A DNA stretch of 64,000 nt, from positions 310,001 to 374,000 of the forward strand of contig JAHDFP010000001.1 of assembly GCA_020628095.1 (NCBI GenBank), read 5' to 3'. The notes beneath the pieces are model-generated. The model did not search any database. It had not been told where the DNA came from and saw nothing but the letters and a program-made list of their open reading frames with translations. Shown piece by piece: positions 1-64,000 of the stretch. This DNA comes from Saprospiraceae bacterium. GTDB taxonomy: Bacteria; Bacteroidota; Bacteroidia; Chitinophagales; Saprospiraceae. Position 1 is the first letter of the stretch; every line of letters begins with the position of its first letter. The translations under genes and the position numbers were made by a program.

Positions 1-151
1 CCTTCGCATCATAAGTATCACTAAACTCCTGAGCCTTAGACATGCTTCTGGAAGCCACCGCATATAGTTCTCCGTCATCTACAAGCTGTAAGTCCTGAGC
101 AAACTTATGTGCTATGTTTCCCAATCCTACAATGCCCCATCTTATTTTCAT
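1..151 (-). CDS. Gfo/Idh/MocA-family oxidoreductase, N-terminal fragment
   Basis: Only the first 50 codons are in the window; the gene runs off the left edge. The start reads [20 protein letters not shown], a Rossmann NAD(P)-binding opening with the G-x-G-x-x-A pattern typical of this dehydrogenase family. It begins 35 bp after the xylA stop on the same strand, so it is probably the third gene of the xylB-xylA unit. A role in oxidising or interconverting a sugar is inferred from that position only; the substrate cannot be read from the fragment. The family call is fairly safe. Confidence 0.85.
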
Positions 152-186
152 ATTATCATTCTATTCTATGCACCAAGTTAATACTC

Positions 187-1500
187 TTAGATGTGATCGT
201 TGATAATATTTTCTAGCAACTCTTGCCTTCCGCTTATCTGACTTGGTTCTCCATTTTTATGAGCGATGTTAGCCAGTTGATTGAGTGTCATTTTTTTAGA
301 TTCGAATTTCTTACCGGCTCCCTTGTCGAAAGAGCCATAACGTGTTTTTCTGATTTTCTTATAATCAGAATTTTTTAATATCGACTCTGCCGTGAGTAAG
401 GCCCTAGCAAAAGCGTCCATACCTCCTATGTGTGCATAAAAAACATCCACAAGATCTGTAGAGTTTCTTCTCGTCTTGGCATCAAAATTAATTCCACCGC
501 CCTTGAGTCCACCAGCTTCTAAAAATACAAGCATGGCTTCCGTTAGCTCGTAGAGATCTATCGGAAACTGATCCGTGTCCCAGCCGTTTTGATAATCACC
601 TCTATTGGCATCCATAGAGCCTAAGGCGTTACCGTTTGCCGCTACTTGTAATTCGTGTGCGAATGTATGTGCAGCCAAGGTCGCATGATTGACTTCTATG
701 TTGATTTTGAAATCATCTAACAAATCATACTCTCTTAAAAAACCCAGCACGGTGGCGCAATCAAAATCGTACTGATGCTTAGAAGGTTCCATCGGCTTAG
801 GTTCTATAAAAAAACAACCCTTGAATCCTTGCTTACGTGCGTAGTCCTTTGCCATGTGCAGAAATCTCGCCAGATGCTCCTGCTCTCTTTTCATATCAGT
901 ATTAAGCAAAGACATATACCCTTCTCTACCGCCCCAGAATACATAATTCTCTCCTTTTAGTTTCATCGTTATATCCAGTGCATTTTTGACCTGTGCTCCA
1001 GCGTATGCAACTACGTTAAAGTCTGGATTGGTCGCTGCACCGTTCATATATCTCGGATGGCTAAATAGATTGGCTGTACCCCACAAGACCTTCTTTCCTG
1101 TACCTCTCATTATGCTCTTGAGATAATCCGATACCTCGTCTAATCGCTTCCGAGATGTTTTAAGATCAGGACCCTCTTCTACAAGATCAAAATCATGAAA
1201 ACAATAATAGTCTATACCGATTTTAGTTAGAAACTCTAGTGCCGCATCTGCTTTGGCTTTGGCGCGCTCTATTGGCGTTTTGAAATTGTTCCATGGAAAC
1301 TCCTTAGTTCCTGGTCCAAAAGGATCTCCACCAGTATTAGTAAAAGTATGCCAATAAGCCGCTGCAAACTTGAAATGCTTAGCCATCGTCTTTCCCATAA
1401 CCTTTTTGGTAGGATCATAGTACTTGAAGGCTAAAGGGTTCTTTGATTTTTTGCCTTCGTACTTTATCTTTTTTATGTTCTTGAAATATTCTGTTTTCAA
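187..1500 (-). CDS. xylA: xylose isomerase
   Basis: Converts D-xylose to D-xylulose in the cytoplasm, using two divalent metal ions. The protein has the family blocks FHDFDL (catalytic His102 and Asp105), [19 protein letters not shown] and [13 protein letters not shown]. The open frame extends to a TTG at 1551 inside xylB, and no ATG occurs before codon 52 of that longer frame. I chose the TTG at 1500 because it gives 437 residues and puts the catalytic His/Asp almost at the usual E. coli positions 101/104. The gene lies just downstream of xylB (14 bp gap with this start) and almost certainly shares its transcript. The product is then phosphorylated by XylB and enters the pentose phosphate pathway. 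Confidence 0.96.
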
Positions 1501-1514
1501 TGTTTGTGTATTAT

Positions 1515-3002
1515 TTATGATTTTAAAATTATTTCTAAGTCTTTCTCCCAATCAGAAAATGCCTGAGCATATTCCTCATTCGTATTATTAGGATAGACAC
1601 TCTTGACTATATGATGTCCATTAAAGGCTTCTGATAGTCCATCGTAGACATTGATGGCAATGCCTGCCGCCTTTGCTGCACCGACCGAACCTGTGGTTTC
1701 GATGAGGTCAATGGGACAATTGATCAGATTGCTGATTGTCTGACTGAATACATTGGATTGGAATAAATTATCATTACCCACCTTTAACCTTTGTATATCC
1801 ATGCCTAAGTCAGAAAACATTTTTATACCATAGACAAAAGAAAAAGCAATGCCCTCCAATGCTGCCCTATAAAAATGCGCTCTGGTGTGTCTATTGAATT
1901 GTAAATTTTTGATCTGCGCCCCTGGGTTCTGATTCCCTAACATCCGCTCTGCACCATTACCAAATGGGATAATCCGTATCCCATCTGAGCCTACTGGAAT
2001 ACTCCTTATCATTTCCTCCATCTGGTCATAGGCTACGCCTTCCCGCGCGATCTGTTTTTTCATCCAGGCATACTGTATGCCTGCGCCATTGATACAAAGC
2101 AGTATACCTATGCTTGGGTCTGCTTTGGTATGATTGACATGTGCAAAACCATTGATTCTAGAATCATTGTCATAGATCAGCTTATCAGAGATACCATAGA
2201 CCACTCCAGATGTCCCTCCGGTGGCAGCCACTTCACCTGATTTGAAGACGCCTAGTGATAATGCGTTATTAGGTTGATCTCCAGCCCTATAAGTGACCTT
2301 AGTATGTTTAAATAATCCAAGATCTCGCGCTACTGAATCCAATATTTCTCCCTGCACACTGAACGTGTCAAATACTGGAGGAATCACGGATTCCGTGATA
2401 CCGTAGTAATCTAATAACTTACTAGAGAGTTTATGCTCTTTGAAATTCCAAAATATACCTTCTGACAATCCTGACACCGTCGTATTAACCTCACCAGTTA
2501 GTTTCATGGCAATGTAATCTCCTGGCAACAGAATATGAGCCACCTTATCATAAAGCTGAGGTTCGTTTTCTTTGACCCACTTGAGCTTGGACGCTGTAAA
2601 GTTTCCTGGAGAATTAAGGTAGTTCTCCAGACAATATGATTGACCGACTTCTTGGTTCGCTTTTTCTCCTATTTCTACTGCTCTACTATCACACCAGATT
2701 ATGGCGGGTCGGAGAACATTCTTCTCTTTATCCAATAGAACTAGACCATGCATCTGATAACTTATCCCTATCGCCCCTATTTTGGAATTATCTATACTGA
2801 CCTCGCTCAACATTTTTTTAGTAGCCGCTCTGACATTGGCCCACCAGGTCTCAGGATGCTGCTCGGCCCACCCCTCTTTCTCAGAGATCATATCCATTTC
2901 GACTTCTGGATATCTTTCCGATGCAACAGTTGATTGCGTGTGAGCATCCACAAGAGATACTTTGATGAAAGAGCTTCCTATATCGTAGCCTAATAAAAAC
3001 AT
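1515..3002 (-). CDS. xylB: xylulokinase
   Basis: FGGY-family sugar kinase that phosphorylates D-xylulose with ATP. Its 495 residues match the family length. Visible motifs are the N-terminal phosphate loop [11 protein letters not shown] (residues 5-15), substrate-contact segment [11 protein letters not shown] (81-91), the catalytic aspartate D242 in [10 protein letters not shown], and the C-terminal ATP-binding glycine-rich segment [12 protein letters not shown]. It precedes xylA on the same strand. About 135 bp separate it from an upstream longer paralogue with which it is colinear over the first 250 residues, with about 57 per cent identity by hand count, so the two arose by tandem duplication. 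Substrate assignment rests on the xylA linkage. Confidence 0.95.
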
Positions 3003-3095
3003 TGGTTTATACTGAGTATTCTAAAATAATATTCTGACTGAATTATTATATCGGAACAAATAACGGAAATTATAGGATTATTCAGAAAATAATCT

Positions 3096-3140
3096 ATACG
3101 CCAATTACTCAGCTATGACGTAATAATAATACGCCAATTA
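3096..3140. repeat. Direct repeat pair upstream of xylB
   Basis: The 12-mer ATACGCCAATTA occurs at 3096-3107 and again at 3129-3140, start to start 33 bp apart, about three helical turns. Between the copies lies CTATGACGTAATAA (3113-3126), which resembles a site upstream of the neighbouring kinase-HTH fusion gene (5176-5190). The second copy overlaps the 3' end of that fusion gene. Spacing and position suit an operator for the xylB-xylA unit, but no protein binding can be shown from sequence. Confidence 0.4.
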
Positions 3141-5111
3141 TTCGCCATATATTCTAGATATGCAAGTGGTTAGATTCTGACCTCTATCTATATTTATCTT
3201 CTTTCGTAAGCGATATCTGAGTGTTTCTACACCTCTTACAGACAGACCAATCCGAGATGAGATTTCTTTGGTCGTAAGTTTATTATAGAGAAAATAGATG
3301 AGCTTAAGGTCTTGATAAGTAAGCAATGGATATGACCTTTTGAAAAATAAAACGACATCGCTATCGTAAAGCGCCTCTTGGTCCTCCACACTCTTTCCGT
3401 TAGGTTTATTTCTTTTGATCAGCGCCTCTATTTTAGACAACTTATTGATAATGGCTGGCGTATTCGTGTCCCCTTGTTCGGTATTTAATATGTTGGCGAT
3501 GGTATTGATAAGAGTGTCTCTTTCGTTCAGTCTCAGGCTCTTGTTTTCCAGTTTTCTTGTTTTGGATTCTAACTTTTTTTTGAGATTGATGTAATCCTCG
3601 TTTTTCTTTTGGTCAGAGGAAGCAGTTCTGGTCAACACATTCTTCAAATTATTAGACCAAAAATCATAAGCCTTAGAGCAGGAGGCATAATCCAGACTGG
3701 GTTGATACACATCATCATAGCTTACAGATTGTAAAGCTTCCTCCAGAGAGTTATAACGACCTGACCCCACCCCAGCCGCTCTTGCTGCACCCACCGCACC
3801 CGTCGTATTGACCAGCTCTATATCCATATCCAGCAAGGTGGCAATGGTCTCCGAAAAGACCTTGGACTGAAACATATTATCATTAGCCACTTTGAGGCGA
3901 TTAATTTCCAAACCCATTTCTTTCATCATATTAATACCATATACGAAAGAAAAAGCAATGCCCTCCAGCGATGCTCTGAATAAATGTGCTCTAGAGTGCC
4001 GATTAAACTCTAAATTGAAAATGTGAGATTCTACATTGGCATTATCAAACATCCTCTCCGCCCCATTACCAAAGGGCAAAATGCAAATACCTTCGGACCC
4101 GACAGACACGCTTTGGACCATTCTCTCCATATCTTTATAAGCCCGGCCCATACGTGCAATTTGGTTTTTCATCCACGCGTACTGGATACCCGCGCCATTT
4201 ATACATAAGAGCAATCCCAGCTTAGAATAATCCTCTTCGTAGTTGACATGAGCAAAAGCATTGACTCTGGATTGCTTATCATACATCAGATGATCCACGA
4301 CACCATATACCACGCCAGAGGTACCGCTAGTTGCTGCTACCTCTCCATTATTGAGCACATTAAGGGACATGGCATTATTAGGTTGGTCACCCGCCCTATA
4401 GCTAATCGGAGTCCCCGAGACTAAGCCACTTTCTGAGGCTGCTTCTGGAGATACTTCTCCCATTATATCAAAGGTGCCCTTTACTGGAGGAATAATTCCC
4501 TCATCTAACTCGAAATAATCCAGTATCTCGTGGGCAAGCTTTTTATTTTTGAAATTCCAAAATATCCCCTCTGTCAGGCCTAATATACTTGTACAAATCT
4601 CCCCAGAAAAGCGCATGGCAATGTACTCACCAGGCAACAATATCTTGTCTATCCGCTGGTAGATATCGGGTTCGTTATCTTTTATCCACTTGAGCTTGGA
4701 AGCCGTAAAATTTCCTGGAGAATTGAGATAATTATTCAGACAGTAGTTAATGCCCAGATCACTAAATGCAGTGTTCCCTATTGATACAGCCCTACTATCA
4801 CACCAAATAATAGACGGTCTAAGCACATTCTTATAGGCATCTATCAGCACTAATCCATGCATCTGATAAGATATACCTATGGATGTAATCATGTCTGGCT
4901 TTACTCCCGTAGACTCCAAAATTTTTCGTGTGGCCTTACACACATTTTTCCACCATAATTCTGGTTGTTGCTCAGCCCATCCCTTTTGTCTAGATATGAT
5001 CTCCATTTCCGCTGCGGGATGCTGAGTGATTCCGACGACCTCATGAGAGGAAAGGTGTACCAGAGCCACTTTTATATGAGAACTACCTATGTCGTATCCT
5101 ATGGAGTACAT
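3138..5111 (-). CDS. Xylulokinase-like protein fused to coiled coil and LuxR-type HTH
   Basis: The 657-residue protein has two parts. Residues 1 to about 497 are a complete FGGY kinase: phosphate loop GYDIGSSHIKV at 5-15, [11 protein letters not shown] at 81-91, catalytic D242 in [10 protein letters not shown], and the glycine-rich C-terminal segment TTGAVGAARAAG. Residues about 503-545 are charged and heptad-like (KKKLESKTRKLENKSLRL), a probable coiled coil. Residues about 592-657 look like a LuxR/GerE DNA-binding domain, with recognition region TTKEISSRIGLSVRGVETLR at 613-632 and a following helix RYRLRKKI. It is transcribed toward xylB. Inference: a regulator of the xyl genes that senses xylulose or ATP through the kinase fold. 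The kinase may still be active because the catalytic Asp is kept. I know of no characterised protein with this architecture. Confidence 0.88.
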   Translation of the reverse strand: MYSIGYDIGSSHIKVALVHLSSHEVVGITQHPAAEMEIISRQKGWAEQQPELWWKNVCKATRKILESTGVKPDMITSIGISYQMHGLVLIDAYKNVLRPSIIWCDSRAVSIGNTAFSDLGINYCLNNYLNSPGNFTASKLKWIKDNEPDIYQRIDKILLPGEYIAMRFSGEICTSILGLTEGIFWNFKNKKLAHEILDYFELDEGIIPPVKGTFDIMGEVSPEAASESGLVSGTPISYRAGDQPNNAMSLNVLNNGEVAATSGTSGVVYGVVDHLMYDKQSRVNAFAHVNYEEDYSKLGLLLCINGAGIQYAWMKNQIARMGRAYKDMERMVQSVSVGSEGICILPFGNGAERMFDNANVESHIFNLEFNRHSRAHLFRASLEGIAFSFVYGINMMKEMGLEINRLKVANDNMFQSKVFSETIATLLDMDIELVNTTGAVGAARAAGVGSGRYNSLEEALQSVSYDDVYQPSLDYASCSKAYDFWSNNLKNVLTRTASSDQKKNEDYINLKKKLESKTRKLENKSLRLNERDTLINTIANILNTEQGDTNTPAIINKLSKIEALIKRNKPNGKSVEDQEALYDSDVVLFFKRSYPLLTYQDLKLIYFLYNKLTTKEISSRIGLSVRGVETLRYRLRKKINIDRGQNLTTCISRIYGE

Positions 5112-5175
5112 TACGTCAAATATACATCGACGTGCGAAATATACTTTGATTAGCTAATTTTGTAATATGAAACGT

Positions 5176-5190
5176 CTATGACGCAAATAA
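5176..5190. promoter_or_regulatory. Candidate operator upstream of the kinase-HTH fusion gene
   Basis: CTATGACGCAAATAA at 5176-5190 resembles CTATGACGTAATAA at 3113-3126, upstream of xylB: an identical CTATGACG core followed by an A/T-rich AATAA. Both lie 5' of minus-strand genes of the xylose locus, about 65 bp and 110 bp from the respective start codons. This would fit a shared site for the fused HTH protein, that is autoregulation plus xylB control. The similarity is short and could be chance. Confidence 0.35.
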
Positions 5191-5262
5191 TTAAGACCTA
5201 CTAGGGGATGATTATAATATTGCAAATGCCTCTTAATCAGTCTTTTACAAAAAGATAAACAT

Positions 5263-5865
5263 ATGAAAAATATTTTATTCCTAGCGATAATCTCTTTCTC
5301 GTTAATTCAGTGTAAATCAGAAGAGAAACCTGTAGTACAAGCAGCATCAAGCCAGCTAACACATCCAGCAAGTGGAAAAACAAATCATCCCAATCACAAA
5401 GCCACCAGTAGCATCAAAAGAGATGTAGGTAAACCAACGATCAACCAATTAGTGACTGGAGATCTCACTTGGACCACATTCGATGATATCGCGGCTCGTG
5501 ATATGAAATCGAATAAGAAAAAATTCTTGGTCGATGTCTATACTGACTGGTGTGGATGGTGTAAGGTAATGGACAAGAAAACCTTTACGGACCCTGAAGT
5601 AATTGAGTATCTGGAAGAAAACTTCCACGTGGTAAAATTTAATGCCGAGAGCCGATCACCAGTAACATTTAAAGGAAGAAAATACGAGTGGCAATCTGGT
5701 GGAAGAAATGGTATAAATCAACTAGCCATTGAGTTATTAGGCAAGAGAATGTCTTATCCCACAATGGTCTATCTAGATGAGGATATGAATAAAATCAAAA
5801 GCATTCCAGGTTTCAAAAAGCCCTTGGAACTATTGGCTGAGTTAAAATCTATTAACCAAATCTGA
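5263..5865 (+). CDS. Thioredoxin-fold lipoprotein
   Basis: A 200-residue exported protein. The N-terminus MKNILFLAIISFSLIQCKSE ends in a lipobox with Cys17, so it is predicted to be lipid-anchored. After a low-complexity linker rich in Ser, Thr and His, the thioredoxin-like domain starts near residue 70 and carries a CGWC redox pair in TDWCGWCKVMDKKTF, followed by the cis-proline region RMSYPTMVYLD. This is the thioredoxin_7/DUF255-like type seen in Bacteroidota. It probably reduces or oxidises envelope protein thiols; the partner is unknown. It is transcribed divergently from the kinase-HTH fusion gene and followed after 67 bp by another exported protein. Confidence 0.85.
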   Translation: MKNILFLAIISFSLIQCKSEEKPVVQAASSQLTHPASGKTNHPNHKATSSIKRDVGKPTINQLVTGDLTWTTFDDIAARDMKSNKKKFLVDVYTDWCGWCKVMDKKTFTDPEVIEYLEENFHVVKFNAESRSPVTFKGRKYEWQSGGRNGINQLAIELLGKRMSYPTMVYLDEDMNKIKSIPGFKKPLELLAELKSINQI

Positions 5866-5932
5866 TTTTAGCATTTCAAACTGTAAGCGCATTTCAGAAT
5901 AAACTATTATATTGTTTGCTTAATACATAGCC

Positions 5933-6499
5933 ATGAGAATCTTATTATCAACATTAGTAATTTGTTTTGTAACTCAAATTGGTATAGCGCAGTATACGGA
6001 TTCTGCTTTCTTGAATGAAAACACCATAGAAGCCGTAAAAAAGCATATCCAAAATTTCGAATCCAACCTTGCAATAGTTACTAAGGCGATGGAAGAAGGA
6101 GACGCAGAAATCATGAGAAATAGGAAATCTAAGGTTTTGTCATCGCTAGCGACCTTCCAGTCTTTCTTTGCACAAAACATAAAGGACATCAAAAGAACTA
6201 AGAAGCAAATCAATGAAAAACCAGCTAATGTAGAAGGTGATACGGGGAAGTATTACTTTGATAGAAATTCCAAAAATCGAAATCTACAACTATATACTAT
6301 AAATAGTGCGGACGAAAGTAAACTGAATGAAATTTCTCGTTCGATAGTTGAGCTAAAGAGAAAAATTGGTGACAATAACAAAAACCACTTTTTCCCTGGC
6401 GAAGAAAACACAAAAGATAACTTAGAACTGAGTCAACAGATTCTTAATCTAGCTAATAACTACATGTCTTTATTAGACAAGTGTATCGTTCTACAATAG
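5933..6499 (+). CDS. Exported protein of unknown function
   Basis: I do not recognise a family. The 188-residue product has a signal peptide (MRILLSTLVICFVTQIGIAQ, cleavage likely after residue 19 or 20) and a mature part that is charged and mostly helical, with Lys/Glu-rich segments around residues 30-75 and 120-140. One cysteine lies near the C-terminus (DKCIVLQ). It lies between the thioredoxin lipoprotein and the DUF3127 gene on the same strand, with only 9 bp to the latter, so the three may be co-transcribed. No function is inferred. Confidence 0.7.
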   Translation: MRILLSTLVICFVTQIGIAQYTDSAFLNENTIEAVKKHIQNFESNLAIVTKAMEEGDAEIMRNRKSKVLSSLATFQSFFAQNIKDIKRTKKQINEKPANVEGDTGKYYFDRNSKNRNLQLYTINSADESKLNEISRSIVELKRKIGDNNKNHFFPGEENTKDNLELSQQILNLANNYMSLLDKCIVLQ

Positions 6500-6508
6500 A
6501 GAATTAAT

Positions 6509-6883
6509 ATGGCATTTGAGACAGAAGGGGTACTTCACAAAAAATTCGATACAGAAAACAAAACAGATACTTTTCAGGCCAGAGAATTCGTAATCAAACA
6601 CGAAGGAAATTATCCACAGTATATTAAGTTCCAGTTGACTCAAGACAGGTGCGACTTAATTACACCTTTTGAAGAAGGGGATAAGATTAAGGTGTCATTT
6701 GATCTGAGAGGAAGAGAATGGAACGAAAAATACTTCACCAATCTCAACGCTTGGAAAATAGACAAAGTCGATGGTCAAGTAGATAATGCGAGCGGTACGC
6801 CAGCTGCTAACTTAGAGCCTCTTACAGCCAATAATGGCAATGAAGAACTCCAAGCGGAAGACTTTGACGATCTTCCTTTCTAG
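6509..6883 (+). CDS. DUF3127 domain protein
   Basis: The 124-residue protein matches the DUF3127 family, which is common in Bacteroidota. It opens MAFETEGVLHKKFDTENKTD, followed by a beta-rich OB-like core with FKLT/FQLTQDRCDLI, GDKIKVSFDLRGREW and FTNLNAWKID. The C-terminal tail is acidic and ends DDLPF, resembling the acidic tip of single-stranded DNA-binding proteins. A nucleic-acid role is suggested by that fold resemblance but is not demonstrated. The stop overlaps the start of the next gene. Confidence 0.85.
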   Translation: MAFETEGVLHKKFDTENKTDTFQAREFVIKHEGNYPQYIKFQLTQDRCDLITPFEEGDKIKVSFDLRGREWNEKYFTNLNAWKIDKVDGQVDNASGTPAANLEPLTANNGNEELQAEDFDDLPF

Positions 6884-7445
6884 GCTCAAATGCAGTCTTC
6901 TTCTTTTTGTACTGTTATACAGTAATAGTACTACCTTATTATCACAAAGCGAACTATACAGTATCAATAGTGTATGGGATGATTCCGCGACAGAATGGAA
7001 ACTGTACGGCTGGGATAATGATGGAGAAGATATAGAAGGAGAATTGCGGATCAAATGGGGGTTACGCAATGATTTCTCCGAATGGATTGCCGACTATAAT
7101 GAGCAATACATAACCATACGTCAGAAATATAATAATGATAACACGAGATGGGAGCTGAGGAGTGATTCTGGGATAATAATCGACATTAAATCCAAATGGA
7201 GAGGCGACAACACGGAGTGGACAATCTCATCAGGCGATCAAAAAATAAAGTGGCATTCAGAATATAGAAATGATCTCAATTTGTGGTATTTCGAAGATGA
7301 GAACATAGGATATATGGAGATGATTACCTACGAGAATAATGACTCTCGTGATTGGGAAATAATAGATAATGCAGCTACCATAACTGACGAAATGAAAATA
7401 GCTGCATTATTTATTACACTATATAATACAACGCCTAAGCGTTAA
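6864..7445 (+). CDS. Exported W-rich beta-repeat protein, unknown family
   Basis: The frame is open from ATGs at 6834 and 6840, inside the DUF3127 gene. I prefer the TTG at 6864 because it places a normal signal peptide (basic start, then CSLLLFVLLYSNSTTLLSQ) at the N-terminus, but 6834 or 6840 cannot be excluded. The mature region contains four or five degenerate units of about 20-25 residues with the pattern I-K-W-x(2-4)-D/N-x-W, for example IKSKWRGDNTEWTISSGD and IKWHSEYRNDLNLWYFED. This suggests a small beta-propeller or beta-solenoid-like fold. No catalytic motif is seen. Function unknown. Confidence 0.65.
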   Translation: MTIFLSRLKCSLLLFVLLYSNSTTLLSQSELYSINSVWDDSATEWKLYGWDNDGEDIEGELRIKWGLRNDFSEWIADYNEQYITIRQKYNNDNTRWELRSDSGIIIDIKSKWRGDNTEWTISSGDQKIKWHSEYRNDLNLWYFEDENIGYMEMITYENNDSRDWEIIDNAATITDEMKIAALFITLYNTTPKR

Positions 7446-7456
7446 ACTATGCTAAA

Positions 7457-7945
7457 TTAAACAGCCGCAACACTCGCAGCCTCCAATTCTTTGATGGCAT
7501 GGACAACTTGCTCTCCATGAGACTTGGTAACGACTTTTTCTATTATGTGCTGTATAACACCTTGTTCGTCAACCAATAATGTGGTTCTGTATACACCAGT
7601 AATCTCCTTGCCCATAAATTTCTTAGGACCCCATAATCCGAAATCCTGAATCATTTTTTTCTCTGGATCCGCCAGTAAAGAGTATTGGAATTCGTATTTG
7701 TCTATGAATTTCTGATGCTTTTTAGCCTTATCTGGACTCACACCGAAAACCTTATATCCTAGCTTAGTGATCTCCTTATAATAATCTCTTACGCTACATG
7801 CTTCCTTCGTACATCCGGGAGAATCATCTTTGGGATAAAAGAATAGAACATACTTTTGACCTAATAGACTACTCTTGCTTATTACTTCTTCTGATTCATT
7901 GACATTTTCGAAATCAGGAATTTCTTTGCCTACGGAAAGTTTCAT
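7457..7945 (-). CDS. bcp: Thioredoxin-dependent peroxiredoxin, Bcp/PrxQ type
   Basis: Reduces hydrogen peroxide and organic hydroperoxides with thioredoxin as electron donor. The hallmark DDSPGCTKEACSVRD carries peroxidatic Cys45 and resolving Cys50, five residues apart as in PrxQ. The frame is open to 7984, but the start at 7945 gives MKLSVGKEIPDF, the normal family N-terminus, and 162 residues; the extra 13 residues upstream look unrelated. It lies 82 bp after the M23 peptidase gene on the same strand and convergent with the W-rich repeat gene. Confidence 0.93.
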   Translation of the reverse strand: MKLSVGKEIPDFENVNESEEVISKSSLLGQKYVLFFYPKDDSPGCTKEACSVRDYYKEITKLGYKVFGVSPDKAKKHQKFIDKYEFQYSLLADPEKKMIQDFGLWGPKKFMGKEITGVYRTTLLVDEQGVIQHIIEKVVTKSHGEQVVHAIKELEAASVAAV

Positions 7946-8027
7946 GCTGTAAATTTTATGTAAGCAAAACATACATACTACCATATTGTTTAGTCAAAGT
8001 CTGCAAAAGATTAAACAAAAAAGGCAA

Positions 8028-9704
8028 TTATCTCAGATTTCTTACTATTTCCTTTTGATTTCCGCAGTTATCAGATAAGATAATGCTTATAGAGGAAGGG
8101 TTCTGTGGCAAACGGTCAAAGTCGTCGAAAACCAACACATTGTTTTTCAGATCATACTGCATATTGATCCATTGACCATTGACTCGTACTTCGTAATAAA
8201 GGTCATCCACTCTCCCATCTGGTATTAAGTTATCCTTTATCCTAATTTTCCAAGGCTTAGACATGCTTGCCTCTATATTGATGATTTCGGCCGTAGGAGC
8301 CAACTTATCTTTAAACACATAATATTCACCAAGTTGGTCAACCCAGGTGTACAGTCGATTATCCAAAGTGTCTGCCCCAAAATCTACAAATCGACCTCGA
8401 CTATCAGTAGAGACAATAGTCCATTGCTCGTTATAATCTTTGGGCAGAGGACAGCTGATCTTAAAATATTTGGAGACAGGTATGACAGTGTTACTAACCC
8501 GCACATAATGACAACGCTGACCCAGTACTTCCTTCTTACCTGACTCAAATTCCAGATCTCGAGAACTAAAAAATGTCTCTTTATCAAAGTCCAAACTAAA
8601 TATTCCCTGATCCTGGTGAAATATATCCTTACAATCAAAATCTGCCTTAGGAGCTTCCTGTAAATCATCGGCAGTTCTTCGCAGAACGAAAGAGGTCTGA
8701 CTCTGATTTCCCTTTATATCTTCTATAAGGATACGGACTTTCTTTTGTTGGCCTTGACTTAACTTAATGACCCCATCGCTTCCGTCTTTATAACCAGAAA
8801 AACTATTACAGTTCTGCTTATAAAGGAGATATATTTTCTGCGCATACTTTTTCTTGCGCTCATAATCTATGAATCCATTGATCTTTCGACTTTCGTAAAA
8901 AGAAAACACATCGGCCTTCCACTCAAAATGAAGGCTATCATCCACATACAGTTTATAAGAATAGACACCGTTCTTATTAGTAGAACCATTCATAGTATCA
9001 TACATCTGCATGCCCAGGCCTATGTTGTTTGATTTGACTTCGACTAAGTCGGTATACAGACGATAGTTATTTTTCTTTGGGTTAAAATATTTGACCTCGG
9101 TATCTGATACGGAGCCATACTTATCCAAATTATAAATGCACAAAGATTGCAGTACAGGAGCTTTACTATCCGAAGGACCGATGCCGTACTTTTCGGGATT
9201 GACAGGTAATTCTGATTTTGTTTCTCTTAGTTCGAAATGCAAGTGAGGACCAAAAGAACGGCCTGTATTACCCATAATCCCTATTTTCTGCCCCTTGCTT
9301 ACTGATAAAAGACTATCAGGCAAGTACACATCGACCTCAAAGCTCTCCAAACTATATTGTATATCGCTCAGATACTCTTGTATTTCTGGGATAAATTCTT
9401 CTAAGTGAGCATAGACACTTGTGTATCCATTAGGGTGATTGATATATAAGGCATTACCATAGCTGCCGCTGGTTATTCTGATTCTAGAAACATATCCCTC
9501 TCCGACCGATTTGATCTTATCACCAGTGACGCCACGAGATGATTTTATATCTATACCGGCGTGAAAATGATTGTCTCTCAACTCCATAAAATTACCCGTC
9601 AGCCTGACCTGATGATCTACAGGAAATACAAAGTCCAAACTATCGTGACAGAAACCGATCAGGCCACAAAAAAGCAATATGCAAGCAAAAATTGTTTTCA
9701 TCAA
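8028..9704 (-). CDS. M23-family (LytM) metallopeptidase
   Basis: A predicted periplasmic murein hydrolase or regulator of one. A signal peptide (MMKTIFACILLFCGLIGFCH) is followed by an LytM domain near residues 28-165, with zinc-binding motifs HxxxD (H48, D52) and HLH (H154, H156) intact, so an active endopeptidase is plausible. The remaining 390 residues are beta-rich with no recognised domain, unusually long for this family. Its start overlaps the meaB stop by 4 bp, which implies translational coupling, and it is the last gene of the ABC-OmpA operon. A cell-wall role would fit the OmpA domain of the binding protein further upstream in the operon. Confidence 0.88.
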   Translation of the reverse strand: MMKTIFACILLFCGLIGFCHDSLDFVFPVDHQVRLTGNFMELRDNHFHAGIDIKSSRGVTGDKIKSVGEGYVSRIRITSGSYGNALYINHPNGYTSVYAHLEEFIPEIQEYLSDIQYSLESFEVDVYLPDSLLSVSKGQKIGIMGNTGRSFGPHLHFELRETKSELPVNPEKYGIGPSDSKAPVLQSLCIYNLDKYGSVSDTEVKYFNPKKNNYRLYTDLVEVKSNNIGLGMQMYDTMNGSTNKNGVYSYKLYVDDSLHFEWKADVFSFYESRKINGFIDYERKKKYAQKIYLLYKQNCNSFSGYKDGSDGVIKLSQGQQKKVRILIEDIKGNQSQTSFVLRRTADDLQEAPKADFDCKDIFHQDQGIFSLDFDKETFFSSRDLEFESGKKEVLGQRCHYVRVSNTVIPVSKYFKISCPLPKDYNEQWTIVSTDSRGRFVDFGADTLDNRLYTWVDQLGEYYVFKDKLAPTAEIINIEASMSKPWKIRIKDNLIPDGRVDDLYYEVRVNGQWINMQYDLKNNVLVFDDFDRLPQNPSSISIILSDNCGNQKEIVRNLR

Positions 9705-10723
9705 CTCATCAATTTCTTAATCGCCCTGACCGCAGAAAATGGTCCTATTTTATCTTCTACGAGATCAGTTTTTATATCAATAATATTTTTTTTGAATGGT
9801 ATATTCTTCTCGACATACGACCATAATTGCTCTTTATATTGATCTTCGAAATACCTTAATTGTTGTTTGTGGCGTAGTGCTTTGATATGATTATGATCCA
9901 TCATATAGCTAAAGTATCCTTCCATCAAGGCGACACATTCTGGATTGGCAGTAGATTCTATAGAGGAGTGTTTGCATATCTTTGTTTTCCATCCATAGGT
10001 GTTATGATGCATGAGTTTGAGTGCATGGGCATAATCATCCATCGCTCTGTCAGCCTGACCTTTTAGGTGACCATCAGCTTTATTGATGATAAGCAAATCA
10101 GCCATCTCCATAACCCCTCTCTTTATACCCTGTAGGTCGTCTCCACCTCCTGGCTGCAGGAGTAATAGAAACATATCACACTGATGACGTGCCTCTATCT
10201 CAGACTGCCCTACCCCTACAGTCTCCACCACGATATAATCAAACCCCGCCAACTGACATATATAACTCGCGATGTAACTGGAAGGCGCAACACCTCCCAA
10301 TGCCAATGAAGAAGGCATGGGCTTAATATATACGGAATCAGTGTGTACTATATCTTCCATTCTGGTCTTATCACCCAAGATACTTCCCTTACTGATAGAA
10401 GAGGATGGGTCTACAGGTAGGATGGCGATAGTATGACCTTTTTTTGATAAGTGGTGACCTATATTGTTGATGAATGTGCTTTTGCCGACACCAGGCGACC
10501 CTGATATGGCAATACGCCTTGTATCTTGATTAGGCGTCATAGACTCTATCACCTCAAAAACAAAATCCTGATCGGCCCGCAAAGTACTTTCGCATCGGGA
10601 AATGAGATGACTAATAATTTTATGATTTTGAGATTTCAGCCCTGATATACATTCTTCCGCACTATATAGAACCGATGGGGCTTTTTTGAAATTAGGGTTA
10701 ATATTAGAGTTAGGATGAGCCAC
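9701..10723 (-). CDS. meaB: MeaB/ArgK-family P-loop GTPase
   Basis: G3E-type GTPase that loads or protects adenosylcobalamin in methylmalonyl-CoA mutase and related mutases. At 340 residues the length is normal. Motifs: Walker A GSPGVGKST, VDPSSS, switch region VETVGVGQSE and base-recognition NKAD. No mutase gene is in the window. Instead meaB sits 14 bp after an ABC ATPase gene and overlaps the M23 gene by 4 bp. This may be an operon of convenience; the mutase is probably encoded elsewhere. The family call is secure, the specific partner is not. Confidence 0.92.
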   Translation of the reverse strand: MAHPNSNINPNFKKAPSVLYSAEECISGLKSQNHKIISHLISRCESTLRADQDFVFEVIESMTPNQDTRRIAISGSPGVGKSTFINNIGHHLSKKGHTIAILPVDPSSSISKGSILGDKTRMEDIVHTDSVYIKPMPSSLALGGVAPSSYIASYICQLAGFDYIVVETVGVGQSEIEARHQCDMFLLLLQPGGGDDLQGIKRGVMEMADLLIINKADGHLKGQADRAMDDYAHALKLMHHNTYGWKTKICKHSSIESTANPECVALMEGYFSYMMDHNHIKALRHKQQLRYFEDQYKEQLWSYVEKNIPFKKNIIDIKTDLVEDKIGPFSAVRAIKKLMS

Positions 10724-10737
10724 CTATAATATGTTTA

Positions 10738-11544
10738 TTACAGTTCTGAGACAGCGACCATCTTATCTTCTACCTCGTGTACGAGAGATATATATTCTGG
10801 AGCACGCTTAGTCGTCCTATCTCTCACAAGTGGAAGGCTGATCGGAATATGCTCTACGAATTTTGATGGCTGAGACTTGAGTATGTAAATATCATCTGCG
10901 AGATACACCGCCTCTGATATATCATGTGTAACGAATACAATAGTCGAATTAAACTTTCTCCATATCGTCGTCAATAAGTCCTGCATAACCAATCTCGTCT
11001 TAACATCCAACGCTCCGAAAGGCTCATCCATAAGGAGTATTTCCGGATTAGCTAACAGGCTTCTGGCAATAGCTACTCTCTGTAACTGCCCTCCAGATAG
11101 TGTAGGATACTGTGCATATTTATCTTGATGTCCATCAAGTCCGACTAGCTGTATAAGTTCCATAGCACGGGCTTCTCTTTCTTTCCTTCCGACACCTTGG
11201 AACTCCAGAGCCAATGCCACATTCTCTAGTACCGTCTTCCATGGTAACGAAGAATACTGCTGGAACACCATACTGACACGCTGAGACTTATCCAGTGGTT
11301 TGCCATTAACTTTCACCTCACCCTTAGTGGGTTTTTGGAGACCCGCTATGTATCTAAGCAATGTGGATTTTCCGCTTCCTGACATTCCCAGCACCACAAC
11401 GAACTGCCCCTGATTTGGTTTGTCTTCGATCAGGAAGTCGCAGTCTTGCATGATCCAATTCTTGCCACCATCATAGCTCTGGCTAATACCTCTCAGTTCT
11501 ATAATATTCTTTTGATCTGGATTATCCTGAAATATTGGCTGCAT
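10738..11544 (-). CDS. ABC transporter ATP-binding protein, nitrate/sulfonate/taurine type
   Basis: The 268-residue ATPase has Walker A GMSGSGKSTLL, Q-loop MVFQQYSSLPW, signature LSGGQLQRVAIARSL, Walker B ILLMDEPFGALD and H-loop FVTHDISEA. The overall pattern is that of SsuB/TauB/NrtD-like importers. Its first 23 bp overlap the permease gene, so the two are translationally linked. The N-terminal stretch ahead of the core is longer than in SsuB. It energises the permease encoded immediately upstream. The substrate is unknown. Confidence 0.92.
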   Translation of the reverse strand: MQPIFQDNPDQKNIIELRGISQSYDGGKNWIMQDCDFLIEDKPNQGQFVVVLGMSGSGKSTLLRYIAGLQKPTKGEVKVNGKPLDKSQRVSMVFQQYSSLPWKTVLENVALALEFQGVGRKEREARAMELIQLVGLDGHQDKYAQYPTLSGGQLQRVAIARSLLANPEILLMDEPFGALDVKTRLVMQDLLTTIWRKFNSTIVFVTHDISEAVYLADDIYILKSQPSKFVEHIPISLPLVRDRTTKRAPEYISLVHEVEDKMVAVSEL

Positions 11545-12619
11545 CCGCTTTTTTGATGATTATGGAATCTTTCTTTTGCTTAGCGAGATAGAACTTTCTC
11601 CCTTTATAAAATATGATACAAAGCATCAGCACATGAAATGCCCAGCACGCATCACCAAATAAATAGTCGATCACCTTAATGCCTCCAAGGAAAGGAAAAA
11701 ATTCATTAATAGCCAGTACTACATAAACACCTAAAGTCGTCCATATAAATGCCTTAAAAGCAAAATCTAATATCGTATCCCACATGGTGGCTTTCTCCAT
11801 CTGACCATGCTTATGGGCATCTTTGATCTGATACTTATGTGGAAATAACTCTCTATCTAATCTGACGAACAACTTATCCTGTATAATACCTATCAGAATA
11901 AAAAGTATAAGTATACCGAATAACTTATCTGTCTGAGATTGCCTTCTGAATACATAGGTCAACGCACCCAATCCACCTTCTTCTGAGTTGATGGTTTCTG
12001 CTACAACGATATATGTCCACGAGATGGCTGTCAGTATGCGTATATCATCTATGAGCTTAGACATAACGGATGGAATATATACAGACCTTATTGTCTGCCA
12101 GTCGTTAGCACCTATGGTATAGACGGTTTTGAGATAGACGTCTTTGACCTCCCATATCCTTTGTATGACTATCGGTAGTAAGAAAATGAAAATACCGAAA
12201 GCCAAAAAATTAACTTTCATAGGAATGCTCGTCCCATACCATACGATGAATAACACCGTACAGGCCGCCAACGGTACAAATCTAATCGCATCTATCGTCC
12301 TATGAAACATACCACGGAACACAGGATATAATCCAATGATAAAACCCAAAGGCAGCGTCCAGAGTAAGGCCTTAATATATCCACCGAGATTAAGTCCGAT
12401 TGATCGAAAAGTATTTTTGACCAATGCATTATCCGAGATCATCTCACCATAGGAAAGGAATACTGACCCTGGTGAGGGCAAGGTTAGCTTAGATACAATA
12501 GGATTCTCTCCATAAGACAAAAAATACCAAACCAATAAGAGTATCCCGACGCCTACGACCTCTAGGACTATCCTATATTGACTTGGTATTTCGCCTCTTA
12601 ATTTAAACAGCCAATCCAA
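11522..12619 (-). CDS. ABC transporter permease with C-terminal membrane extension
   Basis: An inner-membrane permease of the SsuC/TauC class. Five or six hydrophobic segments lie in residues 15-255, with the cytoplasmic coupling loop YTIGANDWQTIRSVYIPSVM (EAA-like, around residue 165-185). Unlike the usual 250-residue family members it continues for about 110 residues with two further membrane segments near residues 290-310 and 320-340. It follows the SBP-OmpA gene by 23 bp. The extra membrane pair may contact the coiled-coil membrane protein encoded first in the operon, but this is conjecture. Confidence 0.9.
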   Translation of the reverse strand: MDWLFKLRGEIPSQYRIVLEVVGVGILLLVWYFLSYGENPIVSKLTLPSPGSVFLSYGEMISDNALVKNTFRSIGLNLGGYIKALLWTLPLGFIIGLYPVFRGMFHRTIDAIRFVPLAACTVLFIVWYGTSIPMKVNFLAFGIFIFLLPIVIQRIWEVKDVYLKTVYTIGANDWQTIRSVYIPSVMSKLIDDIRILTAISWTYIVVAETINSEEGGLGALTYVFRRQSQTDKLFGILILFILIGIIQDKLFVRLDRELFPHKYQIKDAHKHGQMEKATMWDTILDFAFKAFIWTTLGVYVVLAINEFFPFLGGIKVIDYLFGDACWAFHVLMLCIIFYKGRKFYLAKQKKDSIIIKKADAANISG

Positions 12620-12642
12620 TGATTCTTTGGTTTTTATTTTTG

Positions 12643-14292
12643 TTAGTCTGCTACAAGCTGAAAATCTGTCCTTCTATTCTGCGCCTTGCAAGAAGCTGTC
12701 TGATTAGACTCGCAACCTGGCACAGGCTTATCCGGACCATTGCCGACGATGATAAATCTGTTAGCATCCATCTGATACGTTTCTTGCAGATACTTAGCCA
12801 CTGATCTTGCTCTGGCCTCCGATAATTTTTGATTCATTGCCTTTGCTCCCACGTTATCCGTATTACCTTCTATTCTTACACGCATATTACCAAAAGACTT
12901 CGCCGTCTGAGCAAATTGTAAATCAATAATGGTCTTAGCATTTTCTGTCAGAGCGGATTGTCCTGAGGCAAAATTGATACTCACTGGCTTAGATGACAAA
13001 GCTGGAGCGGCTTTAGTCTTAGCAGTAGGTGCTGAGAATACCTTAGCTCCTTCCGAAGCATATTGGATACCCTTTAGCTTATTATCTGCTGCTAATATCG
13101 CATCTGTATTAATCACAGACCTCCATGATGGTCCCATGCCTTCCTGATCACCACTTTGTGTGAATACTTTATTCATCTTATCGTAGAGGTCGCCCCCTTT
13201 CATGCCTTTATAATTTCTATTAAGACCGAAAAAATCCATATTGTCTCCATGACTCGCATAACGTACTGTCGTCATAGCCGCTTCTGCATCAGCGAGTGGT
13301 AGTTGTAAGAATTCTCCCAGGTATTTAGCCGCTTTCTTGGCATTACTTGCCGTCTTCATCTCAGCAACGGCACGCATCCAACCTTCGTAGAATCCGTTGA
13401 ACATATCCTTCTTAGCCTGTATAACACTTTCTTTGGCAAAGATGATATCACCTATGATATGAGATTGCTCTGCTGTAGTCAATAGGGTCTTAGACCCAGG
13501 CACTTTGCTCGTCGCTTCTATATCAAATGGACTCCAGACCACCGCTGCATCCACATCAGCTGACTGAAATAACTCGGCAGCCGCCATGTTATCTGTTGTC
13601 TTGACCATCTTGACGTCGTCTAAGGTCATACCTGCCGACTCTAGTGCCGTGATAAGCATCGTCTGCGCAGGTGCTGGTACAGCCAATGCAATTCGCTTAC
13701 CTTTCAGATCATTGATAGAGTTAATGCCTCGCTTAGCGATGATCGCATCTCCACCTCTCGACCAATCCGTCTGTATGAAAGCCTTAGGCTTCATAGGTTG
13801 TAGGTCAGGTACAGAAGTATAAAGTGAAAAAGCATCCGCCGTTTGTACGATGGCATCATACTCATCTGCTGCCCATGCATTCATTGCATTAATAAGATCG
13901 TCTTCTCTGACGAACTCTACTTTAAATCCATAATCTTTAAAAAATCGAGATCTTGTATTGGGCTGAGCACCTTCGTTGAAATATAATCCAGGGGCATAAC
14001 CAGGCCATGTCACTACCTGCACCCTGAGGGTCTTGTCATCACGTCCTCTATTGCTTTTATTGAACATGCCACCATTAGTGCTGGACTTAGTACCAGAGTT
14101 AGATTCTGATGAGGAGTAATCATCATCGCGCTCGGACTGGCTCTCTTGTTCCATCTTCTCTTGTTCTGCCTTATCTTTCAGATCCTGGCCCACCTGAGTA
14201 TTATTTAATACCCACTGACCACCAAAAAAGATAGCTGCTAAGATTAAAAAAACAATGAGCAGTTTAGAAAATACTGTGAGTCTTCTTGCCAT
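12643..14292 (-). CDS. Substrate-binding protein fused to OmpA peptidoglycan-binding domain
   Basis: A 549-residue envelope protein. An N-terminal membrane segment (about residues 8-28) is followed by a charged Ser/Asn-rich linker, then a type 2 periplasmic binding domain (about 90-390: VQVVTWPGYAPGLYF, YDAIVQTADAFSLY, LKGKRIALAVPAPAQT). At the C-terminus (about 435-549) is an OmpA-like domain, with INFASGQSALTENA, IEGNTDNVG and NQKLSEARARSVAKYL. The absence of a lipobox and the hydrophobic anchor suggest attachment to the inner membrane while the OmpA domain grips peptidoglycan. The binding fold resembles NMT1/SsuA-like proteins, but the ligand cannot be told. It lies between the membrane coiled-coil gene and the permease gene in one operon. 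Confidence 0.9.
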   Translation of the reverse strand: MARRLTVFSKLLIVFLILAAIFFGGQWVLNNTQVGQDLKDKAEQEKMEQESQSERDDDYSSSESNSGTKSSTNGGMFNKSNRGRDDKTLRVQVVTWPGYAPGLYFNEGAQPNTRSRFFKDYGFKVEFVREDDLINAMNAWAADEYDAIVQTADAFSLYTSVPDLQPMKPKAFIQTDWSRGGDAIIAKRGINSINDLKGKRIALAVPAPAQTMLITALESAGMTLDDVKMVKTTDNMAAAELFQSADVDAAVVWSPFDIEATSKVPGSKTLLTTAEQSHIIGDIIFAKESVIQAKKDMFNGFYEGWMRAVAEMKTASNAKKAAKYLGEFLQLPLADAEAAMTTVRYASHGDNMDFFGLNRNYKGMKGGDLYDKMNKVFTQSGDQEGMGPSWRSVINTDAILAADNKLKGIQYASEGAKVFSAPTAKTKAAPALSSKPVSINFASGQSALTENAKTIIDLQFAQTAKSFGNMRVRIEGNTDNVGAKAMNQKLSEARARSVAKYLQETYQMDANRFIIVGNGPDKPVPGCESNQTASCKAQNRRTDFQLVAD

Positions 14293-14333
14293 TTTTAGTT
14301 ATCGTTAGTTGTTTGTATTTCGTAATTATATAA

Positions 14334-15350
14334 TTATTCAAAAAAAGAATCGTATTGATTAGTTCGCCCCGTCTTGACTGGCTCTTTGATCGGTGCATTG
14401 AGATCGAGCACCTCGTTATCATCGTTGGCCATAGATATCAGGTCTTCTTTCTCCGTGCCTAAGAGTAGAGAGGTGGATTTCTTTTCCCACTCTTCTAGCA
14501 TACGCATGCCTTCGTCCTCATATATGCCATTCTGCAAGTCTATAGAGGACATAAAAGTCTCAGACATCTCCATAAATCTTTCCATTTCGCCGACCTTATT
14601 ACTGACATCATCCGCTATCGTCTGTAAGGCTTCATCAAACATTCTCCTCTTATCTGCATCACCTTTGATGATGTTCATCGCAGATTTCATCGCACCATGT
14701 CCTGCTCTAATGGCTTTTCTTTCCTGCTCCTTGAGATTGACCTGATCCTCTATATCTTCAGCAAGTATGGCCGAGTTTTCGTGCATCTTGTTCAGGACTC
14801 TATAGAGGACTTCCATTCGCTTATAGAGATCTCCCAACTTGAGGTTGGAATCTTTTAGTCGTCCTGCTTTTCTGGTCTTAAGGATGAAGACATTTTGCTG
14901 ACTTGTTTCTTTAGCCTTTGATGCCAGAGACAGATTTTCTTTGATCTCCTTGTTATTATTATAGATCATCTCCTTGAGCTTATGCATCTGTGCTCTTAGT
15001 TTGCCTATCTGCATCCGCATTTTCTTCAGATTGGACTTGAGATCATCTATATAATTTTTGAGTATGCCTATCGGGTCTATCGTGACGAACAGTCCCGTAA
15101 TCCATCGCATAGCACTCTGATACATATAAGATATCAGATTCCTTGCCTTAGAATCTAGCGCCGTAAATAAAACCACCCCCAGTACTGCTAACCCGACAAT
15201 GAGACCAGGTGTCGTAGAGAGAAAAGCGAGAATAGCCCCAAATGCACTAGTCACCAGACTACCTGCCACTAACAAGGCTCCTATAATAAAAATAGCCCCT
15301 GTTATCCCCTCAGGTTTTCTCCAGAATGATTTTCCGCGATTATTAGACAT
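14334..15350 (-). CDS. Membrane protein with long coiled coil, first gene of the ABC-OmpA operon
   Basis: No named family is certain. The 338-residue product has two hydrophobic segments near residues 15-38 and 43-62, then a long cytoplasmic-looking helical region (about 90-230) rich in Lys/Glu heptads (LKSNLKKMRMQIGKLRAQMH, KLKEMIYNNNKEIKENLSLA), reminiscent of PspA-like envelope-stress proteins, and a polar tail. It begins the tight minus-strand set SBP-OmpA, permease, ATPase, meaB, M23. A role as membrane scaffold or sensor for the transporter is an inference from context and coiled-coil content only. Confidence 0.8.
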   Translation of the reverse strand: MSNNRGKSFWRKPEGITGAIFIIGALLVAGSLVTSAFGAILAFLSTTPGLIVGLAVLGVVLFTALDSKARNLISYMYQSAMRWITGLFVTIDPIGILKNYIDDLKSNLKKMRMQIGKLRAQMHKLKEMIYNNNKEIKENLSLASKAKETSQQNVFILKTRKAGRLKDSNLKLGDLYKRMEVLYRVLNKMHENSAILAEDIEDQVNLKEQERKAIRAGHGAMKSAMNIIKGDADKRRMFDEALQTIADDVSNKVGEMERFMEMSETFMSSIDLQNGIYEDEGMRMLEEWEKKSTSLLLGTEKEDLISMANDDNEVLDLNAPIKEPVKTGRTNQYDSFFE

Positions 15351-15597
15351 GGTATGTGATGGAATAAGATATTTACTGGCTTAAAAATACAACATACACC
15401 GAACTCTTAGCCTGCATATACTATAAAACAGAAGCATCGGGATATAAATTCCTCAGACATCAGGAATTCTGTCAATGTACGATTAACTTGGACTAATGAT
15501 CGTTTCCCATAAGACAAAATCAGGTTATCATCCACATTATCTTAAATGCAGTCCTCGGGATAAAAAAGGGGTTATACAGAATATTTTTTTTACAACT

Positions 15598-15629
15598 AAA
15601 AAAGCCCTCATAACTGGGACATTACGAGG
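15598..15629 (-). terminator. Rho-independent terminator
   Basis: On the minus strand CCTCGTAA and TTATGAGG form an 8-bp stem (one G-U pair) around an 8-base loop, followed by GGC and a run of six T. There is no annotated gene immediately upstream of it on this strand, which raises the possibility of a short non-coding transcript. Confidence 0.65.
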
Positions 15630-15714
15630 ACCGACTTAACACCTCTTAAATATTATATTAACTTATTCACTAAGATGAGGCAGAAAACTATCTTAAAAAA
15701 GATAATTTTATAAC

Positions 15715-15737
15715 AATTTGTGACATGCGTTTTTGGA
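15715..15737. repeat. 23-bp direct repeat, copy 1
   Basis: Identical over 23 bp to 18039-18061 in the same orientation (core TGTGACATGCGTTTTTGGA). On the minus strand each copy lies directly after the T-run of a terminator. The two copies bracket the small-protein island genes. It may be a promoter or regulatory element for the next unit, or a recombination site. Confidence 0.8.
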
Positions 15738-15770
15738 TAAAAAAAGGCCTCTGTCATTAAACAGAGGCCT
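15738..15770 (-). terminator. Strong rho-independent terminator
   Basis: A perfect 10-bp stem, AGGCCTCTGT paired with ACAGAGGCCT, with a 6-base loop, followed on the minus strand by seven T. It ends the transcript that carries the two small genes 16036-16515 and 15821-16033. Confidence 0.88.
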
Positions 15771-15820
15771 TCACAAATACATAAAATGAGTTTCTTTCTA
15801 AAATTCTGAAAATGAAAACC

Positions 15821-16033
15821 CTATTTCTTATCCGAACCAAATTGTTGCTTCAATAATAACTCTTCTACTTTTACTATTATTATTGATACAATTATTCCCA
15901 CGGGGATAGCCTTAATCATAAATTGCCTTACTTCATCAAAAGGCAATTTGAATGCAAAGTTGAAAAAGCCAGGAATAAAAAATACAATAACGAAGTATAA
16001 TATGAGTTTTGACAACTTTACTAGTTTAAACAT
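15821..16033 (-). CDS. Small membrane protein, unknown
   Basis: A 70-residue protein with two hydrophobic helices (about residues 8-28 and 41-55), a basic N-terminus (MFKLVKLSKL) and a charged C-terminus (KQQFGSDKK). I recognise no family. Its start is 2 bp after the stop of the Gly/Ala-rich gene, so the two are probably translated together, and a strong terminator follows. Its size and topology would suit an immunity or export accessory protein for the neighbouring small exported products, but nothing in the sequence proves this. Confidence 0.6.
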   Translation of the reverse strand: MFKLVKLSKLILYFVIVFFIPGFFNFAFKLPFDEVRQFMIKAIPVGIIVSIIIVKVEELLLKQQFGSDKK

Positions 16034-16035
16034 AT

Positions 16036-16515
16036 TTAGTTTATTGCAGAATTAATCGACGCTCCTGCACCAGCAATAACTCCAACTACCCCAGCGGTAG
16101 GAATACCTCCAAACGCAGGATTAGGAATTGCCGTGGCTCCGCCAGTCTGAACCAAAGATACCGCACAACCAGTTACTGCACCAGCGGCATCCGACAAAAC
16201 AAACTCACCAGCCGCCGTACTCATGGCCCATTCTTTGAAACTGCCCCATATACCTCTTGAATCTACTACTGTACTATTAACTGAAATTTGGCAATTGTTC
16301 TCAATAACATTCATATAGATGTCTCTCCCATTATAACCTCCAAGTTCAATTGGTGACCAGAAAACCGCCGAACTAATCATGACATCTACAAAGATTCCAA
16401 AATGTACTTTATCCATCTCAGAATTCAAGTTATTCAAATTTTCTGAGTAATAATCACAAACCAAAACTGTAAAATCATCAACCGAAACAATATCATCGGG
16501 AATAACAAATAACAA
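16036..16515 (-). CDS. Gly/Ala-rich C-terminal protein of the island, possibly 5'-truncated
   Basis: The frame has no ATG before its 34th codon. It opens at a TTG directly after two stop codons, so it is either a TTG start (159 residues) or the remains of a longer gene. The first 100 residues are ordinary (DKVHFGIFVDVMISSAVFW). The last 55 are small-residue-rich and hydrophobic (DAAGAVTGCAVSLVQTGGAT, PTAGVVGVIAGAGASINSAI), a pattern seen in pore-forming peptides and bacteriocin-like proteins of Bacteroidota. It is followed by a small membrane protein gene. The bacteriocin idea is inference from composition. Confidence 0.5.
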   Translation of the reverse strand: MLFVIPDDIVSVDDFTVLVCDYYSENLNNLNSEMDKVHFGIFVDVMISSAVFWSPIELGGYNGRDIYMNVIENNCQISVNSTVVDSRGIWGSFKEWAMSTAAGEFVLSDAAGAVTGCAVSLVQTGGATAIPNPAFGGIPTAGVVGVIAGAGASINSAIN

Positions 16516-16552
16516 TTATTAGAGAATATCTCATCTTAAACTTGTTTTATAA

Positions 16553-16660
16553 TTATCTCATAGCTGAAAAAATGCCAGAACCTCCAGAGGTAGGATATAA
16601 ATCTTCGACCGACGTAATCTCCTCCCCTTGGTAATCATCAAGATATTCCACCAAATTCAA
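16553..16660 (-). CDS. Possible 35-residue peptide or gene remnant
   Basis: A short frame from a TTG at 16660 to TAA at 16553 encodes LNLVEYLDDYQGEEITSVED followed by LYPTSGGSGIFSAMR. The acidic N-terminal half and the SGGSG junction resemble a leader peptide with a double-glycine-type site, but the frame has no ATG and is preceded by a stop. It may instead be a fragment of the gene whose other part is the Gly/Ala-rich frame downstream, which lies in a different reading frame. Confidence 0.3.
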   Translation of the reverse strand: MNLVEYLDDYQGEEITSVEDLYPTSGGSGIFSAMR

Positions 16661-16670
16661 TCCTAATCAT

Positions 16671-17483
16671 TTAATAACAGGCAATGTCAATCTTAGGTAT
16701 ATTAACTTTTGTTCCCTCAGGTAGAATTGATCTCAACTTATTTAAAGCTTTTTCGTGAGATTCTTCATAATGGGTATATCGACTTTTTATACTTAAATAT
16801 TCTATCTCATTATGACTTAAGTTTCTAAATAATCTTTGATTCTCATTACTCTCTTCAATTTCGAAGTTTTCTAATTCAAATAGAATTTGATCATCCTCTG
16901 ATTGTATTTTTATAGGTAAGCCATCAATAGGAGGAAACTTCCATGGCATAACGCGGTGATCACTATTTTCGTAAAACCAACAAGAGTATTTTTCGCAATT
17001 GTTATATTGAATTGTAGCTAGCCTACATTTATAATCACCAATTTTTTTGTATTCATCAGATAACTTCCATTTATCACTTGTTAGCTTTTGTTTGTAATAA
17101 TCAAATGTGATTATAGTATCTAATAATCTTTCAGGATCAAAGGTTCTATCTTTTGAATAGATCATATTATTACTAAAATCATTAATTATTATGTATGGAA
17201 TAGAGTCCAATAAAGCCAGTTTCTTTACCTTCCTGAAATTTCCATCACCAGTACTTAAAACGGAAGTAGAAAAAGTTTTTCTTATTTCAGACTTCGAATA
17301 TGAAACCATTTGGTCGTTATAACTGAAAACATTCATTACGTTAACAGTATCTGGGTAGGGATACTTTTTATTGGTATGCTTATAAGTGTAATAATAGTTT
17401 TTATGTTCAAAACTTTTTTTATCGCATCTATTAAAAACGGAAAGAAAAAATGTCAGGATTAAAAAGACTAAATTAATTTTCAT
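16671..17483 (-). CDS. GLPGLI-family exported protein
   Basis: A 270-residue secreted or surface protein with a signal sequence (MKINLVFLILTFFLSVFNRC, possibly a lipobox-like Cys20). The family signature is visible though divergent: GDYKCRLATIQYNNCEKYSC (the usual G-Y-K-C-x-K-A-T block), WFYEN, and MPWKFPPIDGLPIKI in place of the canonical GLPGLI. Such proteins occur only in Bacteroidota and have no known biochemical role; they often lie near transporters or peptide-export genes. It sits 61 bp after the Cys-rich small protein gene on the same strand. Base composition is notably AT-rich compared with the flanking operon. Confidence 0.82.
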   Translation of the reverse strand: MKINLVFLILTFFLSVFNRCDKKSFEHKNYYYTYKHTNKKYPYPDTVNVMNVFSYNDQMVSYSKSEIRKTFSTSVLSTGDGNFRKVKKLALLDSIPYIIINDFSNNMIYSKDRTFDPERLLDTIITFDYYKQKLTSDKWKLSDEYKKIGDYKCRLATIQYNNCEKYSCWFYENSDHRVMPWKFPPIDGLPIKIQSEDDQILFELENFEIEESNENQRLFRNLSHNEIEYLSIKSRYTHYEESHEKALNKLRSILPEGTKVNIPKIDIACY

Positions 17484-17544
17484 AATAGTTTATTTGCAGT
17501 AAAAACGGGTGAGAATACTAAAAGTATCCTCACCTTTTAATTAA

Positions 17545-17868
17545 TTACCAATTTCCTATCGCTTTTGAAACACATGCCAAAGCGACTGCATAAGCAATAT
17601 CACATGCAGCTGTTGCACAATCAGCGGCACTTTGATCTTCTCCGCATTCCACAGAACCAGAACCAGAGCACTCAATCTCCGCGGCAAAAAAGCCCACGTC
17701 TCCTGTAATAGTAACAGTAACCTCACAAGAATAAGTCCCTGAATCTAGCTTTTGCTTTGATTCGAATCTCTCAGAAGAATCTTTTTGTTCCATTGGAAGG
17801 TCAATTCCAATATCACTAGAATCTACTAATCCGAATAATAGGAAAAAACTAAAAATAAATTTGAACAT
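17545..17868 (-). CDS. Small exported Cys-rich protein
   Basis: A 107-residue product with a signal peptide (MFKFIFSFFLLFGLVDSSD) and a mature part holding six cysteines (in YSCEV, IECSG, VECGE, ADCAT, ACDIA and LACVS), enough for three disulfides. The C-terminus turns hydrophobic and small-residue-rich (ACDIAYAVALACVSKAIGNW), like the Gly/Ala-rich product of the same island. No family is recognised. It is the first full gene of the minus-strand set that includes the GLPGLI protein. A secreted effector or antimicrobial is a guess from size, cysteine content and setting. Confidence 0.65.
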   Translation of the reverse strand: MFKFIFSFFLLFGLVDSSDIGIDLPMEQKDSSERFESKQKLDSGTYSCEVTVTITGDVGFFAAEIECSGSGSVECGEDQSAADCATAACDIAYAVALACVSKAIGNW

Positions 17869-18038
17869 AAGTAATGATTTAGGTTAAGCTCTTAAATGAT
17901 TTATAGGGTCAAAGAGCAATAATTCCCTCTAGATTATTAATAGAGGTCCAAATCCATAATTCGTTACCCGCAGATTTGATATTTTTTGACTTCAGTTATA
18001 GGAACCGTCGCTTAGCTTCCAAAAAGATTCTATATTGT

Positions 18039-18061
18039 AATTTGTGACATGCGTTTTTGGA
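18039..18061. repeat. 23-bp direct repeat, copy 2
   Basis: A perfect copy of 15715-15737, 2.32 kb away and in the same orientation. It again follows a minus-strand terminator and precedes a minus-strand transcription unit. Confidence 0.8.
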
Positions 18062-18098
18062 CAAAAAAAAGAGGACTCTATCCTAAGATAAAGCCCTC
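18062..18098 (-). terminator. Rho-independent terminator
   Basis: On the minus strand GAGGGCTTTATC pairs with GATAGAGTCCTC (12 bp with two G-U pairs, 4-base loop TTAG), followed by eight T. It would end a short transcript starting in 18190-18300, the only frame on which is the 17-residue peptide. Confidence 0.75.
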
Positions 18099-18135
18099 GA
18101 TACTGTTTTTTACAAGGTATTAGGATGAAGGACTA

Positions 18136-18189
18136 CTAAAAGTCACCATCTTCAGCAATAATACCCAATAACCATAATAATAGTTCCAT
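18136..18189 (-). CDS. Possible 17-residue peptide
   Basis: ATG at 18189 to TAG at 18136 encodes MELLLWLLGIIAEDGDF, a hydrophobic stretch followed by an acidic tail. It ends 38 bp before a good terminator on the same strand and is divergent from the 507-residue helical-repeat gene. Size and setting recall signalling peptides that pair with TPR-type regulators, but a frame this short can arise by chance. Confidence 0.3.
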   Translation of the reverse strand: MELLLWLLGIIAEDGDF

Positions 18190-18307
18190 GACTCAAAATG
18201 TTTAATTATTAAAAATGTAATATGTTAAATCACAAACCATACCACATCACGTATATATTGAGTCAGTTAGTAGGCATAATTGTTATTGAAGAATTTAATG
18301 CCAGGTT

Positions 18308-19831
18308 ATGAAACTACTCTCGACCTTAGCTCAAATTTTGTCCCAACAAAAAGTCCATCAAATAGATGTATTTACGGGTAGGTCGAGTCTGGATAATAAA
18401 TCGAAAATTCTTTATGATTACCTACAGAATGGAGAAAACCCTAATGACCTAGAGGCAAAAAATATAATTTACGGAGACTTATCAAACAATGATGCCTACA
18501 GAAAATTGAAAAATCGACTGACTCATAGACTCCTAAATACATCTTTCCTCATTAATTTAACCACCAGCAGTAAAACAGAAAGTAAAGTTCAAACTTTAAG
18601 AGCTCATAGATATTGGGCCGCTTACAAATTACTTTCATTATTAGGTTATGGATCTAAGGCCACGAGCTTACTAAAAAACGCTCATTCCTTATCTAAAAAA
18701 AATAACCTCTTCGAACTAAACCTGTTAGTGTGCAAAGAACTAAAAAAAATATATGGTCTATATGATTACAATAAGAGGGAATCACTAAAATATAATAAGC
18801 TATATGCCAAATACCTAGATCAGTACTTACTGCAAAGCGATATAGAAGGAATTTACATTCATTTAGGACATATTGTAGAATCTACCGCCTCTTCAGAATA
18901 CAATGAAGAAATTAAAGATTACGAAAATCAATTACGAGCGCTAAAAGACAAAGTATTAGATTCTGATTTGTATTATGTCCTGTATCAGTTTCATCAATGT
19001 GAGTTTTTTATTGAAATGATAAAAAGAAATTTCAAAAAGCAACTTGTTATTGCTCAAAAAGCAAAAAACTATTTCGATAACAATGTTAAAGAATTCACAT
19101 TAGGGCGTTTCATCTTTACTCAATTAGAAGGCATATCCCTACTCGGACTAAAAAGATTTCAAAATGCTTCTGAGATATTTCATAGCCTGGAGAAATTTAA
19201 TCTTCGAGAAGGTACTTTATCATGGCAATCAACCTACCACTACCAATTTGTCTGCGCAATCCTCACCAACGACTACAACACAGCCCATGACGTGCTTTGT
19301 AAAGTCATACAAAACAAAAATTTCAAAAAACTATATGACGAGTTCCGCCAGCAGTGGTATATCAAAGAAGCCTATATCCATCTGCTTGTCCAGATGGGCA
19401 TCATCGATACAGAAAAGACAGAGAAACAACTCAAGAGATTTAGCCTTAACAAATTCCTTAACGAGGTACCTAGCTTATCCCGTGATAAGAAAGGATATAA
19501 TGTCACCATACAGATACTACAGCTCTTATTCCTCATCGTCAAGCGAGATCAGGATCGTATCCTTATCAAGATAGAGTCACTCCGACAGTACAAAAATCGT
19601 TATCTCAAGGCCAAGGCCTTCCGTCGGTCTCATATATTCATCAGTATGTTATTCAAGCTGACTGACGCGAACTATAAGATAGACCTCGTACAAGAAAAAA
19701 CCGCCAAACTGAGATCCAAAATGGAAATGCACCCGATGGATTTTTCTGAGCAAGCCATGTCCATAGAGATCATCCCTTACGAGCAGATGTGGGAATCCAT
19801 TATCACCTATCTCTCGCGTAAGGGAAAGTAA
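18308..19831 (+). CDS. Large helical-repeat protein, unknown
   Basis: I do not recognise a defined family. The 507 residues are almost entirely helical and rich in Leu, Lys and Tyr, with TPR-like or HEAT-like segments throughout (for example YWAAYKLLSLLGYGSKATSL, FTQLEGISLLGLKRFQNASE). No signal peptide or DNA-binding domain is obvious. The 5' portion is AT-rich like the adjoining island (two sampled 60-base lines give 30 and 33 per cent G+C), while the last 600 bases are richer (40 and 43 per cent in two lines), matching the downstream housekeeping genes. The switch is near 19200-19230. It could be a sensor or regulator for the island, which is only a contextual guess. Confidence 0.75.
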   Translation: MKLLSTLAQILSQQKVHQIDVFTGRSSLDNKSKILYDYLQNGENPNDLEAKNIIYGDLSNNDAYRKLKNRLTHRLLNTSFLINLTTSSKTESKVQTLRAHRYWAAYKLLSLLGYGSKATSLLKNAHSLSKKNNLFELNLLVCKELKKIYGLYDYNKRESLKYNKLYAKYLDQYLLQSDIEGIYIHLGHIVESTASSEYNEEIKDYENQLRALKDKVLDSDLYYVLYQFHQCEFFIEMIKRNFKKQLVIAQKAKNYFDNNVKEFTLGRFIFTQLEGISLLGLKRFQNASEIFHSLEKFNLREGTLSWQSTYHYQFVCAILTNDYNTAHDVLCKVIQNKNFKKLYDEFRQQWYIKEAYIHLLVQMGIIDTEKTEKQLKRFSLNKFLNEVPSLSRDKKGYNVTIQILQLLFLIVKRDQDRILIKIESLRQYKNRYLKAKAFRRSHIFISMLFKLTDANYKIDLVQEKTAKLRSKMEMHPMDFSEQAMSIEIIPYEQMWESIITYLSRKGK

Positions 19832-19841
19832 TGAGGGGTTG

Positions 19842-20519
19842 TTAACTCAGGTATTTACCTATTTTGACTAGGTCGTCTTTGATCTGATTTTGTACGATCT
19901 GATAGGCTATATAAAAACTGTCTTTAGTCGATTTGACCTTTTGGACAGCCGCTTCTAGAGAGGATTTGTGAGATTCTAGGGCCTGCTTTTCTTTTTCTAT
20001 TTCTTTAGTCAGTTCTTCTATTTTCTTGGTCTTCAAGGCAATGCTTTTTTCCAGATCGACTTTCTGCTGATTTTTGGCATTGACCTGCGCATTTTGTTGA
20101 TTTTTGAAAGCATCCAGAAATTTACGCTCCTCAGCCTCCAGTACTTTCATATAGTGCCTCGCACTACTGACGAGACCGTCTTTGGTCGCACCCATCGTCT
20201 TAGCCATAGCGAGTGCAGAGACATACTTAGTTTTTTCGTCCATTTCCACATTACCCAGACCCATCATGGCCTGCTTATACTCTAAGTAATCAAAGCCGTC
20301 CAGATTATTTTTATCTATGGCACCGAGCAGCAAATTGACGAATTTTTCATCTGGTTTGCCAGAGGTGGGCGGCACATAGTTGTCTTCCTTAGGTGCGGTC
20401 TTAGGTTGAGGTGCTGTCGCTTTCTTAGTCGGTGCAGACGTCTTTGGTGCTTTGGTATTAGCCGTCTTATCAGCACCCTCTTCTTCTATAATAAATATGG
20501 ACTTTAGCTTCTTTAACAT
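19842..20519 (-). CDS. Coiled-coil protein, possible partner of the ABC-OmpA operon
   Basis: A 225-residue soluble protein. The start (MLKKLKSIFIIEEE) is followed by an Ala/Pro/Thr/Lys-rich linker (residues 20-55), a compact helical domain (about 58-140: FVNLLLGAIDKNNLDGFDYL, MAKTMGATKDGLVSSARHYM) and a coiled coil (about 145-205: KSIALKTKKIEELTKEIEKE). My recollection is that proteins of this type occur near SBP-OmpA and membrane coiled-coil genes in other Bacteroidota, which would make it part of the operon at 8-15.4 kb, now separated by the accessory island. This should be tested by neighbourhood comparison. Confidence 0.7.
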   Translation of the reverse strand: MLKKLKSIFIIEEEGADKTANTKAPKTSAPTKKATAPQPKTAPKEDNYVPPTSGKPDEKFVNLLLGAIDKNNLDGFDYLEYKQAMMGLGNVEMDEKTKYVSALAMAKTMGATKDGLVSSARHYMKVLEAEERKFLDAFKNQQNAQVNAKNQQKVDLEKSIALKTKKIEELTKEIEKEKQALESHKSSLEAAVQKVKSTKDSFYIAYQIVQNQIKDDLVKIGKYLS

Positions 20520-20580
20520 GTTATATATCTAGTTAGAGTCTTGATGTAATATAGGAATATAAGATACCAAATATAGTGTA

Positions 20581-20596
20581 TCACCCATGATGGTGA
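20581..20596. promoter_or_regulatory. Inverted repeat upstream of the arginine deiminase gene
   Basis: TCACCCATGATGGTGA is a 5-bp inverted repeat (TCACC/GGTGA) around CATGAT, 55 bp before the arcA start and between two divergent genes. It could be an operator. It could equally be chance. Confidence 0.25.
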
Positions 20597-20650
20597 CAAG
20601 GGTGGCACTATTTTTATATTTTCATACCATTATAAGCATAACAGATCGAC

Positions 20651-21901
20651 ATGATCCAAGTAGATACGGAAATAAATATTCTCAAAAAAGTCATCGTCCA
20701 CTCTCCAGACATGGGCATAGAGCGGATTACACCCAAAAAAGCGGAAGAACTGTTATTCGACGATATAGTCTATCTGCCGAAGATGCAAGAGGAACATGCG
20801 GAGTTCAAAGCTGTGCTGGAGGCTTTCGTCGGACAGGAAAATGTACTGGAGATCAACGACTTACTTGTAGAAGCTCTGGCTAACGACCCTGTCCTCAAGA
20901 AGGAAGTACTGGAAATGATTATAGATGATGCCGAGTTACCTAAGTCTACTTTCCACATACTCTATGATATGGATCATCAGCAACTAGCAGAGGTTCTTAT
21001 ATCAGGTTACTATAACAAGGAAGATCATTTCTTATTTGATCCGATTCCTAACTTTATATTTACGAGAGACATCGCTGTTGTCGTCAAGGATCATATCATC
21101 ATCACTAAGGCATCAAAAGAAGCCAGGCAACGAGAGAATTTCATCACTCGATTTATACTGGCGGCGCACCCTTACTTTAAGCAGACCAAGGATAAGATTA
21201 TCAATCTCAATAACGTAGACACCTTCCCACCCTCTAAGAAAGGCGAGCGCGTCTCTATGGAAGGCGGCGATATGATGATGATAGAAAAAGAATATCTACT
21301 CATAGGATGTAGCGAACGTACCACGGCACACGCCTTTGATAGTATCAAATCCTATCTTTTTAGCAAAGGCGTGATAGACAATGTCGTCAAGGTCAATATA
21401 CCTTCTGACAGATCTTGTATGCACATCGACACCTTATTCACCAGAGTCAGTTCAGAGGATCTGGTCTGCTATAAGCCCATCGTATATGATGGACTCGGAT
21501 CTAATGTCATAGTCTACAGAAGCAATGGAGAAGAAAAATCCTATGCCTCTGTCAAGGATTTCTTTCTCAAAGAGATCAATCCAGAGACCCAGTTCATATT
21601 CAGTGGTATGGGTGAGACACCCTTCCAGGAAAGAGAACAATGGACGGACGGCTGCAATCTCGTCTGTGTCAAACCAGGTGTCGCACTCACCTATGATCGC
21701 AATATCATGACGGCTAAGGGCTTTGAGAAAGCAGGGTATCAGATTATGCCCAGTAAGGATTTCTTAGAATCTTACAAAAAAGACCCTAGCATCGTCAACT
21801 CGATAGAGAAAACCATCATAACACTGGTATCAGGTGAGCTATCCAGAGCGCGTGGCGGTAGTCACTGTATGACTTGTCCACTAGAAAGAGAAACGCTCTA
21901 A
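20651..21901 (+). CDS. arcA: Arginine deiminase
   Basis: Hydrolyses L-arginine to citrulline and ammonia. The 416-residue length is typical. Guanidino-group-modifying signatures are all present: FTRD (substrate Asp), EGGD (catalytic Glu/Asp pair), HIDTLFT (catalytic His) and the C-terminal RARGGSHCMTCPL with nucleophile Cys406. No ornithine carbamoyltransferase or carbamate kinase gene follows; instead a thioesterase gene starts 5 bp downstream. So this may not be part of a fermentative arginine pathway here. It may supply citrulline, or act on a related guanidine compound. Confidence 0.92.
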   Translation: MIQVDTEINILKKVIVHSPDMGIERITPKKAEELLFDDIVYLPKMQEEHAEFKAVLEAFVGQENVLEINDLLVEALANDPVLKKEVLEMIIDDAELPKSTFHILYDMDHQQLAEVLISGYYNKEDHFLFDPIPNFIFTRDIAVVVKDHIIITKASKEARQRENFITRFILAAHPYFKQTKDKIINLNNVDTFPPSKKGERVSMEGGDMMMIEKEYLLIGCSERTTAHAFDSIKSYLFSKGVIDNVVKVNIPSDRSCMHIDTLFTRVSSEDLVCYKPIVYDGLGSNVIVYRSNGEEKSYASVKDFFLKEINPETQFIFSGMGETPFQEREQWTDGCNLVCVKPGVALTYDRNIMTAKGFEKAGYQIMPSKDFLESYKKDPSIVNSIEKTIITLVSGELSRARGGSHCMTCPLERETL

Positions 21902-21906
21902 AGCAG

Positions 21907-22314
21907 ATGTATACACATAGTCATCATAAGCGCGTCCGATATGCAGAAACCGATAAGATGGGCTATCTGTACTATGGTCATTATGCTAAGTATTATGAGA
22001 TAGGCAGAGTAGAATCATTACGCTCACTGGGCATTGCTTATCGTGATATGGAAGAAAAAATGGGCATCATGCTCCCCGTCCTACAGCTCAACTCCAGATA
22101 TATCGCACCAGCCTATTATGATGAGAATATAGAGATCAAAACAATACTCCATGATATGCCAATCAAGATGATCTCATTCGAGCATGAACTTATTAATGAA
22201 GAGGGAAAAATCATCAATAAGGCATCTATTAAGCTATTTTTTGTAGATGTCCAATCGGGTAAAAGGGTCTCTTGCCCAGACCTTCTTACAGAAAAACTAA
22301 GACCATACTTTTAA
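21907..22314 (+). CDS. 4HBT hotdog-fold acyl-CoA thioesterase
   Basis: The start at 21907 (MYTHSHHKRVRYAETDKMGY) is preferred over the open-frame start at 21874, which would lie inside arcA. The 135-residue protein carries the hotdog active-site motif YAETDKMGYLYYGHYAKYYE, in which the Asp before MG is catalytic in the YbgC/4-hydroxybenzoyl-CoA type. It hydrolyses an acyl-CoA that cannot be specified. It follows the arginine deiminase gene by 5 bp and so shares its transcript, although the two reactions have no obvious link. Confidence 0.9.
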   Translation: MYTHSHHKRVRYAETDKMGYLYYGHYAKYYEIGRVESLRSLGIAYRDMEEKMGIMLPVLQLNSRYIAPAYYDENIEIKTILHDMPIKMISFEHELINEEGKIINKASIKLFFVDVQSGKRVSCPDLLTEKLRPYF

Positions 22315-22363
22315 GACACAAAGAACAGATCGGCAATAAAAACTTTGCTATATTTCACATGTC

Positions 22364-23290
22364 ATGAAATTCAAAGAACTTCCCATAGTTGACAACATCA
22401 TTGATCTATGTAAGCGATATTCTCTGCCTGGTTTTTCGGGGATTCCGATCTATAACATCATCACCTTTGTCTATAAGGAGTCTATGAAAGACGACATCGT
22501 CACGAGAGCCAATTCTATCGCCTTCAATTTTTTCATCTCCCTATTTCCAACGATAATCTTCTTATTTACCCTCTTACCTCTCTTACCCATCACGGCTGAT
22601 TTTTTACAAATTTTCAAAAACTCAACGGATGGTATATTGCCCGTGGAGGCGCATAAGTATCTATTCTCAGTCATAGAAGGCGTGGTATCCATTAAGCGGG
22701 GTGGCCTACAGTCTTTGAGTTTTATTTTCGCTCTGGTATTTTCTAGTAGTGGTATGGTGACATTGATGTATGGATTCCATAAGAGTTATGAGCGCGTATT
22801 CAAAAAAAGGTCTTATGTCAAAAATAGATTGGTTGCGATCATATTGACCACTTTCCTCGTAACCATCTTTACCTCTTCCATGATCCTCATCATTTTCGGT
22901 AAGCCGATACTCCAGATACTGATAGAAAAACTCAACATGGGGAGTCACTCCGTACAGGTGTTCAAGTGGCTCAAGTGGCTAACAGTAACCTTTATTGTTT
23001 ATCTCGGCATTACCGTTATCTATAGATATGGTTCCGCCATGAGAAACAGACTCAAATGGATAAATACAGGCGCTATTCTGGCAACTTTGGTATCCATCAT
23101 CACCTCCGTCGTATTCTCTTTTTTCATCAATAACTTTGGTCGATATAATGAGATATATGGATCGATAGGTGCCCTCTTGGTCTTATTGCTATGGATACAG
23201 ATTAACGCCTTGATAGTCCTGATTGGATTTGAGCTCAATGCGAGTATCGCGGTCAATAAATCCCTGGTAACTGAGACGGAAGAAGAGTAA
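22364..23290 (+). CDS. YihY/BrkB-family inner-membrane protein
   Basis: A 308-residue polytopic membrane protein with six hydrophobic segments. Family features include DDIVTRANSIAFNFFISLFP near residue 40-60, the long hydrophobic stretch LTTFLVTIFTSSMILIIFG, GAILATLVSIITSVVFSFFI, and the terminal YGSIGALLVLLLWIQINALI, which is the best-conserved block. The family was once called ribonuclease BN in error; its true role is not established. It begins 49 bp after the thioesterase gene. The C-terminus ends in an acidic tail. Confidence 0.9.
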   Translation: MKFKELPIVDNIIDLCKRYSLPGFSGIPIYNIITFVYKESMKDDIVTRANSIAFNFFISLFPTIIFLFTLLPLLPITADFLQIFKNSTDGILPVEAHKYLFSVIEGVVSIKRGGLQSLSFIFALVFSSSGMVTLMYGFHKSYERVFKKRSYVKNRLVAIILTTFLVTIFTSSMILIIFGKPILQILIEKLNMGSHSVQVFKWLKWLTVTFIVYLGITVIYRYGSAMRNRLKWINTGAILATLVSIITSVVFSFFINNFGRYNEIYGSIGALLVLLLWIQINALIVLIGFELNASIAVNKSLVTETEEE

Positions 23291-23621
23291 TATAGAATTT
23301 TCAACTGTGATTTAAACGAAATTTGGTGCTCGATAAATGCGCAAATAGTTATGAAAACGGTAGGATAGCAGATGCCAATTATTTTGAGGGAGCGTATTTG
23401 GACCGTTCATTATGCAGTCTGTGGCGAGTATATTTACGTCCGCGGCTTGGGTTATGCAATAACCCATGAGCAGTAAATATCCGAGCTGAAGGAATAGAGA
23501 AGAGCAAAAAGACCTTTTAATGAACTAGAGTTTTGGTTACTTTGGGGCAATGCCAAAGTAACATACAATAAAGAAAATTTACTTCTGTAATATGCCTAAA
23601 TAATAAGGAAGAAGAGTAACG
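23291..23621. other. Non-coding stretch with two hairpins, possible repeat element
   Basis: No protein gene is convincing. GGGTTAT at 23449-23455 pairs with ATAACCC at 23459-23465, inside a wider imperfect palindrome (ATATTTAC on the left, GTAAATAT on the right, about 23430-23480). A second hairpin has a perfect 10-bp stem, GTTACTTTGG with CCAAAGTAAC, at 23536-23562. It lacks a T-run, so it is not a normal terminator. The arrangement looks like a dispersed repeat or structured RNA rather than simple intergenic DNA. Confidence 0.5.
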
Positions 23622-24125
23622 TCACTTATAAGTAATGACACAACCAATAGGTTCTACTGACTCGGTCGTTATCTCTTGGCCTGTCATTATTGATTGTAGG
23701 ACTTGTTCCAGTTCTTTTGACTTGACCACCCTTCTGCGACGGCCCAGCTTATAGTAGCTATCGTCGATTCTGCCTTTGTATAGTATCTCTTCTTTGGTTT
23801 CGTTATAGACAACCACCGTGGGTGTTATGCGTACCTTATAGGCTTGAGTTTTGGTCTGAAAATATTCTCTTTTTAGTGTAAATGGGATTTCATATTTGGA
23901 CTGAAATGTGGCGATGCCCTCTTCTGTAGAAAAATGATTAGGGAACAATCCCACGAATGATATCGAGTCGCTATTATACTCAGAGTACAGGCCATTAAGA
24001 GTCGGCGTATAATACTGGCATATCTTACAATCTTCTCCCAGAAAATAGTAGACCGTCACACTATCTCTTTCCTCGGCCGCTAGTGACCCGCCGAGCAGCA
24101 ATAAGATTATTATCCTAATAAACAT
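23622..24125 (-). CDS. Exported thioredoxin-like (redoxin) protein
   Basis: The 167-residue product has a signal peptide (MFIRIIILLLLGGSLAAEE) and a thioredoxin fold with a CKIC redox pair in YYFLGEDCKICQYYTPTLN, cis-Pro region VRITPTVVVYN and a further cysteine near the C-terminus (PIGCVITYK). It resembles AhpC/TSA-type redoxins that often lie near haem-protein or SCO genes in this phylum. Here the neighbours are folC and the possible repeat element, so no pathway can be read. Periplasmic thiol chemistry is the likely job. Confidence 0.8.
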   Translation of the reverse strand: MFIRIIILLLLGGSLAAEERDSVTVYYFLGEDCKICQYYTPTLNGLYSEYNSDSISFVGLFPNHFSTEEGIATFQSKYEIPFTLKREYFQTKTQAYKVRITPTVVVYNETKEEILYKGRIDDSYYKLGRRRRVVKSKELEQVLQSIMTGQEITTESVEPIGCVITYK

Positions 24126-24177
24126 AGGTCGAAATTAACCAGAATGAAGAATTAATACTTTTATAAAAAACTTAAAG

Positions 24178-25416
24178 TCATACCAACTCGGCCACCGTAA
24201 ATATGCTGCCCGCCACTAAGACCAAATCTGATGCGCTGGCCTTGCGTTTAGCGGCTGCAAAAGCTCTCGGCACAGTGGTATAAGATGTGACCGATAAACC
24301 ATTAGTTAATAACAATTGAGCCAACTTATCTCTATGCATGGCTCTAGGTATCTTTGCCTGAGAAACATAGTAGTTGGCATCTCTTGGCAATAATTTAATT
24401 ATAGGAGATTGATCCTTATCTCCTACCATAGCGATAACAATGTGTAGATCATCATACCATTCCTTACCGATCTGATGCATCAATGTTCTTATACCATCAA
24501 TATTATGCGCGCTATCAAAAATTATTTTCGGATGATCTGATATATTCATATACCTTCCTAAGAATCCCCAATCTCGCAGCCCTTCGGTTAGTGCATTTTT
24601 TATTTGAGTCTCCGTAGGTCGTATTGCAAGTTTTTTGATCGTCGAGAGGGCGGTAAGTATATTTTCTTTTTGATAGTCTGGGAAGTTACTAAGGATAGCC
24701 TCTGTTAGCAGCCGACTTGACTTGTTAGCATAGGTCATATTGGCGTTCATTTTATTGGCTTTTTGTGAGAAGACAGGGTGTGTTTCCTTTTGCCTTCTGC
24801 CTATGACAACAGGGGTATTCTTTTTGATAATCCCTGCTTTTTCTTTGGCGATAGACCTCAAGGTATTTCCCAAAAAATTCGTGTGATCCATGCCTATATT
24901 AGTAATAACCGAAATCTTTGGCTGGATAATATTAGTACTATCCAATCTTCCGCCGAGTCCTGTCTCTATGACGGCAATATCCACCTTTTCCTGTCGGAAA
25001 TAACTAAAGGCCATCGCTACCGTTATCTCAAAGAAAGATGGACGCAAATCACCTGAGAGGATATTATCTTCTATAAGCTTATTGACAAAAGACTTGACAT
25101 AGGACTTAGAGATCATCTGACCGTTGACCTTGATTCGCTCACGATAGTCTTTGTAATGTGGTGAGGTATATAAGCCCACCTTGTAGCCTAGCTCTGACAA
25201 TATACTCGCTAAGAAAAAAGAAGTAGACCCTTTGCCATTAGTCCCTGCAATATGTATCGTATCGTAACTCCGATGTGGATGCTTGAGATATCTATCCAGT
25301 GCCTTGATATTCTTTAGGTCCTTCTTGAACGCCTTAGAACCTACCCTCTGGAACATCGGCAATTGCTTGAACAAAAAAGATTCCGTATCCTTATATTTGG
25401 TGAATTTCTTTTTCAA
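24178..25416 (-). CDS. folC: Folylpolyglutamate synthase / dihydrofolate synthase
   Basis: Mur-ligase-family enzyme that adds glutamate to dihydropteroate and to folates. At 412 residues the length is usual. Motifs: P-loop IAGTNGKGSTSFFLASILSE, LYTSPHYKDYRERI, ETGLGGRLDSTN, TNIGMDHTNFLG and FDSAHNIDG. It is divergent from the lycopene cyclase gene, only about 35 bp away. Whether it carries both activities cannot be told from sequence alone. Confidence 0.94.
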   Translation of the reverse strand: MKKKFTKYKDTESFLFKQLPMFQRVGSKAFKKDLKNIKALDRYLKHPHRSYDTIHIAGTNGKGSTSFFLASILSELGYKVGLYTSPHYKDYRERIKVNGQMISKSYVKSFVNKLIEDNILSGDLRPSFFEITVAMAFSYFRQEKVDIAVIETGLGGRLDSTNIIQPKISVITNIGMDHTNFLGNTLRSIAKEKAGIIKKNTPVVIGRRQKETHPVFSQKANKMNANMTYANKSSRLLTEAILSNFPDYQKENILTALSTIKKLAIRPTETQIKNALTEGLRDWGFLGRYMNISDHPKIIFDSAHNIDGIRTLMHQIGKEWYDDLHIVIAMVGDKDQSPIIKLLPRDANYYVSQAKIPRAMHRDKLAQLLLTNGLSVTSYTTVPRAFAAAKRKASASDLVLVAGSIFTVAELV

Positions 25417-25451
25417 ATTATTTCATCTTTCTCTCACTAACAAATTAAACC

Positions 25452-26603
25452 ATTTCTTCCACGCAGAACAAATATGATTTTATAATTGCAGGAGGTGGGC
25501 TCTCAGGTCTTAGTCTGGCCTATAAAATAAGGAAGACGCCATCCCTAGATAAGAAGTCTATATTGATTATAGATAAAGACTCTAAAGACAAAAACGATAG
25601 AACCTGGTCCTACTGGAAGAAAGGTTTTGATCCTTTCGACTCGATCGTCTTTACTTCTTTCGATAAGATATTTTTTGCTGATCCTGAGTTTTCTAAGACA
25701 TTCGATATCAGTCCCTACAAGTATAAAATGATAAAGGGGATAGACTTCTATAATCATACATTGGATTACTTAAGGTCCTGCGATAATACCGATCTCATAA
25801 CGGACTCCATCAAAGAAATAAATCAGGAAAATAATACGGCATCAGTTATAACCGATGACAGCACATATCAAGGACGCTATGTATTCAAAAGTTATCCTAA
25901 TGCTATAGATTACTCTGCTTCTAATTTTGTGTGGCAACATTTTAAGGGATTGTTTGTCAGGTTTTCGGACAAAACCTTTGAGCCCAATTGTGCACGATTT
26001 ATGGACTTCAGAGTAGAACAAGATGGAGAAACAAGATTTTTCTATGTGCTTCCATCGGACGAATATTCTGCCCTGGTAGAAATCGCTATATTCTCTGATA
26101 AAATCCCAAAGCCTTCTTTCTATGACCCATTCATAGAGTCTTATATTACTAATCTTATAAGCAAACAGCCTTACGAAATGTTAGAGGAAGAAGTGGGTGC
26201 CATACCTATGACCGATTACAATTTCAACAGTAACCCTCAAAAAAACATTATCAACATAGGAACCAATGGCGGTTCTGTCAAAGGATCTTCTGGCTACGCT
26301 TTTAGTTATATACAAAAAGAAACCGACCGATTACTAGACTATATAATTTCTGATAAAATAGACACCTATCGCCCAACAAAAAATAGATTCAAATTCTACG
26401 ATAGGATTTTCCTCAATGCTATCCTTACAGGAAAAACAAGTGGCATAGAGGTATTCGGCAAGATGTTCAGAAAACTTTCTCCACAGACTATTTTCAAATT
26501 TCTGGACGAGGAAAACAACTTTCTAGAAGATATAAAAATGTTCTCTGCACCGCCCACGATTCCCTTCACTAAAGCTTTTATAGAAGAAACATTCCTAAAA
26601 TAA
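25452..26603 (+). CDS. crtY: Lycopene beta-cyclase with non-standard start
   Basis: Converts lycopene to beta-carotene. The FAD-binding opening (QNKYDFIIAGGGLSGLSLAY) and the downstream NDRTWSYW block identify the flavoprotein cyclase family, and about 380 residues is a normal length. There is no ATG, GTG or TTG between the upstream in-frame stop (25446-25448) and the Rossmann motif. The first ordinary start, TTG 25563, would delete that motif. I therefore start at ATT 25452 (rare but known as an initiator); ACG 25461 is another option. Either the gene uses a rare start, has lost its ATG, or the assembly has an error. No other carotenoid gene is in the window. Confidence 0.82.
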   Translation: MSSTQNKYDFIIAGGGLSGLSLAYKIRKTPSLDKKSILIIDKDSKDKNDRTWSYWKKGFDPFDSIVFTSFDKIFFADPEFSKTFDISPYKYKMIKGIDFYNHTLDYLRSCDNTDLITDSIKEINQENNTASVITDDSTYQGRYVFKSYPNAIDYSASNFVWQHFKGLFVRFSDKTFEPNCARFMDFRVEQDGETRFFYVLPSDEYSALVEIAIFSDKIPKPSFYDPFIESYITNLISKQPYEMLEEEVGAIPMTDYNFNSNPQKNIINIGTNGGSVKGSSGYAFSYIQKETDRLLDYIISDKIDTYRPTKNRFKFYDRIFLNAILTGKTSGIEVFGKMFRKLSPQTIFKFLDEENNFLEDIKMFSAPPTIPFTKAFIEETFLK

Positions 26604-26733
26604 ATCTGTTCGGATTTAACCTCTTCACAAACTTCTATAAACCAATCTAGCCGATATTACATCATAGAGAATAGACTAATAGTAATACATTAGTCATATT
26701 ATTGTATAAATAGTAAATGGGTAACCTACGATT

Positions 26734-27246
26734 ATGATTAATATATATACGGAAAGGTTATACATGCGCCCCATCTTATGGGAAGAGGATGCACAACATC
26801 TGTATGATCTAAACCAAGATCCAGATGTCATCAAGTATACAGGTGATCCACCATTCCAATCCATAGAAGAAACAAAACAGTTTTATAAAAATTACAAGCA
26901 GTATGAGAAGTATAAATTGGGTCGTTTTTCGACTTTCATAAAAGAAGATATGACCTTTATAGGATGGTGCGGGCTAAAACAGGAAGATGGATATATAGAT
27001 CTTGGGTACCGATTTCTAAAAAAATATTGGGGAAAGGGATATGCTACTGAATCATCGAAGGCAAGTTTAAAATATGGATTTGAGGAATTGGGTTTAAATC
27101 GAATTGTCGCTCATGCATTAAAAGCTAATCCCGCATCTATCCAAGTGATGAAGAAAGTCGGTATGTGCTACGAAAAGGACGTAGAGTACGAAGGTCAAGA
27201 AGCAGTACAATACCACATAGACCGTAGAGTGTATTTCAACTCCTAA
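26734..27246 (+). CDS. GNAT-family N-acetyltransferase, RimJ/RimL type
   Basis: The 170-residue enzyme uses acetyl-CoA to acetylate an amine; the acceptor is unknown. The acetyl-CoA site is seen as YRFLKKYWGKGYATESSKAS, with the Q/R-x-x-G-x-G/A loop here W-G-K-G-Y-A, followed by ALKANPASIQVMKKVGM, the conserved N-x-x-S block of the RimL type. It ends 9 bp before the GDSL esterase pseudogene on the same strand. Confidence 0.9.
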   Translation: MINIYTERLYMRPILWEEDAQHLYDLNQDPDVIKYTGDPPFQSIEETKQFYKNYKQYEKYKLGRFSTFIKEDMTFIGWCGLKQEDGYIDLGYRFLKKYWGKGYATESSKASLKYGFEELGLNRIVAHALKANPASIQVMKKVGMCYEKDVEYEGQEAVQYHIDRRVYFNS

Positions 27247-27255
27247 TAAAGAATT

Positions 27256-27927
27256 ATGTTGAGAATTCAATCAGTGACACTCTTATTTTTCTTTTTCAAT
27301 ATGCTGAATATGTCCGCTCAAGACTGGGCACAACTCGATTATTATTACGAACAAAATGACTCCCTAGCTCAAGTGCCTAATAATGGACATCGAATAATCT
27401 TTTACGGTAACTCTATTACCGAAGGTTGGAAACAATGGCACCCAGAATTCTTCCATAATGCAAACTATATCAATAGAGGAATAGGAGGACAAACGACGCC
27501 ACAGATGCTCATCCGTTTTAGACAAGACGTGGTGGACTTAAAACCTAAAGCGGTCATTATCCTAGCTGGCATCAATGATATTGCTGGCAATACAGGTCAC
27601 TCAACACTAAAGATGATCATGGCTAACATTGAGTCTATGTGCGAAATTGCATCGGCTAATAATATTAAAGTCTATCTATGTTCTGTATTACCAGCTTTTG
27701 ATTTTCCATGGAGACGCTGACTAGAACCAGCAGAGAAAGTAGTCAAACTCAACGCCCTAATACAGGACTATGCAGATGTGAATAAATATACTTATGTCGA
27801 CTACTTTTCATCTATGGTGGATGCCAGAAATGGCTTAAAGAAAGAACTTGGGTATGATGGAGTGCATCCTAATGAAGCAGGGTATGGAATAATGGAAAAA
27901 GTTCTCTTGAAAGCAATGGACAAATAG
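27256..27927 (+). pseudogene. GDSL/SGNH esterase interrupted by one in-frame TGA
   Basis: The reading frame is 223 codons long with a signal peptide (MLRIQSVTLLFFFFNMLNMS) and full SGNH blocks: FYGNSITEGW (nucleophile Ser), IGGQTTPQMLIRF (Gly), ILAGINDIAGN (Asn) and DGVHPNEAGY (catalytic Asp and His). A TGA at 27718-27720 cuts it after residue 154, and the last block with two of the catalytic residues is beyond it. The same frame continues intact for 68 more codons. In relatives this position reads like WRPGLEPAEK, so GGA to TGA, a single change, would explain it. A truncated product could not be active. Confidence 0.85.
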
Positions 27928-27941
27928 TCAATAAGACGTCT

Positions 27942-28907
27942 TTATAATACGACGTCTTGCTCTAACACCTTAGATTTTTCGAAGGCAACCGCCAATCTAA
28001 CAATATCAACACCATGTGCTGTGGTAACGAGTGGTTTTTCTCTTCCAAGTATAACTCTGGTAAAATGATGCAACTGAAGATACTCTGGAAAAATAAATTG
28101 CGTACTCTGATCTATAAATACATCCCTCTTTTCTCCATTCTCGCCAAAAAGTTTGTACGCTTTATTATTCGTATTAGATACAATAATCTGTCCTTTGTTA
28201 CCATAGATCGTCATATAGCTCTGACCCTTATCTATTTTGGGCTGGACGATGAGGTTAAGGCTTGATTTGTTTTGAGTTTCGGCATGGCAGATTGTCGTGT
28301 CATTTTTGGCTTCGACAGAGACTTTAGTGAATACATCTTGCATAATCCACTGAGACAAATCTATCTCGTCTACACAATAATTAAGAAAGACACTGCCTGT
28401 ATCTCTTTTATGTGTCTTATTGATACTACTCACAAAAGTAGAATCAATTGTAATATGGTTAATAATTCCTATTTCTCCTTTGCGTATGTTTTCCTGCACT
28501 AACTGTAGCAAAGGCATAAACCTTATAATAGAACTCGCCATCACGACCTGACTAGGATGCGAGCGGGCGACATCATTGACGGCTTGTGCATCGTCCAGAT
28601 TCATTGCCATCGGATTAAGCAGAAAAATGTGCTTTCCTGCCTCTATAGCCTGAATCGCCTGATGCGGCCTTCTATCTGGATCAGAAAAAATAAATATCAG
28701 ATCTATATCATGGTTCTCTATAAGTGCTTTTTCATCCGAGTAGACATACTCCAGTGAGAGGTCATTCTTAGCGAATAAAAGTTCTTTCTGTGTCCTGCCG
28801 TAAGCAGCAATGAGATTGAGATTTTTGATATGATCTTTTATAAGATGCGCATACGTCCTACCTAACTCATCTAGCCCTATGATTCCCGCCTTGACATTAT
28901 ACAACAT
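27942..28907 (-). CDS. Gfo/Idh/MocA-family oxidoreductase, inositol-dehydrogenase-like
   Basis: The 321-residue protein has the N-terminal NAD(P)-binding fold (MLYNVKAGIIGLDELGRTYA) and a C-terminal alpha/beta domain. The active-site lysine position of the family, usually EKP, reads LNPMAM here, so the canonical lysine appears to be missing. The substrate is unknown, and the resemblance to myo-inositol 2-dehydrogenase is general. It lies 2 bp after lipA on the same strand, but co-function is doubtful. It might be a catalytically altered member of the family. Confidence 0.82.
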   Translation of the reverse strand: MLYNVKAGIIGLDELGRTYAHLIKDHIKNLNLIAAYGRTQKELLFAKNDLSLEYVYSDEKALIENHDIDLIFIFSDPDRRPHQAIQAIEAGKHIFLLNPMAMNLDDAQAVNDVARSHPSQVVMASSIIRFMPLLQLVQENIRKGEIGIINHITIDSTFVSSINKTHKRDTGSVFLNYCVDEIDLSQWIMQDVFTKVSVEAKNDTTICHAETQNKSSLNLIVQPKIDKGQSYMTIYGNKGQIIVSNTNNKAYKLFGENGEKRDVFIDQSTQFIFPEYLQLHHFTRVILGREKPLVTTAHGVDIVRLAVAFEKSKVLEQDVVL

Positions 28908-28909
28908 AA

Positions 28910-29794
28910 TCAGAGGTGTCTTTCTGCATGATAACTCGACCGCACCAGAGGGCCACTTTCTACAAAGTCAAATCCCATCTTTAGTCCTTCTTCCTTATAA
29001 TAATCAAAAGTCTCCGGTGTCACATATTCCTCTACCGCCAGATGCATTTTGGTCGGTTGTAGATATTGACCGATAGTCACGACATCGCAGCCATGCGCAT
29101 GTAGATCATTCATTATTTCTAAGACCTCCTCCTTGGTCTCACCTAAGCCCACCATGAATCCCGACTTGGTGCGCTTACCATAGTCTTTGGTACGCTGTAT
29201 TTGTTCTAGGCTGCGATCATACTTGGCCTGAGGTCTTACCTTTCTATATAAAGAGCGTACCGTTTCCATATTATGAGAGACGACCTCCTGACCTGCAGAT
29301 ATCATTCTTTCCAACGCTTCCCAGTTAGCTCTTACATCGGGGATGAGTGTCTCGATCGTCGTTTCTGGAGATTTTTCTTTCACCTTGACGACGGTTTGGT
29401 ACCAGATCTCTGCACCTCTATCTTTTAGCTCGTCACGATTGACTGATGTGATAACCGCGTGCTTCACTTGCATAAGGCTTATGGCGTCCGAGACGCGATT
29501 AGGTTCGTCCTCATCATACTCTGGAGGTCTTCCAGTCTTGACAGCGCAGAAAGAGCAACTTCTGGTACACACATTACCCAGTATCATAAATGTCGCCGTA
29601 CCTGCACCCCAACACTCGCCCATATTAGGACAATTTCCACTCTGGCAGATCGTATGCAGATTATACTCATCGACCAGCTTACGGACTCTTTTATAGTCTT
29701 CTCCTATAGGCAACTTGACGCGTAACCAACTCGGCTTGCGTGACCTCTTAGGTGCTTCTTTTTCTATCTCTGATATTATCGGTAAGTCTAACAC
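28910..29794 (-). CDS. lipA: Lipoyl synthase
   Basis: Radical SAM enzyme that inserts two sulfurs into octanoyl groups on lipoyl domains. Both iron-sulfur cluster motifs are present: the auxiliary C-x4-C-x5-C set in [13 protein letters not shown] and the radical SAM CxxxCxxC in CTRSCSFC. Conserved segments include ATFMILGN and [10 protein letters not shown], and the C-terminal Ser-containing region [13 protein letters not shown]. At 294 residues it is complete. Its start abuts the stop of the upstream outer-membrane protein gene (29794). Confidence 0.95.
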
Positions 29795-30585
29795 TAATTC
29801 TTTCTTGATCCCAAATGTAGATTAAAATAAACTCTCAGGAAATAGTGTCTGTTCTTGACACCTTCCGTCTCTATGAATATCGGAATCTTGCTCGGAAATA
29901 TATCAAACATAAATCCCGTCTCAAAAGCCTTTACATACTTATCAAAAGCACCCATCGCTATATGCGCACCCACCTTGCCATGCACCCCCGCCCTTACAGA
30001 TATCTCCTCGAATCCCTTAAAAAATGATGATCTACTCGCTATCGTACTACTGTTGAGAAAATCATCTGCATTAGTGCCGTCATATTTTTCTGACCTGATG
30101 ACTGGTCTGATTTCTCCACCGATTTCTTCCACTTTGATCAGATCCAGATAATAGGGCTTCATCAAGGCAAGGGATGGACCAATAACGTAAGTATAACCTA
30201 CAGCAACACCTTTTCTCTTCTCTTTCTCTGAGAGGTACCTTTTGACTCCGACGCCTGCTCTTAGATTAAAAAAACTATTGATCTTACCGTATGTGAATGT
30301 TCCTGACCCTCCGATGGTCGATATTCTGCTCTGCGTCTTTTCGCGGGGGTCTTTGGTAAATCCTAGCTCTAGCTGATAATAATTAGTACGGTGATAGGAT
30401 ACAATCTTCCCTGAGTTATAAGCCACAGAAAATCCGTTTTCATGCATCCTTAGGTCTAAGGCCCACTCCTTCTTATATATAATTCCCTTCCAGTCCACCT
30501 CCACTAACTTAGGCTGTATCACACGCTGCGCCTGTAACACATTGCCACAAAAAAACAGTATCAATATGGACCAAAAAACCTTCAT
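29794..30585 (-). CDS. Exported beta-barrel-like protein, unknown
   Basis: A 263-residue protein with a signal peptide ([20 protein letters not shown], cleavage after residue 18-20). The mature part has many alternating beta-type segments and ends in [13 protein letters not shown], which together suggest an outer-membrane barrel. No family name is recognised. Its stop overlaps the first base of lipA, so it is translated from the same transcript; the functional link is obscure. Confidence 0.75.
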
Positions 30586-31005
30586 TCCGATATAAATATC
30601 CTTCCCCTAAAAGTAAAACTTAATATAATAGTAAAGGCCTACGATATACTCTAAAAAACTTATCTAAATGACAAATAAGATGGATTATAGTTTAGTAGAG
30701 ACTAGTTATTAAGGAAAAGGAATCAATAATGTTAGGTATCTATGAAAAATTACATCCATAATCCTTAACATGTGACTCAATCTATTTAGCAGAAAAATCA
30801 TTACTTTGAAATATTTCCAATAGGCACTAAGTCATAAATCCAGTAAGACAACTGAAAACATATACCCGAATAATTAAGGAGCAAGTTACTTTCCAGACAT
30901 AGAGATCGACTACGATAAACTGCATAAAGTAGAAACTTTAGATTGGGCTCAATTCGGAGCCGTAAGAATTATTTTTAGATTAGGTTTTTTATAAAAAAAC
31001 TTGGT
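30586..31005. other. Intergenic stretch with a possible gene remnant
   Basis: A 420-bp AT-rich gap between two divergent genes. It should contain their promoters, which I cannot place. Near its right end is an open frame that looks like the 3' end of a former gene (see 30878-30994). Nothing else stands out. Confidence 0.5.
30878..30994 (+). pseudogene. Possible 3' remnant of a coding gene
   Basis: The 38-codon frame has no start. It reads GASYFPDIEIDYDKLHKVET and then LDWAQFGAVRIIFRLGFL before TAA, with a residue mix and C-terminal hydrophobic pattern like the end of an outer-membrane barrel protein. The frame is closed upstream by TAA at 30875-30877. It could be chance. Confidence 0.3.
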
Positions 31006-31038
31006 GTGAAAGGAAAAGAAGAATTTATAATAAAATGT

Positions 31039-33009
31039 ATGTCAGTAAAAACACTTTTATCCCTCTGTCTTCAAGTATGGATATGTTCGTTATCAGCACA
31101 AGATTTAATTGGAAAATGGTACGAAACTGAGAATCCACGCGCTAGTCTTGAAATCAATATTGAAAGAAATAACAACGAATACAATGGAACATTTACCTGG
31201 AAATGGAAGGACCGATTAAGTACATTGAATTCACCGATTGATAAAGTCGAGGTTAAAGGCGATTCACTTTTATTCCAATTAACTCATGCCAATAGCAAGG
31301 TTTATTTCAATTTGGAAAAAGATAATCAAACCGATACTTACAAAGGTTTTTATTACTATATGTCCCGTCAATTAGGAGCCGTAACTCTAAGCCGAAAAGC
31401 TATCGAAAGAGATATGTCGATAAGCCCAGCCCCTGAAAAAGAATATACCAGGCAAGACACCTTGAGAGGTATGGTAACTCCCGAACGAGAATGGTGGAAC
31501 TTGACATACTATGACCTGTACTTCGCATTGGATATAGAAAAAAAATACCTTAAAGGGTCTAATACTATATCATACGAAGTGTTAGAACCTAAAAATGTTA
31601 TGCAAATTGATCTGCAGCCACCTATGAAAATTACCAAAATTCAGCAATCTGGCGAATCGTTGAATTTTACGCAAGACGGAAATGCTTATTTCATAATGTT
31701 GAATGAAGAACAATCAACAGGATCATCCAAAGAAATCAAATTATTTTATGAGGGAGTTCCAAGGGAAAACCCAATGCCCCCATGGGGAGGAGGATTTACC
31801 TATGATAAAGACGTGAATGGTAAGCCTTTTATCTATAACGCAAGTCAGGGACATGGATCAAGTTTATGGTGGCCTTGCAAAGACCACATGTACGACGAGC
31901 CAGATAAAGGAATGAAAATAAGCGTGAATGTTCCAAGTGACTTGATGGCTGTTGCTAATGGAAAATTGTTAGCTACAAAAAATAAAGGTAACGGAACGAC
32001 CACCTATGAGTGGACAGTCACAAATGCAATTAATAATTATGGAGTAAGCCTCAACGTCGCAGATTATGTACATTTTTCAGATCCGTATGAAGGCAAGAAA
32101 GGCAAACTCGAATGCAACTATTATGTACTACCTGAAAATCTAGAAAAGGCCAAGGTTCATTTTAAGCAAGCGCATTTGATGCTGGAAGCATTTGAGCATT
32201 GGTTTGGGCCATATCCTTTCTATGAAGACAGTTACAAATTGGTAGATGGCATAGGTATGGAGCATCAAAGTTCTGTAGGTTACTCTGGAAAATATATTAA
32301 TGGTATGGAAGGTAAGGATCATTCAGATTCAGGTTGGGGGCTCAAATTCGATTATTTGATTATTCACGAATCTAGTCATGAGTGGTTTGCCAATAGTATC
32401 ACATTTAGAGACATGGCAGATATGTGGGTTCACGAGGGATTCGGGACTTACGCCGAAGCTTTGTATGTAGAATATCATTTTGGAAAAAAAGCTGGAGAAG
32501 AATATATGAAAGGAATCTCTCATAATATTTCCAATAGAATTCCCATTATTGGGGATTATGATGTCAATGATAAAGATTACCCCGGAGATGTATATGTAAA
32601 AGGTGCTTCGGTCTTGCATACATTGAGACAAGTGATCAATGATGATGAAAAGTGGAGATCAATATTGACAGGATTGAATACAGAATTCTATCATCAAACA
32701 GTGAATACAGCAGATATTGAAAATTACATTGAGAGAGAATCAGGTATGAATCTAAAGCCATTTTGGAATCAATACCTGAGAACTACAAAAATTCCAACTC
32801 TAGAGTACTACTTCAAAGGTAACAAGTTTGCATACCGATGGATAAATACTGTTCCTGGATTTGATATGCCTTTAAAAGTAACAATCAATAACGAAGAGCA
32901 ATGGATTTATCCTACAACTAATTGGATAAACGAATACACGAAAGATGCTAAAAGTGAATTGACCATCAATTCAAATTTTTATGTTGCCGGTTTCAGGAAT
33001 ATGAATTAA
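31039..33009 (+). CDS. M1-family metallopeptidase with N-terminal lipocalin-like domain
   Basis: A zinc aminopeptidase-type enzyme exported to the envelope. The ATG at 31039 is preferred over the GTG at 31006 because it starts a clean signal peptide (MSVKTLLSLCLQVWICSLSA). Residues about 20-120 form a beta-rich lipocalin/DUF2147-like domain (LIGKWYETENPRASLEINIE). The peptidase follows, with GIGMEHQSSVGY in place of the usual GAMEN and the zinc site HESSHEWFANSITFRD...HEGFGTYAE. The His-Glu-His and distal Glu ligands are intact, so it should be active. No neighbours suggest a pathway. Confidence 0.9.
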   Translation: MSVKTLLSLCLQVWICSLSAQDLIGKWYETENPRASLEINIERNNNEYNGTFTWKWKDRLSTLNSPIDKVEVKGDSLLFQLTHANSKVYFNLEKDNQTDTYKGFYYYMSRQLGAVTLSRKAIERDMSISPAPEKEYTRQDTLRGMVTPEREWWNLTYYDLYFALDIEKKYLKGSNTISYEVLEPKNVMQIDLQPPMKITKIQQSGESLNFTQDGNAYFIMLNEEQSTGSSKEIKLFYEGVPRENPMPPWGGGFTYDKDVNGKPFIYNASQGHGSSLWWPCKDHMYDEPDKGMKISVNVPSDLMAVANGKLLATKNKGNGTTTYEWTVTNAINNYGVSLNVADYVHFSDPYEGKKGKLECNYYVLPENLEKAKVHFKQAHLMLEAFEHWFGPYPFYEDSYKLVDGIGMEHQSSVGYSGKYINGMEGKDHSDSGWGLKFDYLIIHESSHEWFANSITFRDMADMWVHEGFGTYAEALYVEYHFGKKAGEEYMKGISHNISNRIPIIGDYDVNDKDYPGDVYVKGASVLHTLRQVINDDEKWRSILTGLNTEFYHQTVNTADIENYIERESGMNLKPFWNQYLRTTKIPTLEYYFKGNKFAYRWINTVPGFDMPLKVTINNEEQWIYPTTNWINEYTKDAKSELTINSNFYVAGFRNMN

Positions 33010-33192
33010 TACAAATCGGACAATTTAAATAAAAGTGTATAAATCTGTATAGGATGGCATATCGCCTCCTTCGTTACGACTCAATCAAATTGAAAAATTT
33101 CTAAACAACCTCCAGTATTTGTGGGGAAATTTCTTACCTACGCATATGGAAAATACGTTAACCGCAATCATAAAAACAACCAAGACATAAAA

Positions 33193-33786
33193 ATGAACAA
33201 ACTATTGACATTTATAATCCTGCCACTTTTATCATGTCAAAGCACAACAAATCCCAAATACATTAAAATAGAATTCTATAGTAACCAGACGTTCTCAACT
33301 CAAAAGGAAGACAACTCAACATCCTTAGCCAAATTGACGAGATTACCGAACAAACTAATATGTGATATAGTCCGAAATGATACAATTTGTTTTACAAAGA
33401 CATTCGCTATTGAAAATGATAGCATTCTGGGTAATTGGTTGTCGATGGAGGACTATTCTTACAGAGTAGCGTTTCCTGACCTTGATATAAAGAAAGATCA
33501 TATTTTATTTAAACCTATGAATATTGAAATCGAGGAAAAGAAAAGTCAGGACAAATGGATCATAGATAAACAATGGGGTACAGGATTACTATCGACCTCA
33601 AGAGGAGTGGTCAATTTTAAAGACTCCCTGACTACAATTAGATTCGAATCCAATATTAGTACCTCAGCCAGACCATTTAAATATTTGACTGAAATTACCA
33701 TTAGAGAAGTAAACAACCTTGAAAGACAAAAATTTGATTTAAGATGGTCCGATCAGTGCATACAATATAATTTCTTGAGTAACTAA
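33193..33786 (+). CDS. Small lipoprotein, unknown
   Basis: A frame open from 33121; the ATG at 33193 gives a normal lipoprotein signal (MNKLLTFIILPLLSCQSTTN, lipobox Cys15). The mature region of about 180 residues is beta-rich and polar with two further cysteines (LICDIV, DTICF). I recognise no family. It stands alone between the M1 peptidase and the SRPBCC gene. Confidence 0.65.
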   Translation: MNKLLTFIILPLLSCQSTTNPKYIKIEFYSNQTFSTQKEDNSTSLAKLTRLPNKLICDIVRNDTICFTKTFAIENDSILGNWLSMEDYSYRVAFPDLDIKKDHILFKPMNIEIEEKKSQDKWIIDKQWGTGLLSTSRGVVNFKDSLTTIRFESNISTSARPFKYLTEITIREVNNLERQKFDLRWSDQCIQYNFLSN

Positions 33787-33839
33787 ATAAATATTTCTAT
33801 TTTACCTCGCTTTTTCCACTAACACTACAAAGAAAGCAA

Positions 33840-34280
33840 ATGCACAACGACTCCGTGGTGATCGAACACGACTACAACACACCCATCTCTCTTGTATGGC
33901 GAGCCATTACAGAAAAAGACTTCATGGAAAAATGGTTTTTTGATATAGCGGAATTTGAGTTGATAGAAGGATATAAGTTTCGGTTTGAAGGAGGTGAAGA
34001 AAAGAAGCGTTATGTTCATCTGTGTGAGATCGTGGAGATCGTCGATCAGAAGAAGTTGAGATACTCATGGGCGTACGAAGGTCATGAGGGACTATCCTAT
34101 GTTACTTTTGATTTGATAGAGATTGATACTGGGACTAAAGTAAAGCTGACGCAAGAGGGTGTGACATCTTTTAATAATCCTGATCTGACTAGGGAGAAAT
34201 TTATGGAGGGCTGGACTTACCTTATTCAGACTTCGCTGAAAGAATTCTTACAGGAGGGTAAAGCATTGAGATATTGGTAA
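33840..34280 (+). CDS. SRPBCC/AHSA1-type domain protein
   Basis: A 146-residue single-domain protein of the START-like (SRPBCC) fold. Features are IEHDYNTPISLVWRAITEKD at the N-terminus, WFFDIAEFELIEGYKFRFEG, and the C-terminal block GWTYLIQTSLKEFLQEGK. Family members bind small hydrophobic ligands or act as co-chaperones; which applies here is not known. It is followed closely by a GNAT gene. Confidence 0.9.
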   Translation: MHNDSVVIEHDYNTPISLVWRAITEKDFMEKWFFDIAEFELIEGYKFRFEGGEEKKRYVHLCEIVEIVDQKKLRYSWAYEGHEGLSYVTFDLIEIDTGTKVKLTQEGVTSFNNPDLTREKFMEGWTYLIQTSLKEFLQEGKALRYW

Positions 34281-34291
34281 TTTTATCTCCA

Positions 34292-34882
34292 ATGCAAAAC
34301 TTTATAACTCTCGAAAACGACATTGCCCTGCTGAAACCCTTGTCTATGGATCATGCCAGTGATCTACTGAAAATAACTATAGACAAAGCTGAACTATTAA
34401 AATACTCGCCATCAGAAAATCACACGGAGGAGAAACTTCACAATTATATTTCTACGGCACTTGATCAAAAATCTCGGGGATCAAGATTCCCATACACCAT
34501 TATTGACAAAAGAGATAGTACAATCGCTGGAAGCACTTCTTACATGAGCATATCATTACGACACGAGAGGATGGAGATCGGCTCGACATGGCTAGGCTAT
34601 CCCTATCAAGGCACTGGCCTTAATACCCATGTGAAATATCTTATGCTTAGTCATGCGTTCGAGGTGATGGGCATCCAAAGAATTGAGTTCAAAGCAGATG
34701 CGCTCAATATACAATCGCGGAAAGCCATGGAAAAAATAGGCGCACAATACGAAGGCATCCTCCGAAGCCATACAATCTTATCGGATGGACGTAGAAGAGA
34801 TACCGTATACTACAGCATACTCGCCTCAGAGTGGTCCGATGTCAAAAAGAACCTAATCAACAAAATCAATCAGCCGTCCTGA
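34292..34882 (+). CDS. GNAT-family N-acetyltransferase
   Basis: The ATG at 34292 is favoured over the TTG at 34274, which overlaps the upstream gene. The 196-residue protein has the RimJ/RimL layout: beta start LENDIALLKPLSMDHASDLL, acetyl-CoA loop YPYQGTGLNTHVKYLMLSHA, and DALNIQSRKAMEKIGAQYEG. The acceptor is unknown. Its last 17 bp overlap the convergent TPR-like lipoprotein gene. Confidence 0.9.
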   Translation: MQNFITLENDIALLKPLSMDHASDLLKITIDKAELLKYSPSENHTEEKLHNYISTALDQKSRGSRFPYTIIDKRDSTIAGSTSYMSISLRHERMEIGSTWLGYPYQGTGLNTHVKYLMLSHAFEVMGIQRIEFKADALNIQSRKAMEKIGAQYEGILRSHTILSDGRRRDTVYYSILASEWSDVKKNLINKINQPS

Positions 34883-36290
34883 TCGTCGTTGTCCGATTGA
34901 TCCAGCAACCTACTTTGAAAGAATCTCCTGCTTTTAGCTGACGTAGGAATACATCTTCTTTGGTCGGCATATATTTCTTATAGGTTCTTATCAGTTCCGT
35001 GGCCTTGTCTCTGACTATAGGATCAGATTTGGCCTTTTCCCACATATCTATAGCTGGCCAAGTCACGATCTGACTATCCCACCCCGTTCCTGGACCACAC
35101 AGTGGACCAGAAGAAGCATAGAGATTGCCTACTAATAGATATGGCTCTCCTGATGATGGATTGTACTCCGCAGATTTCATTGCAAAAGTCCGAGCCTTAG
35201 GATAATTTTTGATATCCCTATAATATATCTTGGCAATAAGGAGATTGTATTTAGCTTTCTTAGCCACATCATCCGTCGATGCTACAAAGTTCTCGAACAA
35301 CTGCACAGACTCTGGATAACGCCCTTCTTCATAAGCATTGAAAGCTTGGCGCAGTGGTCCTGGTGGCGGTGGCGGTGTATAACACTTTTCACCTTTGATC
35401 TTTTTCACTTGAGCTACACTCTCCCCTGCCGCATCGCAGTCACCCCATAATAATCTACTTAATACTGTATTGATAATTTCGCAGTCGTCTGGATTCTCTT
35501 CTAGCAGCTTGAGATATTTCTTTTCGTAGTAAGCGCAATCATACAAGCCCTTGATACCCTCTAGGTTTTCTAGTCTCGCTGGCGCATAATTATTGATTAT
35601 TTCCCAAGCCTCTTCATTCTTTCCTGAGCTAGTCCCATAATCCAACGCATTCCATAAAATATTGGCGTAGGTGCGTCCTTCATCCACGGATACCTCCTTA
35701 TTGATAATCTTATCCGTGAGTAATTTAGTGAATGGATTGATGACGAAATAGTCTGTCTTTTCCTTCTTGGCATCTAACACATTCTTGAATAACTCGTAGG
35801 TTTTTTCTGGACTTGATTGGTCTTGATAATAATAGTAATAATCAAAAGCCTTCCGCCCATCGATGTAATCTTTTTCTCCATAGCACTCGACCCTCTTATC
35901 ATATATTTGCATAACGGTATCCACGTATGCTGCCTTGAGTTTTGCGTCATCGGTATTCTGATAGAGGTCCTTATATATGGCTATCCCATCCTCAAACTGG
36001 TATTTAATCGATCCATTAGCCGCTGGTGCTGTATAGTATGCCGTTTTCCATAGTGGCAATGCCTCGCTATACTTTTTCTGTTTTATCAGGTCTTTATATA
36101 ATACATAGGCTGTCTCCGCCTTATCTCTTTGACTATAACTTAGCTCATCCAGAGTAGTACAAGGGTTGGTATCCTCTTTTTCTTCTACGACCACTTCTTT
36201 GGGTTCTTCGGCTATTGTCTCAGTGACCTTAGGTGTACAAGCGATTACGAGTACAGATAAGAGCGAGAAGGAAATTAACTTATTATACAT
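34866..36290 (-). CDS. TPR-like lipoprotein, paralogue of the gene at 37622-39043
   Basis: A 474-residue protein with a lipobox (SVLVIACTPK, Cys18) followed by a Glu-rich spacer, then repeated helical pairs of TPR type (ALPLWKTAYYTAPAANGSIK, YNLLIAKIYYRDIKNYPKAR). It ends GCWINRTTTI, matching GCWIGETVTI of the paralogue 1.3 kb away across pfkA. It probably faces the periplasm as a protein-interaction scaffold. The role is unknown; related proteins are common in Bacteroidota envelopes. Confidence 0.78.
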   Translation of the reverse strand: MYNKLISFSLLSVLVIACTPKVTETIAEEPKEVVVEEKEDTNPCTTLDELSYSQRDKAETAYVLYKDLIKQKKYSEALPLWKTAYYTAPAANGSIKYQFEDGIAIYKDLYQNTDDAKLKAAYVDTVMQIYDKRVECYGEKDYIDGRKAFDYYYYYQDQSSPEKTYELFKNVLDAKKEKTDYFVINPFTKLLTDKIINKEVSVDEGRTYANILWNALDYGTSSGKNEEAWEIINNYAPARLENLEGIKGLYDCAYYEKKYLKLLEENPDDCEIINTVLSRLLWGDCDAAGESVAQVKKIKGEKCYTPPPPPGPLRQAFNAYEEGRYPESVQLFENFVASTDDVAKKAKYNLLIAKIYYRDIKNYPKARTFAMKSAEYNPSSGEPYLLVGNLYASSGPLCGPGTGWDSQIVTWPAIDMWEKAKSDPIVRDKATELIRTYKKYMPTKEDVFLRQLKAGDSFKVGCWINRTTTIRTAD

Positions 36291-36382
36291 AGAAAGTGTA
36301 TTTCTTATTTAGATTTCAAAAATAAGAATTGAGGTCTTAATTAATTCTTATTTTTTGCTCAAAGGAGATGATATATTAGAGC

Positions 36383-37474
36383 ATGAAAAAGAAAAAAATT
36401 CTCGTGCTCACAGGAGGAGGTGATTGTCCTGGTCTCAATGCCGTAATCCGCGCCATCGTCAAATCAGCCAATAAGGATGGACAATATGAAGTCTATGGAT
36501 CAATAGAGGCCTTTAACGGAATGCTGTCTTCGCCATTTGACATTGTCAAACTGACTAATAGCAAAGTGAGTGGAATCCACGTAAAAGGAGGCACAATAAT
36601 AAAAACAACTAACAAGGGAAACCCCTTTTCTTACAACACAACAGATAAAAAAGGAAATGTCAAAACCAAAGATCTAAGCGGTCAACTTATCCGAAATATT
36701 AAAAAAGAAAAATTTGAAGCGGTTATAAACATTGGAGGAGACGGCTCACAAAGAATCTCCCAACAACTCTACGAGAAAGGACTCAATATCATCGGTGTTC
36801 CCAAAACAATAGATAACGACCTGTCCTCTACGGATATCACTTTTGGGTTTAGTACGGCGGTACAAATATCAACTGATTCTTTTGACAAACTGGTAACCAC
36901 TGCAGAAAGTCATAATCGCGTGATGATTATGGAAGTCATGGGAAGGGATGCAGGATGGATTGCTTTACACACGGCTATAGCAGGCGGAGCAGAAATATGC
37001 CTCATCCCAGAAATACCATTTAATATCCAGTCAATCAAAAAGACAATAGAGAAAAGATATACTAAAGGCAGGGGCTTTGTCAACATCGTCATAGCAGAAG
37101 GAGCGAAGATAGATAACACCGTAATAGGAAAACAAGAAAAAGGAGATAGCAATATCAAGTTAGGAGGAATCGGCAATGTCCTCAGAAAGAAACTTGAGCA
37201 AGCTGGAGTTAAACCCGATATTCGAGTATCTGTCTTGGGACATATACAAAGGGGCGGGTCACCTGTGGCACGAGACCGGATTCTGGCGACTGCTTTCGGT
37301 GTAAAGGCGTTTGATCTGGTCAAAAAACAGAAATATGGTCAGATGGTATCCTTTACCAATAATAAAGTGACTCACACCAGTCTCAAAAAAGCCATCAGCT
37401 CCTATAATCAAGTCCATTCTAAGCACTATCTGATTAATACAGCGAGGTCTATTGGGATAAGTTTTGGAGAATAA
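36383..37474 (+). CDS. pfkA: 6-phosphofructokinase, group III type
   Basis: Phosphorylates fructose 6-phosphate in glycolysis. Motifs: GGGDCPGLNAVIRAIV at the N-terminus, NIGGDGSQ, PKTIDNDL with catalytic Asp, and MEVMGRDAGWIAL. The donor-specifying pair is Gly (GGDG) and Lys (PKTIDND). In the family, Asp plus Lys marks pyrophosphate use and Gly plus Gly ordinary ATP use. The Gly plus Lys combination belongs mostly to ATP-using group III enzymes. It is flanked by two minus-strand TPR paralogues. Confidence 0.93.
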   Translation: MKKKKILVLTGGGDCPGLNAVIRAIVKSANKDGQYEVYGSIEAFNGMLSSPFDIVKLTNSKVSGIHVKGGTIIKTTNKGNPFSYNTTDKKGNVKTKDLSGQLIRNIKKEKFEAVINIGGDGSQRISQQLYEKGLNIIGVPKTIDNDLSSTDITFGFSTAVQISTDSFDKLVTTAESHNRVMIMEVMGRDAGWIALHTAIAGGAEICLIPEIPFNIQSIKKTIEKRYTKGRGFVNIVIAEGAKIDNTVIGKQEKGDSNIKLGGIGNVLRKKLEQAGVKPDIRVSVLGHIQRGGSPVARDRILATAFGVKAFDLVKKQKYGQMVSFTNNKVTHTSLKKAISSYNQVHSKHYLINTARSIGISFGE

Positions 37475-37562
37475 TAAAAACTCTTAATAGTAAAATATAT
37501 CTAATTATTTTGATATATCTGAATCAGACCTGCCAAAGGATAGCGCATTATTTTGTAAATAA

Positions 37563-37597
37563 AAAATGGGCAGTAATAAATTATTACCGCCCATTTT
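37563..37597. terminator. Bidirectional terminator between pfkA and a TPR gene
   Basis: AAAATGGGC (37563-37571) pairs with GCCCATTTT (37589-37597), extended inward by a further six pairs after one mismatch. A-rich and T-rich flanks on either side make it usable on both strands. Confidence 0.8.
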
Positions 37598-37621
37598 CTT
37601 TCTAAGAAAAATATTAATCTA

Positions 37622-39043
37622 CTAGTTATATCTTATAGTTACTGTCTCACCTATCCAGCAACCGACTTTTGTCTTATCTCCTTTCTTAAATCCTTGCATA
37701 AATCCATCTTCCTGACTCGGCATAGAGCCTGCATATTTTCCGACTTTCTTAGAAGCCTCTTCTGCCACTTCAGGGTCAATAGACTTAGCATAGTTATACT
37801 TATCAATAGCCGCAAGTATAGCTAGTCTCTGATTCCATGCGTCACCACAGTTACGTGCTGATGTTGCATACATATCCCCAATAAGCATAAATGGTCTTCC
37901 CCAGTTAGGTCTTAACTTAGCCGCTTCTCTGGCTGTCGTTCTTGCATCTCCATACTTTTTCAATTTTCTAAATTGAATCGAAGCCTTTGAGAACATATAT
38001 CCTGCTTTTTTACTTGGATCTGTCTCTGCATTGATGGCATCATTATATTTATTGATTGCCCCATTGAAATCACCACTATCATACATCTTCTTAGCTAATA
38101 TGGCTGGATTATTTGCTTCGAATTCCGCTTTCATTTTGGCATTCTCCTTTGCCGCATAAGTCTTCCACTTTCCTTCTAGCTCTTGCAAGAAGGCATCAGA
38201 AGGATCACAATTTCTTTTCTTCAGTAATCCGATGATGTTCTTAAGCTGATCCATATCATCGGGATTATCATTGTACATCTTTTCATAAGTCGGCTTGAAA
38301 TAATCGCAATCAAAAATCTCAGTTTCGATAGCACCAAATTTTGCCTTCGCAGACTTCCACGCTTGATCATAATAAGCGCCTAACTTGCTATTGTTTTCAA
38401 GGTTATAGTTAGCAATATCCTCCATTTTTTGGAAGTAACCCAAAACCTGTTCTTTAGTTAGTTTCTCTTTCTCATATTGATAGACGACCATCGCGGATAC
38501 GGGGTCAAAGAAAGTATACTCTATATCATTACCTGCCTTCTCCAATGCTTTGTCATAGGTCTCTAAGTTTTTGCTATACGGCTCATTAAGGCTATAAAAC
38601 ATATCAAACGCCTGTCTAGATAAGACATAACCTATTTTCTTCTCATAGCAAGCATCATCGTCACCGCACTTAGTCGGTTTGATTGCTCTTGTTTTGTAGG
38701 CCTCTACAGCATCTCCATAGAGCTTATGTATCATCGTCTTATACTCTTCTTTCTTAGCCGCATCGGACTCGTTCTTGAATTTGTGGACGTATATCTTAGC
38801 ACCATCGATCCAGTGATAATCTCTTTTACCATCTGCAGCGGGAGCTAATTCGTAGGCCTTTTTCCAGTTAGCATATGCGACATCCCAATCATCCACTTTG
38901 AGTGCTTGACGATATATACTATGTGCGTCACTCGCCTCAGTCTCCGATGCCTGGCCAACCCAAGATGCAAACTGCGCATCAATGGTACTTACGCATAGCA
39001 CGGCGCACATTGCGGCGAACATAATTTTTTTGATATTTCTCAT
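37622..39043 (-). CDS. Exported TPR-like protein, paralogue of 34866-36290
   Basis: A 473-residue exported protein with a signal peptide (MRNIKKIMFAAMCAVLCVST, cleavage near AQF). It has repeated helical pairs throughout (DVAYANWKKAYELAPAADGK, DFNGAINKYNDAINAETDPS) and the same C-terminal GCWIGETVTI end as the lipoprotein paralogue, suggesting both bind a similar partner. It precedes no obvious enzyme; the upstream neighbour on this strand is an outer-membrane protein, 18 bp away, so they are likely co-expressed. Function unknown. Confidence 0.78.
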   Translation of the reverse strand: MRNIKKIMFAAMCAVLCVSTIDAQFASWVGQASETEASDAHSIYRQALKVDDWDVAYANWKKAYELAPAADGKRDYHWIDGAKIYVHKFKNESDAAKKEEYKTMIHKLYGDAVEAYKTRAIKPTKCGDDDACYEKKIGYVLSRQAFDMFYSLNEPYSKNLETYDKALEKAGNDIEYTFFDPVSAMVVYQYEKEKLTKEQVLGYFQKMEDIANYNLENNSKLGAYYDQAWKSAKAKFGAIETEIFDCDYFKPTYEKMYNDNPDDMDQLKNIIGLLKKRNCDPSDAFLQELEGKWKTYAAKENAKMKAEFEANNPAILAKKMYDSGDFNGAINKYNDAINAETDPSKKAGYMFSKASIQFRKLKKYGDARTTAREAAKLRPNWGRPFMLIGDMYATSARNCGDAWNQRLAILAAIDKYNYAKSIDPEVAEEASKKVGKYAGSMPSQEDGFMQGFKKGDKTKVGCWIGETVTIRYN

Positions 39044-39061
39044 CTGTTTCAGATTTAATTC

Positions 39062-40399
39062 TTAATTATATTTTCTTTTGATAAACCATTCGTCATCATT
39101 GAAAGTAAAGCTAAATGATATACGCATATAACGCTCTTCTATAGCCGTACCCTGTCCTCTCAAACCTAAGGATAATCCAAGATTGGCATGTGATATTTTT
39201 CTTTGATAAAAGAAAGGAAATCCAAAACCAAAATTGAGCCCCACATCTCTTACTGTTTCTCCCATATTCTCAGGCAACACCTCATTAGGTACTGTCTCAT
39301 AGTGGAATCCAAATCTATAATAGACTCTGGAGAAGTAACTCGTCACCGACTTATAGTTAGGACGATAAAATCCTCCAAATGATAACTTAGTTGTGTTATT
39401 TAATGGATTATTAACAAAATCACTACTAAAATCAGACCATGATGTTGCGACATAATTGACTCCTAAAGCAAATTTTTCGCCGTGATAATAAGTCGCTCCT
39501 ACCCCCAGCTCAGACGGCAACTTACCTTGCGAAACAACATCATTATTGACAGTAAGTGTATCTAAGATCGGTCCTGCTGACCCTGATTGGCTAACTCCAA
39601 ACTCTCTGGAGGATAATGAAGTATTAAAATTAGTTCTGGAATTATAATATAATCCTAATGACAAGGTCTTCAGCAATGTTGCTTTCTTCTCTTCGTAATC
39701 TGCTCTATTAAAATAGTGATTATAGATAAGTCCGACATTGTACAAAAATCCTGATATCTCAATATTCTCTTCTCCAATCGTCTGAAAGCTCGAAGGTCTA
39801 TCTATAAATCTCAGGCTTCTTACATTCTGTATCTTTCCGAATAAATAGCCCAGATTGATTCCGAAGGATAAGTTTTTATACTTAACACCATTACTCCATA
39901 AAACTTGATAAGAACCGCCATTACCAGAAAAATTCCTGTTAAAAGCACCAAGATTATCTGTAGAATCTTGAGTAGCAATATTATAACCAACATTACTATA
40001 AGGCATAAGCGTAAATGCCGTAGCAACGGTGACATCTCTCTCTTTCCTATCAAGAATGTCGTTTAATTTATTTTGTAACGGAACAGCGAGGGACATATAG
40101 GACAGATTACCATTCCATACATTTTGGTATATCTCATCTGATCTATCTTTAAGTCCTGATAATTCTCCAAATACGCCTATATCAAAGGTCGTGGCGCTCA
40201 GATGTCCCAGCGATGCTGGATTGACAACATTAATTTGATAAGGAGAAATGTAAGATGCGCCTAGACCACCCATAAACTGCGAATAATAAAAATTCCTGTC
40301 TCCTACATCTCCTATTCCAAATCTGGAATAAGGCGAATTTTGCTTGGGTTGCGCTGTAGCGATTATTGTTGTCAGTAGTAGTAAAGAACAAAGAATCAT
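39062..40399 (-). CDS. Outer-membrane beta-barrel protein of Bacteroidota type
   Basis: The frame is open to 40453, overlapping coaX by 4 bp. I prefer the ATG at 40399, which begins a good signal peptide (MILCSLLLLTTIIATAQ). The conserved opening QNSPYSRFGIGDVGDRNFYY, then GGLGASYISPYQINVVNPAS, is typical of a family of FadL-like barrels in this phylum. The C-terminus ends in alternating aromatic residues (MRISFSFTFNDDEWFIKRKY). The alternative 40453 start is 4-bp coupled to coaX and cannot be excluded. Transported substrate unknown. Confidence 0.82.
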   Translation of the reverse strand: MILCSLLLLTTIIATAQPKQNSPYSRFGIGDVGDRNFYYSQFMGGLGASYISPYQINVVNPASLGHLSATTFDIGVFGELSGLKDRSDEIYQNVWNGNLSYMSLAVPLQNKLNDILDRKERDVTVATAFTLMPYSNVGYNIATQDSTDNLGAFNRNFSGNGGSYQVLWSNGVKYKNLSFGINLGYLFGKIQNVRSLRFIDRPSSFQTIGEENIEISGFLYNVGLIYNHYFNRADYEEKKATLLKTLSLGLYYNSRTNFNTSLSSREFGVSQSGSAGPILDTLTVNNDVVSQGKLPSELGVGATYYHGEKFALGVNYVATSWSDFSSDFVNNPLNNTTKLSFGGFYRPNYKSVTSYFSRVYYRFGFHYETVPNEVLPENMGETVRDVGLNFGFGFPFFYQRKISHANLGLSLGLRGQGTAIEERYMRISFSFTFNDDEWFIKRKYN

Positions 40400-40449
40400 T
40401 CTATAGACCACACTCTGCGATGGCAGCTTGGAAGATGGTTGGGCGTAAG

Positions 40450-41187
40450 TCAATTATTATGTTTTTGTTCCCTGTTTAATTTCAGAATTTCATTTAGTCC
40501 ACTGAGGACCAGATTTGGATCGACAAATATCTTAGATTCTAACAAATCCCCAAAATATTGAGCATCTCCGCCGGTTAAAATGACCTTAATTTGTCCCATA
40601 TCTTTAGTTAAAGATTTGATAAAATGCTCTATTTCACCCCTTATTCCTAAAATCGCTCCATTTTGGATGGCTTCCTTCGTACTTTTTCCTAACTCGTCGC
40701 TATTCACTCTCCTTTTTACTAATGGAAGGCTCGATGTAAAATGGTGCATCGCCTTCAGTCTCAGTTCTATACCGGGAGATATATTTCCTCCGTGATAATT
40801 ACCTCTTTTATCAACGAAATCTAAGGTCATACAAGTGCCTATATCCACGACCAATATGTTCTTTTTTGGAAAACGCGACACGGCACCAACCACAGCGGCC
40901 AACCGATCCAAGCCCAAGGTCTTAGGTGTCTTGTAAAGAATCTTTACAGGCACTTTGGACTTATGACTCAGTATATGTAGATGATAATTATCCTTTAAAT
41001 GTTGTATAAAGTATGGATTTTTCTGTCTAACTGTAGAGACAATGCCTTCCGTAAAAGGATAACGCCTTCTGAGTTCTTTCAGATCCTTGACCAAGAATTT
41101 TTTGACACGAGAGAAATACTGCAACTCGTCATTTTCATATATAGATATTTTGATAAAAGAGTTACCGATGTCGACGATGAGTTGCAT
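40450..41187 (-). CDS. coaX: Type III pantothenate kinase
   Basis: Catalyses the first step of coenzyme A synthesis. Motifs: MQLIVDIGNSFIKISIYE (phosphate loop), GLDRLAAVVGA and VVDIGTCMTLDFVD, and GGNISPGIELRLKAMHHFTS. At 245 residues it is complete. It is 18 bp after purH and overlaps the open frame of the barrel protein by 4 bp, so purH, coaX and the barrel are likely one transcript. Confidence 0.94.
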   Translation of the reverse strand: MQLIVDIGNSFIKISIYENDELQYFSRVKKFLVKDLKELRRRYPFTEGIVSTVRQKNPYFIQHLKDNYHLHILSHKSKVPVKILYKTPKTLGLDRLAAVVGAVSRFPKKNILVVDIGTCMTLDFVDKRGNYHGGNISPGIELRLKAMHHFTSSLPLVKRRVNSDELGKSTKEAIQNGAILGIRGEIEHFIKSLTKDMGQIKVILTGGDAQYFGDLLESKIFVDPNLVLSGLNEILKLNREQKHNN

Positions 41188-41205
41188 TAAGACCTTATTA
41201 TTTTA

Positions 41206-42735
41206 TTAGTGCCTGAAATGTCTTACACCTGAGAAGACCATAGCTATATTATTCTCATTACAATAATCAATACTAAGTTGATCCTTAATAGATCCCCCTG
41301 GTTGTACGACAGAAGTGATTCCAGCCTGATGAGCTAACTCGACGCAATCAGGAAATGGGAAAAAGGCATCTGAGGCCATAGCTGCTCCTTTCAGATCAAA
41401 ACCCATGCGACCCGCTTTATCTATGGCTTGCTTGCAGGCATCTACTCGCGAGGTTTGACCGCAACCCATCCCAAGTAGTTGTTTGTTCTTTGCTAAAACT
41501 ATCGTATTAGATTTAAGGTGTTTGGCTAATTTGCTAGCAAATATTAGATCAACGAGCTGCTCAGAGCTAGGTTCTATCGTAGTGACTGTACTAAAATCAT
41601 CTCGAGATTCGATACTAAGATCTGTATCCTGCTCTATGACTCCGTTGAGTATCGTTTTATGACTTTTAGCAGAGCGGTGATAATTGTTCAGCTTAAGAAG
41701 AATACGCTTTTTCTTTATTGAAAATATATCGATGGCCTTTGGGCTAAAAGCCGGTGCTATCAATACTTCGAAAAACAAGGATTTTATTTCTTCGGCTGTC
41801 TCTTGATCTATTTCTGTATTGCTGATAAGAATACCGCCAAAAGCTGACACAGGATCACCTGCCAAAGCCGCTTTCCAAGCAGCCAGAACATTATCTCTTG
41901 TAGCCAGTCCGCAGGGATTAGTATGCTTGAGTACGGCGAACGTGGGCTTCTCATGTTCGAACTCAGCCATCAATCCTATGGCCGCATCAATATCTACAAG
42001 ATTATTAAAAGACAAATCCTTACCGCCGAGCTTAGAAAACATGGCTTCCATATTGCCATAGTATATACCTTGCTGATGCGGATTTTCTCCATATCGAAGA
42101 ATCTGAGATTGACCGATACTCACCTTCAGATTATTACCCGCTATATTTTCTTTATTGAAGTAATTAAATATTGCACTATCGTAATGCGAGGAGACCTGAA
42201 AAGCATGAGCAGCCATTTTTTGTCTGTCCATCAGGGTTGTTTCTCCACTTTGCTCGTTCAGTACTTTTTCGAGAAAACCATATTCGTTTTTAGATGGAAT
42301 AATGAGAACGTCCTTATAGTTCTTTGCAGCAGCTCTGATCAATGCAATACCTCCAATGTCGATTTTTTCTATGATCGCATTTTCATCATCCGTGCTTGCC
42401 ACAGTATCCTCAAACGGATATAGATCCACCACTACCAAATCGATCTCAGGTATATCATATTGCGCCAACTGGGCTTGATGTTCTTCCTCTCTACGTGCCA
42501 ATATCCCGCCAAACACTTTCGGATGTAAAGTTTTGACGCGTCCGTCTAGTATGCTCGGATAACTCGTGATGTCTTCGACAGCTATCGGACTAAGGCCATG
42601 TGCTTCCAGATGGGAAAATGTACCTCCTGTAGAATAGACTTTTATATCCTGAGATATAAGATGTTCCATTATGTTTTCTAATCCCGACTTATCATAGACC
42701 GAGATGAGTGCTGATTTGATCTTCCTTTGAGACAT
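41206..42735 (-). CDS. purH: Bifunctional AICAR transformylase / IMP cyclohydrolase
   Basis: Performs the last two steps of purine synthesis to IMP. The 509 residues hold both domains: the MGS-like cyclohydrolase (SALISVYDKSGLENIMEHLI, DGRVKTLHPKVFGGILARR) and the transformylase (LRYGENPHQQGIYYG, KHTNPCGLAT, and the terminal SDAFFPFPDCVELAHQAGIT). Length and motifs are standard. Confidence 0.97.
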   Translation of the reverse strand: MSQRKIKSALISVYDKSGLENIMEHLISQDIKVYSTGGTFSHLEAHGLSPIAVEDITSYPSILDGRVKTLHPKVFGGILARREEEHQAQLAQYDIPEIDLVVVDLYPFEDTVASTDDENAIIEKIDIGGIALIRAAAKNYKDVLIIPSKNEYGFLEKVLNEQSGETTLMDRQKMAAHAFQVSSHYDSAIFNYFNKENIAGNNLKVSIGQSQILRYGENPHQQGIYYGNMEAMFSKLGGKDLSFNNLVDIDAAIGLMAEFEHEKPTFAVLKHTNPCGLATRDNVLAAWKAALAGDPVSAFGGILISNTEIDQETAEEIKSLFFEVLIAPAFSPKAIDIFSIKKKRILLKLNNYHRSAKSHKTILNGVIEQDTDLSIESRDDFSTVTTIEPSSEQLVDLIFASKLAKHLKSNTIVLAKNKQLLGMGCGQTSRVDACKQAIDKAGRMGFDLKGAAMASDAFFPFPDCVELAHQAGITSVVQPGGSIKDQLSIDYCNENNIAMVFSGVRHFRH

Positions 42736-42793
42736 GAGGATTGCTGGTATATTGACTTATAAAGCGACAAATGTAAATAAATGCAAAATATTC

Positions 42794-43387
42794 TTATCGC
42801 TTAGTAAAGTCCAATATGTTTCCCATGTTAAAACATATACGACATCGTGGTTCGTATTTATCTTTTTCTCCCAATACCACGGTTTCCTTTTCGTCCGATA
42901 ATCGGTAAGAGTGTGTCGCCAGACTACCACAGTGGGGGCAGATTGCATGGACCTTAGTAATATACTCTGAGACAGCCAATAATCCAGGGATGGGACCAAA
43001 GGGCTGCCCTCTGAAGTCCATATCTAACCCAGCAACGATAACTCTAATACCATTGACCGCAAGTTTCTGGCTTACTTCGATAATACCTTGATCAAAAAAC
43101 TGGGCCTCATCGAATCCCACAACATTGATCTGTCCATCCATATAATTATATACTTCTATTGCCTCTGAGATAGGTGTAGAAGACAGTTCGTTGGCATCAT
43201 GAGAGATAACCTTGGACTCATCATATCTCGTATCCTTAGCTGGTTTGAATATGCAGACATTTTGATTAGCGATTTGTGCTCTTTTGAGTCGTCGGATAAG
43301 TTCTTCTGTCTTACCTGAGAACATAGAGCCACATATTACTTCTATCCATCCATTACGCTGTGCACCGGAATTAGGCTCTAAAAACAT
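42794..43387 (-). CDS. tdk: Thymidine kinase
   Basis: Phosphorylates thymidine in nucleotide salvage. P-loop [18 protein letters not shown], the DEAQFF catalytic segment with Glu, and four zinc cysteines (CPHCG, CRIC) identify the type II (tetrameric) enzyme. At 197 residues the length is normal. It is transcribed in the same direction as purH, 58 bp upstream of it. Confidence 0.95.
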
Positions 43388-43544
43388 ATTTTCTCTTTAT
43401 AAAAAGACAATGATCTCAAAATTTTCTGGCAATCTAATGAATATTTAGGTGCTAAAAATTGTTATGTAACATATCGAAAAGAAAAAAGGTTTGGTTTTTG
43501 ATGTATTACGATTTTATGTAATATGTTTTATATAAATAATTTGA

Positions 43545-44216
43545 ATGATAATGGATTTAAATAGTGTATCTAAAATATTAAAGAAAATAAATCGTCTCTA
43601 TGAGCTCGTCAACGAAATAGGCGAAGCCAACAAAACAGAAAGAGACTTGCTCAAGGCTTATATACTAGACCTCTACGATGCTGTCACTAACCAGGATATA
43701 GATGACGAAGTAGACATGGACCTCGAAGCCATGAAGAAAAAAATAAAGAAGCAAAAGAAGCTCGAAAAGAAGATCAAGAATAAAAAGGCTGGTAACAATA
43801 TCTCTGAGGAATCTGTGACAGTGGAATCACAACCCGTCGTAGAAGAACCTAGTGAGATAAAAACGATAAGCCCTACCCCTCCTCCTAAAGTCACTCCAAA
43901 AGTAGATGCGGCCATCCAAGAACTATTCGTGATGGACAATGGCAACGAAATATCCGACAGACTAAGTCAGGTGCCCATATCTGACCTTACTAAAGCTATG
44001 AGTATCAACGAACGCATGTTTACCATTAATGAGTTATTCGGTGGTAATGCTTCTGAGATGGATAATATATTGATGGCGCTAAACGGTCTCGGCTCTTTCG
44101 ATGAGGCCAAAGATGTATTAGCCCGTTCTGTCGCTACTAAATATTCTTGGGGTGATGCAGGAAAATTTAAGAAGGCTAAGACTTTCATTAAACTTGTGCA
44201 GAGGAGGTATAAGTAA
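43545..44216 (+). CDS. Conserved Bacteroidota protein of unknown function
   Basis: The 223-residue protein has a helical N-terminal region (VSKILKKINRLYELVNEIGE), a Lys-rich stretch (MKKKIKKQKKLEKKIKNKKA, residues 61-80), a Pro/Thr linker, and a C-terminal domain (MSINERMFTINELFGGNASE, DEAKDVLARSVATKYSWGDA) that resembles a domain widely conserved in this phylum. Its role is unknown. It lies 10 bp before a rhomboid gene on the same strand. Confidence 0.78.
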   Translation: MIMDLNSVSKILKKINRLYELVNEIGEANKTERDLLKAYILDLYDAVTNQDIDDEVDMDLEAMKKKIKKQKKLEKKIKNKKAGNNISEESVTVESQPVVEEPSEIKTISPTPPPKVTPKVDAAIQELFVMDNGNEISDRLSQVPISDLTKAMSINERMFTINELFGGNASEMDNILMALNGLGSFDEAKDVLARSVATKYSWGDAGKFKKAKTFIKLVQRRYK

Positions 44217-44226
44217 TAATAGTTAA

Positions 44227-44931
44227 GTGACGACTGAGGCACAATCCAAGAAAAGATTATATAGCTCCATCAACATAGGTTTGGCTATGGTCTCTATTAT
44301 ATGGAGTGTCCATATATACAAACATATAACGGGCTACACTTTGTCTTCTTATGGAATTTATCCAAGAGCCATGGATGGTGTATTAGGGATTTTTACTGGC
44401 CCATTAGTCCATAGTAGCTGGGAACACCTTTTGTCCAACTCTGTGCCACTATTCGTTTCTACAAGTCTGATTCATTTTTTTTATAAGCGCGTGGCTTGGG
44501 CATCCTTGTTATTCATCTATCCGTTGACTGGATTTCTCGTGTGGCTGTTTGCGCGTCAGGTGTATCATATCGGTGCCAGTGGCGTTGTGTATGGATTGAT
44601 TGCCTTCATATTTGGTAGTGGTATTTTCCGTCGTAATATCAAGTCGATCATCCTAGCTCTCGTGGTAACTATTTTATATAGTGGATATATAGCTGGGGTA
44701 CTTCCTTACAAAGAAGGTGTCTCATGGGAGAGTCATCTTTTGGGTGCGATTACGGGTCTATTAGTTTCTTTCTTTTTCAAAAACATACTCGAAGCCGACG
44801 AAATAAAAACAGACCCTTGGGCCAATGAAAGTACAGAAGGTCAATACTTTTTCAGCAGAGATATTTTTGATAAGACAAAAGAACAAAGACGCTTAGAAGC
44901 AGAAGCCGATGATGTAGACTATATCGGATAA
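44227..44931 (+). CDS. Rhomboid-family intramembrane serine protease
   Basis: Six or more membrane segments in 234 residues. The catalytic Ser lies in VYHIGASGVVYGLIAF (GASG motif) and the His in WESHLLGAITGL. The GTG start at 44227 is 10 bp after the upstream gene; no better ATG exists. It cleaves membrane-embedded substrates, identity unknown. The C-terminal 40 residues are cytoplasmic and acidic. Confidence 0.9.
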   Translation: MTTEAQSKKRLYSSINIGLAMVSIIWSVHIYKHITGYTLSSYGIYPRAMDGVLGIFTGPLVHSSWEHLLSNSVPLFVSTSLIHFFYKRVAWASLLFIYPLTGFLVWLFARQVYHIGASGVVYGLIAFIFGSGIFRRNIKSIILALVVTILYSGYIAGVLPYKEGVSWESHLLGAITGLLVSFFFKNILEADEIKTDPWANESTEGQYFFSRDIFDKTKEQRRLEAEADDVDYIG

Positions 44932-45018
44932 CTCGCTTTTATTCATTAAGACATATTGCCGCTAAATCGATAAGTGGCGTGGTCGCTTTCATTATATTTG
45001 GAATAATTAACTTCTATA

Positions 45019-46689
45019 ATGAAATACTTAATTACCCTTCTCTGCATAACTATTTCACTGACTTGTGGTTATGGGCAATTTCATTTTATTTCCTTTGAAG
45101 AAGAAACTAAAACCTGCCCATCAGATAATACACAAAGAACTGGAATAGCAGGATGGAATTTCTTTCAGACAAGTAATGGTCAAATAAATGGCGACAAAAA
45201 ATTGTTGTGTGAGACTTTCGATGCCGATGCCAATTTGATAACTCTGGATTCTTACTTATCTAACGAACCCATATTCCTGAAAAATGAATCCGATTTGGAT
45301 TTATTCTTATTTACTAACCAACCTTATAATTTCTTTTCTGAAGTTATTTCCATTGCTGACCAACTATGCGATTGTAGTCAAAGCTGCAGAATAGACAGTT
45401 GTTATACAATAGCTCTTATCGTAGAAGGACAGATTGAGAACCAAACTATTATGGATACTGTATCCCTTGATATTTTTATTTCGGACGGTATTCCAGAAAG
45501 AAGCTTTTTTACAGAGTCTTGCTTTCTATCTAATAAAATGGAAAACCAATTAATAAAGGAAATTTACTTCAAGTTCATTCCTATCGTAGACGAAGCCATT
45601 TTAGAATTATTAATTTCTCCGATCAACATTATAGAAGTTTTTAACATAGATCAATTTGGAATAAGCTCAGCCTTTTTTAATCGTGTGGTAAGCAATGACC
45701 TTAAGCTAACAAGCACTTACATTGTGCCGCCCACTTACTTTTTAGAAGAAGAAGGTTGGTGCTGCGAAGGGATGGTGCGTGTACTTCATAATCTTGATGG
45801 GTTACCATCTAAAAACAATAAACATATCTACGAGATTGTACCTGAGGATTCTACCCAACGAAGCATCATCAACATCGTCAATAACAATTTCCAAAAAATA
45901 TTATTCCAAAGGCACACGGAGATAAGAGGCGGTATCGTATCTGATCAAAACGATGACAACCTAAGACATAGAGTTAATATTATCAATGAAAGCGGAGACC
46001 TCTGTTTAGAGTCATTTATAGAGATCATCATGCGCGATCAAAATGAATTCCGATATCAATCTGGAACTATCACCTTTGGAAATGACATGTCTTGCATCAT
46101 GTTCAGGGACTCCTCCAAATTAGTGATAGATGAGCAGGCGAGATTAGATTACGGCTATGAGGGTCATGGATTATTAGCTATGTTTCCTGGTACTGAAATA
46201 GTTATAAAAGAAGGAGGAACTTTGGATTTCCGAGGGCATCTGATTTTACGAGAAGGTGACTACTCTGACCCAATCAGTCTTAGGCTTGGTAAAAAACAAA
46301 GCCTAAAATTCGATAAAAAAAGTAAAATCTCTGGATTCAGTTCTGATGCACAATTGACGATAATTATGGAAGGAGGACTATTGGACCTTGAACAATTAGA
46401 ACCTAAATACCGACCACTACTAAATATTATATACCCCGAATCAATAGACTGGCAAGAAACTAAGTATGAAATATATCCTAACCCAAGCACTGATCTTATC
46501 AATGTCGTAAGTAAGAACAAAAATGAAAATCGAGAATTCGAAATTCTCAATTTATCGGGACGGAGTCTTATAGATGACTTGACCACTAATCATGGATTAT
46601 TGCAAATAGATGTCTCAAACCTATCTAACGGAATATACCTACTCCGAGATGATCTCGGTAATATTCAGAAAATAGTAATTAGTCATTGA
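45019..46689 (+). CDS. Secreted protein with T9SS type A sorting domain
   Basis: A 556-residue protein: signal peptide (MKYLITLLCITISLTCGYGQ), a large beta-rich part with paired cysteines (CDCSQSCRIDSCYTI), a region of short repeated beta segments (SKLVIDEQARLDYGYEGHGL, EIVIKEGGTLDFRGHLILRE), probably a beta-helix, and a C-terminal T9SS sorting domain (KYEIYPNPSTDLINVVSKNK, GIYLLRDDLGNIQKIVISH). It is exported across the outer membrane. A TATATTTG box at 44993-45000 matches the Bacteroidota -7 consensus, but no good -33 element lies upstream. Its 3' end overlaps murQ by 11 bp on the opposite strand. Confidence 0.85.
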   Translation: MKYLITLLCITISLTCGYGQFHFISFEEETKTCPSDNTQRTGIAGWNFFQTSNGQINGDKKLLCETFDADANLITLDSYLSNEPIFLKNESDLDLFLFTNQPYNFFSEVISIADQLCDCSQSCRIDSCYTIALIVEGQIENQTIMDTVSLDIFISDGIPERSFFTESCFLSNKMENQLIKEIYFKFIPIVDEAILELLISPINIIEVFNIDQFGISSAFFNRVVSNDLKLTSTYIVPPTYFLEEEGWCCEGMVRVLHNLDGLPSKNNKHIYEIVPEDSTQRSIINIVNNNFQKILFQRHTEIRGGIVSDQNDDNLRHRVNIINESGDLCLESFIEIIMRDQNEFRYQSGTITFGNDMSCIMFRDSSKLVIDEQARLDYGYEGHGLLAMFPGTEIVIKEGGTLDFRGHLILREGDYSDPISLRLGKKQSLKFDKKSKISGFSSDAQLTIIMEGGLLDLEQLEPKYRPLLNIIYPESIDWQETKYEIYPNPSTDLINVVSKNKNENREFEILNLSGRSLIDDLTTNHGLLQIDVSNLSNGIYLLRDDLGNIQKIVISH

Positions 46690-47488
46690 CATGACTAGCT
46701 ATCGCATCACGTACAGATCCTTTTTCGAGTAGTAATTTTTTGGCTTCTTCGTAAGTAAGATTGGTTTTGCGCATGACCATTTTAGATCCTCTATCGACCA
46801 ACTTACTATTACTTAGCTGCATATCGACCATTTTATTATCCACTACCCTACCCAACTTGATCATAACCGTAGTCGATATCATATTGAGTATAAGTTTTTG
46901 AGCCGTTCCGGCTTTCATGCGCGTGCTGCCCGTGACGAACTCAGGACCCACGACGCAGACTATAGGATAATCTGCATGGTCTATCAGCGGCGCATCTGGA
47001 TTGCAGGTTATGCATGCCGTCGCTATATTCTGTGATCGACAATATTCCAATCCTCCTATCACATAAGGTGTCCGACCAGAGGCAGCAATTCCTATCACCA
47101 GATCATCAGGTGATACATCATATTCTGTGAGGTCCTTTACTGCTAATGCAGGATCATCCTCAGCAAATTCCACGGCCTTCCTTATCGCCCCATCTCCTCC
47201 AGCAATCAAGCCAATAACCCAATCATGAGGAACACCGTAAGTGGGTGGACACTCCGATGCATCCACAATGCCTAACCTACCACTTGTACCCGCACCTAGG
47301 TAAAACAACCTACCTCCATCCCGCATTCCATCGACAATCTTATCCACGAGTGGCTCTATATGAGGAATTATACTTTGCACGGCCACAGCTACTGTCATGT
47401 CCTCTTTATTGATATTACCCAGTATCTCCAAAGTCGACATCTTGTCCAAATCACGATACTTAGAATCTCTTTCTGTCACATTTTGCAT
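46679..47488 (-). CDS. murQ: N-acetylmuramic acid 6-phosphate etherase
   Basis: Cleaves the lactyl ether of MurNAc-6-phosphate in peptidoglycan recycling. The ATG at 47488 gives MQNVTERDSKYRDLDKMSTL, the standard N-terminus; the open frame continues to 47536 with hydrophobic residues that are not conserved. The SIS domain is seen as GRLFYLGAGTSGRLGIVDAS, ECPPTYG and IGIAASGRTPYV. At 270 residues the length is normal for the family. Confidence 0.94.
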   Translation of the reverse strand: MQNVTERDSKYRDLDKMSTLEILGNINKEDMTVAVAVQSIIPHIEPLVDKIVDGMRDGGRLFYLGAGTSGRLGIVDASECPPTYGVPHDWVIGLIAGGDGAIRKAVEFAEDDPALAVKDLTEYDVSPDDLVIGIAASGRTPYVIGGLEYCRSQNIATACITCNPDAPLIDHADYPIVCVVGPEFVTGSTRMKAGTAQKLILNMISTTVMIKLGRVVDNKMVDMQLSNSKLVDRGSKMVMRKTNLTYEEAKKLLLEKGSVRDAIASHVND

Positions 47489-47596
47489 TATTCGAGGGTA
47501 TATAATATGTAATAATAATAATGTTATAGACGACAAGTAATAATTATCAACTTATAATATGCTCAGTTTTTTGCTATATTTAGTAAAATCATTCGT

Positions 47597-49033
47597 ATGA
47601 AAAGATCGCTAGCCATTTTCTGCACTTTGATATCCTTAGTTCTTCTTTTCGGAAATTTCGTTGCTCCTCAGAAAAAATACATTTTCGCAGCAATAGGAGA
47701 TCAACTCAATTTACCTGATACCCCCTTTGATTATTCTAATATTATCATTCCTAGTCACATTAGCTCACCAGAGCCAGATGACGACATAGGATATGGCTCT
47801 ACTGGTGTTTCTCCCAATACAATACTTAATATAGAAGATGATAAAGCCACTCTTGGAAGAGTACTATTTTATGACACCAAGCTATCCACATTAGAAAATC
47901 TATCCTGTGCAAGCTGCCATCATCAAGAACTTTCGTTTACAGAAGACAAACGCTTTAGCGAAGGAAACAATGCTCTGACGAAGCGCAATTCTATGAATCT
48001 TAATGATCTATTTTGGTCCAACAAAGACCACTTCCTATGGGATATGGGCGAAACCTCCATATTCGATATGATAAGGCTTCCGCTCAAAGATGAAAACGAA
48101 ATAGGAGCGGATATGAATGATATCATCATCAAGCTAAATGAAAGCACATATTATCCAGAACTTTTCAGTAAAGCATATAATAACTCTACAACAATTACAG
48201 AAGATAAGATTGTCGAAGCACTTGTACATTTCATAAGTTCTATGACCACTTTCGAATCCGAATTTGATCAAGCGGCGGCGGATGACTTTGAAGACTTTAC
48301 CGAATCCGAAAGTCTGGGTCTAGAGCTATTTTCTACACACTGCTCTACCTGCCATAGCCAAGGCAGTCATAATCCATTTGGTGAGATTTTTCCTGGTGAG
48401 TTTGACTTTTTTGGATTATCTCCTTTAGAATTATTTCCAGAAATTTTCAACAATGGATTACCTGTAGACCCTGATGATCGAGGTGCAGGATCGCATGAAG
48501 AAATATTTAATGATTTGTTCAAAATTCCAACATTACGCAATATAGCCGTGACAGGACCTTATATGCATGATGGTCGCTTTGGGTCATTGGATGAGGTCAT
48601 AGACCACTACTCCGAAGGGATCGTACCTAATCGTTGGACAGAAATTAATAATCTACCAGATGAAGGATTTGGATTTACAACAGAAGAAAAAAATGCCTTA
48701 AAAGCATTCCTTCTTACACTTACAGACCAAAATCTACTGACACATGATAAGTGGTCTAATCCATTTGCACCATTATCCATAGGAGAAGCGGAAATAGCTA
48801 ACCTTCTCATTATGCCTAATCCTATGGCCAATTATGCCGTAATAAAGTTTGACAATAAATCTCATAAAGAAACCATAGTCACTATAAGAGATGTCAATGG
48901 ACAACTTGTCAAAAACATCACAACTAAAAATAACCGCGTAGAGATAAGAAAAGGAGAATTTGCTCCTGGTACGTATTTAATAGATGTTACACAGGGTCAA
49001 AAAAAATCAATGCAAAAATTGATTGTACAATAA
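47597..49033 (+). CDS. Di-haem cytochrome c peroxidase with T9SS-type C-terminal tail (copy 1)
   Basis: A 478-residue exported protein. A signal peptide is followed by two c-type haem sites, CASCHH (residues 104-108 for the core) and CSTCH near residue 260, with FSEGN and the proximal RNSMNLNDLFW block of the MauG/CcpA family. The distal end holds RNIAVTGPYMHDGRF. The C-terminus (MPNPMANYAVIKFDNKS, APGTYLIDVTQGQKKSMQKL) is a T9SS type A sorting domain, so the enzyme should be secreted or surface-attached. It is paired with a close paralogue 45 bp downstream. Confidence 0.88.
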   Translation: MKRSLAIFCTLISLVLLFGNFVAPQKKYIFAAIGDQLNLPDTPFDYSNIIIPSHISSPEPDDDIGYGSTGVSPNTILNIEDDKATLGRVLFYDTKLSTLENLSCASCHHQELSFTEDKRFSEGNNALTKRNSMNLNDLFWSNKDHFLWDMGETSIFDMIRLPLKDENEIGADMNDIIIKLNESTYYPELFSKAYNNSTTITEDKIVEALVHFISSMTTFESEFDQAAADDFEDFTESESLGLELFSTHCSTCHSQGSHNPFGEIFPGEFDFFGLSPLELFPEIFNNGLPVDPDDRGAGSHEEIFNDLFKIPTLRNIAVTGPYMHDGRFGSLDEVIDHYSEGIVPNRWTEINNLPDEGFGFTTEEKNALKAFLLTLTDQNLLTHDKWSNPFAPLSIGEAEIANLLIMPNPMANYAVIKFDNKSHKETIVTIRDVNGQLVKNITTKNNRVEIRKGEFAPGTYLIDVTQGQKKSMQKLIVQ

Positions 49034-49078
49034 TTGGATAATAGTATTTAAATAAAGAATAGCCTACAAACAACTACT

Positions 49079-50509
49079 ATGAAAAAATCATTCCTCACCA
49101 CAGCAACCCTTATTGCAACCATTTTAATTTTTTCTAATTTCTCAGATAGGGGATCCAGCACTTTTATTTTTACTGCTTTAGATGACAGTCCAGAGCTACC
49201 TGATTTTCCACATAATTATAAGGATATAGAAATTCCACCACACCTAATAGGCTCACCCGAGGAGGACACTATATTCTCAGGTTATGATTCTTTCGGTGTC
49301 GATACGACCATTTTTGACTTTATTCAGGATGACATTGCCACATTGGGAAGAGTCTTATTTTATGACGAAAAGTTATCAGCACTGGAAAATATCTCTTGTG
49401 CGTCCTGTCATGACCAAGCACTTTCCTTTACCGAAAATAAATCATTTAGTGAAGGCATCAACGCAGAGACCACTAGAAACTCCATGCACCTCAACGACAT
49501 CGGCTGGTCTAACAGAGAGGGCTTTTTCTGGGATATGAGGGAGACAGATTTATTTGAGATGATAAGCCTTCCACTGACTGATGCTAATGAGATAGGTGCT
49601 AATATGTCAGACATAGAAGACAAATTATCAGACACAGAATATTATCCTGAGTTATTCGAAAAAGCTTTTGGAGATCGAAGAATTAATGAAGAACGAATTG
49701 TAGACGCCTTGGTTCAATTCATCTCATCTTTTACAACTTTTAATTCAAGATTTGATCAAGAAGCAGAAAGAAATTTTGAAGGATTTACGGCATCCGAAAG
49801 TAATGGACAGGATCTCTTTAGTACTAATTGTGGGTTTTGTCATACCCAAGGTAAGAGCATAGTCGAGGCTTTCTTTCCTGACGGTGAAGAAATCAGTATC
49901 ATTGATTTTTTTCCTTTCCTTCTCAGTAACGGGCTTCCTATTGATGAAGATGACAAGGGAGTTGGCGAATGGAATTCTGGCTTCGATAATTTATTCAAAC
50001 TCCCAAGTCTTAGAAATATAGAACTGACTGCCCCCTACATGCACGATGGTAGATTTGCGACTTTAGACGAAGTTATAAATCATTATTCCGAAGAAGCAGT
50101 CGAAAATGAATGGTCTGCTGGTTTTATACCAGACGGTGGATTTGGATTTTCGGAAAATGAAAAAGCGGATCTAAAGGCTTTTTTACTGACTCTAACTGAC
50201 GACACTTTTGCTACTCAAGAGAAATGGTCTGACCCCTTCAAAACTAGAACACTGGTAGAAGAAAATGAAATCCAAGAATTAGTCATCAGACCTAATCCAC
50301 TTGTAGAACAGTCCCTTATTGACTTTTCTAACCCAGAAGAAAAACTTACCTCACTTAATCTTTACAGTTCCGATGGCAAACTGATCGAACATCAAAATAC
50401 AACGGGTGAGCAATTCGAAATTAGAAAATCAAATTATTTGCCTGGCGTTTATTTTATCCAGATTATAATGGATGATAAAAAGACAAATAGGAAACTGATA
50501 GTGAAGTAA
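49079..50509 (+). CDS. Di-haem cytochrome c peroxidase with T9SS-type C-terminal tail (copy 2)
   Basis: A 476-residue paralogue of the preceding gene, with haem sites CASCH (107-111) and CGFCH and the matching segments RNSMHLNDIGW and RNIELTAPYMHDGRF. The T9SS-type tail is again present (RPNPLVEQSLIDFSNPE, LPGVYFIQIIMDDKKTNRKL). The second haem binding motif differs (CGFCH versus CSTCH), so the two may have different redox properties. The intergenic spacing of 45 bp suggests one transcript. Confidence 0.88.
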   Translation: MKKSFLTTATLIATILIFSNFSDRGSSTFIFTALDDSPELPDFPHNYKDIEIPPHLIGSPEEDTIFSGYDSFGVDTTIFDFIQDDIATLGRVLFYDEKLSALENISCASCHDQALSFTENKSFSEGINAETTRNSMHLNDIGWSNREGFFWDMRETDLFEMISLPLTDANEIGANMSDIEDKLSDTEYYPELFEKAFGDRRINEERIVDALVQFISSFTTFNSRFDQEAERNFEGFTASESNGQDLFSTNCGFCHTQGKSIVEAFFPDGEEISIIDFFPFLLSNGLPIDEDDKGVGEWNSGFDNLFKLPSLRNIELTAPYMHDGRFATLDEVINHYSEEAVENEWSAGFIPDGGFGFSENEKADLKAFLLTLTDDTFATQEKWSDPFKTRTLVEENEIQELVIRPNPLVEQSLIDFSNPEEKLTSLNLYSSDGKLIEHQNTTGEQFEIRKSNYLPGVYFIQIIMDDKKTNRKLIVK

Positions 50510-50529
50510 GATATTCATCGTCCTTAAAG

Positions 50530-50570
50530 AAATAGTCTTTATAGTTTATTCTGTAAAGACTATTTTTTTT
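50530..50570. terminator. Terminator shared by the peroxidase pair and the sodium symporter
   Basis: AAATAGTCTTTA (50530-50541) pairs perfectly with TAAAGACTATTT (50554-50565), followed by a T-run to 50570 on the plus strand and an A-rich flank for the minus strand. The symporter stop codon lies inside the stem (50560-50562). Confidence 0.85.
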
Positions 50571-52053
50571 GACCTGAGTTGATAGCCTTTAATATCCACA
50601 ACCCACAAAAAGTAATCAACCCATTCACAGCTAAAATAAAATGCCCAAACTGAACACCACCAAACCATTCCGCAGAATTGGAATCAATAACATAGGTAAG
50701 TAAAGGCGATAGCAAGGCCACGACAGGCACCCATCTATCATAGGTAGACCACTTGGTAAATATGCCGTAGAAAAATAACCCTAATAAGGGTCCATAAGTA
50801 TATCCTGCGACCTTGAGCAAATTATTAATAACGGCATCACTTAAGACTTTGTCAAAAATCACTATAACCAAAAACAAAATGATCGTGAATGTAATGTGGA
50901 CGATCAGCCGCGTTCTTCGCTTGGACTCTTCTGGTAATTCTTTTTTCTGAAACCCTAAGATGTCTACACAATAAGATGTGGTCAATGATGTCAGTGTAGA
51001 ATCTGCGCTAGAGTAGGCCGCAGCAATAAGACCCAGCAAAAAAGTTATGGCCACTACAGGTGACATATACTCAAAGGCTATCGTGGGATAAAGCAAATCG
51101 GTTTTTTCCGGCATCGCCATGGCTGACTCCGCAGCAAAAACATACAATGATGCCCCCAATGTCAAAAAGATAATATTAGCGATGACGAGAATAATACTAA
51201 AAACAAAAACATTTTTCTGAGCCGAAGGTAGATCACGACAAGTCAAGTTCTTTTGCATCATATCCTGATTGAGACCAGTCATAGCAATGGCAATCAAAGC
51301 ACCCGCCAAAAAGTGCTTGAAGAAATAATTGGGATTGGACCAGCCACCCTCAAAAAAGAAAACTTGACTGAGGTCGGCTTCTTTGATTTTAGAAAATAGA
51401 CCGCCTGCATTGACATCCAGTGCATTAGTAATAGACCAGAGAGAAAAAACCACTGCACTCAGCATCATCGCGGTCTGTAAGGTGTCAGTCCACACCACGG
51501 TTTTGATACCTCCCTTATATGTATAAAACCATATCAGTAACAACGTTATCAATGTCGTCATCTCAAAGGAGATATTGTAAGGCTCCAATACAAATGGGTG
51601 CAATACAATAACGACAATATATAATCTGAAAGAAGCCCCTAAAATCCTAGATATAAAAAAATAAAAGGTGCCCATCTTATAGGAATAAGGACCAAACCTA
51701 TCCTCCAGATAAGTATAAATGGAAATCAGATTTTTCTTATAGTATATTGGCATTAAGACCAGAGCAATAAAAGCGTATCCGAGCACATAACCCAAGACTG
51801 TCTGTAGATAAGAATATGATTGGTTAAATCCATCTGCTCCGACGACTCCAGGTATCGAAATAAATGTAACACCCGATAGGGATGCACCTATCATCCCAAA
51901 GGCGACTAATAACCAAGGTGATTTTTTGTTGGCGTTGAAAAAGGTTTGTGTATCTGCTTTTCTGCTCGTTAGATAAGAGATCACAAATAGAACAAGAAAA
52001 TAAATTAAAACAACTAGCAATAATGCACCCGCAGAAAGAGATGATCCATTCAT
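50560..52053 (-). CDS. Sodium:solute symporter (SSS family)
   Basis: A 497-residue inner-membrane transporter with about 13 hydrophobic segments. Family features include GASLSGVTFISIPGVV near residue 56-72, the sodium-binding-type segment YTYKGGIKTVVWTDTLQTAM and AAAYSSADSTLTSLTTSY. It uses the sodium gradient to import a solute that cannot be named; neighbours give no strong hint. It lies 15 bp after the polysaccharide deacetylase-like gene. Confidence 0.9.
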   Translation of the reverse strand: MNGSSLSAGALLLVVLIYFLVLFVISYLTSRKADTQTFFNANKKSPWLLVAFGMIGASLSGVTFISIPGVVGADGFNQSYSYLQTVLGYVLGYAFIALVLMPIYYKKNLISIYTYLEDRFGPYSYKMGTFYFFISRILGASFRLYIVVIVLHPFVLEPYNISFEMTTLITLLLIWFYTYKGGIKTVVWTDTLQTAMMLSAVVFSLWSITNALDVNAGGLFSKIKEADLSQVFFFEGGWSNPNYFFKHFLAGALIAIAMTGLNQDMMQKNLTCRDLPSAQKNVFVFSIILVIANIIFLTLGASLYVFAAESAMAMPEKTDLLYPTIAFEYMSPVVAITFLLGLIAAAYSSADSTLTSLTTSYCVDILGFQKKELPEESKRRTRLIVHITFTIILFLVIVIFDKVLSDAVINNLLKVAGYTYGPLLGLFFYGIFTKWSTYDRWVPVVALLSPLLTYVIDSNSAEWFGGVQFGHFILAVNGLITFCGLWILKAINSGQKK

Positions 52054-52068
52054 CTGACTAATGTACAG

Positions 52069-53340
52069 TTATGCTTTGGCATAGGCTAATAATTGCTCAT
52101 AGACTTCTTTCCAGCCAGCCCATCCTTCGGTATCATAAAAAGAACTGTTATGCCATATAAGGGTGCAACTACCCTTGACTTGTTTTATCTGGTCTATTAT
52201 TTTTTTGCTTTTTTCGATTGCTTCTTGGGTAGATAAGGACATATAGTTTCTGAGGGTGACGTCCATCAGTTGGAATGGGATTATCTCTAGATCTGTGCAC
52301 TGGTCCTCGGATATATCATACCATCTATAAGATCTACTCGTCCCAGACCTAAAACCTATAACCGATGGATAAGCCATAGAATAATCCTTTTTGATTCCCG
52401 CTTTTATCAATTCTTGATAGGAGTCTGGCAACGACATCCTTATGTAATGGAATCGTGATTGGACAATTGGTTTAGCAATAATCTCTTCTAGAATTTTTTT
52501 CTCACTAATAATTTGGGTGCTGTCCTGAGCATAGTAGGACGGGTGAATGCCAATTTCCTTATGGGTAATTTCTTTGATCTTTTTTATAAATAATGGATGA
52601 GCGGGCGCTAAGGACTTATCGTAAGATGTTCTCTTGCTGGTAAGTACAAAAAAGCTTGGGTCAATATTTAGTCCTTTGTGTACATCTAATAAGTAATCAA
52701 AAGTATCATAGGGATCAATGTCCCTTCGCCTATCCTTTATACGTTGAAAATTTCCTTTCAATATATCTCTTGCCAGTGACCCAGCTCTGACATATAACGG
52801 TTTGCTCTTATAGGCATAGATATGATCTATATCTATGGTAGAGTAAAACTTATAGCTTGATCGTGACTTTAAGTTAATGAGACACTTATCATTAATTAAG
52901 GCCATAAAATCTTCCACCCAATAATCTATTACCGGAATATCTAATAGCCCCTCTTTAGATAATATCGAATGAGATGGTTTATAGCGGTTATGTATATCTC
53001 GATCTTCTTGGCTATACTCTTCTGCTCTACTTAGTAAAAAGAAGATGGCCGCGACAAAGTCAAATGAAACATGGCCATTTTTATCTAATAGATACCTCTT
53101 AATGTCAGGTGCACCTTGCCAATTCGCTAACCCGAAATATAATGAACAAGGAATCTGTATAGATCCTCTAATAGCTTCTTCGCTGTAGTTTAATTTAATA
53201 GAAGATTGATCCCGTGAGAATTTATTTCTGTCTTGAATAAAAAGAATTTGATCTATATCATATTGCTCAAAAATGAAATCAAAGACATATTTGACCTTAG
53301 GATTTGGAATCGGGCAATATATAAGTATCTCTTTTTTCAA
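52069..53340 (-). CDS. Polysaccharide deacetylase-like protein (DUF7033 type)
   Basis: A 423-residue protein with an N-terminal DUF7033-like region (IKLNYSEEAIRGSIQIPCSL, FFLLSRAEEYSQ) and a C-terminal NodB-like region (YSTIDIDHIYAYKSKPLYVR, IGIHPSYYAQDSTQI, RFHYIRMSLPDSYQELIKAG). The DIDH and HPSYY elements retain possible metal ligands. Such proteins are common in Bacteroidota and probably act on a cell-surface glycan, but no substrate is established. It overlaps truA by 4 bp. Confidence 0.85.
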   Translation of the reverse strand: MKKEILIYCPIPNPKVKYVFDFIFEQYDIDQILFIQDRNKFSRDQSSIKLNYSEEAIRGSIQIPCSLYFGLANWQGAPDIKRYLLDKNGHVSFDFVAAIFFLLSRAEEYSQEDRDIHNRYKPSHSILSKEGLLDIPVIDYWVEDFMALINDKCLINLKSRSSYKFYSTIDIDHIYAYKSKPLYVRAGSLARDILKGNFQRIKDRRRDIDPYDTFDYLLDVHKGLNIDPSFFVLTSKRTSYDKSLAPAHPLFIKKIKEITHKEIGIHPSYYAQDSTQIISEKKILEEIIAKPIVQSRFHYIRMSLPDSYQELIKAGIKKDYSMAYPSVIGFRSGTSRSYRWYDISEDQCTDLEIIPFQLMDVTLRNYMSLSTQEAIEKSKKIIDQIKQVKGSCTLIWHNSSFYDTEGWAGWKEVYEQLLAYAKA

Positions 53341-54095
53341 TTCTGTATATATGGATACTTTATCTGAGAAAGAAATAAGCCCTGAGGCGGAACAGACCAG
53401 GCTGGTGTAAGTAATTTTTGATTATCCATCGCCTCTCTGACCTGATCCAATGTTAGTTTTCCTAATGATACATTGAGGCACATGCCCACTAGTAGCCTTA
53501 CCATCCCGCGAAGAAAACGATTGGCCGTAACTTCGTAGATGTATTGGTTCTGTGTTCCTATTGTCCACATTGATTTATATAGTTTGCAGCGGTAATGGTT
53601 CACTTGAGATTTGGATTTACAAAAAGGGTAAAAATTCTCATAAGCTAATAATACACTTGCTGCTTGATTGAGGACATCTAGATCGGGAGTTCCTCTGTAA
53701 TTATATCTGAACGAACTTCTCCTCAAAAAAGGATTCTTCTTAAAATGAATAAAGTATTGGTACGATCTTTCTGTTGCATCATAGCGGGCATGCGCATCTG
53801 ATTCCACCTCTATCAATCTATTGGCCGCAATATCCTTTTTAACGATGGCATTCAACTTATAAAGAAAATGATCTTTATCATCTATCGGATTATTAGAATC
53901 AAAATGAAAGAAATATTGTGATGCATGTACACCGGCATCCGTACGACCACAACCGACAATATCGACTTTATACTTAAGTATTTTCAGTAGAGCATCCTCG
54001 ATAGTCTCTTGTATCGTCGGACTATTAGGTTGTATCTGCCACCCAGAAAAATCTGTCCCATCATATTTTATTTCTACAAAGTACCGTGGCATCAC
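53337..54095 (-). CDS. truA: tRNA pseudouridine(38-40) synthase
   Basis: Isomerises uridines at positions 38-40 of tRNA anticodon arms. The catalytic Asp is in GCGRTDAGVHASQY and the rest of the family pattern (FVEIKYDGTDFSGWQIQPNS, RSFRYNYRG, NRFLRGMVRLLVG) is clear. The length, 252 residues, is standard. It is translationally coupled to the deacetylase-like gene by a 4-bp overlap. Confidence 0.95.
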   Translation of the reverse strand: MMPRYFVEIKYDGTDFSGWQIQPNSPTIQETIEDALLKILKYKVDIVGCGRTDAGVHASQYFFHFDSNNPIDDKDHFLYKLNAIVKKDIAANRLIEVESDAHARYDATERSYQYFIHFKKNPFLRRSSFRYNYRGTPDLDVLNQAASVLLAYENFYPFCKSKSQVNHYRCKLYKSMWTIGTQNQYIYEVTANRFLRGMVRLLVGMCLNVSLGKLTLDQVREAMDNQKLLTPAWSVPPQGLFLSQIKYPYIQN

Positions 54096-54243
54096 ACTAA
54101 GTTATTACAATTAGATATATCCTATTATAGTAGGCATACTCTGTGGCTTACTTTATCGCTTTCAATCATAATCTCATCCTAATTTCTAAGACCTCTGAAT
54201 ATATCTTAACCTTAAATTCGTTATTTAATCTATCTTGTTACGC

Positions 54244-54921
54244 ATGAATCCCGATCACGTACAAATAGAAGCAAGCTGGAAGGAAGCCCTCAGAGAAGAG
54301 TTTTCCAAACCCTATTTTGATTCCATAGTTAGTCATCTGAAGTCGGAGAAAAGCAAAGCCAAGCGCATCTACCCTCCTGGTCCTTTGATTTTTAATGCGT
54401 TTAATCTGACCCCATACGATCAAGTAAAAGTCATTATAATCGGTCAAGACCCTTACCACAATATCGGTCAGGCGATGGGACTCTGCTTCTCTGTACCAAA
54501 GAATGTAAGAACACCAGCATCCCTCAAAAATATATATAAAGAACTCGCCGATGATGTAAATATGAGTATACCCAACCATGGAGACCTTACTCAGTGGGCG
54601 GAGCAAGGTATTTTTCTGCTCAACGCTATGTTGACAGTAGAGCATAATCAGCCAGGTTCTCATAAAAACATAGGCTGGCAAACCTTTACAGATGCGGTCA
54701 TCAGCCAATTAAGCGAGCACAAACAAAATTTGGTTTTTATGCTCTGGGGTAATTTCGCCAAAAGCAAAAAGACTCTCATCGACGAAACCAAGCATTATGT
54801 ATTGGAGGCAGCACATCCGTCACCTCTTGCCAGAAATGCCTTCATGGGTTGCAAACATTTCTCTAAATGCAACGAAATATTAAGAAAAATTGGCAAGGAA
54901 GAAATAAATTGGCAAGTGTAA
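54244..54921 (+). CDS. ung: Uracil-DNA glycosylase, family 1
   Basis: Removes uracil from DNA. The start at ATG 54244 gives MNPDHVQIEASWKEALREEF; the frame is open three codons further to a TTG at 54235. Motifs: catalytic GQDPYHNIGQAMGLCFS, PASLKNIYKEL and the terminal AAHPSPLARNAFMGCKHFS. At 225 residues it is complete. Confidence 0.95.
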   Translation: MNPDHVQIEASWKEALREEFSKPYFDSIVSHLKSEKSKAKRIYPPGPLIFNAFNLTPYDQVKVIIIGQDPYHNIGQAMGLCFSVPKNVRTPASLKNIYKELADDVNMSIPNHGDLTQWAEQGIFLLNAMLTVEHNQPGSHKNIGWQTFTDAVISQLSEHKQNLVFMLWGNFAKSKKTLIDETKHYVLEAAHPSPLARNAFMGCKHFSKCNEILRKIGKEEINWQV

Positions 54922-54929
54922 TAAGCAAC

Positions 54930-55334
54930 ATGCAATCAAAATTCAAAACACTTATACTTATCGGTGCTATTATGGGTACCTTATCGGTAATGTTCGGGGC
55001 ATTTGGCAGTCACATATTGGCAGAAAAGCTATCAGCAAAGTCCCTCAATACTTACAGACTAGGTGTGGATTATCAGTTTTATCATACCCTAGCCATCTTT
55101 ATAACCGCACTACTCTATCGCGCCTATCGCGTAAAAGGCTTGTTTTGGATCGGATTATTCTTCTTGGGTGGAATTTTCCTATTCTCAGGGAGTCTGTATT
55201 TACTATCCATGAGAGAACTATTGCATATAGAGAACACCACTTTTATCGGTATACTTACGCCATTAGGTGGTATGGCTCTGATGGGTAGTTGGGCGGCCAT
55301 CTTTTTTACGGTCATCAGAATAAAAACATCCTAG
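54930..55334 (+). CDS. DUF423 family membrane protein
   Basis: A 134-residue protein with four hydrophobic segments. Start at 54930 (MQSKFKTLILIGAIMGTLSV) is used rather than the open frame inside ung. The signature GAFGSHILAEKLSAKSLNTY, then GVDYQFYHTLAIF, and the end GGIFLFSGSLYLLSM identify DUF423. Function unknown. Confidence 0.9.
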   Translation: MQSKFKTLILIGAIMGTLSVMFGAFGSHILAEKLSAKSLNTYRLGVDYQFYHTLAIFITALLYRAYRVKGLFWIGLFFLGGIFLFSGSLYLLSMRELLHIENTTFIGILTPLGGMALMGSWAAIFFTVIRIKTS

Positions 55335-55389
55335 ATTGCGGATGTGTATATTGTTAAAATTTATATATTTAATCTCGAAATATGAAATT

Positions 55390-55821
55390 GTGAAAAATCT
55401 ACTTCTATCATTCGCCTTTATAATCACCTTCACCACTTTCGGTCAGGCCCAATTTAATTTTGGAGCTGGAGCACAGCTCATATTTGATGGTAGCGTGTTT
55501 GGTGTACAAGGAAAAGCTCTGTATGAGTGGGATGAGACATGGCGAGGAGCAGGAACATTCACAGTTCATCTCAAAGAAGGATTAGATTGGACCATTGATC
55601 TGGATGGTCAATACAAACTACTGAAAGTCAGTGATAATTTTGATTTAGCCCCACTGGCTGGCTTAGGTATTCTGAAGGGAAGTAGTACTACAGACATCGG
55701 ACTTAACTTAGGCGCTTTTATAGATTTTGTGCCTAGTGATTCATATCATATCTATATAGAACCTAAAATTGTTTTAGGAGGGGCAGATGCCTTTACAATT
55801 TCTGGAGGTATTTTATTTTAA
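55390..55821 (+). CDS. Small exported beta-barrel-like protein
   Basis: The open frame begins at 55336 but the GTG at 55390 (MKNLLLSFAFIITFTTFGQA) starts a clear signal peptide, giving 143 residues. The mature part alternates glycine-rich beta strands (FGAGAQLIFDGSVFGVQGKA, APLAGLGILKGSSTTDIGLN, LGAFIDFVPSDSYHIYIEPK) and ends ILF, as expected of a small outer-membrane barrel. No family name is recognised. Confidence 0.72.
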   Translation: MKNLLLSFAFIITFTTFGQAQFNFGAGAQLIFDGSVFGVQGKALYEWDETWRGAGTFTVHLKEGLDWTIDLDGQYKLLKVSDNFDLAPLAGLGILKGSSTTDIGLNLGAFIDFVPSDSYHIYIEPKIVLGGADAFTISGGILF

Positions 55822-55896
55822 TAACAAACCAAAGTGATTTAAGGAAATAGAGTCACATTTTTTCTAGTACTGTTCGAGTTTCAAAAACAGTATAAG

Positions 55897-55928
55897 AGGC
55901 TTTCACTCCCATGGAAGCCTTTTTTTTA
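55897..55928 (+). terminator. Rho-independent terminator
   Basis: AGGCTT pairs with AAGCCT (55897-55902 with 55915-55920) across a 12-base loop, followed by nine T. It follows the small barrel gene. Confidence 0.7.
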
Positions 55929-56059
55929 TTTGCTCCCATCTCGTTTTGACACATGTATTAAAAAAGCTATAAAGGTTTTTTAACGCCTTCATAACCATTT
56001 CCACTTTTTCCTCTCCGTTATTCTTCAAATTATTTTACTCAATATAAAAATGAAGAATT

Positions 56060-56749
56060 ATGAAAAAAGCATTAACACTAATCACATGTTCTCTGGTTCT
56101 CTTTGCTTCATTAGAATTGAGTTCTCAGACAACAGTAAACGTCAAAACGGGAATACATAGTGCAGATGTGCATGCCGATGGATTATCAGCTGATTTTATC
56201 AATCTGGCACCGATCAAGCGTTTCACTACTGGCATTGATGTAGAGCAAGCCTTAGATAAGCATCTATCCATCAAATCAGGGATAAGCTATCTGCAAAAAG
56301 GATTTCAGATATCCGAGGGAATGGATCTGGACATCGGTGGAGTAAGTTTTCCGATTGGCGTCAAGGGCGTCACCGAGGTACATACGGTCAATGTCCCAGT
56401 CATGTTACAGTATAACTATAGAGGTCTGAATGGCATTACGCCTTATATATCTGTGGGGCCAAGTATATCTTATGCCACTGCGGGTGCAATCAAGACTAAA
56501 GCTTCCGCCATACTTGATTTTACCTTGACTAACACACCGCTCAACCTAGATAGTGCAGACTATAATAGATTAGGTATCGAAGGAAATATAATGGCTGGTG
56601 CTAAATTTCCATATAAGTCAGGTCACTTTTTGACTGAGCTAGGGTACAATCACGCTGTGACAGACTTTACGAGTGACAACTTTATCGTGGATGCAGGAAT
56701 AAGAACTAAGGGATGGACTTTTAATGTAGGGTATGGAATAAGTTTCTAA
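56060..56749 (+). CDS. Porin-family outer-membrane beta-barrel protein
   Basis: The 229-residue protein has a signal peptide (MKKALTLITCSLVLFASLEL) and an outer-membrane barrel of the OMP_b-brl type: SIKSGISYLQKGFQISEGMD, VNVPVMLQYNYRGLNGITPY, ISVGPSISYATAG, and the terminal GWTFNVGYGISF ending in Phe. It is a stand-alone gene, ended by a terminator at 56793-56824. Confidence 0.87.
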   Translation: MKKALTLITCSLVLFASLELSSQTTVNVKTGIHSADVHADGLSADFINLAPIKRFTTGIDVEQALDKHLSIKSGISYLQKGFQISEGMDLDIGGVSFPIGVKGVTEVHTVNVPVMLQYNYRGLNGITPYISVGPSISYATAGAIKTKASAILDFTLTNTPLNLDSADYNRLGIEGNIMAGAKFPYKSGHFLTELGYNHAVTDFTSDNFIVDAGIRTKGWTFNVGYGISF

Positions 56750-56792
56750 AAAATATAGAGGTCCTATGACTTCATGATTGCTTGTTAGATTT

Positions 56793-56824
56793 AGGCTTCT
56801 CTAAAAGTAGAGAAGTCTTTTTTA
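56793..56824 (+). terminator. Rho-independent terminator
   Basis: AGGCTTCTCT pairs with AGAGAAGTCT (56793-56802 with 56809-56818, one G-U pair), followed by a T-run. It ends the barrel gene transcript. Confidence 0.8.
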
Positions 56825-56842
56825 TTTCTGACCCTATTATTA

Positions 56843-57118
56843 CTAGTTATCCGAAAACGATTCGGTCATTATTTCTTCCGTAAACTTTCTTTTGTTTTTC
56901 CACCATATATAGCCAAGTGTTCCGACTAAAAGATAAGGCAAAGTCAACATGAATAATATCCCTTTATTGAGTCCTTTGCCTTGCGTTCCGCCATCTTTCA
57001 GGTTGGATTCCGCCGAGATACGGCACATAGGACACTGCGACATTAGCTCCTCACCCGTAAAGACAAAAAAGACAATTATCAAACAACCAATCAAAATCCA
57101 TTTAGCATTCCTATTCAT
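56843..57118 (-). CDS. Small membrane protein with CPMC motif, oxidase cluster
   Basis: The 91-residue protein has an N-terminal membrane segment, a short periplasmic part with CPMC in QCPMCRISAESNLKDGG, and a second membrane helix (GILFMLTLPYLLVGTLGYIW). It closes the caa3 oxidase operon in this and, from memory, other Bacteroidota. The two cysteines could bind copper or haem-delivery partners, but this is inference. Confidence 0.75.
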   Translation of the reverse strand: MNRNAKWILIGCLIIVFFVFTGEELMSQCPMCRISAESNLKDGGTQGKGLNKGILFMLTLPYLLVGTLGYIWWKNKRKFTEEIMTESFSDN

Positions 57119-57143
57119 GCATTCTCTTTTTTATACATAACAG

Positions 57144-57686
57144 TTAAGCGCCATAGCATGGCTTTAGCATAAGGTAAACAACTGGTCCTGTGATTACAAC
57201 ATATAACCACACTGGAAAAACCCATCTCGCCATTTTTTTATGCTTTTCTATCGAGAATGAAAATCCTCTACTGAATGTCAATAAAATAAACGGCAATGAT
57301 ATTCCAGCTAAGATTATATGAGTTATCAAAACAAAAAAGTAGACATATCTGATCGTCCCCTCAAAACAGTACTTAGTCTCCGGAGTGGTAAAGTGATAAA
57401 CAACATAAGTCAATAAGAAAAAGAAAGAGCAAATCATAGCACCGAATATCATATTCCTATGGGCTTTGATATTTTTCCTCTTGATAAAGTAAACCGCCAA
57501 AATCAAAAACACTCCAGCTATAGAATTAACCACTGCATTAAAACCTGGCATCCATGAGGTATCAAAATCTACCGCATACCTATTAGCAGGTCTCATCAAA
57601 GCCACTAAAAGTAATATAGCAGCAGATAGGATATAAGCTACTACGTCTAACTTCTTTCTGAGTTCTTGGTTTTCTTGCATATTCAT
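57144..57686 (-). CDS. DUF420 family membrane protein, oxidase assembly
   Basis: A 180-residue inner-membrane protein with about five hydrophobic segments and the DUF420 pattern (MPGFNAVVNSIAGVFLILAV, KAHRNMIFGAMICSFFFLLT, GTIRYVYFFVLITHIILAGI). The family includes CtaM, which is needed for haem A/aa3-type oxidase maturation. Its start overlaps the stop of the SCO-like gene by one base. Confidence 0.9.
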   Translation of the reverse strand: MNMQENQELRKKLDVVAYILSAAILLLVALMRPANRYAVDFDTSWMPGFNAVVNSIAGVFLILAVYFIKRKNIKAHRNMIFGAMICSFFFLLTYVVYHFTTPETKYCFEGTIRYVYFFVLITHIILAGISLPFILLTFSRGFSFSIEKHKKMARWVFPVWLYVVITGPVVYLMLKPCYGA

Positions 57687-58225
57687 TATCCAGATTTTTT
57701 GTCTTGCATTTCTATATCCTTTTTGGGCTTTCTAGGTAGCACAATGGTCAGATCTTCCACTATTTCCTTATAATCGTTATCCGCATAGACCTGTCTTATC
57801 ATACCATTAGTATCGACGATAAGATATCTCGCCTTACTTAACTCGAAGTTATCAGAAGAAATCGTCTGTGTAGGTTCTACATAGCGCAACGGTATCTTAG
57901 AAGAATAGTAATCACCATCAGATGGATCATCCGCGATAACGACAAACATAAATGTATAAGCCTTTTTGAACTGGTCCAGTATCGCATGGTCATCCGCTGT
58001 CATATCGTTACCCAGTTTTACCAAAGCCGTACGACTTGCCGTATACTTAAACAGTTGATCCTTCTCTTGATTAGTGAAGTTATACGAAGAAATAAATCTT
58101 CCCTTCTCGGTGAGTACTTTCAGCTTTTCTTTCCTCCATTCTAATCCTCCCTTAAGGAATACCCAGGAGCCTATAGGGAGACCAAAGAGTACAAGCAAGA
58201 TGACTATAGTTCTTATTACTTTCAT
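57686..58225 (-). CDS. SCO-like thioredoxin-fold protein without the copper-binding cysteines
   Basis: The ATG at 58225 (MKVIRTIVILLVLFGLPIGS) gives one membrane anchor and about 160 periplasmic residues; the frame extends to 58249. Its place in the operon, between subunit IV and DUF420, is that of SCO/SenC copper-insertion proteins. The C-terminal block KARYLIVDTNGMIRQVYADN resembles the SCO thioredoxin end. However, the protein contains no cysteine and no CxxxC motif. It may be a degenerate or copper-free paralogue, or an unrelated protein in the usual SCO slot. Confidence 0.72.
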   Translation of the reverse strand: MKVIRTIVILLVLFGLPIGSWVFLKGGLEWRKEKLKVLTEKGRFISSYNFTNQEKDQLFKYTASRTALVKLGNDMTADDHAILDQFKKAYTFMFVVIADDPSDGDYYSSKIPLRYVEPTQTISSDNFELSKARYLIVDTNGMIRQVYADNDYKEIVEDLTIVLPRKPKKDIEMQDKKSG

Positions 58226-58269
58226 TTCTGTGTATAAAAAAAGCCACACTCGGTGGCTATCAAAATAAT

Positions 58270-58686
58270 TTAATGAGACATTCTTCTGATGTCTTTATTT
58301 ATTTTATTGGAATCATACTCTAATTGTAAATGTGATTCCGATTTATCTTTCTCTAATATTTCTCCTCGTCTATTTTTCCAGTAATCGCCTTCCATAAAGA
58401 AAGCCACCACCGCCCATACTAATAATAGAGTGGGTAATAGAACTGTTTTGACCAGCCCAGGAAGCTCGTACTTCATGTGCATGAATTCATAAACTATAAG
58501 ATATGCTTTTAAGAGACTCATAGCAATCATTATAGCACCAAGCATTACTGCACTTTTGGGTTCGCCACCACCAATATGACCTTTAAACCAAAGGCATATA
58601 ATCACCTCCACAAAGGTAATTGCAGCTAGGATTAGAATGATCTTTAATGCTTTAGACTTAGACTCTTCGTATGATAAATGACCCAT
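58270..58686 (-). CDS. Cytochrome c oxidase subunit IV-like membrane protein
   Basis: A 138-residue protein with three membrane helices (ALKIILILAAITFVEVIICL, AVMLGAIMIAMSLLKAYLIV, TVLLPTLLLVWAVVAFFMEG) and the conserved MHMKYELPG segment of the CyoD/CtaF type. It is part of the oxidase operon, between subunit III and the SCO-like gene. Confidence 0.88.
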   Translation of the reverse strand: MGHLSYEESKSKALKIILILAAITFVEVIICLWFKGHIGGGEPKSAVMLGAIMIAMSLLKAYLIVYEFMHMKYELPGLVKTVLLPTLLLVWAVVAFFMEGDYWKNRRGEILEKDKSESHLQLEYDSNKINKDIRRMSH

Positions 58687-58721
58687 AATTAACGATCAAT
58701 AATTTTCTTTAATAATATTAT

Positions 58722-59570
58722 TTACAATAGGTAAAAAACCAAGAACACAAATACCCAGACCAAATCTACAAAGTGCCAATACAGACCGATCTTCTCTACC
58801 ATCTCGTAGCCATTCCTTCGTTTCACGTAAAGACCTGTGGCGGCATTGACGCAAATTATCAGTAGGAATATGACCCCAGAGAGTACGTGAAAACCGTGAA
58901 AACCAGTTATAAAAAAGAAAAGAGCTCCGAAGGCCTTGGGCCCAAAAGCTTGTTCTTTGACCGCACCAGCGTTTTCCCCTTCTGTCACTTTGTATTTAAG
59001 ATTATGCCACTTCCCATCATGCTGATGTATTAAATAAGGCGTACCTGGCGCGAAGGAATCTCCTTCTTTTATATCATGTCCATCTCCCTCCAAATAGATA
59101 CCATGCTCCGTATGAGAACTGAATGGATTCTTAGTAACACTGACGTGCTCACCTTTGATTAATGTCGTCCACTCCCATGCCTGACAACTCAAAAATCCTA
59201 TACCACCTAAAATAGTTAACACCATCCAAAAAACAACGCCATTCTTATTCTCACGATGTCCCTCCTGTACCGCTCTGACCATCGTATAGGAACTAAAAAG
59301 TAGAACGAAAGTCATAAAGGTCACAAAGTAAAGAGGCTTGTGATGTATGCCTCCAGGTATTGTACTGAACACAAAATCTGGAACTGGCCACGTAGGAGAA
59401 CTCATCCTGAGCGTACCATAAGCAATCAAAAATCCAGCAAACGTAAACGCATCAGAAAGTAAAAAGTACCACATCATCAGTTTTCCATAACTGACCTTGA
59501 AAGGTTGTTTACCACCTTCCCATAATTTTTCATCTTTCTCCACACTATGATGTGTCAGTGTTTCTGCCAT
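58722..59570 (-). CDS. Cytochrome c oxidase subunit III (second copy, with periplasmic insert)
   Basis: A 282-residue subunit III with the family helices (KLMMWYFLLSDAFTFAGFLI, GFHGFHVLSGVIFLLIICVN, IGLYWHFVDLVWVFVFLVFY). Between the fourth and fifth helices is an extra polar stretch of about 70 residues (KNPFSSHTEHGIYLEGDGHD onward) that standard subunits lack. It follows another subunit III gene by 6 bp, an arrangement usual in this phylum. Confidence 0.9.
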   Translation of the reverse strand: MAETLTHHSVEKDEKLWEGGKQPFKVSYGKLMMWYFLLSDAFTFAGFLIAYGTLRMSSPTWPVPDFVFSTIPGGIHHKPLYFVTFMTFVLLFSSYTMVRAVQEGHRENKNGVVFWMVLTILGGIGFLSCQAWEWTTLIKGEHVSVTKNPFSSHTEHGIYLEGDGHDIKEGDSFAPGTPYLIHQHDGKWHNLKYKVTEGENAGAVKEQAFGPKAFGALFFFITGFHGFHVLSGVIFLLIICVNAATGLYVKRRNGYEMVEKIGLYWHFVDLVWVFVFLVFYLL

Positions 59571-59576
59571 CAGATT

Positions 59577-60170
59577 TTATTTATAGAATAATAAAAAACA
59601 GAATAAGTATATCCAAAGTATATCTACAAAATGCCAATAGTGGCATACGAGCTTTAATCTAATCTTTCTCTTTTCGGTCGTAATAAAAGGCAACAAAAAT
59701 GCATTGATAAGAGCAACTGTTATCGCCGTAATACCTCCCATAACATGCAGAACATGTAGTCCCGTTATCAAGTACACAAATGATCCACTTACATTAGCCT
59801 TTAGATCGACACCTGCCGCAAACATATTCTGGTAACCCAGATATTGGAAAACAATAAAAGAAATACCTAAAGCCAATGCGGCAAATAAGAATGCCTTAAA
59901 TGAGGATTCTCTTTTGCCTACAAAGCTTTTATATGCCAAATGAATACAAACACTACTCGATAATATCAAACCAGTAGAAATATAAAACTGGCTCGGCAAT
60001 CCAAATTCTAACCAATTACCTGCTGCACTCTTAACTATGTACGCACTCATTAGTGCTCCAAACATCATTATAATACTAGCAAAAGAAATCCACAAGGCGA
60101 AAAGCCAAGGATGTATTCTATTCCTAAATGTCAAAGGCTTATTGATATCCGCTACTTCCATACTAACCAA
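59577..60170 (-). CDS. Cytochrome c oxidase subunit III (first copy)
   Basis: The 197-residue protein has five membrane helices and family segments FASIIMMFGALMSAYIVKSA, GLHVLHVMGGITAITVALIN and LVCHYWHFVDILWIYLFCFL. It lies between ctaB, which it overlaps by 8 bp, and the second subunit III gene. The shorter form is common as one of two partners in Bacteroidota caa3 clusters. Confidence 0.92.
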   Translation of the reverse strand: MVSMEVADINKPLTFRNRIHPWLFALWISFASIIMMFGALMSAYIVKSAAGNWLEFGLPSQFYISTGLILSSSVCIHLAYKSFVGKRESSFKAFLFAALALGISFIVFQYLGYQNMFAAGVDLKANVSGSFVYLITGLHVLHVMGGITAITVALINAFLLPFITTEKRKIRLKLVCHYWHFVDILWIYLFCFLLFYK

Positions 60171-61059
60171 TTAAATAAACAATTAGAACCAATGGTAAAT
60201 AAAAGAACGAACTAAACATAAGTAAGAGCGCACTGCGACGATCCTTCTTGTATTGCAGCAAAAATCCAAATGCTGTATATATCAAAGTCAGAGCGATGAC
60301 CAAAGTCATCACAGCAAAAGACATTTGTAATCCAAAGTAATAAGCACCCAATACAGTAGGTATTATGAGCAAACTATAAATGGCTGAATAAAAGCCCAAA
60401 TTCCTATCTATGCTACCCGTCTTATCTTTAGGAAGCAAGCGGAATCCAGCTTTGTTATAGTCATCAAATGACAAAAAGGAAATCGCCCAAAAGTGAGGAA
60501 ACTGCCAAAGGAACTGGATCAAAAACAAAGTCAATCCTAAAAGTGTAATTGTACTGCTGTGTGCTACGACGCCTATCAAGACAGGTAAGGCTCCTGGTAT
60601 CGCTCCTATGGCTACAGAAATCGTAGAGTACCTTTTGAGTGGTGTATACAAGAAAGCGTATAACAGAAAAGACGACATTCCTAAGAATGCAACCATCGGA
60701 TTAATAAAAGACAAACTCAGTACACCAATCACCAAAAAAACACCGCTTATCAGAACCGCCTCAGAAGATCTCATCCTATTGGCAGCCACCGGACGATACA
60801 TCGTCCGCTGCATTTGGATATCGAACTCTCTTTCTAGTACTTGGTTGACAGCATTGGCTGCCGCCGTAATACAAAATCCTCCTAAAGTCAGAAGGCTCAT
60901 TATAATCAAAGAAACATTAGAGCCCGCTGCAATCAGATAAGCTAAAGCAGAAGAAGCAACAACCATGAGGGTCAATCGAAACTTGACCAACATATAAATG
61001 TCATCGAGTTTAGATAGCTCGATACCATTCTCAATTTTCTTTGTTATTGCTTTGCTCAA
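60163..61059 (-). CDS. ctaB: Protohaem IX farnesyltransferase (haem O synthase)
   Basis: Converts haem B to haem O, a step toward haem A. The prenyltransferase motif NAVNQVLEREFDIQMQRTMY, then RPVAANRM, and the second block LWQFPHFWAISFLSFDDYNK are clear, with about nine membrane helices in 298 residues. It lies 29 bp after ctaD and overlaps the first subunit III gene by 8 bp. No haem A synthase (ctaA) is in the window. Confidence 0.94.
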   Translation of the reverse strand: MSKAITKKIENGIELSKLDDIYMLVKFRLTLMVVASSALAYLIAAGSNVSLIIMSLLTLGGFCITAAANAVNQVLEREFDIQMQRTMYRPVAANRMRSSEAVLISGVFLVIGVLSLSFINPMVAFLGMSSFLLYAFLYTPLKRYSTISVAIGAIPGALPVLIGVVAHSSTITLLGLTLFLIQFLWQFPHFWAISFLSFDDYNKAGFRLLPKDKTGSIDRNLGFYSAIYSLLIIPTVLGAYYFGLQMSFAVMTLVIALTLIYTAFGFLLQYKKDRRSALLLMFSSFFYLPLVLIVYLIG

Positions 61060-61088
61060 TTATTTGAAAAAATCAGTTAACCAAAAAA

Positions 61089-62942
61089 TTAATGCGCGTC
61101 ACCCGCTACTTCACCCTCTGCCAATGGAACATATTGAGGAATAAACTCCTTACCATCTTTTCCGTAATCATAAGCCCATCTATGGACTGCTGGAATCTTT
61201 CCAGGCCAGTTACCATGACCTGCTTCTATCGGAGTTGTCCATTCTAATGTATTTGCACCATAGGGGTTTCTTTCAGTCATTTTCTTTCCTCGGAATATGC
61301 TGTAAAAGAAGTTAATCACAAATAATAACTGTAGACCAAAAACTATAATAGCTGATATAGTAATAAACTCATTCATCGGCCCAAAATGCTTAAAGGCATC
61401 GAATGTATCAAAACTATAGTATCTACGAGGTACTCCTGCCATTCCCAAGTAGTGCATCGGCCAGAATATGGCATAAGCTCCGACGAGTGTTCCCCAGAAG
61501 TGTATTCTTCCTAGTTTTTCGTTCATGAATCGACCGAACATCTTAGGAAACCAGTGATAGACACCTGAGAACATACCGAAGAATGCCGCAATTCCCATCA
61601 CAATATGGAAATGCGCTACTACGAAATATGTATCGTGCATCTGAATATCAATAGCGGAATTACCCAAGAAAATTCCAGTAAGACCTCCTGAGATGAACAT
61701 CGATACAAAGCCTATTGCAAATAGCATTGCAGAATTGAATCTTATGTTACCGCCATATAGAGTTGTTATCCAATTAAATACCTTGACGGCTGACGGCACG
61801 GCTATGATCAGCGTGAATATGACGAAGAAGTTAGACAAGAAAGGATTTACACCAGACATAAACATGTGGTGCGCCCACACTATAAATGATAAAAATCCAA
61901 TGGCCAATATCGAAAGTACCATTGCCGTATATCCGAAGATCGGTTTACGTGCATGTACTGACAGAACTTCTGATACAATACCCATCGCTGGCAATATGAT
62001 AATATATACCTCTGGATGACCTAAGAACCAGAACAAGTGCTGGTATAATATAGGACTACCTCCCACTCTATCGAGGGCCTGTCCATTGATAAATATTTCG
62101 CTCAAAAAGAAACTTGTACCTAAGCCTCTATCAAATATCAACATGAAGAATCCTGATGCCAATACTGGAAAAGAAAGAAGACCTAATACAGCTGTGACAA
62201 AGAATGCCCATATCGGAAGTGGTAACTTCCACATGCTCATCCCCTTAGTTCTCAGGTTAAGTACAGTCGTTATATAATTAATACCACCTAATAGCACCGA
62301 TACAACAAACAAAGTCAACGACACTAACCATAAGGTCATACCTGTACCCGATCCTGTAGATGCTTGTGGTAATGCACTCAAGGGTGGATAACCTGTCCAT
62401 CCTCCAGAAAAAGGTCCAGTACTGATGAACAGTGAATAAAACATCACAACACCAGCTAAGAAGAAGAACCAGTACGATAACATGTTAAGAAAAGGAGATG
62501 CCATATCTCTGGCACCCACTTGGAGTGGTATCAATAGGTTACTGAATGTTCCACTAAGTCCCGCCGTCAAAACAAAGAATACCAATATGGTCCCGTGCAT
62601 CGTCACTAAGGCATAATAGAACTCTGGTGATAAGGCACCTACGCCATCATTTACAGTGATCCATTTTCCTAATAAGGGCTTAAGCCAAGCCATGTCACTT
62701 TCTGGAAAACCTAGCTGTAATCTGAAGATTATAGACATTCCTGCACCAATAATAGCCCAGAAAATTCCCGTGATCAAAAACTGTCTCGCTATGATCTTAT
62801 GATCCATAGAGAATATATAATGACCGATAAATCCTGACTGATACTTATCTCCATGATGATGCTCATGGAAATGATCATCGTATCCCGTCTCCTCTATCAT
62901 GACTGCTAACTTGTCATTCGGATCTATAGTTACATGTCCCAT
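61089..62942 (-). CDS. ctaD: Cytochrome c oxidase subunit I
   Basis: The 617-residue catalytic subunit carries about twelve membrane helices, the copper B and cross-linked His-Tyr site (WFLGHPEVYIIILPAMG), HHMFMSG, and the haem ligands in VVAHFHIVMG and MHGTILVFF. It reduces oxygen to water and pumps protons. The N-terminus is His-rich (DDHFHEHHHGDKY). It follows the subunit II gene by 6 bp in the oxidase operon. Confidence 0.97.
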   Translation of the reverse strand: MGHVTIDPNDKLAVMIEETGYDDHFHEHHHGDKYQSGFIGHYIFSMDHKIIARQFLITGIFWAIIGAGMSIIFRLQLGFPESDMAWLKPLLGKWITVNDGVGALSPEFYYALVTMHGTILVFFVLTAGLSGTFSNLLIPLQVGARDMASPFLNMLSYWFFFLAGVVMFYSLFISTGPFSGGWTGYPPLSALPQASTGSGTGMTLWLVSLTLFVVSVLLGGINYITTVLNLRTKGMSMWKLPLPIWAFFVTAVLGLLSFPVLASGFFMLIFDRGLGTSFFLSEIFINGQALDRVGGSPILYQHLFWFLGHPEVYIIILPAMGIVSEVLSVHARKPIFGYTAMVLSILAIGFLSFIVWAHHMFMSGVNPFLSNFFVIFTLIIAVPSAVKVFNWITTLYGGNIRFNSAMLFAIGFVSMFISGGLTGIFLGNSAIDIQMHDTYFVVAHFHIVMGIAAFFGMFSGVYHWFPKMFGRFMNEKLGRIHFWGTLVGAYAIFWPMHYLGMAGVPRRYYSFDTFDAFKHFGPMNEFITISAIIVFGLQLLFVINFFYSIFRGKKMTERNPYGANTLEWTTPIEAGHGNWPGKIPAVHRWAYDYGKDGKEFIPQYVPLAEGEVAGDAH

Positions 62943-62948
62943 ATTCTA

Positions 62949-64000
62949 CTATTTAGCTGTTATTTTTAATTCTGTTCTTCTATTGTTTTGGCGTCCCTCA
63001 TCTGTATCATTTGTATCTACAGGTCTGGACTGTCCATAACCTTTAGAGCTCATATTACTTTGGCTTACGCCTTTAGATGACAGATAATTGACAACCGACT
63101 CGGCTCGTTGCATAGATAAGACCTGATTAGCAGATTCATCACCCGTGCTATCCGTATGTCCTCCTAACTCCACCTTCACATTAGGATTGGCTTTTAGGAG
63201 TTCTGCCACTTCGTTAAGCTCATATTTAGAATCATCTTTTAACGTAGATGACCCTGTTTCAAAGAACACATTTTTTAATCTAATTGTTGAGAGCTTATCA
63301 GAATCCATTGCTGATTTGAATTCAGATTTTAATTCTCGAGCTCGTTTAGCCGCCTCGACTTTGAGTAATTTTCCTTTGAACGGGTCATTATCAGTATTTC
63401 TGATATTACTCATATAGTATGGCTGCTGCTGCGCAAACCAATCATCATACTCCTCTTGACTAACAATTTTCAATGTCTTTCTCATGGAGTAATGCCCATA
63501 TCCACACAGCTCTGCGCACGCTAACTCATAATCAAAGGTCTCCCACCTTTGAGGACTTTCTGGATCTTCTGGATCAGAAAGTGCTTGGTATTCAGGGTAA
63601 TTTTTTAGTTCCTGCCTATACTCTTCTGTTGTTTTAGTCGGAGTGAAGATGAAATGTGTCGGAAGCCCTGGTACAGCATCCATCTTGACTCGGAAATGAG
63701 GTAGATAGAAGTTATGCAAAACATCCTTGGCCGTTATTCTGACTCTTACCTTTTTATTGACAGGAAGGTAAAATACATCTCCTACTAAAAAGTCATCCAA
63801 GTTCTTAGTGTCCTCCCAGTTTTGGCCTAGTGGATTTATACCTGGTTTGATGAGTCTAAAATTCTTAGCTCCTAATTTATTATCTGCTCCAGGATATCTT
63901 ATTTCCCACAAAAATTGCGATCCAGTAGCCTCTATTTCTATATGTTCCTCTTCTGGCGCAACATCGGCCATCGTAGCATTCCATACGATCAATCCACGTA
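62949..64000 (-). CDS. ctaC: Cytochrome c oxidase subunit II with C-terminal OmpA domain, 5' partial
   Basis: The frame is open to the right edge of the window and lacks its start and N-terminal membrane hairpin. The visible part begins with the copper A domain (GSQFLWEIRYPG, HNFYLPHFRVKMDAVPGLPT) and ends it with the full CuA motif CAELCGYGHYSM. After a helical linker (KLLKVEAAKRARELKSEFKS) comes an OmpA-like peptidoglycan-binding domain (NVFFETGSSTLKDDSKYELN, LGGHTDSTGDE, QRAESVVNYL and NNRRTELKITAK). Subunit II normally ends after the copper domain or a cytochrome c domain. Anchoring the oxidase to peptidoglycan is the simple inference. Confidence 0.93.
   Translation of the reverse strand, partial: RGLIVWNATMADVAPEEEHIEIEATGSQFLWEIRYPGADNKLGAKNFRLIKPGINPLGQNWEDTKNLDDFLVGDVFYLPVNKKVRVRITAKDVLHNFYLPHFRVKMDAVPGLPTHFIFTPTKTTEEYRQELKNYPEYQALSDPEDPESPQRWETFDYELACAELCGYGHYSMRKTLKIVSQEEYDDWFAQQQPYYMSNIRNTDNDPFKGKLLKVEAAKRARELKSEFKSAMDSDKLSTIRLKNVFFETGSSTLKDDSKYELNEVAELLKANPNVKVELGGHTDSTGDESANQVLSMQRAESVVNYLSSKGVSQSNMSSKGYGQSRPVDTNDTDEGRQNNRRTELKITAK

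Follow-up and report, generated by a model that had tools for sequence, protein, structure and literature searches.

A likely xylulose-responsive regulator of xylan and xylose genes in Saprospiraceae: an FGGY xylulokinase fused to a LuxR/GerE-type helix-turn-helix

The window (the whole stretch of DNA analysed, 64,000 nucleotides from a Saprospiraceae bacterium) was found to carry a xyl gene cluster on its minus strand, the first gene of which is a single ORF with an ATG start that stays open for 657 codons (Table 1). The order of genes that follows in this genome is xylB, xylA, a Gfo/Idh oxidoreductase gene, an MFS sugar transporter gene and a gene for a GH43 enzyme. A thioredoxin-like gene (positions 5263-5865, plus strand; named by eye from its WCGWC motif) is divergent from the first gene, and the operator predicted below lies in the upstream gap common to the two.

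Table 1. Features of the fusion locus, in positions of the window
Feature	Position	Strand	Basis and remarks
FGGY xylulokinase–helical linker–LuxR/GerE-type HTH fusion	3138..5111	-	657 aa; open frame, Pfam, 33 further fusions of the same architecture
Kinase part, residues 1-494; D7, M84, H85, D242 and GTSG 263-266 intact	3630..5111	-	XylB alignment, Pfam, motif comparison, xylulose-kinase fold in model
Helical linker, residues 495-585, possible coiled coil (low confidence)	3357..3629	-	Model helix 475-543, weak heptad test
LuxR/GerE-type HTH, residues 586-657	3141..3356	-	Sub-threshold Pfam match, modelled fold, Foldseek
Predicted operator CGATGTA-TATT-TGACGTA directly before fusion start codon; contains TATATTTG (-7-like)	5112..5129	-	Repeat comparison
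Half-site TGGCGTA between fusion and xylB	3130..3136	-	Sequence comparison
Half-site TGGCGTA, 33 bp after the first	3097..3103	-	Sequence comparison
Promoter-like TTTGT, 43 bp after start of last half-site, as in relatives	3056..3060	-	Spacing in relatives
xylB, separate xylulokinase	1515..3002	-	ORF, alignment, domain search
xylA, xylose isomerase (named by eye)	187..1551	-	Homologues align from about residue 20; true start probably further in
Gfo/Idh/MocA oxidoreductase, start only	1..151	-	Cluster continues beyond window to MFS sugar transporter and GH43 (L099)

A Pfam search of the ORF product identified FGGY_N at residues 2-244 (E 4.4e-46) and FGGY_C at residues 259-448 (E 1.7e-10), both above the cut-off, bearing out the complete FGGY kinase domain with Asp242 that a sequence-only reading of this DNA had described. 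D242 aligns with the position that we take to be the catalytic Asp of E. coli XylB. The colinearity with the adjacent XylB noted in that reading, at about 57% identity over the first 250 residues, was found to extend over the whole kinase part, with 278 of 493 positions identical (56%) and no gaps. The full-length model shows a xylulose-kinase fold, with PDB entries 3ifr, 5vm1 and 2itm as top matches, and the scores of the fusion and of the neighbouring XylB against the NCBI XylB equivalog (291 and 304 bits respectively) are both below its cut-off of 380 bits. Residues D7, M84, H85 and D242 and the GTSG motif are kept in all 32 fusions first examined, the window copy among them.

Beyond the kinase part, the last kinase helix continues in the model as one long helix over residues 475-543, with a pLDDT of 42-67 past residue 490. 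The coiled coil proposed earlier for this region is weakly supported, by this low-confidence helix and by a crude heptad test that was significant in just 21% of the 34 fusion tails. At the C-terminus, sub-threshold Pfam matches to GerE (PF00196; residues 598-645) and Sigma70_r4_2 (residues 609-639) were identified, the former scoring 17.2 bits with the whole protein and 20.1 bits with the tail alone against a cut-off of 23.5, which was passed by two of eight other fusions scanned (L067, 24.8; L060, 24.3). The C-terminal 88 residues were modelled at a pLDDT of 87, and the first 25 Foldseek PDB matches of the modelled HTH were all regulators of the LuxR/NarL/FixJ/GerE type (VpsT, FixJ, LiaR, GerE, DosR, ComA and others), with TMt values of approximately 0.7-0.86 against isolated HTH entries and no E-value below 0.001. 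The LuxR/GerE-like HTH of the sequence-only reading appears to be real, even though the window copy lies below the Pfam cut-off and the E-values for its fold are weak; the profile search of residues 590-657 suggested there did find the GerE match, at the sub-threshold score given above. No match to the ROK domain was returned by Pfam for the fusion, and the HTH is C-terminal, as had been said in setting the protein apart from ROK regulators.

The fusions analysed here were selected for having an HTH, and universal retention of the HTH among them is for this reason no evidence of its importance. Judged by dN/dS, purifying selection acts on the HTH in the two most readable pairs of fusions. The closest pair (G214/G128) gave values of 0.048 for the kinase, 0.088 for the linker and 0.081 for the HTH, while the pair G004/G002, in which dS is high, gave kinase and HTH values of 0.045 and 0.007; the remaining three pairs had saturated or almost saturated synonymous sites. 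Twelve matches to the tail were fetched and ten of these were scanned by domain search, revealing the linker-HTH region at the end of two REC response-regulator proteins (including L244:932-1894 of the window's own genome), five TPR proteins (of which four match a MalT-like TPR) and two Reg_prop/Y_Y_Y propeller proteins, the remaining one being a fragment with weak matches only. The joining of this region to a sugar kinase is consistent with an exchange of sensors on an output module. In genome G077, a free-standing 177-aa copy of the linker-HTH (L068:8012-8545, minus strand; GerE 31.2 bits, above the cut-off) lies directly after the fusion gene and is possibly a split or competing regulator.

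Full-length fusions were identified in 31 of 398 sampled Saprospiraceae genomes, the window's own included, among the matches listed, the list extending well below fusion scores; the carriers belong to 21 genera by count of genus codes. A 32nd Saprospiraceae fusion (G142) is cut by a contig end and was left out of the count. The window's genus has the fusion in five of 14 genomes (G000-G013) and a second family, f22, in two of 13. Among 395 genomes sampled across the class it was found only in the window's genome and in G624 of f22, and among 395 sampled across the phylum only in the window's own. Searching contigs of named genomes gave at least one further fusion, in the cultured Reichenbachiella versicolor DC003, so that the 34 fusions analysed comprise 31 from Saprospiraceae, two from f22 and that of R. 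versicolor. A frame joined from two genes by an assembly error, raised earlier as a way in which the fusion could be spurious, is excluded by these 34 copies in separate genomes, one of them a cultured organism.

In a tree of the kinase domain the 34 fusions group as a single clade separate from 84 XylBs (SH-aLRT 99; root not inferred), 40 of the 74 available extra XylBs having been drawn at random for it, and an earlier tree of 32 fusions and 42 XylBs likewise placed the fusions in one clade (SH-aLRT 98). Across 21 genomes with both proteins, 196 of 210 genome pairs show higher identity for the fusion kinase than for XylB (mean identity 65.5% versus 59.7%). Because the fusions form one clade apart from the XylBs, the duplication and domain capture look like a single, old event on these sequence comparisons, and the local tandem duplication beside xylB proposed in the sequence-only reading, in the sense of a recent event, was rejected, with the reservation that both trees are read here without an inferred root.

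The linkage of this architecture to xylA, which had been put forward for checking across relatives, was observed at 17 of 33 fusion loci, with SusC found at 14, SusD at 12, GH3 at 11, xylB at 10 and a sodium:solute symporter at nine; genes of GH10, GH67, GH43 and GH26-like enzymes also occur near fusions. These counts cover up to six genes on each side of the fusion, with some loci cut by contig ends and domains scanned in representatives. At 94 xylB loci of fusion-less genomes, many with short flanks, the regulator near xylB was of GntR type in 18, LacI type in 11 and NrtR type in five, whereas the 33 fusion loci have one regulator of LacI type and none of GntR or NrtR type. In R. versicolor, an AraC-type HTH gene (L110:7222-7878, minus strand) lies between the fusion and xylB and may be another regulator of that operon. 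Two other recurrent proteins were observed. One, of approximately 985 aa (L055:14679-17633, minus strand), is conserved with relatives in five other xylan loci, and Pfam (E 0.001) finds only a type IX secretion tail in it; the other, an FG-GAP/UnbV-ASPIC protein of approximately 1,100 aa (L067:518-3937, minus strand, and relatives, L251:4046-7375), recurs near SusCD at fusion-linked loci.

The gaps flanking the fusion genes were found to contain an 11-bp direct repeat, TGACGTA-N4-TGACGTA. With at most one mismatch, and with gaps shorter than 40 bp excluded, 11 of 25 upstream gaps carry it, as do 13 of 29 downstream gaps and none of the dinucleotide shuffles (20 per gap). With at most two mismatches and gene ends included, it is present upstream of 18, downstream of 21 and at either flank of 25 of the 34 fusions, and six positions are invariant among the 39 sites at fusion flanks. 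In 16 of 18 cases the upstream repeat has its first base 16-38 positions ahead of the start codon; the upstream repeat of R. versicolor overlaps the ATG of its fusion. Among the nine fusions that have no repeat at either flank, six are situated mid-operon (the sole-kinase lineage described below), two (G099 and G811) have the repeat before xylB and one (G289) has none. The predicted operator of the window ends at the base immediately preceding the fusion ATG and is the only match with at most two mismatches in the 64 kb. Of two binding sites suggested in the sequence-only reading, that at 5170-5195 contains no repeat and was discarded as an operator; that at 3096-3140 does hold the two half-sites listed in Table 1, but the fusion-xylB gap of the window has no canonical repeat, its best match having three mismatches.

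Where the repeat precedes operons of xylB, SusC or GH genes, its distance to a promoter-like TTTG box is fixed. At 21 downstream promoters, 17 have a further half-site, TGHAGT, that begins 43-44 bp from the first base of the repeat (shuffle mean 0.03, maximum one of 21), and TTTGT begins at 86-88 from the repeat start in 15 (shuffle mean 0.39, maximum three of 21), the shuffles being of the same stretches over 300 rounds. The half-sites of this downstream array lie near 0, 11, 33 and 44, and the TTTG box of xylB and SusC promoters follows 42-44 bp after the start of the last half-site. The sigma-A -7 box of flavobacteria is TAnnTTTG, as described in PMC9723704, and the TTTG box of the fusion-linked promoters resembles it.

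Co-occurrence of the repeat with the fusion was examined at xylB and in whole genomes. Within 400 bp of xylB, the repeat (at most two mismatches) was found in 12 of 22 fusion genomes and at none of 91 fusion-less loci (three rows, L012, L100 and L112, having been dropped), the Fisher p value of 1.3e-10 overstating independence, as many of the fusion-less loci come from other families. The window's own xylB, with three mismatches, is among the 10 of 22 that have no such repeat. Whole genomes searched with at most one mismatch gave 42 sites in 24 fusion genomes, with 28 at the fusion/xyl locus, and seven in 24 fusion-less genomes; a reversed control pattern gave 30 and 25 respectively. All 12 perfect repeats of the fusion genomes lie at the fusion/xyl locus, and the one perfect repeat of the fusion-less genomes is inside an ORF. 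The window's own genome has no site with at most one mismatch. Among 96 supposedly fusion-less loci, the single match at that threshold (L111) has coordinates that match those of a fusion genome, G362. Matches with two mismatches were at background genome-wide, among the matches listed, and a genome-wide regulon built on them was dropped. Away from the locus there are 14 sites with at most one mismatch in the 24 fusion genomes, nine of which were fetched, together with one from a fusion-less genome, and the promoter geometry was checked for six of the nine. A distant GH26-GH3 operon in G194 is preceded by the full half-site array and is likely, from this arrangement, to be a regulon member in trans. 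The array is absent from the repeat between a SusC gene and an UnbV-type gene in G077 and from that beside a gene with a secretion tail in G130, and no trace of it was seen at the other sites where geometry was checked, such as rplL-rpoB in G191; some sites lie inside ORFs. In G099, the 18-mer TTACGTAAATATGAGGTA is present in at least 24 copies on many contigs, often near contig ends, and is probably part of a repeated mobile element.

Two branches of the family bear on whether the kinase part is still an enzyme. In six genomes that form one subclade (G001, G002, G004, G006, G212 and G266; SH-aLRT 100; completeness 86-100%), the fusion lies directly before xylA and was the only strong match to a XylB query, the next matches, in three of the six, being glycerol kinases (E 1.6e-16 or weaker). 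Because a xylose isomerase is present and the fusion is the only xylulokinase found, it is very probably catalytically active in this lineage. In two of the three genomes of this lineage in which the region was covered, the repeat stands at the front of the operon, 143 bp (G004) and 137 bp (G212) before SusC; in the third, G006, none with up to three mismatches was found before SusC. In R. versicolor, judged at the 69 kinase columns that do not vary among the other 76 rows, the fusion departs at D7Q, G9S, T264E and N412D, with G263A in addition, and keeps M84, H85 and D242, while its own XylB nearby departs at none of the 69. These changes lie in or near what we take to be the ATP-phosphate motifs of FGGY kinases, and the R. 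versicolor fusion is probably a pure sensor (a pseudokinase), judging from these residues. The fusion of G811, with a separate XylB downstream, has T261I, G263D, S10N and S11A, so that kinase motifs are intact in 32 of 34 fusions; departures from invariant columns elsewhere are single (G438S in G184, I102V in G323, L140I in G212) or double (A46S and C104S in G099). The sequence-only reading had treated the protein as a mere sensor, which does not agree with the motifs kept in the 32 fusions first examined or with the six genomes. It had also left open xylulose or the ATP state as the signal; the sugar appears the likelier of the two, because R. versicolor has lost the ATP motifs and retains sugar-site residues and repeats.

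Taken together, the fusion is likely to be a one-component transcription regulator with a xylulokinase-domain sensor (a trigger enzyme) that would respond to xylulose, activate xylan and xylose genes and repress itself. Control of the xyl genes through the kinase fold, as first proposed from the window, accords with the place of the fusion at the head of the cluster, the predicted operator at its own start and the half-sites before xylB. The sequences themselves show the architecture, the single clade, the conserved motifs, the gene neighbourhoods and the co-occurrence and geometry of the repeat; from these we infer the binding of the repeat by the fusion, the effector, the direction of control and catalysis, also for the window copy. 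In the proposed mechanism, D-xylulose produced by XylA would fill the sugar pocket of the FGGY fold, and closure of the kinase lobes would be relayed through the C-terminal helix to two paired LuxR-type HTHs; this pair would bind the 11-bp direct repeats and be shifted on the tandem half-sites by xylulose binding. Bound upstream of xylB-xylA, SusCD and xylanase/xylosidase operons, the fusion would activate them, as suggested by the position of the repeat well upstream of the TTTG box at xylB and SusC promoters, and bound over its own start it would limit its own synthesis, as suggested by a repeat that covers a TAnnTTTG-like box beside the start codon. The kinase would still work in most lineages, be the sole xylulokinase in one and serve as a pseudokinase sensor in R. 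versicolor.

Other explanations were weighed against this. Were the fusion simply a second xylulokinase carrying the HTH as a passenger of no regulatory role, intact motifs in 32 of 34 copies and the six genomes with no other xylulokinase found would be expected; purifying selection on the HTH in the two clearest pairs (dS high in the second), its retention in R. versicolor despite mutated ATP motifs and a repeat that tracks the fusion gene make this highly improbable. It is also improbable, if less so, that the repeat is the site of a different regulator and that the fusion, while itself regulatory, binds elsewhere or acts through a partner. The sampled Bacteroidota genomes hold many related LuxR-type HTH proteins, one of which could bind the repeat, an AraC-type gene adjoins the R. 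versicolor fusion and the second promoter of the window is degenerate; set against these are the confinement of the 12 perfect repeats of fusion genomes to the fusion/xyl locus, the 91 fusion-less xylB upstream regions with no repeat and the 18 of 34 fusion genes that have the repeat ahead of their own start.

More weight, while still doubtful, can be given to a fusion that represses the catabolic operons until relieved by xylulose, following classical ROK/LacI logic. Many sugar regulators are repressors, and the repeat at the window's own gene shares bases with a TAnnTTTG-like box and runs up to the start codon; however, a last half-site 42-44 bp upstream of the TTTG box at xylB and SusC promoters is in the usual position for an activator. 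Rather unlikely, to a similar degree, is a window copy that is an inactive kinase acting only as a sensor, with a working XylB next door. R. versicolor and in part G811, both with XylB present, have taken this route, and residue 262, which precedes GTSG, is S or C in 32 fusions versus G or A in 42 XylBs, but E. coli XylB itself has Leu at the aligned position and the phosphate and catalytic residues examined in the window copy are intact.

The fusion shares with XylB the FGGY kinase domain, the catalytic residues and the place beside xylA, and differs from it in the additional helical linker and HTH of approximately 160 aa and in its separate clade. Its C-terminal output module is that of LuxR/GerE-type one-component and response regulators of Bacteroidota, in which the sensor is a REC, TPR or propeller domain and not a sugar kinase. 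Enzyme-derived regulators are already known. ROK regulators, such as the Gram-positive XylR, also use a sugar-kinase-derived sensor for xylose genes, but with an N-terminal winged helix, usually no kinase activity and a different kinase family, the HTH of the fusion being C-terminal. NadR of enterobacteria combines a kinase and a repressor of NAD metabolism in one chain, as the fusion may, with unrelated domains and the HTH at the other end (N-terminal). In yeast, the galactokinase Gal1 is also an inducer and its paralogue Gal3 a pure sensor; these have the GHMP fold, act through Gal80 and have no DNA-binding domain, whereas the fusion, which likewise has a probable pure-sensor relative, has one on an FGGY fold. 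The NrtR/Nudix-family XylR of Bacteroides (BT0791), which regulates the xylRBAE operon, is a further regulator with an enzyme-like sensor, in its case Nudix, according to PMC3878776. Near xylB, NrtR-type genes were found at five of 94 fusion-less loci and at none of 33 fusion loci. A literature search of incomplete coverage, by which absence is not proven, returned no description of an FGGY sugar kinase with a DNA-binding domain.

In its strongest form, about as likely as not, the interpretation would have a single protein in one Saprospiraceae lineage serve as sole xylulokinase and at once as master activator of a whole xylan-to-xylulose operon (SusC-SusD to xylA), its catalytic cycle being the signal, while in R. 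versicolor loss of the ATP site would have left a pure xylulose sensor. If true, bacteria would have, within one chain, a counterpart of the Gal1/Gal3 split. The fusion family offers a predicted operator, promoters of fixed geometry and, in its sole-kinase and pseudokinase lineages, two natural experiments, which would make the transition from metabolic kinase to transcription factor directly testable, in xylan degraders that are relevant to carbon cycling.
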